A stretch of 33,623 bases of DNA from Propioniciclava tarda (GTDB lineage Bacteria; Actinomycetota; Actinomycetes; Propionibacteriales; Propionibacteriaceae), in the NCBI RefSeq assembly GCF_900182665.1, contig NZ_FXTL01000024.1:1-33623 (forward strand), read 5' to 3'. Of this stretch, positions 1 through 33,623 are shown piece after piece. A program made the position numbers and the translations under genes. The notes under the pieces are model-generated. The model did no database searches and was not told the DNA's origin. It saw only the letters and a program-made list of their open reading frames with translations. The stretch's first letter is position 1. Every line of letters starts with the position of its first letter.

Positions 1-89
1 TGATCAGAGCTACTTGGACTTCAGATCATCCCCGGGAAGGTGCGCCCCTTCACGTCACCCCGCCGAGGACCATCCACAGGTTCTGATCA

Positions 90-230
90 TTGCTCGGGGA
101 GTGGGTCGCGCTGCTTCAAGAGTTGGCGACTCGTCTCGCCAACGGCCAGTTCTATAACCGCGATTTACCGGCTATCGACGAGCCGCTCGCTCAGGTGGTC
201 GACCGCTACGTTCGACGGCGTCGAACCTAG
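90..230 (+). pseudogene. C-terminal remnant of an unidentified protein
   Basis: A short open frame ends at the TAG at 228-230 and reads like real protein: ...LLQELATRLANGQF, then a DLPAIDEPLAQ stretch and a basic tail DRYVRRRRT. The same frame is closed by TGA at 84-86. The preceding bases show coding-like third-position GC in another frame, so this looks like a frameshifted or truncated end of a gene that begins outside the window. I cannot name the family. The rest of 1-323 shows no other convincing gene. Confidence 0.3.
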
Positions 231-323
231 CCGCCCTCTTGCGACTCTTGCCGGTCTGCTGAGGCGAGCGACAATTGCCCGGAACTGGCAAGGCCTTCCG
301 ACCTTCGAGGGACTGTGGCCTCC

Positions 324-340
324 GCCCGGTTGCTCCGGGC
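324..340 (-). terminator. Hairpin directly after the PIN-domain gene
   Basis: GCCCGG-TTGCT-CCGGGC is a perfect 6-bp stem with a 5-base loop. On the minus strand it lies immediately after the TAG of the PIN gene at 341-343. There is no U-run, so it is a terminator-like hairpin, not a classical intrinsic terminator. Confidence 0.4.
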
Positions 341-883
341 CTATCCCCTACTAATTCGTCCCGATTCGATTGCCCACTGCGCGAATCCGCCTGGCGGAAA
401 TGGGAGCCGATAGTCGGTCTGGAGGAGAGAATCAGCGACTGCCGACACTGTGTCGAGCGTGAGCAGTCCATCTGCAACGGCGTCACACAACAGTCCGAGG
501 GTTCTGCGGGCGCGGACCCCGTTGGCGGATCCGGCCTTGTGCCCGGCGTAGTCGTCAACCACAGCGACCAGCCCGTGTATCTCAGCGAGCGCCAGTACCC
601 CGCATTCTCCCGTGTTGCGGCCATCGTCGCCGACGAGTCGCCGAGCGTAGCGGCTGTAGGCTTCGATTTCGGCCTCGGACTTGATCGGCGCGACCTCGAT
701 CCAGCTGTGCGAGAGGATCTGAGAGAGCCATGGGTAGACCCCGCAGGCTCCCTGTATTTCCCTCTCGACGGTGTCAGGAATCACAACGACGTGGCCGGGT
801 GCGAGCATCTGCAGCACGCCGAGCCAGCCTGCCCTCGCGAAGTGGCTCAGTGGACCGGTGTCAACGACCCATCCCGCGGTCAT
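341..883 (-). CDS. PIN-domain protein, predicted RNase toxin
   Basis: This 180-residue protein has the PIN-fold acidic pattern: D8 in VVDTGPL, E40/E42 in DTVEREIQ, E93 in TGECGVLALAE and D110/D111 in VAVVDDYAG. PIN proteins of the VapC type cut RNA with a metal ion held by these acidic residues. The ATG overlaps the stop of the upstream XRE-ImmA/IrrE gene by 4 bases (880-883), so the two are co-transcribed and probably translationally coupled. The arrangement matches a class of predicted toxin-antitoxin modules in which an XRE-COG2856 protein serves as antitoxin to a PIN toxin. It is longer than typical VapC (about 130 aa). The toxin role and RNA target are inferred. A plain PIN nuclease with a regulatory partner is the alternative. 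Confidence 0.75.
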   Translation of the reverse strand: MTAGWVVDTGPLSHFARAGWLGVLQMLAPGHVVVIPDTVEREIQGACGVYPWLSQILSHSWIEVAPIKSEAEIEAYSRYARRLVGDDGRNTGECGVLALAEIHGLVAVVDDYAGHKAGSANGVRARRTLGLLCDAVADGLLTLDTVSAVADSLLQTDYRLPFPPGGFAQWAIESGRISRG

Positions 884-1986
884 TCCGTGAGCGCCCAGAG
901 CGAACCCTCATCCACCGTTGCTCGAGTGGGTAGATCGTCTTCGCTGAAGTTCTGCCGCAATAGCGACAGAGCGCGGGCGCTCGTGACATCGTCCGCACGG
1001 TAAGCGCGCAGAACTGCTCGCTCATACTCTGGGTGCAGCCAGGTCCCCTCAAGGTCGTGGGGGACGTAAAGGTCGTTCTCTACGATGTCGGATCGGTTGG
1101 TCCGTACTTGCCGCAACTCGGACGCGGTCGCACGGTCGACAAGACCGAGATCGTTGTGTAGTCGGCGCGCGAGAGTGGACATGTCGACCCGGAAGGTCGA
1201 CGCGAGCATGACCGCTGCCCGTCGAACGCCGTCGACGCTCAGTCGACTCCAGTGTTCACGTACCGCAGCCGCCGGGAGGAGGAACGCTCGTGCAAATCGG
1301 TCCATTCGGGCTTCGTGCTGATCCTCACTCGTTGGAGGGTCGACGCGGAAGTCCTCCACGTAGCCGTCATTGACTAGGTAGTGGCATAGCTCGTGTGCAA
1401 GCGCGAGGCGGCGGCGGCCGACGGCATTCGCAGAGTTGATCACGGCGATCCCCCAGGTGTCGCTGCTTGTGGATGCCGCGTCGGCTCCGCCACCGAGCGA
1501 TTCTGCGAAAGGTACGAGTCCAATCGCCCATGCCGCGGTGGTGAGCGCGTCGGCGGGAGCTTCGGGCCCGATTCCGCAGAGCTGGCGCGCCCTCCCCGCC
1601 AACGCTTCTGCATTGGCGGAGGAGTCTGGCCGCTCAAAGATCTCCGGACGGGCGGGCACCTGCAAGTGGCCCAGTTCAACCAAGAGTGCGACATCAGCCA
1701 GCGATTGCTCCAGCACGACGTCTATCTCCGAACTTACCCACTCGGGGGTTGTGGCCCCGCGATGCTGGGGGATGCCGGCCAGTCGCGGCAAAACGAACCA
1801 TTCGAGCCGACGACCCAGTTCGCGCGCAATGCCGGCGAGTTCTAGTGCGTTCACCTTGCGCTGCCCGGACTCGATCTTGGCCAACACGCTGCGCTCCAGC
1901 CCCAGAGACTGTGCAAGTTGTGTCTGCGTGAGGCCCTTCTGCATCCGTGCCTCGATGATTCGGGTAGCAACCTCGCCCCATTCCAT
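880..1986 (-). CDS. XRE HTH - ImmA/IrrE metallopeptidase fusion, predicted antitoxin
   Basis: A 368-residue fusion. Residues about 5-60 form an XRE helix-turn-helix (GLTQTQLAQSLGLERSVLAKIESG). The C-terminal part is an ImmA/IrrE (COG2856) zinc-peptidase domain with HELCH at about 198-202 and a downstream acidic partner in DQHEARMDRFARAFLLP. I start at the ATG at 1984-1986 because a good extended -10 (TGCGATAAT) ends 7 bases upstream, which fits a leaderless message. The longer frame to 2049 adds 21 unlikely residues. It is followed by the overlapping PIN gene. By analogy, the HTH binds the promoter palindrome and the peptidase domain binds or processes a partner. Hexamer use and lower GC suggest recent acquisition. 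Confidence 0.8.
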   Translation of the reverse strand: MEWGEVATRIIEARMQKGLTQTQLAQSLGLERSVLAKIESGQRKVNALELAGIARELGRRLEWFVLPRLAGIPQHRGATTPEWVSSEIDVVLEQSLADVALLVELGHLQVPARPEIFERPDSSANAEALAGRARQLCGIGPEAPADALTTAAWAIGLVPFAESLGGGADAASTSSDTWGIAVINSANAVGRRRLALAHELCHYLVNDGYVEDFRVDPPTSEDQHEARMDRFARAFLLPAAAVREHWSRLSVDGVRRAAVMLASTFRVDMSTLARRLHNDLGLVDRATASELRQVRTNRSDIVENDLYVPHDLEGTWLHPEYERAVLRAYRADDVTSARALSLLRQNFSEDDLPTRATVDEGSLWALTE

Positions 1987-1987
1987 G

Positions 1988-2004
1988 TGTGCGATTATCG
2001 CACA
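1988..2004 (-). promoter_or_regulatory. Palindromic operator over a leaderless promoter
   Basis: TGTGCGAT-T-ATCGCACA is a perfect 17-base palindrome (8-base arms) starting 2 bases upstream of the XRE gene ATG. On the minus strand it contains the extended -10 TGCGATAAT, seven bases from the start codon. It is therefore ideally placed for autorepression by the XRE protein. The binding protein is inferred. No good -35 is seen, as is common with extended -10 promoters. Confidence 0.6.
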
Positions 2005-2213
2005 TGCATGCAAGGCCATGGTGTCTAGTCTTGAGAACGCCGATGACACGGATCTTTAGCGACTTGCCTTCGCCCAGCCCTTCAAGGCCTGCTTGGCGCC
2101 TCAGAAGCGGGGCTGTCGTGAGGTAGGTGCTCAACTCAAATCCTGCGCGTAACGGTCAGAAGTGGGCGGACGTGTGCTCACGTTAGGGCACGGTAAGGGC
2201 ACGAAACCAAGAG

Positions 2214-2254
2214 AGCCGCTCCGACGTAGGTCATTCGACCTAGCCAGAGCGGCT
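2214..2254 (-). terminator. Bipartite hairpin downstream of tRNA-Pro
   Basis: AGCCGCTC (2214-2221) pairs with GAGCGGCT (2247-2254). Inside it a second stem, TAGGTC/GACCTA, closes a 4-base loop. It begins 10 bases after the tRNA-Pro 3' end on the minus strand and is followed by CTCTTGGTTT, so it probably ends that transcript. The stretch between here and the XRE gene (about 2,005-2,213) shows no gene. Confidence 0.5.
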
Positions 2255-2263
2255 TCCCGCAGG

Positions 2264-2337
<74 letters not shown>

Positions 2338-2365
2338 ATGCCCCGGTTCCCCAGGAGCCTGAAGG

Positions 2366-2371
2366 AGTCTA
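2366..2371 (-). promoter_or_regulatory. Candidate -10 box for tRNA-Pro
   Basis: TAGACT on the minus strand lies about 28 bases upstream of the tRNA 5' end, giving a short 5' leader. No convincing -35 is visible. Confidence 0.35.
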
Positions 2372-2392
2372 GCCCAATCGGCGGGGCTGCAC

Positions 2393-3295
2393 CTATTCGG
2401 GACGCGGCGTGAGAGTGAGTAGCGAGACCTCGGGCGGGCAGGCGAAACGGAAGGGCGCGAACGGCGACATCCCGACGCCCCCCGACACGTGGACCCAGCA
2501 GGAGTGCCCGTCCGCTGTCTCGTGTCGGAACAGCCCCTTCGCCTGCGCGGGAGGAAGGTCGCAGTTCGACGTCAGCGCCCCGTACCCGGGTACGCACACC
2601 TGACCGCCGTGCGTGTGTCCGGCGAACACCAGTCGGACGCCGTCGCGCGCCATCGCGTCCAGGACCCGGCTGTAGGGCGAGTGCGTGACGCCGAGTGGGA
2701 CGGTGCCAGCGGCGGGCGGTCCGGCCACCTGCGCGTACTTGTCGCGCGACTCGTGGGCGTCGCCGGTGCCGCGCAGTTCGATCGTCTGTCCGCGGACGTC
2801 GACTGTTCCACGAGCGTTGTTGAGGTCGAGCCAGCCGCCGGACGCCAGCGCCTCGCGCACCTCGTCCGGACGCATGACCGCCGCCTCGCCCGCTTCCTTC
2901 GCGGACGTCTTCCACACATAGCTGATCGGGTTGCGGAATCGAGGGCCCTGGAAGTCGTTCGAGCCGAAGACGAAGCCGCCGGGCGTCCGGAGCAGTGGCT
3001 CGAGGGCATCGCCGAAGGCGCCCACGGCGTCCGGTGACGAGAGGTTGTCGCCGGTGCTGATGACCAGGTCCGGACGCAGGCCGGCAAGGGACGCCACGAA
3101 TGCGAGGCGACGGCGCTGCCAGGGCAGCAGGTGGACGTCCGAGAAGTGCAGGACGCGCAGGGGCTCGCTGCCGGGCTCGAGCACGGGTACGTCGTAGCGG
3201 CGCACTCGGTACGCGGCCGACTCCACGAAGGTGCCGTACGCAACGCACGCAGCGCCCACCGCGAGGGTGAGCGCTGCGGCTGAGACGATGCGCAA
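2393..3295 (-). CDS. Membrane-anchored metallophosphoesterase (YkuE/Rv3683-like)
   Basis: A 300-residue calcineurin-like phosphoesterase. An N-terminal hydrophobic segment (about 3-25) should anchor it with the catalytic domain outside the membrane. The two-metal site motifs are all present: FSDVH (D53, H55), TGDN (D83, N84), GSND (113-114, the GNHE equivalent), H205 in THSP and GHTHGGQ (226-232). It starts 2 bases after the stop of the PBP gene, so they form an operon. The same whiB4-ponA2-phosphoesterase grouping occurs in mycobacteria (from memory Rv3681c-Rv3683). The substrate is unknown; YkuE-type relatives act at the cell envelope. It ends 55 bases before tRNA-Pro. Confidence 0.85.
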   Translation of the reverse strand: MRIVSAAALTLAVGAACVAYGTFVESAAYRVRRYDVPVLEPGSEPLRVLHFSDVHLLPWQRRRLAFVASLAGLRPDLVISTGDNLSSPDAVGAFGDALEPLLRTPGGFVFGSNDFQGPRFRNPISYVWKTSAKEAGEAAVMRPDEVREALASGGWLDLNNARGTVDVRGQTIELRGTGDAHESRDKYAQVAGPPAAGTVPLGVTHSPYSRVLDAMARDGVRLVFAGHTHGGQVCVPGYGALTSNCDLPPAQAKGLFRHETADGHSCWVHVSGGVGMSPFAPFRFACPPEVSLLTLTPRPE

Positions 3296-3297
3296 GG

Positions 3298-5697
3298 CTA
3301 CGGGTTCCCGGGTGCCGCCGGCGGGGCGGGGGCGGCAGGAGCAGCCGGAGCCGCGGGCGCAACCGTGACCGGCGGCGGGGGCGGACGGAGCCGCTCGAAG
3401 TAACTGGTCATGCTGCCGATCGACGCGTTGGTGCGCGCGTTCCGATACGGGGAGTCCTTGGGCCGAACGAACTCCGTCTTGGGCAGCAGCGGCAACACCT
3501 TCAGCATCGTCGGACGCCAGATCGAGCCGCCCGCCTCGGGGCCGGATCCGCCAGACAGCGTGTAACCCGTCTTGCTGTTCACCGTGTAGTAGTCGGTGGA
3601 ACCACCACCGCTGGAGATCACGATGTGGGCCCCGTGCACCCGCAGGCCCGCCAACTGCGGAAGCACCTGCCCGGAGCGGATGTTCTTGATGGCCTCGGGA
3701 TGTTTGGGGTCGGACGTGATGATCGCCGAGCCGGCGATGTCGGGCGTGAAGCCGTTGGTGAGGATCGTCGGCGCGTCCGTCTGGGTGCCGGTCTTTCCCG
3801 ACACCAGATAGCCCGAGATCATCGCCTTGCGCGCGGTGCCGTCGCCCGAGAACGGGCCATGCAAGATGTCCGCGACACGGTCTGCCACATCCTGCGGAAT
3901 GGCCTGCTGGCAGTTGGCGCTGGGCACCGCGTACTGGCGGTTCTTGTTGTCGGTGATGCTCTTGAGGATGATCGGATCGCAGCGCATGCCGCGGGCCGCC
4001 AGGGTCGCGTAGGACGACGCCAGCGACAGCGGGGTGACGGCCGTGTTGCCGAGGGTGAAGGTGGGCTTCTCGCCGTCGACGAACTCGCCCGCGTTGACCT
4101 GGTTGATCAGCTTGCCGTTGGGCAGGATGCCGGTCTGCAGGTTCGCGCCGTCGGCGCGCTTCAGGCCGAGGGCTTCGGCCGCCTTCACGACGTTGCAGAC
4201 GCCGACCTGCTTCTCGAGCTGGGTGAAGTACGTGTTGGACGAGAACGTGGCGCCCGCGTACATATTCAGGTCGCCCGCCAGGCCGGAGCCGACGACCTCC
4301 CAGCCGCCCTTCTTGTCGTACACGGTGGCGGTCGTGTTGCGGTTGCCCGCGCAGCCGCCGAAGTTGGTGCCGTTCTTGAAGAAGACGGTCTTGCCGGCCT
4401 TGATGTAGTCGTCGATCGGGTCCACTCCGGCGAGCACGGCCGCGGTGAGGGTGAACGCCTTGAACGTTGAGCCGCCCTCGCGACCGCCCTTACCGTTGAG
4501 TTCGTTGGAGGCGTTGTAGTTGAGGTACGTCTGGCCCTTGGCCGTGTCCGTGCCGATCTCGTACTTGCTCTGCGCCATGGCCAGGATCAGACCCGTGCCC
4601 GGCTGGATCAGGTTCATCATGCCGTCCACCGGATCGGTGGGGGCGATGAAGTTCGACACGGACTCCTGGGCGGCGTCCTGGAAGCGCGGATCGATCTGGG
4701 TCTGGATGATCAAGCCGGCCTGGTTCAGCGTGTTGTACCTGGACGCCTTGGAGTCGCCGAGGCTCGGGGTCTGCTTCACCAGCACCTGTTCGACGTAGTC
4801 ACATAGGTGTGGGTAGCGGCTCGCCGCGCAGCCGCGCGCGGGGTTGGCGACGACCTTCGTCTTATCGAACTGGTAAGTCTTCGCCGCGGCGGCGTCCGCT
4901 GGGGTGATGACCTTTAGTTCGGTGAGCCGGTCCAAAACGTTGCGCATGCGCTCGGTGGCGGCGGCGACGTTCGTGATCGGGTTGGTGGTGACGGGGTTGC
5001 GCACGATGCCCGCGAGCATCGCTGCCTGGGGCAGGGTCAGGTCCTTGGCGGCGACGCCGAAGTAGTGCTGCGCGGCGGCCTCGACGCCGTAGGACTTGTC
5101 GCCGAAGAAGGCGATGTTGAGGTAGCGCTCGAGGATCTGGTCCTTGGTGAGCTGCTTCTCGAGCGCGATCGCGTAGCGAAGCTCGAGGATCTTGCGGGTG
5201 ACCGTGCGGCTGTTGGCTGCCTCGATGGCGGCGGTGTCGTTGCGCGCCGCGGCGTCGTACAGGAGGGCCAACTTCACGTACTGCATCGTCAGCGTCGATC
5301 CGCCCTGCATGTTGCCGCTGCCACTGCGGACCAGGGCGCGCAGCGTCGCGCGCAGGTCGAGCGCACCGTGCTCGTAGAACCGGTCGTCCTCGATGCCGAC
5401 TTGGGCCTGCCGCATGATCGGAGCGATCTGGTCGATCGTCACGTTCTTGCGGTTCTGATCGAAGAAGGTGGTGAGCAGCGAGCCGTCAGCCATCAGCACC
5501 TTCGAGCCTTCGGATGGCGGGGCCACCTTGAGCTCTTCCGGCAGTGAGTTCAGGGCGCTCGCAAAAGCCTTGCCGCTTTCGGCGACGAGTCCCGCCGTCG
5601 GCACGAACAGCCCCGCTGCGAGGACGCCGCCCAAGACGCTGACCAGCAGAAACATCATGGCTGAGTACAGGCGTCGTCCGGAGTTGGGCACACGCAT
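3298..5697 (-). CDS. ponA2: Bifunctional class A penicillin-binding protein, PonA2-type
   Basis: This protein polymerises and cross-links peptidoglycan. From the ATG at 5695-5697 it is 799 residues, and AGGA sits just upstream. It has one N-terminal membrane segment (about 12-35), then a GT51 transglycosylase with EDDRFYEHG (103-111) and GGSTLTMQ (132-139). The transpeptidase has STFK (nucleophile S410), SSN (486-488) and KTGT (635-638). A longer frame reaches 5784 but adds an unlikely polar leader. It is divergent from the whiB4-like gene and followed by the phosphoesterase. The C-terminus is a Pro/Ala-rich tail with no PASTA domain, unlike mycobacterial PonA2. The catalytic assignment is firm; the PonA2 subtype rests on context. 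Confidence 0.9.
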   Translation of the reverse strand: MRVPNSGRRLYSAMMFLLVSVLGGVLAAGLFVPTAGLVAESGKAFASALNSLPEELKVAPPSEGSKVLMADGSLLTTFFDQNRKNVTIDQIAPIMRQAQVGIEDDRFYEHGALDLRATLRALVRSGSGNMQGGSTLTMQYVKLALLYDAAARNDTAAIEAANSRTVTRKILELRYAIALEKQLTKDQILERYLNIAFFGDKSYGVEAAAQHYFGVAAKDLTLPQAAMLAGIVRNPVTTNPITNVAAATERMRNVLDRLTELKVITPADAAAAKTYQFDKTKVVANPARGCAASRYPHLCDYVEQVLVKQTPSLGDSKASRYNTLNQAGLIIQTQIDPRFQDAAQESVSNFIAPTDPVDGMMNLIQPGTGLILAMAQSKYEIGTDTAKGQTYLNYNASNELNGKGGREGGSTFKAFTLTAAVLAGVDPIDDYIKAGKTVFFKNGTNFGGCAGNRNTTATVYDKKGGWEVVGSGLAGDLNMYAGATFSSNTYFTQLEKQVGVCNVVKAAEALGLKRADGANLQTGILPNGKLINQVNAGEFVDGEKPTFTLGNTAVTPLSLASSYATLAARGMRCDPIILKSITDNKNRQYAVPSANCQQAIPQDVADRVADILHGPFSGDGTARKAMISGYLVSGKTGTQTDAPTILTNGFTPDIAGSAIITSDPKHPEAIKNIRSGQVLPQLAGLRVHGAHIVISSGGGSTDYYTVNSKTGYTLSGGSGPEAGGSIWRPTMLKVLPLLPKTEFVRPKDSPYRNARTNASIGSMTSYFERLRPPPPPVTVAPAAPAAPAAPAPPAAPGNP

Positions 5698-5828
5698 GCG
5701 TCCTAGGGTACGGGGTCTTGGGCCCTGACCCGACCCCGAGAACCTGTGAAGGTGCTCAACGTCCTCTAAGGGGTAGTCGCGCACATTGTCCTGGCGGCCA
5801 CACAGGCTTGTCAGGTCAGTGCGTGGCA

Positions 5829-5845
5829 GTTACCCTTTCGTTACG
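5829..5845. promoter_or_regulatory. GTTAC direct repeat resembling an MtrA box
   Basis: GTTACC-CTTTC-GTTACG lies in the divergent gap between the PBP and whiB4-like genes. It matches the GTNAC-N6-GTNAC arrangement described for the actinobacterial response regulator MtrA, which controls cell-wall genes. The match is read by eye; regulator and direction are inferred. Confidence 0.35.
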
Positions 5846-5897
5846 TTCCAGGGAGCACGAGGTTCCCCTACGACCCCTTGTCAGAGAGGTCTTCCAC

Positions 5898-6167
5898 ATG
5901 GCGGTGAGCAGCACGGACGACTGGACCATGAAGGCCCGGTGTCGCGGCATGCAAGACCAGTTGTTTCCGGAAGGCGCCGATCAGAAGCGCGCCAGGGCGG
6001 TCTGCATGGGGTGCGCGGTCCGCTCAGAGTGCTTGGCGGAAGCCCTCGACAATCGCATCGAGTGGGGCGTGTGGGGCGGCATGACCGAACGCGAACGTCG
6101 TCAGTTGCTTCGCCAGCGCACAGACATTTCGTCCTGGAGTTCCGTCCTCTGCCACAAGCCGAGCTAG
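5898..6167 (+). CDS. whiB4: WhiB-family iron-sulfur transcription regulator, WhiB4-like
   Basis: This 89-residue protein has the four WhiB cysteines (C15, C36, C39, C45; pattern C-x20-C-x2-C-x5-C) that hold a 4Fe-4S cluster. The GVWGG turn (57-61) is followed by the basic helix TERERRQLLRQ that contacts sigma factor or DNA. The start is the ATG at 5898 with AGAGAGG upstream; an open frame extends further 5' without homology. WhiB4 in mycobacteria is a redox-sensing regulator next to ponA2, and the divergent PBP here supports that subtype. It is shorter than mycobacterial WhiB4. It has an extra cysteine (C85) near the end. Confidence 0.88.
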   Translation: MAVSSTDDWTMKARCRGMQDQLFPEGADQKRARAVCMGCAVRSECLAEALDNRIEWGVWGGMTERERRQLLRQRTDISSWSSVLCHKPS

Positions 6168-6179
6168 CCAGACTCCTCA

Positions 6180-6207
6180 ACGCCCCGTCCGTTCGGCCGG
6201 GGCGTTT
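6180..6207 (+). terminator. Intrinsic terminator of the whiB4-like gene
   Basis: ACGCCCCG (6180-6187) pairs with CGGGGCGT (6198-6205). An inner CCG-TT-CGG extends the stem, and TTTC follows. It begins 13 bases after the stop codon. Confidence 0.75.
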
Positions 6208-6311
6208 CGCATGTCCGCTTGATCGGACGCCGCAGCGTCCCGCCCGTCGACGCCTGAGCCCGGGACGGTGGCCGCAATAGAACTGTCGGCGACGCCCGAT
6301 AGGCTGGTGGC

Positions 6312-6479
6312 ATGACAACGTGGGAGTACGCGACGGTGCCCGTCCTGACGCATGCGACGAAGCAGATCCTGGATTCCTGGGGGGCGGATGGGTGGGAGCT
6401 GGTGCAGGTCGTGCCGGGGCCGAACCCGGAGAACCTCGTGGCGTACCTCAAGCGACCCAAGAACAAGGAGCAGAAGTGA
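6312..6479 (+). CDS. Small DUF4177-like protein
   Basis: This 55-residue gene starts at the ATG at 6312 and reads MTTWEYATVPVLTHATKQIL..., with WGADGWELVQVVP and a basic end (KRPKNKEQK). The WEY...GADGWELV pattern is that of the DUF4177 family of unknown function, and mycobacteria have a small gene at this place (Rv3678A, from memory). Its TGA overlaps the GTG of the RidA gene by 4 bases (6476-6479), so it is the first gene of the RidA-nth-thioredoxin-NUDIX operon. Function unknown. Confidence 0.8.
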   Translation: MTTWEYATVPVLTHATKQILDSWGADGWELVQVVPGPNPENLVAYLKRPKNKEQK

Positions 6480-6940
6480 CTGATCAGTTGGCCTCCGAGC
6501 GCCTCGCCGCGCTCGGCCTCGAACTGCCCGCCGTCGCCAAGCCGCTGGCGGCCTACGTGCCCGCCCTCGCGGTCGGCAACCAGGTCTGGACGTCCGGCCA
6601 GCTGCCGGTGCGAGAAGGCAAGCTCATCGCGTCCGGCAAGCTCGGCGGCGAGGTGACGCCCGAGCAGGGCGTCGCGTGCGCCCAGCAGTGTGCGTTGAAC
6701 GCGATCGCGGCCGCAGCGTCCATCGCCGGCGGCATCGACAAGATCAAGCGGATCGTGAAGCTCGTCGTGTTCGTCGCGAGTGACCCGTCCTTCACCGCCC
6801 AGCCCGCCGTCGCCAACGGCGCCAGCGAGCTGATGGGTGCGGTCTTCGGCGAGGCCGGTGCGCACGTCCGGTCGGCGTTCGGCGTGGCCGTCCTGCCCCT
6901 GGACGCCCCGGTCGAGTTGGAACTGATCGTCGAGGTCTGA
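6476..6940 (+). CDS. RidA/YjgF-family protein
   Basis: Rid proteins hydrolyse reactive enamine/imine intermediates or act as related trimeric small-molecule enzymes. This 154-residue protein has the family layout: VWTSGQLPV near the start, [15 protein letters not shown] in the middle, [13 protein letters not shown], and a C-terminal [18 protein letters not shown] segment where the substrate-binding arginine of the family is expected. GTG at 6476 is chosen because it gives the GTGA overlap with the preceding gene; the open frame further upstream is not conserved. It is somewhat longer than RidA proper and resembles the Rv3678c-type subgroup. The substrate cannot be predicted. Confidence 0.82.
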
Positions 6941-6941
6941 G

Positions 6942-7628
6942 TTGGAGTCGAGGCTGGCGCTCGTCCGGCGTGCGCGCCGGATGGACGCCATCCTGGCCGA
7001 CACCTACCCGGACGCCCACTGCGAGCTCGACTTCTCGACGCCGCTGGAGCTGCTCGTCGCGACGATCCTGAGCGCCCAGTCGACCGATGCGGGCGTCAAC
7101 CGGGTCACGCCGGCGCTGTTCGCGCGCTATCCGGACGCCGCCGCCTACGCCGGTGCCGATCGGGCCGAGCTCGAAGAGCTGATCCACGCGACGGGGTTCT
7201 TCCGGGCCAAGGCCAACCATCTGCTCGGGCTCGGCGCCGCGCTGGTTGAGCGCTACGACGGCCAGGTGCCGACCAAGCTGAAAGACCTGGTCACGCTGCC
7301 GGGCGTCGGACGCAAGACGGCCAACGTCGTCCTCGGCGACGTTTTCGGCGTGCCAGGCATCACGACGGACACGCACTTCATGCGGCTGTCGAAGCGGTTC
7401 GGCTGGACGGCGTCCGATGCCCCCGAGATCGTCGAGGCCGAGGTCGGTGCACTGTTCCCCAAGAAGGACTGGGTGGGTCTGTCGCATCGGGTGATCTGGC
7501 ACGGACGCCGCCGCTGCCACGCGCGCAAGCCGGCCTGCGGGGCCTGCCCCGCGGCGCGACTGTGTCCGAGTTACGGCGAGGGTCCGGTCGATCCGATCGC
7601 TGCGGCGAAGCTCGTCAAGGGCACCTGA
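6942..7628 (+). CDS. nth: Endonuclease III (DNA glycosylase/AP lyase)
   Basis: Nth removes oxidised pyrimidines and cuts at the abasic site in base excision repair. The 228-residue protein contains the helix-hairpin-helix [10 protein letters not shown] (119-128) with catalytic K125, catalytic D143 in [11 protein letters not shown], and a complete 4Fe-4S loop (C192, C199, C202, C208; C-x6-C-x2-C-x5-C). TTG at 6942 is one base after the RidA stop. It is supported because [12 protein letters not shown] resembles the N-terminus of mycobacterial Nth; the alternative ATG is at 6981. The stop overlaps the next ATG by one base. Confidence 0.93.
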
Positions 7629-8251
7629 TGCGCCGCTGGCTAGCGGCGTTGGCCGCGGTCGGGCTGCTCGCGGGCTGCGCCGGTCCGGTCGCACCGAAGG
7701 TCCCGGGTGGGAGCCCGACCACGTCGGGGGCCGCGCCCGCGGCGTCCGACCCGACGCTGATCGCCCAACGCAAAGCCGCCGGGCTGCCGGACTGCGAGGT
7801 GACTGCCGGGGGCGCGACGCCGCTCCCGGTCGGGCTGCCCGACCTCGAACTGCGCTGCCTGGGCTCGGACCGCGCGGTGAACCTCGCGCAGCTGCGCGGG
7901 CGTCCGATGGTGATCAACGTGTGGGCGCAGTGGTGCGGTCCGTGCAGACAGGAGGCCCCCTCGTTCGCCCAGCTCGCGAAGCGGGCCGGAGACCGGGTCC
8001 GCGTGCTGGGGATCGACCTGGACGATCCAGATCCGGCGGCGGCGATCGAGTTCGCGCGGGCGTCCGGCTGGACCTACCCGCACCTGGTGGACGCGACGTC
8101 GCAGCTCAAGTCGAAGATGGCCATGGCCGGCATCCCGATCACCCTCTTCGTGGACGCCGAGGGTCGCGTCGTGCTGCGAAGGACCGGCGGGATCGAGTCG
8201 CCGGACGAGTTGCTCGGACTGGTCAAGGACTACCTCGGGGTGACGCTGTGA
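7628..8251 (+). CDS. TlpA-like thioredoxin-fold lipoprotein
   Basis: A 207-residue exported protein. The N-terminus [17 protein letters not shown] is a lipoprotein signal with lipobox LAGC (C17), followed by a Pro/Ser/Ala linker. The redoxin domain carries WAQWCGPC with the redox pair C103-C106, and the cis-proline side follows in MAGIPITLFVD. Such proteins reduce or isomerise extracytoplasmic thiols, for example in cytochrome c maturation. The ATG overlaps the nth stop (7626-7630). The gene order nth-thioredoxin-NUDIX is the same as in M. tuberculosis (Rv3674c-Rv3672c, from memory). The partner protein is unknown. An additional C56/C77 pair lies ahead of the active site. Confidence 0.88.
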   Translation: MRRWLAALAAVGLLAGCAGPVAPKVPGGSPTTSGAAPAASDPTLIAQRKAAGLPDCEVTAGGATPLPVGLPDLELRCLGSDRAVNLAQLRGRPMVINVWAQWCGPCRQEAPSFAQLAKRAGDRVRVLGIDLDDPDPAAAIEFARASGWTYPHLVDATSQLKSKMAMAGIPITLFVDAEGRVVLRRTGGIESPDELLGLVKDYLGVTL

Positions 8252-8943
8252 CCCCTGCTGGGCTGAGGCCGTTGCTCGAGGGACTGGCGACGCCGTCGGC
8301 CATGGAGGCGCTGATGATCGGGCGCGGGGCGTCCGGCACGATGCGGCGGGCGTCGGTGCTGGCGCTGCTGTGGCAGGACGCCTCATGTCCGACTCCTGCG
8401 TCGAGCACCGAATCGACGTCGGGGTTGGAGCCGCCGGGCGGCCTGCGCGTCGTGTTGATCGAGAAGAGCGCCCACCTGCGCAACCACGCCGGTCAGGTCG
8501 CCTTTCCCGGCGGTCGAATCGAGCCGGGGGAGTCGCCCGTCCAGGCGGCGCTTCGGGAGGCGTCCGAAGAGGTCGGCATCGAGGCGTCCGGGGTGGAGGT
8601 GCTCGGCGAACTGCCGCCGGCGAGCGTCATGGCGTCGGGGTTCGACGTGCACACGATCGTGGCCTGGTGGACGCGTCCGGTTGCGCTGCGGCCCGTCGAC
8701 GTCGGGGAGGTGGCGGCGGTCCACCAGGTGGCGGTGGCCGGCCTGCTCGACCCGGCCAACCGGGCCACCTGGGTGCTCGGGCAGACGCACTCGGGGCCGG
8801 TGTTCTGCGTCGGCGACCTGTTCATCTGGGGCCTGACCGGGCACCTGCTATCAGGGCTGTTCGAGCTGGCCGGCTGGACGCGTCCCTGGGACGCCTCGCG
8901 GTGCCTTGAGATTCCTCCGAGGTTCTTCCGCGGCCGCACCTGA
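8248..8943 (+). CDS. NUDIX hydrolase, CoA pyrophosphatase type
   Basis: This 231-residue protein has a perfect NUDIX box at 89-111 (G-x5-E-x7-REAxEE-x-GI form; here REASEEVGI). It is preceded by LRNHAGQVAFPGG, the upstream signature of CoA diphosphatases (NudL/UPF0035), which split CoA into phosphopantetheine and 3',5'-ADP. The GTG at 8248 overlaps the thioredoxin TGA by 4 bases; the frame upstream is a shadow. It is the fifth gene of the operon beginning at 6312. An insertion of about 15 Ser/Thr/Pro residues (47-62) separates the first strand from the core. CoA specificity is inferred from the motif. Confidence 0.88.
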   Translation: MTPAGLRPLLEGLATPSAMEALMIGRGASGTMRRASVLALLWQDASCPTPASSTESTSGLEPPGGLRVVLIEKSAHLRNHAGQVAFPGGRIEPGESPVQAALREASEEVGIEASGVEVLGELPPASVMASGFDVHTIVAWWTRPVALRPVDVGEVAAVHQVAVAGLLDPANRATWVLGQTHSGPVFCVGDLFIWGLTGHLLSGLFELAGWTRPWDASRCLEIPPRFFRGRT

Positions 8944-8980
8944 GGTGGACTTTGTCGGCGACCCCGGGAAGGATGGGCGC

Positions 8981-10675
8981 ATGGATCAGCAGTGGTGGAA
9001 GAGTGCGGTCGTCTATCAGATCTACCCGCGGTCGTTCGCGGACGCCGACGGCGACGGGGTGGGTGACCTGCGGGGCATCATCAACCACCTCGATCACGTC
9101 CACGCCCTGGGGGCCGACGTGGTGTGGCTGTCGCCGGTCTACCGCTCGCCGATGGACGACAACGGCTACGACATCTCCGACTACAACGACGTTGATCCGA
9201 GCTTCGGCACGCTGGCCGACCTCGACGAGCTGATCGCCGGCCTGCACGCCCGCGGCATGAAGCTCGTCATGGACCTTGTGGTCAACCACACCTCAGACGA
9301 GCACGCGTGGTTCACGGCGTCGCGCGACAAGGCGTCCGACAAGCGGGACTGGTACATCTGGCGACCGGCGCGTCCGGGGCACGAGCCGGGCACGCCGGGG
9401 GCCGAGCCGACCAACTGGTCGTCGTTCTTCGGGGGTCCGGCCTGGGAGTTCGACGAGGCGTCCGGCGAGTACTACCTGCACCTGTTCAGCCGCAAGCAGC
9501 CCGACCTGAACTGGGAGAACCCCGACGTGCGCGAGGCGGTGTACTCGATGATGCGGTGGTGGGTCGAACGCGGCGTCGACGGCTTCCGGATGGACGTCAT
9601 CAACCTGATCTCCAAGACCTACCCGTTGACGGACGGGGCGGTCGAGCCCGGTCAGCAGCTGAGCTTCGAGCTGGCGAAGGTGACCGACGGCCCGCGGCTG
9701 ATCGAGTTCCTCGAAGAGATGAACGCCGCCGTGGGGCTCCGTGAGAAGGCGCTGTTCACGGTGGGCGAGATGGTCGAGGTGGACGTCGAGCGGGCCCGGG
9801 CGTACACGTCGGAGAAGCATCCCCGGTTGAACATGGTCTTCACGTTCGAACACATGGGCCTCGACATGCAGCCGGGCTTCGACAAGTTCGTCCTCAAGCC
9901 GCTCCATCTGCCCGATCTCAAGAAGAACCTGGCGTCCTGGCAGGAGGGTCTGGCCGAGGAAGGCTGGAACTCCCTGTACTGGGACAACCACGATCAGCCG
10001 CGAGCGGTGTCCCGATTCGGCGACGACTCGCCCCGCCATCGGGTGGCGTCGGCGAAGACGCTGGCGACGGTCTTGCACCTGCACCGGGGCACGCCGTACG
10101 TGTACCAGGGCGAGGAACTCGGCATGACCAATGCCGGGTTCACCTCCATCGACCAGTACCGCGACATCGAGGCGCTCAACTACTATCAGGGGGCTCTCGC
10201 GGCCGGGGCGTCTGAGCAGGCCGTGCTGGCCGGGATGGCGTTCAAGACGCGCGACAACGGGCGCACTCCCATGTGTTGGTCGGACGCGCCCGGCGCCGGC
10301 TTCACGACGGGGACGCCCTGGATCGAGATCAACGCCAACGCCGCGGAGATCAACGCGGCGTCGCAGGTGGACGATCCCAGCTCAGTGTTCGCCCACTACC
10401 AGCGGCTGATCGAGCTGCGGCATACCAACGAGGTCGTGCGCGAAGGGCGGTTCGACCTGTTGCTGCCCGAGCACGAGCGGCTGTGGGTGTTCACGCGCAC
10501 GTGGGGTGACGAGCGGTTGCTCGTCATCGCGAACATGAGCTCGTTCGTGGTCGGGGTACCGATGGGCGACCTGCCCGATCTGGAGCACGCGCGGCTGATC
10601 CTGACCAACCTTCCCGGTGACGCCGACGACGTGCAGACCCTGGAGCCCTGGGAGTCGCGGGTCTACGCGCTGTAG
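8981..10675 (+). CDS. GH13 alpha-glucosidase / oligo-1,6-glucosidase
   Basis: This 564-residue cytoplasmic enzyme cleaves alpha-glucosidic bonds of short oligosaccharides. It opens with WWKSAVVYQIYPRSF and the calcium loop DADGDGVGD (21-29). The GH13 regions are DLVVNHTS (98-105), GFRMDVIN with nucleophile D205, FTVGEM with acid/base E263, and NHDQPR with D338. The stretch SFFGGPAWEFDE followed by YYLHLFSRKQPDLNW is typical of oligo-1,6-glucosidases and related enzymes. The ATG at 8981 follows GGAAGGA. No signal peptide is seen. It starts 37 bases after the NUDIX gene and is not part of the mycobacterial order, so it is a local insertion. Isomaltose, sucrose and trehalose are all possible substrates. 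Confidence 0.9.
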   Translation: MDQQWWKSAVVYQIYPRSFADADGDGVGDLRGIINHLDHVHALGADVVWLSPVYRSPMDDNGYDISDYNDVDPSFGTLADLDELIAGLHARGMKLVMDLVVNHTSDEHAWFTASRDKASDKRDWYIWRPARPGHEPGTPGAEPTNWSSFFGGPAWEFDEASGEYYLHLFSRKQPDLNWENPDVREAVYSMMRWWVERGVDGFRMDVINLISKTYPLTDGAVEPGQQLSFELAKVTDGPRLIEFLEEMNAAVGLREKALFTVGEMVEVDVERARAYTSEKHPRLNMVFTFEHMGLDMQPGFDKFVLKPLHLPDLKKNLASWQEGLAEEGWNSLYWDNHDQPRAVSRFGDDSPRHRVASAKTLATVLHLHRGTPYVYQGEELGMTNAGFTSIDQYRDIEALNYYQGALAAGASEQAVLAGMAFKTRDNGRTPMCWSDAPGAGFTTGTPWIEINANAAEINAASQVDDPSSVFAHYQRLIELRHTNEVVREGRFDLLLPEHERLWVFTRTWGDERLLVIANMSSFVVGVPMGDLPDLEHARLILTNLPGDADDVQTLEPWESRVYAL

Positions 10676-10805
10676 AGCGGGATGGCGGGCTGAGGTCTGT
10701 TCCGGAACCCGCTGAGACGTCACGGACATCGCGCCCGACGGGGACAGCGGCGTTCTGCCGGTCGTGTCCTCCTCGGCAGCGCCATGGACGCCGCCCGGCG
10801 CCGTG

Positions 10806-11333
10806 CTACGAGGCGTCCGACTCGGGGCGGTCGGTGAGGTGCTTGGGGCCGGAGAAAACGGTCACGATCTGGCCGGTCTCGTCGCGCGTGATGACTTTCT
10901 TGCCGCGCGTGGCGATGAGGCGGACGTTGGCGAGCCCGGTGTCGGCGGCTCCGCCGACGGCGTCCACGGTCTTGCTGACCTGCTCCATGGCGGCCTGAGG
11001 CGTCCGGAGCTTCTTGACGTTCAGGAAGCCGAGCACGCCGAGGACGGCGGCGACCAAGAGGTAGACGCCCGCCGCGCACAGGAAGCCGAAGCCGAACGCG
11101 CCGACCGGGCTGGTGCGCTCCCAGAAGAGGTTCGTGAACGCGAAGCCGAGGCTGAGGAACAGCACGTTGACGGCGAGCGCTGCGACGAGGCCCGCTCCAG
11201 CGAGCAGTCCGGCGCCCAGGCCGGCCTTCTTCACGCCCGGGATGACCTCGGCCTTGGCGAGCTCGATCTCACCGCGCACGATCGTGCGGATATCTGACGT
11301 GATCTGGCTCACGGTGGACTCGATGTCGGCCAT
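10806..11333 (-). CDS. Holin-X-type (phage holin superfamily III) membrane protein
   Basis: A 175-residue protein of the actinobacterial Holin-X family (Phage_holin_3_6 type). It has an amphipathic N-terminus (STVSQITSDIRTIVRGEIELAKAE), two long hydrophobic segments (about 38-66 and 80-105), and a charged cytoplasmic tail. The ATG at 11333 has GAGGAGA upstream. It is a chromosomal housekeeping-type protein despite its name, and mycobacteria carry a relative near the tad cluster (Rv3669, from memory). Its role is unknown. The gap to the converging glucosidase gene (10,676-10,805) shows no clear terminator. Confidence 0.75.
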   Translation of the reverse strand: MADIESTVSQITSDIRTIVRGEIELAKAEVIPGVKKAGLGAGLLAGAGLVAALAVNVLFLSLGFAFTNLFWERTSPVGAFGFGFLCAAGVYLLVAAVLGVLGFLNVKKLRTPQAAMEQVSKTVDAVGGAADTGLANVRLIATRGKKVITRDETGQIVTVFSGPKHLTDRPESDAS

Positions 11334-11363
11334 GGGTGTCTCCTCGCTGCGACTGCGTTCATG

Positions 11364-12161
11364 CTAGCCGGGCCGTGAGGCGTCCGATAGCGGATGCCTT
11401 GACAGGCTGATCGAGAGCCCGTCGTCCGGCAGATTGAGTGCAGAGGTGAATTCCGTGTGGTCGACGTAGCCGCGCCAGCAGGCGACGCGGTAGGGCAGCA
11501 GCAGCGGCTCGGGCGCCCGGGCGGACGACTCGTACAGGGCCTCGACTTCGGTCAGCAGCGGGTTGAGGCGTTCGGCCTCCAGGCGCGGGAAGCGTCGGCG
11601 GACCATGTCGATCAGGCCATCGCGGGTCGTGGGGGCCCAGAGGCGGAAGTCCTTGCGCTCCACCTCGGGGAAATACGGGCTCTCGGCCAGGTGGTCGACG
11701 GCCGCGGACCCGTAGTCGCCGGCCATGGCGTCCGGGTCGACGGTCCGCATCAGCTTGACGAGCCGGCGGACCCAGGGCACCGAGTCGTCCCGGATCGTGT
11801 ACGCGATCGCCAGGTGGCCGCCTGGGCGGAGCACGCGGGCCAGCTCGGGCAGCGCCGCGCCGGCGTTGAGGGTGTGGAAGCTCTGGTTGATCAGCACCAC
11901 ATCGAAGGCGCACGGGACGAAGGGCAGCGCGGACGCCTCCGACACTGTCGGCAGGGCGCGGGGGGCATGCGCCAGCAGGCGCCGGACGCCGCTCGGATCG
12001 GGGTCCGCCGCGGTCAGGATGTCGCCGCGCTCGTCCAGCGTGGCCATCAGCGGGGCGCAGGTGCGGCCCAGAGCCAGGACGTGACCGCCCTTGGCGCCGA
12101 CGAGCCAGTCCAGGGCGTTGGCGGGGAACGTCGACTGGATGCGGGCGGTCATGGGGGTCAT
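11364..12161 (-). CDS. Class I SAM-dependent methyltransferase, degenerate motif I
   Basis: A 265-residue Methyltransf_11-like protein. The SAM-binding glycine loop is degenerate (GHVLALGRTCAPLMATL in place of VLDLGCGTG). The later motifs are clear: acidic AADPDP, FDVVLINQSFHTL and LARVLRPGGHLAIAY. The target is unknown. I take the ATG at 12161; ATG 12152 is also possible and neither has a strong ribosome site. It is divergent from the tad cluster across a short gap that holds the conserved 57-bp element. Loss of glycines in motif I may mean altered cofactor binding. Confidence 0.65.
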   Translation of the reverse strand: MTPMTARIQSTFPANALDWLVGAKGGHVLALGRTCAPLMATLDERGDILTAADPDPSGVRRLLAHAPRALPTVSEASALPFVPCAFDVVLINQSFHTLNAGAALPELARVLRPGGHLAIAYTIRDDSVPWVRRLVKLMRTVDPDAMAGDYGSAAVDHLAESPYFPEVERKDFRLWAPTTRDGLIDMVRRRFPRLEAERLNPLLTEVEALYESSARAPEPLLLPYRVACWRGYVDHTEFTSALNLPDDGLSISLSRHPLSDASRPG

Positions 12162-12195
12162 CGTACGAGGCGCTGAGGGCGGCCGCTGGCGAGAG

Positions 12196-12252
12196 TTATC
12201 CACAGATTTCGCGCGGATGACAGAAATCGGGCCCCGGCGCCCAATGTGTGGG
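12196..12252 (+). promoter_or_regulatory. 57-bp upstream element, copy A (before ssd-tadABC)
   Basis: This aligns without gaps to copy B at 15884-15940 (about 45 of 57 identical). Shared blocks are TTATCCACAGATTTCG, AGAAATCGG and CGCCCAATGTGTGGG. TTATCCACA equals the classic DnaA box. GATTTC and GAAATC form an inverted repeat 12 bases apart. TGACAG and CAATGT, 18 bases apart, could be a weak -35/-10 pair, with the GTG at 12254 seven bases after the latter. Function is inferred from its repeated position before two pilus units. Confidence 0.6.
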
Positions 12253-12253
12253 C

Positions 12254-13297
12254 GTGAAGACAGCTCGATTCGTCCTGCTCACGCGGGAAGAGGCCATTTC
12301 GGACGCCGTCGGCGCGGCCGCGGCCGCCCACGGGGTGGAGGTCGAGGTGCTGGCCTCGGCGGACGCCGCCCTGAGTTCGTGGTCGTCCGCGGACGTCGTG
12401 CTCGTGGGCGGCGACCAGGCCGCGGCGCTGGCGTCCCATGGGCCCAAGGAGCGGACGGGCGTGTATCTGGTCGGGGGCGATCCGGCGCAACTGGGGCGCT
12501 GGTCGGTGCCGCTGGCCGGACGGGTCATCGTGCTGCCGGAGGGGCTCGCCGCCTTGTCGGCCGTGCTCGCCGAGGACCGAGGGCTCGGTGCGCCGGTGGT
12601 GGCCGTCGTGGGTGGATCGGGCGGCATCGGCGCCTCGACGGTCGCGGCGGGCCTCGCGGTCAGCGCGCGGCGTCGTGGGCTGACCGCGGCTCTGGTCGAC
12701 CTGGATCCGGTGGGCGGTGGCGTCGACCTGCTGCTGGGCGCCGAACGGACGCCGGGCTGGCGTTGGCCCGATCTGCTCGGGGCGCGAGGGGAGGTCACCG
12801 ATGTGCGCCGGTTCCTGCCGCAGGTGGACGGCCTCACGGTGGTGTCGATGGGACGCCCCGTCCGGGGTGGTCCTGCGGGCGAGGTGCCCTCGGGGGAGTC
12901 GATCAAGGCGGTGCTCGGGGCGCTGGGCCGACATCACGATCTGGTGGTCGCGGACGTGGGGCGGGTGCCGATCGCCGGCGCGCGTCCGGTCGTGGGGCGC
13001 TGCCGGATGAGCCTGGTGGTCACCGGGACGGGGGTCCGATCGGTGGCGGCGACCGCGTCCGTGCTGGGGGCCGTCGAACTGGCTGCGCCGGCTTTGGTGG
13101 TGCGGCAGCAGGGCGGCAGCAGGGTCCCGGCCGACGTGATCGGGCGGGCGCTCGGTCTGGCGGTGGCCGGGGTGCTGCGCGAGGACAAGGCATTGCGGCG
13201 CGGCGGCGAGGTGGGGGAGCCGCCCGGACGCGCGGGCCGCGGGCGGTGGCAGCGGGCGATAGGGCGCCTGCTCGATGGGCTGGCGGTGAAGTCGTGA
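12254..13297 (+). CDS. ssd: Ssd / CpaE-like MinD-family protein of the Tad cluster
   Basis: A 347-residue homologue of the actinobacterial CpaE-like proteins in helicase/secretion neighbourhoods (mycobacterial Ssd, Rv3660c). An N-terminal receiver-like region (about 1-110) precedes a MinD/ParA-like domain with VVAVVGGSGGIGASTVAAGLAV-type motif I, LVDLDPVGGG and LVVADVGRVP. The deviant Walker A lacks its lysines (GGSGGIGAST), so ATP turnover is doubtful. CpaE/TadZ proteins place the pilus machine at the pole, and Ssd has been linked to septum regulation. I choose GTG 12254, since GTG 12248 lies inside the conserved element. No Shine-Dalgarno is seen, consistent with a leaderless message. The stop overlaps the tadA GTG. 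Confidence 0.82.
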   Translation: MKTARFVLLTREEAISDAVGAAAAAHGVEVEVLASADAALSSWSSADVVLVGGDQAAALASHGPKERTGVYLVGGDPAQLGRWSVPLAGRVIVLPEGLAALSAVLAEDRGLGAPVVAVVGGSGGIGASTVAAGLAVSARRRGLTAALVDLDPVGGGVDLLLGAERTPGWRWPDLLGARGEVTDVRRFLPQVDGLTVVSMGRPVRGGPAGEVPSGESIKAVLGALGRHHDLVVADVGRVPIAGARPVVGRCRMSLVVTGTGVRSVAATASVLGAVELAAPALVVRQQGGSRVPADVIGRALGLAVAGVLREDKALRRGGEVGEPPGRAGRGRWQRAIGRLLDGLAVKS

Positions 13298-14433
13298 CGG
13301 TCGATCTCGTGCGGGTGCGCGAGCGGCTGAGCGCGCAGGGGCAACAGGCCGAGCCTGCCGCGGTCGCAGCCGCGCTCGAGTGGCTCGGGTACCTGGTGAG
13401 TGACGCGTCCGTGCTGGCCACGCTGGCCGAACTGCGGCGGGAGAGCCGCGGCGCGGGCCTGCTGGACGACTTGCTGGCGCTGCCTGGGGTGACCGACGTC
13501 GTGGTCAACGGGCCAGAGGAGGTGTTCGTTGATCGGGGGGAGGGGCTCGTGCCGGCGGGCGTCCGGTTCAACTCCGACGAGGACGTGCGCCGGCTCGCGG
13601 TCCGGCTGGCCGCCCGCGTGGGGCGGCGGCTGGACGATGGGCGTCCGTTCGTGGACGCTCGGCTGCCGGACGGCACCCGGGTCCACGCCGTGCTGGGCTG
13701 CCTGGCCGATCCGGGCACGTGCATCTCCTTGCGCGTCCCGTCGCGGGTGCGGCTCACGCTGGACGACTGGGAGGCGTCCGGATCGGTGACTGCGGTCGGA
13801 CGCGAGCTGCTCGCCGGCCTGATCGAGCGCAAGCGGGCCTTCCTCGTGGCGGGCGGCACCGGGTCGGGCAAGACCACGCTGCTGGCGTCCATGCTGGGGC
13901 TGGCGCCGCCGACCGACCGGCTCGTCATCGTGGAGGACTCCCGAGAGCTGAACCCCGACCACCCGCACTGCGTTCGGCTGGAGGCGCGTCCGGCCAACGC
14001 CGAAGGGGCCGGGGCGGTGACGCTCACCGATCTGGTGCGTCAGGCGCTGCGGATGCGTCCGGACCGGCTCATCGTGGGCGAGGTCCGCGGGGCCGAGCTG
14101 GTCGATCTGCTGGGCGCGCTGAACACCGGCCACGAGGGCGGCTGCGGCACGGTGCACGCGAACTCGACGGAGGCGGTCCCCGCTCGACTAGAGGCGTTGG
14201 GGGCGCTCGGGGGACTCGGCCGGGCGGCGGTGCATGCTCAGGCGGCGGCGGCGCTGGACGCCTGCCTCCAGGTGAAGCGCGCCACCGACGGACGGCGCTA
14301 CCTGGCCGAGATCGCCGTGCTGGAGGCCGGTGGCGACGGCCTGGTGCGGGCGTGCGCGGCGGCGTCCTTCGACGAGTCCGGACGCCTCCGGCGCGAGCCG
14401 TCCTTCGCGCGCCTCGAACGGCTGGTGGCCTGA
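13294..14433 (+). CDS. tadA: TadA/CpaF secretion ATPase
   Basis: This 379-residue hexameric motor drives Flp pilus assembly at the inner face of the membrane. It has the type II/IV secretion ATPase motifs: Walker [10 protein letters not shown] (187-195), Asp box [11 protein letters not shown], Walker [10 protein letters not shown] (258-266) and His box [12 protein letters not shown] (279-290). The N-terminal domain carries [20 protein letters not shown], typical of CpaF. The start GTG at 13294 overlaps the ssd stop by 4 bases; a much longer frame upstream is a GC-driven shadow of ssd. It is followed by tadB with a one-base overlap. Confidence 0.92.
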
Positions 14434-15230
14434 TGCTGTCGGCGTTGGCGGCGGGGCTGTTCGTGCTTGTCGCCTGGGAGTGCGCCGACCGGCGGCTGCT
14501 GCGCCGACTGGTCCCGGTGGCGCGGGAGCGTCCGGCCAGGCGGGCCCCGCGGCTGGGCTGGCTGGTGGTGGCTGCGCTGGCCGCCGGTGTCGTGTTGGCC
14601 GGTCTACTCGATGGACGCCGCGGCGCGGCCCTGGCGCTCGCGTCCGGGTGCGGACTGGCTGGGGCGCTCGGACTGCATCGCCGAGGCGTCCGACGAAAAC
14701 GTGCGTCCGCCGAGCAGGCTTCGGTGGCTCGCGCGGGCGAAGCACTGTCGGGACTGCTGGCGGTCGGCGCGGTGCCGGCCGTGGCGCTGGTTTCGGTTGC
14801 TGCGGAGCATCCGGTGTTGGCCGAGGCGGCCGCCGAACAGGAGATCGGCGGCGACGTGTGTTCGGCTCTGCGCCGCTCTGCCGGCCTGCCGGGGCGGCAA
14901 GGCCTGGCCGAGTTGGCGGCGGCTTGGCAGATCTCGGTGACGACGGGGGCATCCATGGCTCGCTCGATCGACGCGATCGCCGAGGAACTCCACCGGCGCC
15001 AGGAACTGGCGTCGACCGTGGCCGTCGAGCTCGCGGCCAGCCGCGCGGCGTCCCGGCTGCTCGCCGTGTTGCCGGTCGCCGGCATCGGTCTGGGCTACGG
15101 CTTCGGGGGCGATCCGGTCGCCTTTCTGACCGGAAACCCGCTGGGCCAGGCGTGCCTGGTGGTGGCGGTCACCCTCGCGGTGGCCGGACTGTGGTGGACC
15201 GACGCGCTCGCAGATCGGGCGAGCCGATGA
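14433..15230 (+). CDS. tadB: TadB-like pilus inner-membrane platform protein
   Basis: A 265-residue membrane protein with two hydrophobic segments near the N-terminus (1-17, 45-62). A central cytoplasmic T2SSF-like helical domain includes LAELAAAWQISVTTGASMARSIDAIAEEL. Two C-terminal membrane segments follow (about 209-228 and 240-258). This corresponds to the Rv3658c-type TadB, which pairs with TadC to form the platform that TadA turns. The ATG overlaps the tadA TGA by one base (14433), and the stop overlaps the tadC ATG by 4. Confidence 0.85.
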   Translation: MLSALAAGLFVLVAWECADRRLLRRLVPVARERPARRAPRLGWLVVAALAAGVVLAGLLDGRRGAALALASGCGLAGALGLHRRGVRRKRASAEQASVARAGEALSGLLAVGAVPAVALVSVAAEHPVLAEAAAEQEIGGDVCSALRRSAGLPGRQGLAELAAAWQISVTTGASMARSIDAIAEELHRRQELASTVAVELAASRAASRLLAVLPVAGIGLGYGFGGDPVAFLTGNPLGQACLVVAVTLAVAGLWWTDALADRASR

Positions 15231-15853
15231 CGTCGGCGCTGACGATGGAAGCCGTCGTCGCCGCGTTCGCGACCGCGGTCGCAGTGTGGCTGTGGCTGGG
15301 GGAGAACCCTCTTGACCGGCTGCGACCGGCCAGGGCTGCACCCGCGTGGTGGCCGTTTCGGCAAGGTAGGCCGCGGATCGAGTTCGGGACGCGGCGCGCC
15401 GCCGCTCGGGCGCAAGCCATCGCCGACGGCGTCCCGGTGGTGTGCGACCTGTTGGCGGTCTGCGTGGAGGCGGGTCGGCCAGCCCGGATTGCTTTGCGGG
15501 TCGTGGCCGAGGCGTCCGAGGAGCCCACCCGAGGCATTCTGCTGGGCATCAGCCACCAGATCGAGCTGGGCGTGGATGAGCTGCACGCCTGGCAGGCGCT
15601 GGCCAAGGAGCCCGGCTACCGAGGGGTGGCCAGGGATATGGCGCGGTCGGTGCGGTCCGGGGTGGCGTTGGGCGACCTGCTGCGCGGTCACGCTGCGCAG
15701 GCGCGGGCGTCCGCTGAGACGGCGGCTCGAGAGCGGGCGCGCCAGGTGGCCGTCAGCGGCGTGCTGCCGCTCGTGACCTGCTTCCTGCCCGCCTTCCTGC
15801 TGGTCGGTGTCGTGCCGATCTTCGGCGGAATCATCGGGCGCCTGCTCGGCTGA
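15227..15853 (+). CDS. tadC: TadC-like pilus inner-membrane platform protein
   Basis: A 208-residue protein with an N-terminal membrane segment (about 8-24) and a T2SSF domain (VCDLLAVCVEAG, then LGISHQIELGVDELHAW). A hydrophobic C-terminus (about 174-208, VSGVLPLVTCFLPAFLLVGVVPIF) completes it. It matches the Rv3657c-type TadC. The ATG at 15227 overlaps the tadB stop by 4 bases. The unit ssd-tadA-tadB-tadC ends here; a 129-base gap with copy B of the upstream element separates it from flp. Confidence 0.85.
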   Translation: MTSALTMEAVVAAFATAVAVWLWLGENPLDRLRPARAAPAWWPFRQGRPRIEFGTRRAAARAQAIADGVPVVCDLLAVCVEAGRPARIALRVVAEASEEPTRGILLGISHQIELGVDELHAWQALAKEPGYRGVARDMARSVRSGVALGDLLRGHAAQARASAETAARERARQVAVSGVLPLVTCFLPAFLLVGVVPIFGGIIGRLLG

Positions 15854-15883
15854 GGAGCGTGTGGGAGCGGCGCGATCGGGGAC

Positions 15884-15940
15884 TTATCCACAGATTTCGT
15901 CGACGTGAAAGAAATCGGCCCTTTCCGCCCAATGTGTGGG
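15884..15940 (+). promoter_or_regulatory. 57-bp upstream element, copy B (before flp)
   Basis: This is the paralogue of 12196-12252. TTATCCACA is at 15884-15892, the GATTTC/GAAATC inverted repeat follows, and the copy ends in CGCCCAATGTGTGGG. It lies 42 bases upstream of the flp ATG, leaving room for a leader with AAGGAG. The blocks kept in both copies suggest protein contacts; the differing stretches lie between them. Confidence 0.6.
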
Positions 15941-15982
15941 TGCGTCGCAAGAGGGCGGCGTCGAGGAACACAAGGAGTAGTC

Positions 15983-16207
15983 ATGAGCAAGCAAGTCGAG
16001 CCGAGCGTCGTCACCCTCGACCGCCCGCAGCGCCTGAGCCTGCGCGAACGAGGCATGGTCACGATCGAGTACGCCATCGGTGCCGTGTTGGTGATCGTCC
16101 TGGTGGGCGTGATCATCGCGGCGATCCAGCAGGGCTGGTTCGGGGACCTGGTCCACAGCCTGGTCGCCCTGCTGATGCAGGCGATCCCCCGGGCGCTGGG
16201 CGCCTGA
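15983..16207 (+). CDS. flp: Flp-type pilin (DUF4244 family)
   Basis: A 74-residue prepilin, the presumed major subunit of the Tad pilus. A polar leader ends in RERG; cleavage is expected after G24, giving a mature N-terminus MVTIEYAIGAVLVIVLVGVII with the conserved E29-Y30. A short amphipathic tail follows. It matches the actinobacterial DUF4244 proteins (Rv3656c type). The ATG at 15983 is set by AAGGAG at 15972-15977; a frame extending to 15905 runs into the upstream element and is rejected. Its own promoter region and a downstream hairpin suggest expression separate from tadABC. No TadV prepilin peptidase lies in the window. Confidence 0.88.
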   Translation: MSKQVEPSVVTLDRPQRLSLRERGMVTIEYAIGAVLVIVLVGVIIAAIQQGWFGDLVHSLVALLMQAIPRALGA

Positions 16208-16217
16208 CAACCAACAT

Positions 16218-16246
16218 GCCGGGGCGGGCGGCGCGTCCGCCCCGGC
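16218..16246 (+). terminator. Strong hairpin between flp and tadE
   Basis: GCCGGGGCGG (16218-16227) pairs perfectly with CCGCCCCGGC (16237-16246) around a 9-base loop. It begins 11 bases after the flp stop and is not followed by a T-run. It may attenuate read-through or protect the flp end of the message, raising pilin output over the minor subunits. Confidence 0.55.
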
Positions 16247-16268
16247 CAGGCGCGAGAGGAGTGTCGCA

Positions 16269-16604
16269 GTGAGGCAGGCGCAGCGAGGCATGGTGACCGT
16301 TGAGCTGGCGCTCGTCAGCGTGCTCGTTGCCGGGGCCGTCGCCCTGGGCTGCTGGGTGCTGACGCAACTGTTCATCTTCGATCAATGCCAGATCACGGCC
16401 AATGAGGTGGCCCGCCAGGCCGCCCGAGGAGACGCGCAGGCCACCCAGCGTGCGCGGATGGACGCTCCGCCCGGGGCCGTTGTCGTCGTGACCGACGCCG
16501 CGGGCGCAACCACCGTCAAGGTGCGGTTCACTCCGGTGCTGCTGGGCGTCCCCATGACGTCGTGGGATGCGACCGCGGTGGTGCTCAACGAGGCGCGTCC
16601 GTGA
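16269..16604 (+). CDS. tadE: TadE-like minor pilin
   Basis: A 111-residue pseudopilin (Rv3655c type). The N-terminus RGMVTVELALVSVLVAGAVALG repeats the prepilin cleavage pattern seen in Flp (G before M, glutamate at +5), so the same peptidase should process both. The rest is a small extracytoplasmic domain with one cysteine in FDQCQI. The GTG at 16269 follows GAGAGGAG. Its TGA overlaps the next GTG (16601-16604). Confidence 0.85.
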   Translation: MRQAQRGMVTVELALVSVLVAGAVALGCWVLTQLFIFDQCQITANEVARQAARGDAQATQRARMDAPPGAVVVVTDAAGATTVKVRFTPVLLGVPMTSWDATAVVLNEARP

Positions 16605-17035
16605 CGGCGAGTCACCGGCAGGGTGAGCCCCTGGCGTCCGAGGCGAGCCGGGGGAACCGAGCTTCGATCGGACGCCGCGAGCGCGGCCTGGCGACGTGGC
16701 TGGCAGCCGCGGGGCTCGTCGTGCTCGGGGGTGTGCTTGCCGCTGGAGTGGTGGCGCTCATCCTGCAGACCAATGCCCATCGGGTGCAGGGTGCCGCGGA
16801 CCTCGTCGCGATCACCGCGGCGCAGGCCAAGAGCCTGGGCACCGGCGAGCCATGTGCAGCCGCGAGCCGAGCCGCCGCGGCGTCCGACGTGGAGGTGGTC
16901 GACTGTTCGGTCGGGGGTGACGAGTTGGAGTTCGTCGTCACCGTGTCGGTGCGCGGCGGGAACCGAGCCGTGCTGCTCGGCTTTCCCGTGCCGGCCGAAG
17001 CGAGCGCCCATGCAGGGGTGAGGCGCGGCGGATGA
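16601..17035 (+). CDS. TadE-like protein of the helicase/secretion neighbourhood
   Basis: A 144-residue protein of the Rv3654c kind. A basic N-terminus (GRRERGLATW) leads into one membrane segment (about 31-52), then HRVQGAADLVAITAAQA, typical of TadE/TadG-like minor subunits, and a C-terminal beta-rich part with two cysteines (CAAAS, VDCSV). GTG 16601 overlaps the tadE stop by 4 bases. It probably forms a minor pilus subunit or anchor with TadE. It closes the pilus operon; the next gene runs the other way. Confidence 0.78.
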   Translation: MTASHRQGEPLASEASRGNRASIGRRERGLATWLAAAGLVVLGGVLAAGVVALILQTNAHRVQGAADLVAITAAQAKSLGTGEPCAAASRAAAASDVEVVDCSVGGDELEFVVTVSVRGGNRAVLLGFPVPAEASAHAGVRRGG

Positions 17036-17041
17036 GACTCT

Positions 17042-17112
17042 CCTTCGCCCAGGACACGAACCGGCTCGCCTGGTCGGGACTCGGCCCATGGATCGCCTTC
17101 ACCCAGGACACG
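17042..17112. repeat. 17-base direct repeat in the tad-helicase gap
   Basis: CCTTC(G/A)CCCAGGACACG occurs at 17042-17058 and 17096-17112, with one mismatch. The gap 17,036-17,171 between the converging genes also has a small stem CGCAC-CTCG-GTGCG near 17,145-17,158, a weak terminator candidate. No gene is seen. Confidence 0.4.
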
Positions 17113-17171
17113 CCAGGCAGCTTGGCCAAGGGCGAACGACCGCTCGCACCTCGGTGCGTCAGCTGGGGTGG

Positions 17172-19529
17172 TCAGGCCAAGCTGAGCACTCGAACGAGTT
17201 CGCTCGCCCCCCGCTTGTCCAAGGGGTTGTTGCCACTTCCGCACTTCGGCGACTGCACGCAGGCTGGGCAGCCGTTGTCGCACGGGCAGCTCAGCAGGCG
17301 GTCCAACACCGCCCGCCACCAGAGGTCGGCGTTGAGGTAGCCAAGTTCGGCGAAGCCGGCTCCACCCGGGAGCCCGTCGTGGACGAACACGGTGAGGCGT
17401 CCGGTGTCGGGGTGCAGGACGGTGGAGAGACCACCGATGTCCCAGCGATCACAGGGGACGATGGCTGGCAGCAGGCCGATCGCGGTGTGTTCGGCGGCAT
17501 GCACGGCGCCGGGCAACTCCGCCGGGTCGACGTCGAGGGCGCCCAACACGTCGTCGGGCAGCGTCCACCACGTCGCCTTGGTGACCATGGTCCGCACCGG
17601 GAGGTCGAGGGGCGTCGAGTCCCAGACGTCGCCGGTCTTGGCGTCCCGACGCAGATAGCCGGTGACCTGGCTGGACAGCTCCACCGTTCCGTAGCTCAGG
17701 GTGGCCAGCCCCAGGCCCTTCGTCCGGTCGGTGCCGATGATGCGGACGCCACCCACGCTCTGGGGCTGGGTGAAGTAGTCGGGCGCCGACCGCACGGCCG
17801 AGGCGATGCGCTGGTCCGCGTCAAAGCCCTGGATCAGCCACTGCTCACCCTGGTGGACGTAGATCGCGTCCGGATGGAGCGTTCGATCGGCGGCCGCGGC
17901 GTCCACTTGCCCGATGACCCGTCCGGTGGCGGCTTCCACGATGTCGCAGGCCTTGCCCTGCATGGACCGCAGATCGATGGAGTCGACGGCGCGGTTGGCG
18001 TGCGGCCAGAACCAGCCAGCCGGACGCCGACGCAGCACCCCCTGGGACGCGAGGGTGTCCGCGAGGGCTGGCATCCCGGGCCCGAAGAACTGCGCGTCAG
18101 CCTCTGTCAGCGGGTGCTCTTGGGCGGCGGCGGCCAGGTGGGGGCCCATGACGTAGGGATTGTCGGGGAACACGACGGTGCGCTCGATCGGGCGGTCGAC
18201 AAGGAGCTCCGGGTGGGCGACCAGGTAGGCGTCCAGGGGGTCCTCCCGGGCGAGCAGCACGGCGAGGGCGTCTCGGCCCGTGCGCCCGGCTCGTCCCACC
18301 TGCTGCCACAGGGCCGCGACCGTTCCAGGGAAGCCGACCGACAAGACGGCGTCCATGCCGGAGATGTCGACGCCCAGTTCGAGCGCGTTCGTGCAGGCGA
18401 CGCCCCGGAGGCGTCCGGACTGCAACTCGGCTTCGAGGGCCCGCCGGTCCTCGGCCAGGTAGCCGCCGCGATACGCAGCTACGGATTCGGGATCGGCGAC
18501 GAGGTCGCGGGCGCGCAGCGCGATGAGCTCGGCCTGGATCCGGGAGGTGGTGAATGCCAGCGTTTGGCCCCGCTCCGACAAGCTGGCGAGCAGGGTGGCC
18601 GCGTCCTGAGTCAGGGTCGGGCTGGGGGCCCTCAGGACGAAGTCGAGGGCGGCGGCCGGCGAGCCGTCGGCGTCCACCAAGGCAACGTCGTCCACGCTGG
18701 CGAGACTGCGCCCGACCGCGTCCGCGGACGCGATCGTCGCGGACACGAAGATGAACGTCGGGTCCGCGCCGTAGAGCCGGCAAATCCGGCGCAGCCGTCG
18801 CAGCACCAACGCCAGGTGGGCGCCGAAGACCCCTTTGTAGCGATGGGCCTCGTCGATCACCACGTACCGCAGGTCGCCGAGGAACCGCGTCCACTTGGCG
18901 TGGTTGGGCAGCACCGATCGATGGATCATGTCCGGGTTGCTGAGGACGTACGAGGCAAAGTCGCGCGCGAATCGACGCTGCTCGATGCCGGAATCGCCGT
19001 CGAGCGTGGACACCTTGAAGTCGGACAGGCCCAAGCTCTCGCAGACCCGCAGCTGGTCATGGGCGAGGGCCTTGGTGGGGGCGAGGTAGAGCGCCGTGTG
19101 GCGGCGAGCGAGGCCGAGCCGGTCGCGGGCCAGCGGCGATCCGCTGGTCGGGGGTGGCGCCCACCCGACGCGTCCGCAGATGCTGGCCGCGGCGATCGGC
19201 AGCAGGTACGCCAGGGTCTTACCCGAGGCCGTGCCCGTCGCGACGGCCACGTGCCGACCCTCGTGGGCGAGTTGGGCCGCCTCGGCCTGATGACTCCACA
19301 GCGACTGGACGCCCAGGCGCTCCAGCGCGTCAGTGATCTCGGGCCCGACCCAGTCAGGGAGGGGGCAGGTGGTGGCAGGGCGAGCCGGACGACGGTGCAC
19401 ATGGACCGTCGCCTCGTCCTCGGCCAGCCACTCCGGCAACCCCACCGGCTCGCCCTTCCTTGTTGGCGCATCGTCAACCCCGCCGAGCACGAAGCCGGTC
19501 GGCGGGGAAGGACGCGACCACTGTGCCAC
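17172..19529 (-). CDS. DEAH-box DUF1998 helicase, MrfA/SftH type
   Basis: A superfamily 2 helicase. The Q-motif region LGVQSLWSHQAEA precedes Walker A GTASGKT (about 99-105), then DEAH in VVIDEAHRYKG, SATI, and motif VI QQVGRAGRTGR. The C-terminal DUF1998 part ends with four cysteines in CPCDNGCPACVQSPKCG, a zinc site. Relatives (Bacillus MrfA, mycobacterial SftH) unwind 3'-5'; MrfA acts in mitomycin lesion repair. Haft-type families place this helicase beside actinobacterial tad genes. The frame reaches 19634, but that collides with the divergent methyltransferase start. GTG 19529 gives 785 residues, close to the mycobacterial protein, so I prefer it; the start is uncertain. Confidence 0.85.
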   Translation of the reverse strand: MAQWSRPSPPTGFVLGGVDDAPTRKGEPVGLPEWLAEDEATVHVHRRPARPATTCPLPDWVGPEITDALERLGVQSLWSHQAEAAQLAHEGRHVAVATGTASGKTLAYLLPIAAASICGRVGWAPPPTSGSPLARDRLGLARRHTALYLAPTKALAHDQLRVCESLGLSDFKVSTLDGDSGIEQRRFARDFASYVLSNPDMIHRSVLPNHAKWTRFLGDLRYVVIDEAHRYKGVFGAHLALVLRRLRRICRLYGADPTFIFVSATIASADAVGRSLASVDDVALVDADGSPAAALDFVLRAPSPTLTQDAATLLASLSERGQTLAFTTSRIQAELIALRARDLVADPESVAAYRGGYLAEDRRALEAELQSGRLRGVACTNALELGVDISGMDAVLSVGFPGTVAALWQQVGRAGRTGRDALAVLLAREDPLDAYLVAHPELLVDRPIERTVVFPDNPYVMGPHLAAAAQEHPLTEADAQFFGPGMPALADTLASQGVLRRRPAGWFWPHANRAVDSIDLRSMQGKACDIVEAATGRVIGQVDAAAADRTLHPDAIYVHQGEQWLIQGFDADQRIASAVRSAPDYFTQPQSVGGVRIIGTDRTKGLGLATLSYGTVELSSQVTGYLRRDAKTGDVWDSTPLDLPVRTMVTKATWWTLPDDVLGALDVDPAELPGAVHAAEHTAIGLLPAIVPCDRWDIGGLSTVLHPDTGRLTVFVHDGLPGGAGFAELGYLNADLWWRAVLDRLLSCPCDNGCPACVQSPKCGSGNNPLDKRGASELVRVLSLA

Positions 19530-19584
19530 GCGCGTCCGACAGTTCCCGCGAGGCCCGACCCGGGCGGTATGCCAGGGTTGACCC

Positions 19585-21249
19585 ATGCTGAGCGCTCCCG
19601 ATCTCGATCGCCTCCGTGACCGACTGCACGGCATCGGCTACACCGTCGATCCCGTGCTGGAACGGTTGGGCACCGCCGGACGCCGCGGGCTGGAGCGCAA
19701 CTCCACGAAGCCGGCCCGCGACGCGGTGACTGGCGGGCCGGGCGACGCCCTCGGGTCGCTGATCCGGCTCTGGATCCTGCAGGACGCCGTGGACCAGACG
19801 GCGATCGAGGCGGCGCTCGGCGCGGAGCTGACCGAAGCTCTGCTGGCGTCCGGGCTCGTGCACGTTGAGTGGCCGTCCTCCGGTCGAGGCGACAGGGCAG
19901 CGAGCGGAGCCGCTCGAGTGCCGTCCGGATCCCCTGGGAAAGCGGACGGGGGCGGTGACGAGGATGGGGCGGATCGAGCCGTTAGCGGCTCTGATCGGCG
20001 ATCGCCAGGCTCTGTTCCGGGGGCCGGTGCGTCAGATCGGGCGCTGCTCCGTGCGGCCGTGTCGATCAGGCCGTATGGCGCCGAGGCGGGTCCAACCGGC
20101 GAGGCGGTCGCAGGTTTCATCTGCCACGATCTCCTGCCCAACCTGGATGGACGCAACGCTCGTCCGCACCCGAGCCACGTCCTCGGCGTATCGCCGGCGT
20201 CGTCCACGCTCGCGCAGCTGACGATCCGGCGTCCGGTGGGGCGTGCGCTCGACCTCGGCACCGGCTGCGGCGTCCAGTCGCTGCACCTGGCCGCGCACGC
20301 CAAGACCATCGTCGCGACGGATCTCAACCCCAGGGCCCTGGAACTCGCGCGCATCACAACGCGGCTCTCCGGGGTGGACGCCGATCTGCGGCTCGGCTCC
20401 TTGTACGAGCCCGTCGCGGACGAGTCGTTCGACCTGATCGTCAGCAATCCGCCGTTCGTGATCTCGCCCCCTGGTGAGCGGCTGGTCTACCGCGAGGGCG
20501 ATCTGCCCGGGGACGAACTGGTACGCCGCGTGATCGTCGACGGGGCGGCCCGCCTCGCGCCCGAGGGCACCATGCAGGTCCTGTGCAACTGGGCCATCCT
20601 GCGCGGGACGCCGTGGGACGAGCGCCTCGGTCGGTGGCTGGCAGCGACCGGCTGCGACGCCCTGGTGCTGCAGCGCGAGGTCCTCGATCCGTACGAGTAC
20701 ATCGAGATGTGGCTCTCGGACGCCGGCCTGGACGCCTCACCCGAGCACGCGGCCAAGTACGCCGACTGGCTCGCCTACTTCGACCAGTTGGGCATCGAGG
20801 GCGTGGGCATGGGCTGGGTCTCGGTGCGCAATGCCGGACGCGCCACGCCGCACCTGCGCATCGAAAGCTGGCCCTACGACGTCCAGCAGCCCGTGGGCGA
20901 CGCCTTCGCCGCTCAGCAGAGTGCCGTGGACGAGTCGTCCATCGACGATGACGCCCTGCTCGACATCCGCTGGCGCGTCCACCCCGGCGTCGTCCAGGAG
21001 ACGATGGGACGTCCCGGGGCCGCCGATCCCGAGCACATCGTGCTCCGCCAGGGCTTCGGACTCAGCCGGGCGACCGAGGTGGACACCCCCGTCGCGGCGC
21101 TCGTCGGCGCCTGCGACGGCGAGTTGCCCGCCCGGGCGATCATCGGTGCCGTCGCCTCGCTGCTCGACGTGGACGAGCCCGCCCTCACGGCCGAGCTCAC
21201 CCCGCGGCTGCGCGAGTTGGTGGCCGACGGATATCTCGCGTCCAGCTGA
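19585..21249 (+). CDS. Large methyltransferase with MTS-type domain
   Basis: A 554-residue protein. An N-terminal helical domain (about 1-95) is followed by a low-complexity linker (about 96-150). The SAM-binding domain has ALDLGTGCGVQ (221-231), ATDLNP (244-249) and the catalytic SNPPFV (287-292). The C-terminal domain is about 180 residues. NPPF/NPPY enzymes methylate amide or exocyclic amino nitrogens in proteins, RNA or DNA. The overall layout resembles an actinobacterial three-domain family (DUF7059-MTS-DUF7782) of unknown target. The linker (nucleotides about 19,870-20,034) is rich in Gly, Ser, Asp and Arg and contains two perfect hairpins, so it looks inserted in frame. The ATG at 19585 is divergent from the helicase. 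Confidence 0.78.
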   Translation: MLSAPDLDRLRDRLHGIGYTVDPVLERLGTAGRRGLERNSTKPARDAVTGGPGDALGSLIRLWILQDAVDQTAIEAALGAELTEALLASGLVHVEWPSSGRGDRAASGAARVPSGSPGKADGGGDEDGADRAVSGSDRRSPGSVPGAGASDRALLRAAVSIRPYGAEAGPTGEAVAGFICHDLLPNLDGRNARPHPSHVLGVSPASSTLAQLTIRRPVGRALDLGTGCGVQSLHLAAHAKTIVATDLNPRALELARITTRLSGVDADLRLGSLYEPVADESFDLIVSNPPFVISPPGERLVYREGDLPGDELVRRVIVDGAARLAPEGTMQVLCNWAILRGTPWDERLGRWLAATGCDALVLQREVLDPYEYIEMWLSDAGLDASPEHAAKYADWLAYFDQLGIEGVGMGWVSVRNAGRATPHLRIESWPYDVQQPVGDAFAAQQSAVDESSIDDDALLDIRWRVHPGVVQETMGRPGAADPEHIVLRQGFGLSRATEVDTPVAALVGACDGELPARAIIGAVASLLDVDEPALTAELTPRLRELVADGYLASS

Positions 21250-21389
21250 CCCTGGCGCGTTACGGAAACGCCGGTCGGCAGATCATGCCGTAGTTCAGTC
21301 TGTCGGAGCCCGGCGCGAATGCCGCCTAGCTCACCGTGAGTGGGCCAGCGGCCACCGACCGTGACCTCGCCTACCACCCGGCCGGGCGG

Positions 21390-22574
21390 TCAGTTGTACT
21401 TGGACGCGTCCAAGGCGACCGACGCGGACTTGTCCACGCCGCCCGAGGTGCGCCATGTCAGCTTCACCGTCTGACCCGGCTGGAAGTCGTCGAGGGCTTT
21501 CATGAGGTCCGACAGGGTGGCCAGCGTCCGCCCGTCGATCGACTTGAGATAGTCGCCGGCCTTGAGACCCGCCCGGGACGCAGCCGTGCCGGCCACGACG
21601 TTCGACACCTTGACGCCGTGCAGTGAGTCGTTGGATGCGTTGATCCCGATCGCAGCCTTGGGCCCGACCACGACCCCGTCGCCCTCGAGCCCGTCCCGGA
21701 TCTTGGCGACGACGCCCAGGGCGTCCGCGATGGGCACGGCGAACGCCGTCGTCTTGTTGTTGCCCGCATCACTGGACCCGGCCGTCGTCATGCCCAGCAC
21801 CTCACGCTGCGCGTCGAAGACGGGCCCCCCGGAGTCGCCAGGCTGGGCGTGGGCGTCCGTCTCGATGAGGCCGGTGAGGTCTTCGATCGGGTCGCTGGGC
21901 GATGCCCCCCGGACGCGGATGTTCTGGCCCTTGCTGACGATCTTGCCCGCGAAGGCGGTCAAGAATCCTTGTCCGGCGGCATTTCCCGCGACGACCACCG
22001 GATCGCCCTGGGCCACGGCGTCGGCGTCCGTCTTGATCGTCGTCAGCCCGGACGCGCCCTCCAATTGCAGCAGCGCGACGTCCTTGCGCGCATTGCGGCC
22101 GATGACGGTGGCCTTGTACTTCTTCTTGTCTGAGCACACCGTCACGGTGATCTCGGACGACGACCGCACCACGTGGTAGTTGGTCAGCACCTGCCCCGAG
22201 CTGGTCAGGATCATCCCGGTCCCGGCGCTGGACGTCGTCGCGTCGAGGGTCGCCGCCACCAGGACGATTCCGTCGCTGAGGGAGCTGTCGATCTTCACCG
22301 CGCCGCTCGTCGGTGACCCGGACGCCGCCGGCGAGGTCTGCGTTGGCGACGACGTCGAGGGCCCCGCCGAGGACGACGGCACCACGGGCGGCAGACTCGG
22401 GCTCGCGGGCACCGGTGCGGGCACCGGACCATGCCACGCGCTCGCCAGGGTGGGCAGCCCGCCGATGGTGACCAGGTCGGCGATCAGGGCCACCGCGACG
22501 CCGACGAGCACCGAGCCAGACCGGACGCGTCGGCGTCCGGCGGTCGAGCCCTGAGGCGGGGGCGGAAGGGTCAT
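21390..22574 (-). CDS. HtrA/DegP-like serine protease with PDZ domain
   Basis: A 394-residue envelope protease. A basic N-terminus and one membrane segment (about 21-44) are followed by a Pro/Ser-rich linker (48-90). The trypsin-like domain has H134 (TNYHVV), D165 (KDVALLQ) and S248 (GDSGGP). A C-terminal PDZ domain (about 300-390) contains AGLKAGDYLKSIDGR. HtrA proteins degrade or refold damaged extracytoplasmic proteins. The start at 22574 is fixed by AGGAG five bases upstream; the frame to 22736 runs into the structured intergenic region. Unlike mycobacterial MarP it has a single anchor and a PDZ domain, so it is closer to PepD/HtrA. It converges on the methyltransferase across 140 bases with no clear terminator. 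Confidence 0.9.
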   Translation of the reverse strand: MTLPPPPQGSTAGRRRVRSGSVLVGVAVALIADLVTIGGLPTLASAWHGPVPAPVPASPSLPPVVPSSSAGPSTSSPTQTSPAASGSPTSGAVKIDSSLSDGIVLVAATLDATTSSAGTGMILTSSGQVLTNYHVVRSSSEITVTVCSDKKKYKATVIGRNARKDVALLQLEGASGLTTIKTDADAVAQGDPVVVAGNAAGQGFLTAFAGKIVSKGQNIRVRGASPSDPIEDLTGLIETDAHAQPGDSGGPVFDAQREVLGMTTAGSSDAGNNKTTAFAVPIADALGVVAKIRDGLEGDGVVVGPKAAIGINASNDSLHGVKVSNVVAGTAASRAGLKAGDYLKSIDGRTLATLSDLMKALDDFQPGQTVKLTWRTSGGVDKSASVALDASKYN

Positions 22575-22640
22575 CGTCACTCCTGGACGCCAGCGTTCGG
22601 CACTGGCTGGGATGAGACTAGTCGTGCGGGCGAAAACGTC

Positions 22641-22735
22641 CAGAGATGCGGCAAGGCCCCGACCGCACCACCCCACCCCTGGTGTTGCGCGGTCGGGACC
22701 TTGCCTGTCCCCACGGAAGCCCTTCGGCATCTGCA
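22641..22735 (-). ncRNA. Highly structured leader or small RNA candidate, htrA-topA gap
   Basis: The 339-base divergent gap 22,575-22,913 contains no gene but a long stem: bases 22650-22666 pair with 22689-22705. Read on the minus strand all 17 positions pair, counting one G-U; on the plus strand that position is a C-A mismatch. An inner CACCA/TGGTG stem carries a G-rich loop, and AGATGC/GCATCT (22644-22649, 22727-22732) can close the whole. It would lie in the 5' leader of the protease gene. No T-run follows directly (CGTTTTCG comes 10 bases later). No known RNA family is recognised. Confidence 0.45.
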
Positions 22736-22913
22736 AGACCTACTCAACCCGCCGCGCCTCTCACTGCGCTGGGCCCAAGCTGTGAATCAGCTATGAACCG
22801 TTCGCGCCGGACGCCCCCGGTTCGTGTGGCATTCTGCGCAGAGGCCGAGGGCTACACTCTCGGCTGGCCGCCGATGCCGACGGCTCATCCGAGGGAAAAG
22901 AAGAAGAACCGAC

Positions 22914-25643
22914 GTGGCTACTGACACCTTGCGCCGCCTCGTGATCGTGGAGTCCCCCAGCAAGATCGCCAATATCGCGAAGTACCTGGGTCCGGGCTAC
23001 ACCGTCGAGGCCAGCGTCGGGCACGTGCGCGACCTGCCCACCGGGGCGTCCGAGGTGCCCGCCAAGTACAAGGGCGAGAAGTGGGCGCGCACCGGCGTCG
23101 ACATCGAGAACGGGTTCGCTCCCTTATATGTGGTGCAGGCCGACAAGAGGGCCACGGTCCGCAAGCTGAAGGACGCCCTCAAGAACGCCGACGAGCTCTA
23201 CCTCGCCACCGACGATGATCGCGAAGGCGAGGCCATCGCGTGGCACCTCAAGGAGGAGCTGAAGCCCAAGGTCCCCGTCCGGCGCATGACGTTCGGAGAG
23301 ATCACGCCGGCCGCGATCCAGGAGGCGGCCAAGCATCCCCGCGACCTCGACCTGGCCCTCGTCGACGCCCAGGAGACCCGCCGCATCCTCGATCGCCTCT
23401 ACGGCTACGAGGTCAGCCCGGTCCTGTGGAAGAAGGTCATGCCGCGCCTGTCGGCCGGACGCGTCCAGTCGGTCGCCACCCGCCTCGTCGTCGATCGCGA
23501 GCGCGAACGGATGGCGTTCCGGGCGGCGTCCTACGCCGACGTCGAGGCGATCCTGGCCGTCCAGGCGGTGACCGACGGCGACGAGCCCCGCACGTTCACG
23601 GCGTCGCTGGCCACGGCGTCCGGACGCAAGATGGCCTCGGGTCGCGACTTCGATTCCGTCGGACGCCTCAAGGGCAAGGGCCTGCTGCACGCCGATCTGG
23701 CCGGCGCCGAAGCCCTCGCGGCGGCGCTTCGCGATGCGGGCTTCGAGGTCGTCGGCGTCGAGGCGAAGCCGTACACGCGGCGTCCGTACGCGCCGTTCCG
23801 CACCTCGACGCTGCAGCAGGACGCCGGACGCAAGCTTGGCTTCACCTCCGACCGCACGATGCGGGTCGCCCAGCAGCTCTACGAGGGCGGCTACATCACC
23901 TATATGCGTACCGACTCGGTGACGCTGTCGGGCACGGCGATCGCCGCTGCGCGCGCGTCGGTCAAGGCGCTCTACGGCGCGCAGTACCTGCCGGAGCGCC
24001 CGCGCGTCTACACCAACAAGGTCAAGAACGCCCAAGAGGCGCACGAGGCGATCCGGCCGGCCGGCGAGACGTTCCGGACGCCGGACGCGTCCGGTCTGCA
24101 CGGCGACCAGTTCCGGCTGTACGACCTCATCTGGAAGCGCACCGTCGCCTCGCAGATGAAGGACGCCGAGGGCCAGACCGTCTCGGTCAAGATCGCCGCG
24201 CGCCTGCCCCGCACGGTCGAGGTCGCTGACGCCACCACGGGTGAGCTCGTCAGCGTCGCCGACGCGACGCTGACGGCGTCCGGCCGGACCATCACCTTCC
24301 CCGGCTTCCTCAAGGCGTACGTCGAGATCTCCGATTCGGGGGACGCCGACGACGACCAGGCCCGACTGCCGAAGCTCGCCGCCGGCGACCCGCTGACGGC
24401 CGAGGAGGTCACGGCGTCCGGCCACGAGACGCGTCCGCCGGCCCGCTACACCGAGCCGAGCCTGGTCGCGAAGCTCGAAGAGCTCGACATCGGCCGCCCG
24501 TCGACGTACGCGTCGATCATCCGGACGATCACCGCGCGCGACTACGTGTTCAAGAAGGGATCGGCCCTAGTGCCGACGTGGCTGGCGTTCGCGGTGACGC
24601 GGTTGCTCGAGCAGCACTTCACGCGCCTGGTCGACTACGCGTTCACGGCCGAGATGGAAGACGTGCTGGACGCCATCGCGCAGGGCGGCGCCCAGCGCCT
24701 CGCCGTGTTGGAGAGCTTCTACTACGGCGACGCCGTCCGCGACCACGCCGGCCTGGAGAAGCTCGTCAGCGATCTCGGTGACATCGACGCGCGGGCCCTG
24801 TCGACGTTCCATCCGGTGGGGGCGACCGAGGCCGACGGCATCGCGGTCCGGGTGGGTCGCTACGGCACGTACGTCGAGTCCGAGGACGGACGCCGCGCGA
24901 ACGTCGACGACTCCATGGCCCCGGATGAGCTCACCCTCGACGTCGCCCGCGAGCTGCTGGATCACCCCATGGGCGAGGAGCGCGACCTCGGCATCCACCC
25001 CGACACCGGCCTGCGGGTCGTCGCCAAGTCGGGAAGATACGGACCGTACGTCACCGAGGTGCTGCCCGAGGACGCCCCCAAGACCGCCAAGCCGCGGACG
25101 GGCTCGCTGTTCGCGTCGATGGCGCTCGACACGGTGACCCTGGCCGACGCGGTCAAGCTGATGTCGCTCCCGCGGACGGTCGGCACGGCGTCCGACGGGG
25201 TGGAGATCACCGCGCAGAACGGACGCTACGGGCCGTATCTCAAGAAGGGCACCGACTCGCGCTCCCTCACGACCGAGGAGCAGATCTTCACGGTCACGCT
25301 GGCCGAGGCCGAGGCGATCTACGCCGAGCCGAAGCAGCGTGGACGCCGCGCGGCGGCCGGGCCGTTGAAGGAACTGGGCGCGGACCCAGCGTCCGGCAAG
25401 CCGGTGGTCGTCAAGGACGGCCGCTTCGGCCCCTACGTCACCGACGGCGAGACCAACGCGACCCTGCGCAAGACCGACTCGATCGAGGCGATCACCATCG
25501 AGCGCGCGGCGGAGTTGCTGGCCGAGAAGCGCGCGAAGGGTCCGGCGGTGAAGAAGGCTCCGGTGCGCAAGCCGGCTGCCACCACCAAGCGGACGGTCGC
25601 CGCGAAGAAGGCTCCGGCGAAGCGGGCGACCAAGAAGGCGTAG
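22914..25643 (+). CDS. topA: DNA topoisomerase I
   Basis: A 909-residue type IA topoisomerase that relaxes negative supercoils. The TOPRIM domain has VIVESPSKI (E13) and DDDREGE (100-106). The active-site tyrosine is Y330 in GYITYMRTDS. The C-terminus has repeated GRYGPYV/GRFGPYV units, as in actinobacterial TopA lacking zinc fingers, and a Lys/Ala tail (KKAPAKRATKKA) for DNA binding. The GTG at 22914 begins VATDTLRRLVIVESPSK; GAAGAAG upstream is a weak ribosome site. TACACT at 22853-22858, inside an inverted repeat GCCGAG/CTCGGC, is a possible -10. The gap to tmk (25,644-25,808) shows only a short tandem TGGGTCGAT. Confidence 0.96.
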   Translation: MATDTLRRLVIVESPSKIANIAKYLGPGYTVEASVGHVRDLPTGASEVPAKYKGEKWARTGVDIENGFAPLYVVQADKRATVRKLKDALKNADELYLATDDDREGEAIAWHLKEELKPKVPVRRMTFGEITPAAIQEAAKHPRDLDLALVDAQETRRILDRLYGYEVSPVLWKKVMPRLSAGRVQSVATRLVVDRERERMAFRAASYADVEAILAVQAVTDGDEPRTFTASLATASGRKMASGRDFDSVGRLKGKGLLHADLAGAEALAAALRDAGFEVVGVEAKPYTRRPYAPFRTSTLQQDAGRKLGFTSDRTMRVAQQLYEGGYITYMRTDSVTLSGTAIAAARASVKALYGAQYLPERPRVYTNKVKNAQEAHEAIRPAGETFRTPDASGLHGDQFRLYDLIWKRTVASQMKDAEGQTVSVKIAARLPRTVEVADATTGELVSVADATLTASGRTITFPGFLKAYVEISDSGDADDDQARLPKLAAGDPLTAEEVTASGHETRPPARYTEPSLVAKLEELDIGRPSTYASIIRTITARDYVFKKGSALVPTWLAFAVTRLLEQHFTRLVDYAFTAEMEDVLDAIAQGGAQRLAVLESFYYGDAVRDHAGLEKLVSDLGDIDARALSTFHPVGATEADGIAVRVGRYGTYVESEDGRRANVDDSMAPDELTLDVARELLDHPMGEERDLGIHPDTGLRVVAKSGRYGPYVTEVLPEDAPKTAKPRTGSLFASMALDTVTLADAVKLMSLPRTVGTASDGVEITAQNGRYGPYLKKGTDSRSLTTEEQIFTVTLAEAEAIYAEPKQRGRRAAAGPLKELGADPASGKPVVVKDGRFGPYVTDGETNATLRKTDSIEAITIERAAELLAEKRAKGPAVKKAPVRKPAATTKRTVAAKKAPAKRATKKA

Positions 25644-25808
25644 CCGGACGCGGGTGGTCCGGGCGTGGGTCGATCTTGGGTCGATTCCGCCGAGCTTGGA
25701 CGCCGCGGGGCGAGTTCCTGCCGCTGGTTGCGACCCGGGCGTCGGATCCGTCCCGCAGTCCGGATGACGGGAGGGCGGCGTCCGGCATGATGGGCCCCGG
25801 AGGTGGGC

Positions 25809-26471
25809 ATGAGCGGACGGTTCGTGGTGTTCGAGGGCGGCGACGGGGTCGGCAAGTCGCACCAGGCGGCGTGGCTGGCCGAGTGGCTGACCGATCGAGG
25901 CGTCGACGTGGTGCGGACGTTCGAGCCCGGTGATTCGCCCGCGGGACAACTCATCCGGCAGATCGTGCTGAGCCCTTCGACCGGCGACCTGTCACCCCGC
26001 GCCGAGGCGCTGCTCTACGCCGCTGACAAGGCCCATCACGTCTATGCGGTGGTCAAGCCCGCCCTCGAGCGCGGGGCCGTCGTGATCTGCGACCGCTACG
26101 TCGACTCGACGCTGGCGTACCAGGGGGCGGGACGCGTCCTCGATCTCAGCGAGGTCGAGTCGATCAACCGCTGGGCCACCGAGCACCTGCTGCCCGACCT
26201 GACCGTCCTGATGGACCTGGCCCCCGAGCACGGCGTCGGCACCATGACCGAGCGCGACCGCATCGAGGCCGAGGGCGACGACTTCCACGAGCGGGTGCGC
26301 GAGGGCTTCCTGGCGCTCGCCGCGCGCGACCCGGAGCGCTACCTGGTCATCCAGGCCCGAGACTCCAAGGACGCCAACCGCGCCGCCATCGCGGCGCGCG
26401 TGGGTGCGCTGCTGGGGCTGCCCGGGGACCACCAGAAACTGTCGGACGCCCCTGGCACGATGCAGTCATGA
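25809..26471 (+). CDS. tmk: Thymidylate kinase
   Basis: A 220-residue enzyme converting dTMP to dTDP. The P-loop is GGDGVGKS (10-17), the DRY motif is CDRYVDSTLAYQGAGR, and the lid contains TMTERDRIEAEGDDFHERVREGF. The ATG at 25809 follows GGAGG with 5-base spacing; the GTG two codons upstream is less likely. Its TGA overlaps the holB ATG by 4 bases, so nucleotide supply and clamp loader are co-expressed, a common bacterial pairing. Confidence 0.94.
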   Translation: MSGRFVVFEGGDGVGKSHQAAWLAEWLTDRGVDVVRTFEPGDSPAGQLIRQIVLSPSTGDLSPRAEALLYAADKAHHVYAVVKPALERGAVVICDRYVDSTLAYQGAGRVLDLSEVESINRWATEHLLPDLTVLMDLAPEHGVGTMTERDRIEAEGDDFHERVREGFLALAARDPERYLVIQARDSKDANRAAIAARVGALLGLPGDHQKLSDAPGTMQS

Positions 26472-27613
26472 GCGTCACCACGGGCGTCTGGTCCGACCTG
26501 ATCGGCCAGGACAGGGTCGTCGACACCCTGCGCAACGCCGTGGCCGGCGGACGCCACGCGATGACGCACGCCTGGCTGATCGTCGGCCCGCCGGGGTCGG
26601 GGCGCTCGAACGCCGCGCGAGCCTTCGCCGCGGCGCTCCAGTGCCCCCAAGGTGGTTGCGGCGAGTGTCAGTCGTGCCGAACCGCCTTGTCAGGAGCTCA
26701 TCCGGACGTCACCCTGGTGCGCACCGAGCAGCTGTCGATCGGCGTCGACGAGGTGCGTGAGCTGGTGCGAGGGGCGTCCATGAGCCCGGCGCTGGGGCGC
26801 TACCAGATCCTGGTGATCGAGGACGCCGACCGCATCACCGACAAGGGCGCCGACGCGCTGCTCAAGGCGCTGGAGGAGCCCGCCGCGAAGACGGTCTGGA
26901 TGCTTTGCGCCCCCACGCCCGAGGACGTCATCGCCACCATCCGCTCGCGCACCCGCCTAGTGGAGTTGGCCACCCCCAGCGACGAGGCGGTCGCGGCCCT
27001 GCTGATGCGGCGCGACAAGGTGCCTGAGGCGCTGGCGTCCTACGCGGCGCGCATCGCCCAGGGCCACATCGGACGCGCCCGCAACCTCGCCCGCAACGAG
27101 GACGCGCGCCGCCGCCGCAAGGAGATCCTCGACCTGCCCGCTCGCCTGACCTCGCTGGGGGCCTGCCTGACAGCGGCCGCCAACCTGGTCGAGGCCGCCG
27201 CGGAGGAGGCGTCGGCCGCGACCGCCGACCTGGACGCCCGCGAGAAGGCCGACTTGAACGAGGCACTCGGCTTCGGGGCCCGCGGCATCAAGCCGCGCAA
27301 TCAGGGCGCGGCACTGAAAGACCTCGAGGACCAGCAGAAGGCCCGCGTCAAACGCTTCCAGCGCGACGCCATCGACCGGGTCCTGACCGAGCTGACCGCC
27401 TACTACCGCGACGTGCTCACCGTGCAGACGAAGGCGAAGGCGTCCCTGATCAACGCCGACCGGGCCCCCGAGATCGGCAAGCTGGCCGCGGCGACGACAC
27501 CCGAGGCGACCCTGGGCCGCATCGACGCCGTCCTGGACTGCCGCACGGCCATCGAAACCAACGTCGCTCCGCTCTTGGCGCTGGAGGCTCTGCTGATCCG
27601 GCTTCAGCTGTAG
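26468..27613 (+). CDS. holB: DNA polymerase III delta-prime subunit
   Basis: A 381-residue clamp-loader subunit. The AAA+ fold starts at LIGQDRVVDTL. The P-loop reads GPPGSGRS (40-47) with arginine where ATPases have lysine, which fits a subunit that does not hydrolyse ATP. Four cysteines (C59, C64, C67, C70) form the zinc module. VIEDADRITDKGADALLKALEEP is the DEAD-box-like walker B region, and the sensor carries RSR. The start overlaps tmk (ATGA). The longer-than-usual C-terminus has a Lys-rich stretch around KDLEDQQKARVKRFQRD. Confidence 0.92.
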   Translation: MSVTTGVWSDLIGQDRVVDTLRNAVAGGRHAMTHAWLIVGPPGSGRSNAARAFAAALQCPQGGCGECQSCRTALSGAHPDVTLVRTEQLSIGVDEVRELVRGASMSPALGRYQILVIEDADRITDKGADALLKALEEPAAKTVWMLCAPTPEDVIATIRSRTRLVELATPSDEAVAALLMRRDKVPEALASYAARIAQGHIGRARNLARNEDARRRRKEILDLPARLTSLGACLTAAANLVEAAAEEASAATADLDAREKADLNEALGFGARGIKPRNQGAALKDLEDQQKARVKRFQRDAIDRVLTELTAYYRDVLTVQTKAKASLINADRAPEIGKLAAATTPEATLGRIDAVLDCRTAIETNVAPLLALEALLIRLQL

Positions 27614-27636
27614 CCGTGCGGCCGCCTTCGTTCACT

Positions 27637-27660
27637 CGGACGCCGCAGCCGCGGCGTCCG
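27637..27660 (+). terminator. Perfect 10-bp hairpin after holB
   Basis: CGGACGCCGC and GCGGCGTCCG pair around the loop AGCC, starting 24 bases after the holB stop. No T-run follows. The two arms are the iterated hexamer GGACGC and its complement. Confidence 0.5.
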
Positions 27661-27705
27661 CGGTCGGGTCCGCTCCTGCGGGGGTGTCGCTGACCGGTCC
27701 GGGGC

Positions 27706-27737
27706 GATCGGTTTGACAGCATGGGCGTGAACCGATC
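27706..27737 (+). promoter_or_regulatory. Inverted repeat GATCGGTT/AACCGATC before the DoxX gene
   Basis: Perfect 8-base arms lie 16 bases apart (27706-27713, 27730-27737). TTGACA at 27713-27718 begins at the end of the left arm, and the ribosome site GGAAGGA follows directly. This could be an operator over a promoter or a leader hairpin controlling translation. Confidence 0.45.
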
Positions 27738-27751
27738 CGGAAGGACCCATC

Positions 27752-28873
27752 ATGGCCTGGAACCCGCTACGCAAGGACGCGCCCGAGCCTGTCGAGCCGC
27801 AGGCCGACGAGTGGGCGAACACCGACGCGCCAGCTCCCGGGGTGCAGGGCTCGTCCCCGGCGGCCGAGCCCGAGGCGGCGTTCGGCCTTCCGCAGAGCGA
27901 TGCGGTCGCGGACGCCTTCGCCGCCGCTCAGCGCGACGCCGAGACGCGGGCCGCTCAGGTGGCCGCGCCCGAGGTCGTGGCTCCCGTGATCCCGGCGCAG
28001 CAGCCCGTCGCCGCCCCCGCTGCCCTGCGCCGCTTCGGCGGAGCGACGAAGTACGTCGACGGCGCCGTCCCGGCCGCCGCCGCACCTGTCCCGGCTGCAC
28101 CCGTCCCCGCCGATCCTGCGGCCCCAGCCGCGCCGGTCGCCGTGACGAACCCCGCACCCACCACGCCCGCTGCCCCGGCGCCCATCGAGCCGGTTTCGGC
28201 GGACCAGGCGGTCCGCGCGGCGTCCGACGAACTGGATCCCGACTCGCTCTACCGTCCGGGCGCCGCTCGGACGGGGGACACGGCGGTCATGGACGAGTCC
28301 GTGACCGCAGAACAGGCCCGGCTGGAGCGCGAGCGGGCTGCGCGCCGCGAGGCCCGGATGGCAGCTCTTGCCCCGGGGGCCGAGGTCGATGCCGCGCCCG
28401 CGGCCCCGGCCGCACCGGTGGCTCCGCCGAAGCGCGTCACGGACAAGTTCTCCGGCTCGTTCGGCCTTTTCGTGCTGCGCGTGGTCACGGCAGCGATCCT
28501 GCTGGTGCACGGCCTGAACGGGATCATCAACAGCAAGCCGGTGATCGACGTGTGGTCCAACACGGTGCTGCCGTACCCGCGCTACATCGCGCTGGGCGTG
28601 TCGATCGCCGAGCTGGCCATCGCGCTCATGCTGCTGTTCGGCATCCTGACCCGCGTGGCGGGCTTCCTCCTGGCGGGCATCATGGGCGCGACCCTCGCGT
28701 TCGTCATGTGGGGCCCGTGGGCGGTATTCGAGCCCGGTGGCATGGGCTTCATCGGCGAGCACGAGCTGCTGCTCGCAGCCGTCGGTCTGGCGCTGCTGTT
28801 CGTGGGCGCCGGCGGCTGGAGCGTCGACTACATGATGCGGCGGAGCCGGGTCCGCGAGGGCCTCGAGTTCTGA
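27752..28873 (+). CDS. DoxX-family membrane protein with long Ala/Pro-rich N-terminus
   Basis: A 373-residue protein. Residues 1-228 are disordered: acidic and Ala/Pro-rich with repeated AAPVPAAPVPADPAAPAAP. Residues about 235-360 form a four-helix DoxX domain: SGSFGLFVLRVVTAAILLVHGLNGI, then YIALGVSIAELAIALMLLFGILT, GFLLAGIMGATLAFVMWG and LLLAAVGLALLFVGAGG. DoxX proteins are linked to quinone or redox membrane functions (in mycobacteria to a membrane oxidoreductase complex), but this one has no visible partner. The ATG at 27752 follows GGAAGGA. The long tail makes it about twice the usual size. Confidence 0.78.
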   Translation: MAWNPLRKDAPEPVEPQADEWANTDAPAPGVQGSSPAAEPEAAFGLPQSDAVADAFAAAQRDAETRAAQVAAPEVVAPVIPAQQPVAAPAALRRFGGATKYVDGAVPAAAAPVPAAPVPADPAAPAAPVAVTNPAPTTPAAPAPIEPVSADQAVRAASDELDPDSLYRPGAARTGDTAVMDESVTAEQARLERERAARREARMAALAPGAEVDAAPAAPAAPVAPPKRVTDKFSGSFGLFVLRVVTAAILLVHGLNGIINSKPVIDVWSNTVLPYPRYIALGVSIAELAIALMLLFGILTRVAGFLLAGIMGATLAFVMWGPWAVFEPGGMGFIGEHELLLAAVGLALLFVGAGGWSVDYMMRRSRVREGLEF

Positions 28874-28876
28874 CTG

Positions 28877-29010
28877 CCCTTCGACAAGCTCAGGGATCGG
28901 TGGCTTATTACCACAACCGCTGGCTGAGCCTGTCGAAGCCCGGCCCGAGCAGCACGTGGATCGGTGGCCGCAAACCCACCAGCCGCTGGCTGAGCCTGTC
29001 GAAGCCCGGC
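28877..29010. repeat. Cluster of REP-like palindromic repeats
   Basis: CCCTTCGACAAGCTCAGGG (28877-28895) is an inverted copy of the core found in two identical 28-base units at 28917-28944 and 28983-29010 (core GGCTGAGCCTGTCGAAGCC). GGATCGGTGG also recurs at 28894 and 28958. This sequence class is widespread between genes of high-GC bacteria. The cluster fills the gap between the DoxX and PSP1 genes. Confidence 0.8.
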
Positions 29011-29025
29011 ACGGAAGCGCCCGCC

Positions 29026-29031
29026 TACACT
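29026..29031 (+). promoter_or_regulatory. -10 box TACACT of a leaderless PSP1 message
   Basis: TACACT ends seven bases before the ATG at 29039 and no Shine-Dalgarno is present. This matches the spacing seen at the XRE gene and suggests a leaderless transcript. The -35 side would lie in the last REP unit. Confidence 0.45.
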
Positions 29032-29038
29032 GACGCGC

Positions 29039-29974
29039 ATGCGAGTGCTGGCCGTGTCCCTGCGGACGCATGGCCGCCTGCACTATCTGGACGCCGGCGC
29101 CGTTGAGGCGTCCGTCGGTGACGAGGTGCTCGTCCCGACCGAGCATGGCCACGTGGTGGCCACCGTGGTGTGGGGTCCGGCCGAGGTGGACTGGACAGTC
29201 GCCGACCTGCCGCTGTGCGGGGGAGCCGCGTCGGCGTCCGACCTCGACCGCGAAGCGGCCCGCGACGAGCGCCGCCGCGAGATCGAGGCCGTCGCGCGCG
29301 AGCTGATCGGACGCCACGGGCTGCCGATGACCGTCGTGGCCACCGACGCGATCGGGGACAACGACCCGGACCGGCTGAGCGTCATCTACTACAAGGCGCC
29401 TCAGCGGGTCGACTTCAGGGCCCTCGTCGGCGACCTCGCTCGGACGCTCCGCACGCGGGTTGACCTGCGCCAGATCGGCGCGCGCGACGTCGCCGCGCTG
29501 GCCGGCGGTGTCGGCAGCTGCGGACGCGAGTTCTGCTGCTGCCTGCTGTGCCCGGTGAACGAGCCGCTGCCCGCGAAGGTCACCCGCGATCAGGAGGCCG
29601 CCCAGGGCTCGCTCGGACTGGCCGGCGCGTGCGGCCGCCTCAAGTGCTGCCTGGCCTACGAGGCGGACGCCTACGCCCAGTTCGTCGCCTGCGCGCCGCG
29701 GGTCGGCTCGGTGGTGGCGACCCCGGACGGTGAGGGCGTCGTCAGCGGCCATGCGGTGCCCATTGACTCGGTGTGGGTGCGCGCGCAAGAAGGCGTCCGC
29801 GCGGTGCGCCTCGACGAGGTGACCGTCGTCCTTCCGGCGCCGGGCCACGAACCGGTGCGGCCCCGCCCGGCGCTGCCGAACGTTCCGGCCGCGCCCGTCC
29901 CGCGTCCGCCGCGGGGACGCCGTCCGTTCCGTCGCCGCGATCGCACTCAGCCGGACCCGTCCGGCGAGGGCTGA
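29039..29974 (+). CDS. PSP1-domain protein (RicT/YaaT-like)
   Basis: A 311-residue protein with the PSP1 domain (about 1-210). It has the Cys-rich signature GSCGREFCCCLLC (C161, C166-168, C171) and ACGRLKCCLAYE (C198, C203, C204). In Bacillus, RicT forms a complex that assists RNase Y and holds iron-sulfur clusters. RNase Y is not typical of actinobacteria, so the partner here is open. The C-terminal 60 residues are Pro/Arg-rich (RPPRGRRPFRRRD), perhaps RNA-binding. tmk-holB-PSP1 is a frequent grouping; here the DoxX gene and repeats are inserted. The hydrolase gene follows after one base. Confidence 0.87.
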   Translation: MRVLAVSLRTHGRLHYLDAGAVEASVGDEVLVPTEHGHVVATVVWGPAEVDWTVADLPLCGGAASASDLDREAARDERRREIEAVARELIGRHGLPMTVVATDAIGDNDPDRLSVIYYKAPQRVDFRALVGDLARTLRTRVDLRQIGARDVAALAGGVGSCGREFCCCLLCPVNEPLPAKVTRDQEAAQGSLGLAGACGRLKCCLAYEADAYAQFVACAPRVGSVVATPDGEGVVSGHAVPIDSVWVRAQEGVRAVRLDEVTVVLPAPGHEPVRPRPALPNVPAAPVPRPPRGRRPFRRRDRTQPDPSGEG

Positions 29975-29975
29975 C

Positions 29976-31415
29976 GTGCGCGGCTGGCTCGCGCTGGCGC
30001 TGGCGTCCGTGCTGGTCCTCGGCGGCTGCACGCCGCCGCCCGCCGCCCTCCCAGCCCCCGATGCGGCGCTGGCGCGCTTCTACGCCCAGCAGTTGGCGTG
30101 GTCCAACTGCGGCGGCCGCGATTGCGCCGTGCTCACGGTCCCGCTCGACTACGCCCACCCCGACGGCCAGACGCTGACCCTGTCGGTGCTGCGGCGGCGG
30201 GCGTCCGAGACGCGGGTCGGGACGATCGTCGTGAACCCCGGCGGCCCCGGAGTGAGCGCGACGGTGGCGGGGGACTGGTTCGACACGACCGGGCTGGACG
30301 CCTATGACATCGTCGGCTGGGATCCGCGCGGCACGGACGCCTCCGCGCCCGTGCGGTGCCTGTCCGACGAGGCGATGCGTCGGGGCGAAACAGTGGACGC
30401 CTCGCCCGACACCCCCGACGAACGCGCCGCGCTGCTGGCCTTCGAACAGGAGTTCGCGGACGCCTGCGCCGCCCGGACGCCTCCGGGGCTGCTGGCGCAC
30501 GTCTCCACGCAGGAGTCCGCGCGCGACCTCGACATCCTGCGCGCAGCGCTCGGCGAAGAGCGGCTCACCTACTACGGGGCGTCCTACGGGACGCTGCTGG
30601 GGGCCTGGTACGCCGAGTTCTTCGGAGGGCGCGTCGCCCGCATGGTCCTGGACGCCCCCGTCGACCTCACCGGCCGGAGCGAGATTTCGCAGTCGGCCGC
30701 CCTGGACGCCGCCCTGCGCCGGTTCTCCTCGTGGTGCGGCGGGGAGGCCGGGTGCCCGTGGGGGAACTCCGAGGCGACCGTGTACGACGCTCTGGCGTCC
30801 TGGCTGCGCGGCCTGGACGCTGCCCCGGTCCCCGTGGGCGACCGGCGGCTCAACCAGGACTCCGCGGCCCACGGGGTGGCGCGGTTCCTGTACGGGGGGC
30901 GTCCGGCGTGGCCGGAACTGCGCAGCGCGATTCGGTCGGCGCAGGCCGGGGACGCCGCCGCGCTGCTCGCGGCCGGCGATCAGCTGCAGGGACGCCGCCC
31001 TGACGGCACCTTCGAGGGCTGGGTCGGCGCGGGCACCGCGATCTATTGCCTCGACCAGCCCCGTCAGACCGGCACCGCCCTGGACGCCACGGCCGTGGAG
31101 GCGTCCGGCTCGCTCTTCGGCTACCTGATGGGGCCGAACACCGGCTGCGCGGCCTGGCCGGTTCCTGCCCAGCGGTGGGTGACACCGCGCGCGGCGGACG
31201 CGCCGGCGATCCTGATCGTGGGGACGGTCGGCGATCCGGCGACGCCGTACGACTGGGCCCGGACTACGGCCGCGACGCTCGCCCACGGCGTCCTGCTGAC
31301 CGTCGACGGGGACGGGCACACCGCGTACGGACGCGGGAACGCCTGCGTCGATGCCGCCGTGCGGACCTATGTGAGGGAGGGGACCCTGCCCGCGCCAGGG
31401 GCGTCCTGCAGGTAG
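29976..31415 (+). CDS. Secreted alpha/beta hydrolase, tripeptidyl aminopeptidase type (S33)
   Basis: A 479-residue lipoprotein. The signal ends in VLGGC (lipidated C18). It has the oxyanion motif NPGGPG (87-92), nucleophile elbow GASYGT (S203), D420 in VGDPATPYD and H448 in GDGHTAYG. This matches the SlpD/SlpE and mycobacterial CaeA group, which release short N-terminal peptides or act on ester substrates outside the cell. Three or more cysteine pairs fit an exported protein. GTG 29976 is one base after the PSP1 stop, so the genes are probably co-transcribed. It converges on tRNA-Thr with no spacer. Confidence 0.88.
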   Translation: MRGWLALALASVLVLGGCTPPPAALPAPDAALARFYAQQLAWSNCGGRDCAVLTVPLDYAHPDGQTLTLSVLRRRASETRVGTIVVNPGGPGVSATVAGDWFDTTGLDAYDIVGWDPRGTDASAPVRCLSDEAMRRGETVDASPDTPDERAALLAFEQEFADACAARTPPGLLAHVSTQESARDLDILRAALGEERLTYYGASYGTLLGAWYAEFFGGRVARMVLDAPVDLTGRSEISQSAALDAALRRFSSWCGGEAGCPWGNSEATVYDALASWLRGLDAAPVPVGDRRLNQDSAAHGVARFLYGGRPAWPELRSAIRSAQAGDAAALLAAGDQLQGRRPDGTFEGWVGAGTAIYCLDQPRQTGTALDATAVEASGSLFGYLMGPNTGCAAWPVPAQRWVTPRAADAPAILIVGTVGDPATPYDWARTTAATLAHGVLLTVDGDGHTAYGRGNACVDAAVRTYVREGTLPAPGASCR

Positions 31416-31491
31416 TGGAGCCACCTATCGGATTCGAACCGATGACCTACGCTTTACGAGAGCGTCGCTCTACCGACTGAGCTAAGGTGGC
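31416..31491 (-). tRNA. tRNA-Thr (anticodon CGT)
   Basis: The acceptor GCCACCT pairs with AGGTGGC. The D-arm is GCTCAGTCGGTAGAGC, the anticodon stem ACGCT/AGCGT encloses loop CTCGTAA (anticodon CGT), and the T-arm has GGTTCGAATCC. CCA is encoded, unlike in the tRNA-Pro gene. It abuts the stop of the hydrolase gene. Confidence 0.96.
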
Positions 31492-31515
31492 CGGACCCTC
31501 GCGGGCCGAGGCAAG

Positions 31516-31543
31516 AGCATAGCGGATCGTCCGCGTCGTCACG
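31516..31543 (-). promoter_or_regulatory. Promoter of tRNA-Thr
   Basis: On the minus strand CGTGAC (31538-31543) and TATGCT (31516-31521) are 16 bases apart. TATGCT lies about 24 bases upstream of the tRNA 5' end. This is a reasonable sigma-70-type promoter in an otherwise GC-rich gap. Confidence 0.5.
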
Positions 31544-31552
31544 ACTCGACGA

Positions 31553-32578
31553 TCAGAGCCAGTCACGCGCCTTGAAGATCACGTACAAGATGGCGACACC
31601 GCCCACGATCAGGCCCGCGCTCAGCCACAGTCCGAGGGGCTCGCTGAACCCCGGATACGGGATGTTCTGGCCGAACCAGCCCGTGATCGCGGTGGGAATG
31701 GCGATGATCGCGGCCCAGCCGGCGAGCTTCTTCATGATGGTGTTGAGGCGGGCGTCCTGCAGCGACAGGTTGGTCTCGAAGATCGACGAGACCATGTCGC
31801 GCAGCGACTCCGTCCACTCGGACGCCCGCAGCACATGGTCGTAGAGGTCGTCATACCAGGCGTCCAGGCCGTTGCTCGTGGGCGCGTGCCGCAGGATGCC
31901 GTTGACGATCTCCCGCATGGGCAGGACGATCCGGCGCAGCAGCACCAGGTCCTTGCGGAGCCCATAGATCGAGCGCTGCAGGAACTGGCCAGCAGGACGA
32001 TCCTCGAACAGGACGTCCTCGAGGCGCTCCATCTCGTCGTCGATCTCCTGGATGGTGCCGAAATGGCCGTCCACCACGTAGTCGAGCAGCCCGTAGACCA
32101 GCGCGCCCGAGCCGGCCTTGAGCAGCGACGGGTTGTCCTCCCACCGCGCGATCACGGGCTCCATGTCGAAGGTGTCGTCGAGCCGGATCGTCACCAGGGC
32201 CTTGGGCATGACGATCCCCGAGATCCGGCCAACCTCGAGGCGTCCGGACTGGACCGGCTCGTCAGACAGCATCCGAGCCGAGTACACGGTGAAGAACAGG
32301 TGCGAATCGTGGCGCGTAATCTTGGCCCGCTCGTGCGGCGCCAGGGCATCCTCGACGGCGGTTTCAGGCAGGCCGAGGTCCCGGGCGATAGCCAGCAGCG
32401 CCTCGGCCGACGGGCGCAGGAGGTCGAGCCAGACGAGCGAGTCGGGGTCGTGAGCGACCTCCAACATCTCGTCGGGGGTGACGTCGGTGTCGACGCAGAC
32501 CCCGTCCCGCCAGACCCGGCTGTGGGCAAGGACGCCGTGGCCGAAGAGCGCGCCTTGGGTGTCGTTCATGAGCGCCAT
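31553..32578 (-). CDS. CorA-family divalent metal transporter with GQN motif
   Basis: A 341-residue protein from ATG 32578. A long cytoplasmic domain of alternating strands and charged helices (ALAPHERAKITRHDSHLFFTVYSA; IDDEMERLEDVLF) is followed by two C-terminal membrane helices (about 285-302 and 316-334). The loop between them reads WFGQNIPYPGF: GQN at 303-305 replaces the canonical GMN. CorA and ZntB pentamers carry Mg2+, Co2+ or Zn2+; the loop change leaves ion choice open. The frame extends to 32686 but that part looks non-coding; ATG 32569 is an alternative. It is divergent from rpf. Confidence 0.86.
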   Translation of the reverse strand: MALMNDTQGALFGHGVLAHSRVWRDGVCVDTDVTPDEMLEVAHDPDSLVWLDLLRPSAEALLAIARDLGLPETAVEDALAPHERAKITRHDSHLFFTVYSARMLSDEPVQSGRLEVGRISGIVMPKALVTIRLDDTFDMEPVIARWEDNPSLLKAGSGALVYGLLDYVVDGHFGTIQEIDDEMERLEDVLFEDRPAGQFLQRSIYGLRKDLVLLRRIVLPMREIVNGILRHAPTSNGLDAWYDDLYDHVLRASEWTESLRDMVSSIFETNLSLQDARLNTIMKKLAGWAAIIAIPTAITGWFGQNIPYPGFSEPLGLWLSAGLIVGGVAILYVIFKARDWL

Positions 32579-32675
32579 CTTTGACCCGGACGCCCCCCGA
32601 CCCGGGGCGGCGCGGCGAGGGAAGTCTCGACTCGCGGTCGAGCCAGGTTCAGAGTTGGACGCCTCCGCGTCCGCC

Positions 32676-32734
32676 CAAACTCTCAACCCCGCGCTCTCAG
32701 GGCCTTGTCAGCAAACTCTCAGTCGATAGTTTGC
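32676..32734. promoter_or_regulatory. Repeats in the corA-rpf divergent region
   Basis: CAAACTCTCA occurs at 32676-32685 and 32712-32721. The second copy starts an inverted repeat GCAAACT/AGTTTGC (32711-32717, 32728-32734). TTGTCA at 32705-32710 could be a -35 for rpf with TAGTTT 16 bases on. The set looks like regulator sites; the regulator is unknown. Confidence 0.4.
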
Positions 32735-32803
32735 GACTCTCGGCGGCGGCACGCGCACAGCTGAGGTGCGCGGTTCGACCGGTCCGATCGAGAAGGGTGC
32801 GCC

Positions 32804-33532
32804 ATGAGCAAGCTGGGACTCCGGGTCGCCGGTGGACTCCTCACGCTGTCAGCCGTCGGGATCGGCGGCATCGTCGCCGCCTCCGGGGCCAACGCCTGGG
32901 ATCCGGCCGTCTGGGACAAGGTCGCCTACTGCGAGTCGACGAACCGCTGGGACATCAACACCGGCAACGGCTACTACGGCGGGCTGCAGTTCAGCCACAG
33001 CACCTGGGCCGCCTTCGGCGGGCAGACCTACGCGCCCGAGGCCAACGGCGCCACGAAGGACCAGCAGATCGCGATCGCCCGCCGGGTGCTGTCCGTCCAG
33101 GGTCCGGGGGCGTGGCCCGCCTGCTCCGTCAAGGCCGGCCTGACCAAGGACAACGGCGGAGCCGATCGCAACGCCCTGCCCAGCGGCACGGCGGCCGCAC
33201 CCGCGCCGACGACGGTCACGACGAAGACCGCCACAGCGACACCGGCGCCTGCGGCGTCCGAGGTGGTCAGCTACAAGCAACTCGTGACGGTCAACGGTGT
33301 GATGGGTCCGCTGACGATCGCCGAAATGCAGCGCTGGACCGGCGCCAAGACCGACGGCATCTGGGGCAAGCAGACCTCGAAGTCGCTCCAGGTGAAGGTC
33401 GGCGCCAAGGTGACCGGCGTCCGCGACCGGCAGACCACGGTCAAGCTGCAGTCGCTCGTCGGCACCAAGCCGGACGGCATCTGGGGACGCCAGACCACCA
33501 CCGGCCTGCAGAAGTTCCTGAACGCGCGCTAG
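32804..33532 (+). CDS. rpf: Resuscitation-promoting factor, transglycosylase with two C-terminal repeats
   Basis: A 242-residue secreted muralytic enzyme that cuts peptidoglycan glycan chains and promotes regrowth. The signal peptide ends ANA|WDP (after A31). The Rpf domain (32-109) has the catalytic glutamate E44 in [25 protein letters not shown], and C43/C107 placed for the family disulfide. A Thr/Ala/Pro linker leads to two related repeats (about 162-196 and 201-242), each with DGIWG(K/R)QT, resembling peptidoglycan-binding modules. No LysM or G5 domain is present. The ATG follows GAAGGG. No c-di-AMP riboswitch is seen upstream. Confidence 0.93.
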
Positions 33533-33623
33533 GAGCCTGCTGAACAATCCGTCCGCGAGTCCGCCGCGTTGATCGGTTCTGGGCTGGAATTGTTGGGTTG
33601 TGCAGGGTGAGTCGAGTCCGCAG
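33533..33623. other. Window edge, possible insertion-sequence end
   Basis: The last 91 bases after rpf hold no gene. From about 33,576 the sequence GGTTCTGGGCTGGAATTGTT, followed by a purine/T-rich stretch, resembles the terminal repeat style of insertion elements. GAACAATCC at 33,542-33,550 is roughly complementary to its GGAATTGTT. No transposase is visible within the window. Confidence 0.25.

Follow-up and report, generated by a model that had tools for sequence, protein, structure and literature searches.

Each of the two 57-bp elements in the tad gene cluster of Propioniciclava tarda most probably (we put this at about 80%) consists of a sigma-A promoter and an upstream com box, the predicted activator site of a competence regulon. 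In our proposal, the com box would read [GA(G/C)]TT(A/G)TCCACAG in P. tarda, with TCCACAG as the core elsewhere in the class Actinomycetes. That the elements are promoters, that the box activates them and that they serve competence are three points that we infer from the DNA sequence. The layout of box and promoter, the set of genes that it precedes, and the retention of box, orientation and distance in related genomes were observed directly by computation.

Two copies of a promoter-like element in the tad gene cluster

The DNA analysed here (the window) is a stretch of 33,623 nucleotides, positions 1 to 33,623 of contig NZ_FXTL01000024.1. The first-pass annotation had drawn attention to two similar sequences, at positions 12196-12252 and 15884-15940, and our alignment of them is gapless with 45/57 identical positions, which agrees with its figure of about 45; as it had described, the identity sits in distinct blocks. 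Both copies carry TTATCCACA, and they lie, as annotated, upstream of ssd-tadABC and of flp, respectively (Table 1). In one relative (genome G008), the ORF corresponding to the flp-like one matches DUF4244. Since an AAGGAG sequence precedes flp, its transcript is probably not leaderless.

Table 1. Features of the tad gene cluster, with positions counted from the first letter of the window
Feature	Positions	Strand	Basis or remark
Com box, predicted ssd-tadABC promoter, GAG-TTATCCACAG-ATTTC	12193..12210	+	sequence match
Conserved mid block TGACAGAAATCGG, putative -35/-26 region	12218..12230	+	copy alignment, promoter comparison
-10-like CAATGT, 6 nt before GTG 12254; putative leaderless start	12242..12247	+	
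ssd (CpaE-like, TIGR03815)	12254..13297	+	GTG 12254 preferred over ORF finder's GTG 12248
tadA ATPase (TIGR03819)	13294..14433	+	GTG start 13294 overlaps ssd stop
tadB-like membrane protein	14433..15230	+	named by position; no NCBIfam match
tadC-like membrane protein	15227..15853	+	named by position; no NCBIfam match
Com box, predicted flp promoter, GAC-TTATCCACAG-ATTTC	15881..15898	+	sequence match
Conserved mid block GTGAAAGAAATCGG, putative -35/-26 region, flp promoter	15905..15918	+	copy alignment, promoter comparison
-10-like CAATGT, flp promoter	15930..15935	+	
AAGGAG ribosome-binding site of flp	15972..15977	+	
flp-like pilin ORF, 74 aa	15983..16207	+	named by position and sequence; no NCBIfam match
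TadE-type minor pilin, Rv3655c family	16269..16604	+	
Rv3654c-type TadE-like protein	16601..17035	+	

The identification of TTATCCACA as the consensus DnaA box is correct, and the 0.03 exact occurrences that had been expected match a simple base-composition estimate; two exact occurrences are present in the whole window. When up to one mismatch is allowed, there are still two (shuffle mean 0.92), and this count is weak evidence because 24/100 shuffles reach two. What lies above chance is the whole element, rather than the 9-mer count at one-mismatch tolerance. The sequence TTATCCACAGATTTC is present in both tad-locus copies and nowhere else in the 2.97-Mb assembly, with no match to the backwards word.

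The same layout precedes DNA uptake and recombination genes

The pattern TCCACAG-N13-40-AATGTG has eight matches in the P. tarda genome versus none for the backwards pattern, and these precede ssd, flp, comEA-comEC, yraN-comM-dprA, recA, a second ssb gene, tag and an AbiEi_4 gene. The link to the Tad pilus made in the first-pass annotation therefore holds in part: both tad units carry the element, but so do comEA-comEC, the dprA operon, recA and ssb, and the same site is thus found at genes for the pilus, for DNA uptake and for strand processing. An element pair limited to the tad locus was ruled out by these other occurrences. The distance spanned from TCCACAG to AATGTG is 50 in six of the eight matches, 40 in one and 31 in one, that is, it varies in steps of 9-10 bp.

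The longer word TTDTCCACAG occurs 18 times in the genome versus four times backwards. Proteins recognized by Pfam and NCBIfam downstream of the boxes are ComEA, ComEC, YraN, a Mg-chelatase (ComM-type), DprA, RecA, SSB, RadA and SAF. One of the 18 sites is located at dnaA, and at least three (L048, L050, L051) have no sensible gene downstream. The box adjoins two SAF genes and is reversed at the one at C6; we looked for a tRNA separating the C7 box from the dCTP-deaminase gene (DCD) and found none. Among 12 promoters of P. tarda, 11 carry TT(A/G)TCCACA and one carries TGATCCACA, most of the sites having been found with that very pattern. A complete promoter with the same layout is present before an AbiEi-like gene at one of the four sites whose tenth base is not G (G000:C1:317678; TTATCCACAA); hence, G at this position is not absolute.

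In the mechanism that we propose, a sequence-specific activator would sit on the box, some 43 bp ahead of the -10 hexamer and at most promoters in a fixed orientation, and would bring RNA polymerase to promoters whose -10 elements are poor. Its targets, switched on jointly, would be the Tad pilus (ssd-tadABC, flp), the DNA channel (comEA-comEC) and, alongside these, genes that may protect and recombine the incoming strand (the dprA operon, the second ssb, recA and probably radA).

Position and orientation of the box are retained in relatives

The first-pass annotation had staked its proposal on conservation of the blocks in front of the tad genes of related genomes. With the genome of P. tarda included, TCCACA was found 43-72 nt before an in-frame start at 23/30 ssd loci and 47/55 comEA loci, compared with 1/30 and 2/55 for the word read backwards. 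The expected place lacked TCCACA at 7/30 and 8/55 loci, respectively. The box was present on the forward and the reverse strand in a ratio of 29:6 at the ssd loci and of 59:12 at the comEA loci, where the sequence further downstream gave background counts of 3 in 64 kb for ssd and 5 in 79 kb for comEA. The comEA counts leave out L059, which has a box but whose anchor is unclear, and L082-L084, which encode other HHH proteins. At recA, TCCACAG was found in 26/28 loci (missing in L296 and L303; partial L316 and L318 left out) with a ratio of 29:1 and a background of 1 in 126 kb of strand. Position and orientation of the box are thus retained at ssd, comEA and recA alike.

A class-wide search over 295 genomes contributed 29 new loci used among the matches listed (L055 being a duplicate). 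For ssd, we picked 28 of 80 assembly loci by hand (actinobacterial or likely so, with TadA identity of at least 50%, plus L160 at 44%) and set aside L154 and L159, which had too little upstream DNA. TCCACAG was present in 24/26 of these loci (missing in L160 and L178) with a forward to reverse ratio of 36:5, where about 3.6 per strand are expected from the downstream rate (38 in 278 kb of strand). At 18 of the 24 boxed loci a start follows 40-74 nt after the box; the other six have no long-ORF start codon at that distance and include at least 3/6 Streptomyces loci. Among the remaining 52 loci (37-47% identity, at least nine titled actinobacterial), 50 had enough upstream DNA, and the same upstream span held TCCACAG in 2/50 (L170, L182) and its reverse in none.

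Hence, the box core was found before the tad genes of relatives, which agrees with the earlier view that the blockwise identity of the two copies reflects function; on conservation, the proposal of the first-pass annotation thus withstood the refuting condition that it had set itself. The exact 15-mer was not kept: it was found in 5/30 genomes (that of P. tarda included) and in 0/12 other genomes of the genus, and the four foreign matches are not at ssd. In two relatives we read individual box sites and met the gene set again: all 11 sites of G008 were read and include ssd, an flp-like gene, comEA and a SAF gene, and 19 of the 34 sites of G252 were read and include comEA, ssb, recA, DUF4192 and three nuclease-like genes.

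Architecture of the predicted promoters

A TANNNT sequence lies just before the start in 30/47 boxed comEA promoters but in 0/23 boxed ssd promoters; the leaderless reading of ssd therefore rests on weak -10-like words. At the position of the mid block, several relatives have GTGAC..GATTCGG, which looks like promoter sequence. The first-pass annotation had also suggested that a dimeric regulator binds a GATTTC/GAAATC inverted repeat. We discarded this operator, since at least the comEA, yraN-comM, tag, C7 and SAF promoters of P. tarda do not combine both arms. A helical phasing read from box-to-start distances (a 47-50 class) was given up as well: the ssd and comEA promoters of P. tarda and L057 each offer another in-frame start at 55-56, so that this class is at least partly a matter of start-codon choice. 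The phasing is now based on the box-to-AATGTG lengths of 31, 40 and 50 in P. tarda together with three comEA loci at 68-69.

In PafBC-type promoters, the -26 motif approximates TTGTCRGTG-N8-TANNNT. The sequence TGTC[GAC]G-N10-12-TANNNT, which we take to be the PafBC-type motif in a looser form, is present in 27/28 recA promoters. At ssd and flp, AAATCGG stands in place of TGTCGG, and its distance to the -10 region is one base greater; in the com promoters AATCGG or GATTCGG occupies about the same place as the -26 motif. PafBC-dependent mycobacterial promoters (RecA-NDp, -26 element) would resemble those proposed here in combining sigma-A polymerase with an activator. The com box differs from the PafBC motif in lying further upstream, TCCACA being positioned 43-47 nt before TANNNT in 24/27 recA promoters, and the PafBC text consulted (PMC11804915) describes no upstream box akin to it.

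Alternative explanations and the reader of the box

With 45/57 identical positions at a distance of 3.7 kb, the two copies could stem from a recent duplication within the tad locus; this is very improbable, however, given that the promoters of comEA, recA, the second ssb and the AbiEi_4 gene, none of them linked to the locus, show the same register and that the box is also present in distant genera. We likewise regard it as improbable that these are ordinary constitutive sigma-A promoters with TCCACAG as an unusual upstream element that has no dedicated regulator. Such an element, too, would be expected to keep its distance from the -10 region fixed, but the full layout precedes a coherent set of genes, and the 9-10 bp steps, albeit drawn from three lengths only, fit a bound protein better. 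If a protein reads the box, a small protein of the HTH_17 type (excisionase/MerR-like), akin to Mlut_14660 of Micrococcus luteus, is a doubtful candidate, somewhat less far-fetched than a constitutive promoter. Mutations in Mlut_14660 alter comEA/EC expression, and the mutations that raise a comEA/EC reporter are densest at this gene and a divergent SAF/CpaB-CpaE operon (PMC8467076, in part); com boxes also adjoin two SAF genes of P. tarda. Against it, none of the seven HTH_17 matches in the P. tarda genome (six above the cut-off) adjoins either box-bearing SAF gene; the nearest is some 5 kb away from one of these genes.

DnaA is the strongest competitor. The first-pass annotation had linked the timing of the pilus genes to this protein; extended to the whole regulon, the tad, com and recombination genes would all follow the replication state (DnaA-ATP), which we consider unlikely. 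DnaA is well established both as an activator and as a repressor (PMC8203912, in part), TTATCCACA is its consensus box, the DnaA-type 9-mer TTATNCACA or a close form is present in the promoters of P. tarda, and TTGTCCACAG lies upstream of dnaA itself. Several DnaA-bound sites of Escherichia coli read gagTTATCCACAg (PMC11317965, Table 1), close to GAG-TTATCCACAG, and the GAG...G flanks of the com box resemble several of these sites. In some relatives two boxes lie 17-42 bp apart, and boxes with the TCCACA core abound at oriC/dnaA in the same genomes, as found by a search with that core. The leading TT is no weaker in com boxes (T1 45/70, T2 49/70) than at oriC/dnaA (49/105, 67/105), and we dropped its loss as an argument against DnaA because oriC boxes are equally variable. 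In contrast, the tenth base is G in all ssd boxes (23/23) and in 43/47 comEA boxes (C or A in the other 4/47) but in 55/105 boxes at oriC/dnaA; the ssd and comEA figures are an unforced count, which replaced one whose search pattern had itself contained the G. TTNTCCACA is present in 51/76 cases in dnaA loci, and TTDTCCACA with a non-G tenth base is not in excess in the P. tarda genome (4 versus 6 backwards). The 5' flank of the P. tarda boxes differs from that at oriC as well; the whole comparison of base preferences with oriC is not clean, because the oriC set includes weak boxes. E. coli DnaA prefers pairs of boxes 2-3 bp apart (PMC11317965), but this pairing, taken from E. coli ChIP-seq, was not found in the 12 P. 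tarda promoters: a partner matching the consensus at 5/9 or more positions is present in 1/12 (about 10% expected by chance), versus 11/13 for E. coli partners scored alike, the scan having scored every best 9-mer at that spacing, weak ones included. Unlike DnaA-regulated promoters, those of P. tarda have a single com box at a fixed distance, and its targets are DNA uptake and recombination genes. A dedicated activator is favoured over DnaA as the predicted reader.

Relation to known competence systems and implications

Competence boxes of other phyla include the ComK box of Bacillus, the cin-box of Streptococcus with ComX/sigma-X, and the CRP-S sites of gamma-proteobacteria, which are read by CRP with Sxy/TfoX. 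Like these, the com box is a single short site that stands ahead of genes for the pilus, for uptake and for recombination and would switch them together; to our knowledge its sequence is unlike any of them, and the pilus at its locus is of the Tad/Flp type, unlike in these systems. M. luteus lacks most homologues of the ComK cascade, and its transformation requires Flp pili (PMC4322843, in part), the latter being consistent with the regulon. Regulation of comEA/EC in M. luteus (Mlut_14660, SAF/CpaB-CpaE; (p)ppGpp, density) concerns the same genes, the same phylum and Flp-dependent uptake, but the text consulted describes no motif, and a 2026 study on this organism counts the regulatory cascade among the things still to be found (PMC12849477). 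In Rhodoluna lacicola, the tad/com genes go up after light-off, as the regulon would predict; the exception of comEA from this shared induction and the uncoordinated tad/com genes of a second freshwater strain count against it (PMC8591293, in part). A search of the open-licence literature, with subscription papers outside its scope, gave no account of a TCCACAG box in competence promoters among the papers listed.

We tentatively suggest, at somewhat less than even odds, that TCCACAG, placed some 43 bp ahead of the -10 region, marks a hitherto undescribed competence and recombination regulon throughout the Actinomycetes that would be governed by one dedicated activator other than DnaA. If so, the regulon would extend to genera not usually deemed transformable, such as Streptomyces, where it predicts regulated tad/com genes; its predicted new members are AbiEi/REase-like proteins, Tag and DUF4192, of which the AbiEi/REase-like proteins would be new competence-linked factors. 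Were DnaA the reader instead, horizontal gene transfer would be tied to the replication cycle across a whole class. A box with a constant position ahead of the genes for pilus, channel and recombination would make the control of DNA uptake in actinobacteria directly testable.

The com box in the window and in relatives

The two 57-bp copies found by the first-pass annotation indeed align without gaps and are identical at 45 of 57 positions. The ssd and tadA genes behind copy 1 match TIGR03815 (224.6 bits) and TIGR03819 (471 bits), while the flp-like ORF behind copy 2 encodes 74 amino acids and is followed by Rv3655c- and Rv3654c-type proteins. A DECH-type helicase (TIGR03817; 17172-19634, minus strand) faces the tad cluster; such a helicase beside secretion genes is a known neighbourhood. 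The window contains exact TTATCCACA at two places, and a tolerance of one mismatch adds no site; two matches at this tolerance were reached in 24 of 100 shuffles and are not rare by chance. Across the 2.97-Mb assembly, the 15-mer TTATCCACAGATTTC is present in both copies only. It was found in four others of 30 genomes but never at ssd, and in none of 12 other genomes of the same genus; the exact copy is local, and the core is conserved.

An in-frame ssd start is preceded at 43-72 nt by the word TCCACA at 23 of 30 loci (30 genomes: P. tarda, and those of the genus, family and order). For comEA, 47 of 55 loci, drawn from relatives and from a sample across the class, show this arrangement; the reversed word does so at 1 of 30 and 2 of 55. 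Forward and reverse strands carry it in ratios of 29:6 (ssd) and 59:12 (comEA), and the downstream background holds three occurrences in 64 kb and five in 79 kb, respectively. At recA, the com box, with its TCCACAG core, is present at 26 of 28 loci (29 forward vs. 1 reverse). Among 26 hand-picked actinobacterial ssd loci from assemblies with enough upstream DNA, 24 carry the box (36 forward vs. 5 reverse), in Propionibacteriaceae, Nocardioides, Streptomyces, Kitasatospora, Blastococcus, Geodermatophilus, Nonomuraea, Corynebacterium, Dietzia and others. The start codon of a long ORF follows 40-74 nt after the box in 18 of these 24; in six (L136, L137, L138, L142, L146, L150; four from Streptomyces) no such start codon was found at this distance. 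Of 50 TadA loci from farther afield, most of them in other phyla, two have a box within the same upstream interval. The earlier proposal was right that blocks of the element look like protein-contact sites. Some genomes, represented by two comEA loci of the class sample (L229, L242), have TCCACAC or TCCACAA where the box is expected, so base 10 can vary by clade.

Genes behind com boxes

The pattern TTDTCCACAG has 18 sites in the P. tarda genome, vs. four for its reversed form. Genes behind them include comEA-comEC, yraN-comM-dprA, recA, a second ssb, radA, two SAF-domain (CpaB-like) genes, tag and AbiEi-like genes; one SAF-domain gene heads a second tad-like operon, which encodes the SAF protein, an ATPase-like ORF, a T2SSE/TadA-like protein and two further ORFs. 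ComEA repeat, ComEC N-terminal, YraN, Mg_chelatase, DprA, RecA, SSB, RadA, SAF and T2SSE all scored above cut-off, and Tag was identified by Pfam. At least three of the 18 sites have no sensible downstream gene, and one lies at dnaA. The reading frame of comM (L118:6084-7700, contig C3) appears to switch mid-gene from frame 0 to frame 2, which points to either a disrupted gene or a fault in the assembly.

The longer pattern TCCACAG-N13-40-AATGTG matches eight times, at ssd, flp, comEA, recA, the second ssb, an AbiEi_4 gene (contig C13), yraN-comM and tag, and never in reverse; six matches have the same length and two are 10 and 19 bp shorter. In one relative (G008), ssd, a flp-like ORF, comEA and a SAF gene stand behind four of 11 sites read; in another (G252), comEA, recA, ssb, a DUF4192 gene and three nuclease-like genes, seven in all, were obtained from 19 read of 34 sites.

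AbiEi/REase-like proteins of about 210-350 amino acids recur behind com boxes in the P. tarda genome and G252 and are possibly competence-linked nucleases or regulators; a RecQ-like helicase may be an additional regulon member. A 310-aa protein behind TTGTCCACAG (L127:3103-4035, G000:C4:157212) looked alike by eye, but it has no Pfam match and no similarity to the AbiEi_4 protein L251. G008 holds two related long ORFs (L256, without a Pfam match, and L270), with TTATCCACAG or TTGTCCACAG about 59-62 nt before the ATG and a TATTCT-like -10.

Positions of elements and genes associated with com boxes (G000, the P. tarda genome; C, contig; L, locus)
Feature	Source	Position	Remarks
57-bp copy 1	window	12196-12252	before ssd-tadA
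57-bp copy 2	window	15884-15940	before flp-like ORF
Second tad-like operon	G000:C1:31841 region	L115:4193-8836	com box upstream
AbiEi/REase-like	G000	L251:566-1495	matches AbiEi_4
AbiEi/REase-like	G000	L286:1572-2549	just below AbiEi_4 cut-off; 39% identical to L124
AbiEi/REase-like	G000	L124:3405-4454	
AbiEi/REase-like	G252	L259	MTES_1575 match below cut-off
AbiEi/REase-like	G252	L269	DUF559; MTES_1575 below cut-off
AbiEi/REase-like	G252	L280	51% identical to L259
RecQ-like helicase	G000:C6:50774	L125:2343-4721	DEAD, Helicase_C, weak RecQ_Zn_bind; start about 50 nt after TTGTCCACAG

Probable promoter layout

Twelve P. tarda promoters aligned on a -10-like hexamer share, in full or in part, the design GAG-TTATCCACAG-ATTT ... 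GTGAC/GAAATCGG ... CCAATGTG. The com box lies about 43 bp upstream of this hexamer (exactly 43 in six P. tarda promoters; 43-47 nt in 24 of 27 recA promoters), mostly in one orientation, and in the P. tarda genome three different distances occur, 9-10 bp apart from one to the next. Such a layout probably reflects a bound activator, which would need it in order to touch RNA polymerase. The start codons of ssd and comEA follow shortly after the -10-like word, as in leaderless transcripts, whereas the flp leader is longer and includes a ribosome-binding site. A TANNNT word stands before the start in 30 of 47 comEA promoters vs. 0 of 23 ssd promoters; such poor -10 words fit activator-dependent promoters, but it is also here that the promoter reading is most vulnerable.

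Candidate readers of the box

DnaA is a serious candidate for the reader of the com box, though on balance less likely than not, with arguments on both sides. The 9-mer equals the DnaA consensus; gagTTATCCACAg, which is close to the flanks conserved at com boxes, is the sequence of several DnaA sites in E. coli (PMC11317965); and the leading TT (45/70, 49/70) is not weaker than at oriC/dnaA (49/105, 67/105). Against DnaA, a partner box at 2-3 bp is absent: at least five matches are reached in one of 12 P. tarda promoters (about 10% by chance), compared with 11 of 13 E. coli partners. Moreover, base 10 is G in 23 of 23 ssd and 43 of 47 comEA boxes vs. 55 of 105 oriC/dnaA boxes of the same family, and the genomic excess is limited to the G-followed box. 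One non-G site sits in a complete promoter, so that G10 is not absolute. In each of two genomes (L004 in G024, L005 in G027), a stretch of about 130 bp far from dnaA has three TTATCCACA sites, possibly a DnaA-box cluster outside oriC. The dimeric regulator that the first-pass annotation had proposed for a GATTTC/GAAATC repeat was not borne out.

An HTH_17 protein that emerged from M. luteus mutant screening (PMC8467076) is a second candidate reader; no HTH_17 match adjoins either box-bearing SAF gene in the P. tarda genome. A third lead is a PafBC-related activator, which may serve the com promoters; these carry AATCGG/GATTCGG at roughly the place of the PafBC-type motif. According to PMC11804915, single-stranded DNA activates PafBC, which acts via sigma adaptation. 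Its motif type, TGTC[GAC]G-N10-12-TANNNT, is found in 27 of 28 recA promoters (L289-L317), and 26 of the 28 have a com box, which suggests joint control of recA by DNA damage and competence.

Relation to known competence systems

In the way it probably works, the com box resembles the competence boxes of other phyla, but we do not place it under any one of them, because it has only candidate readers and a sequence that is, to our knowledge, unlike theirs. A search of open-licence literature yielded no description of the com box in competence promoters. In M. luteus, competence requires Flp pili (PMC4322843), and PMC12849477 describes the competence regulators as unidentified. The element probably matters for pilus genes, as first proposed, yet it is not limited to them, since it also precedes comEA-comEC, the dprA operon and recA. 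Collectively, com boxes probably define a competence and recombination regulon (probability about 0.8), and a dedicated reader with class-wide reach may, more tentatively, be envisaged.
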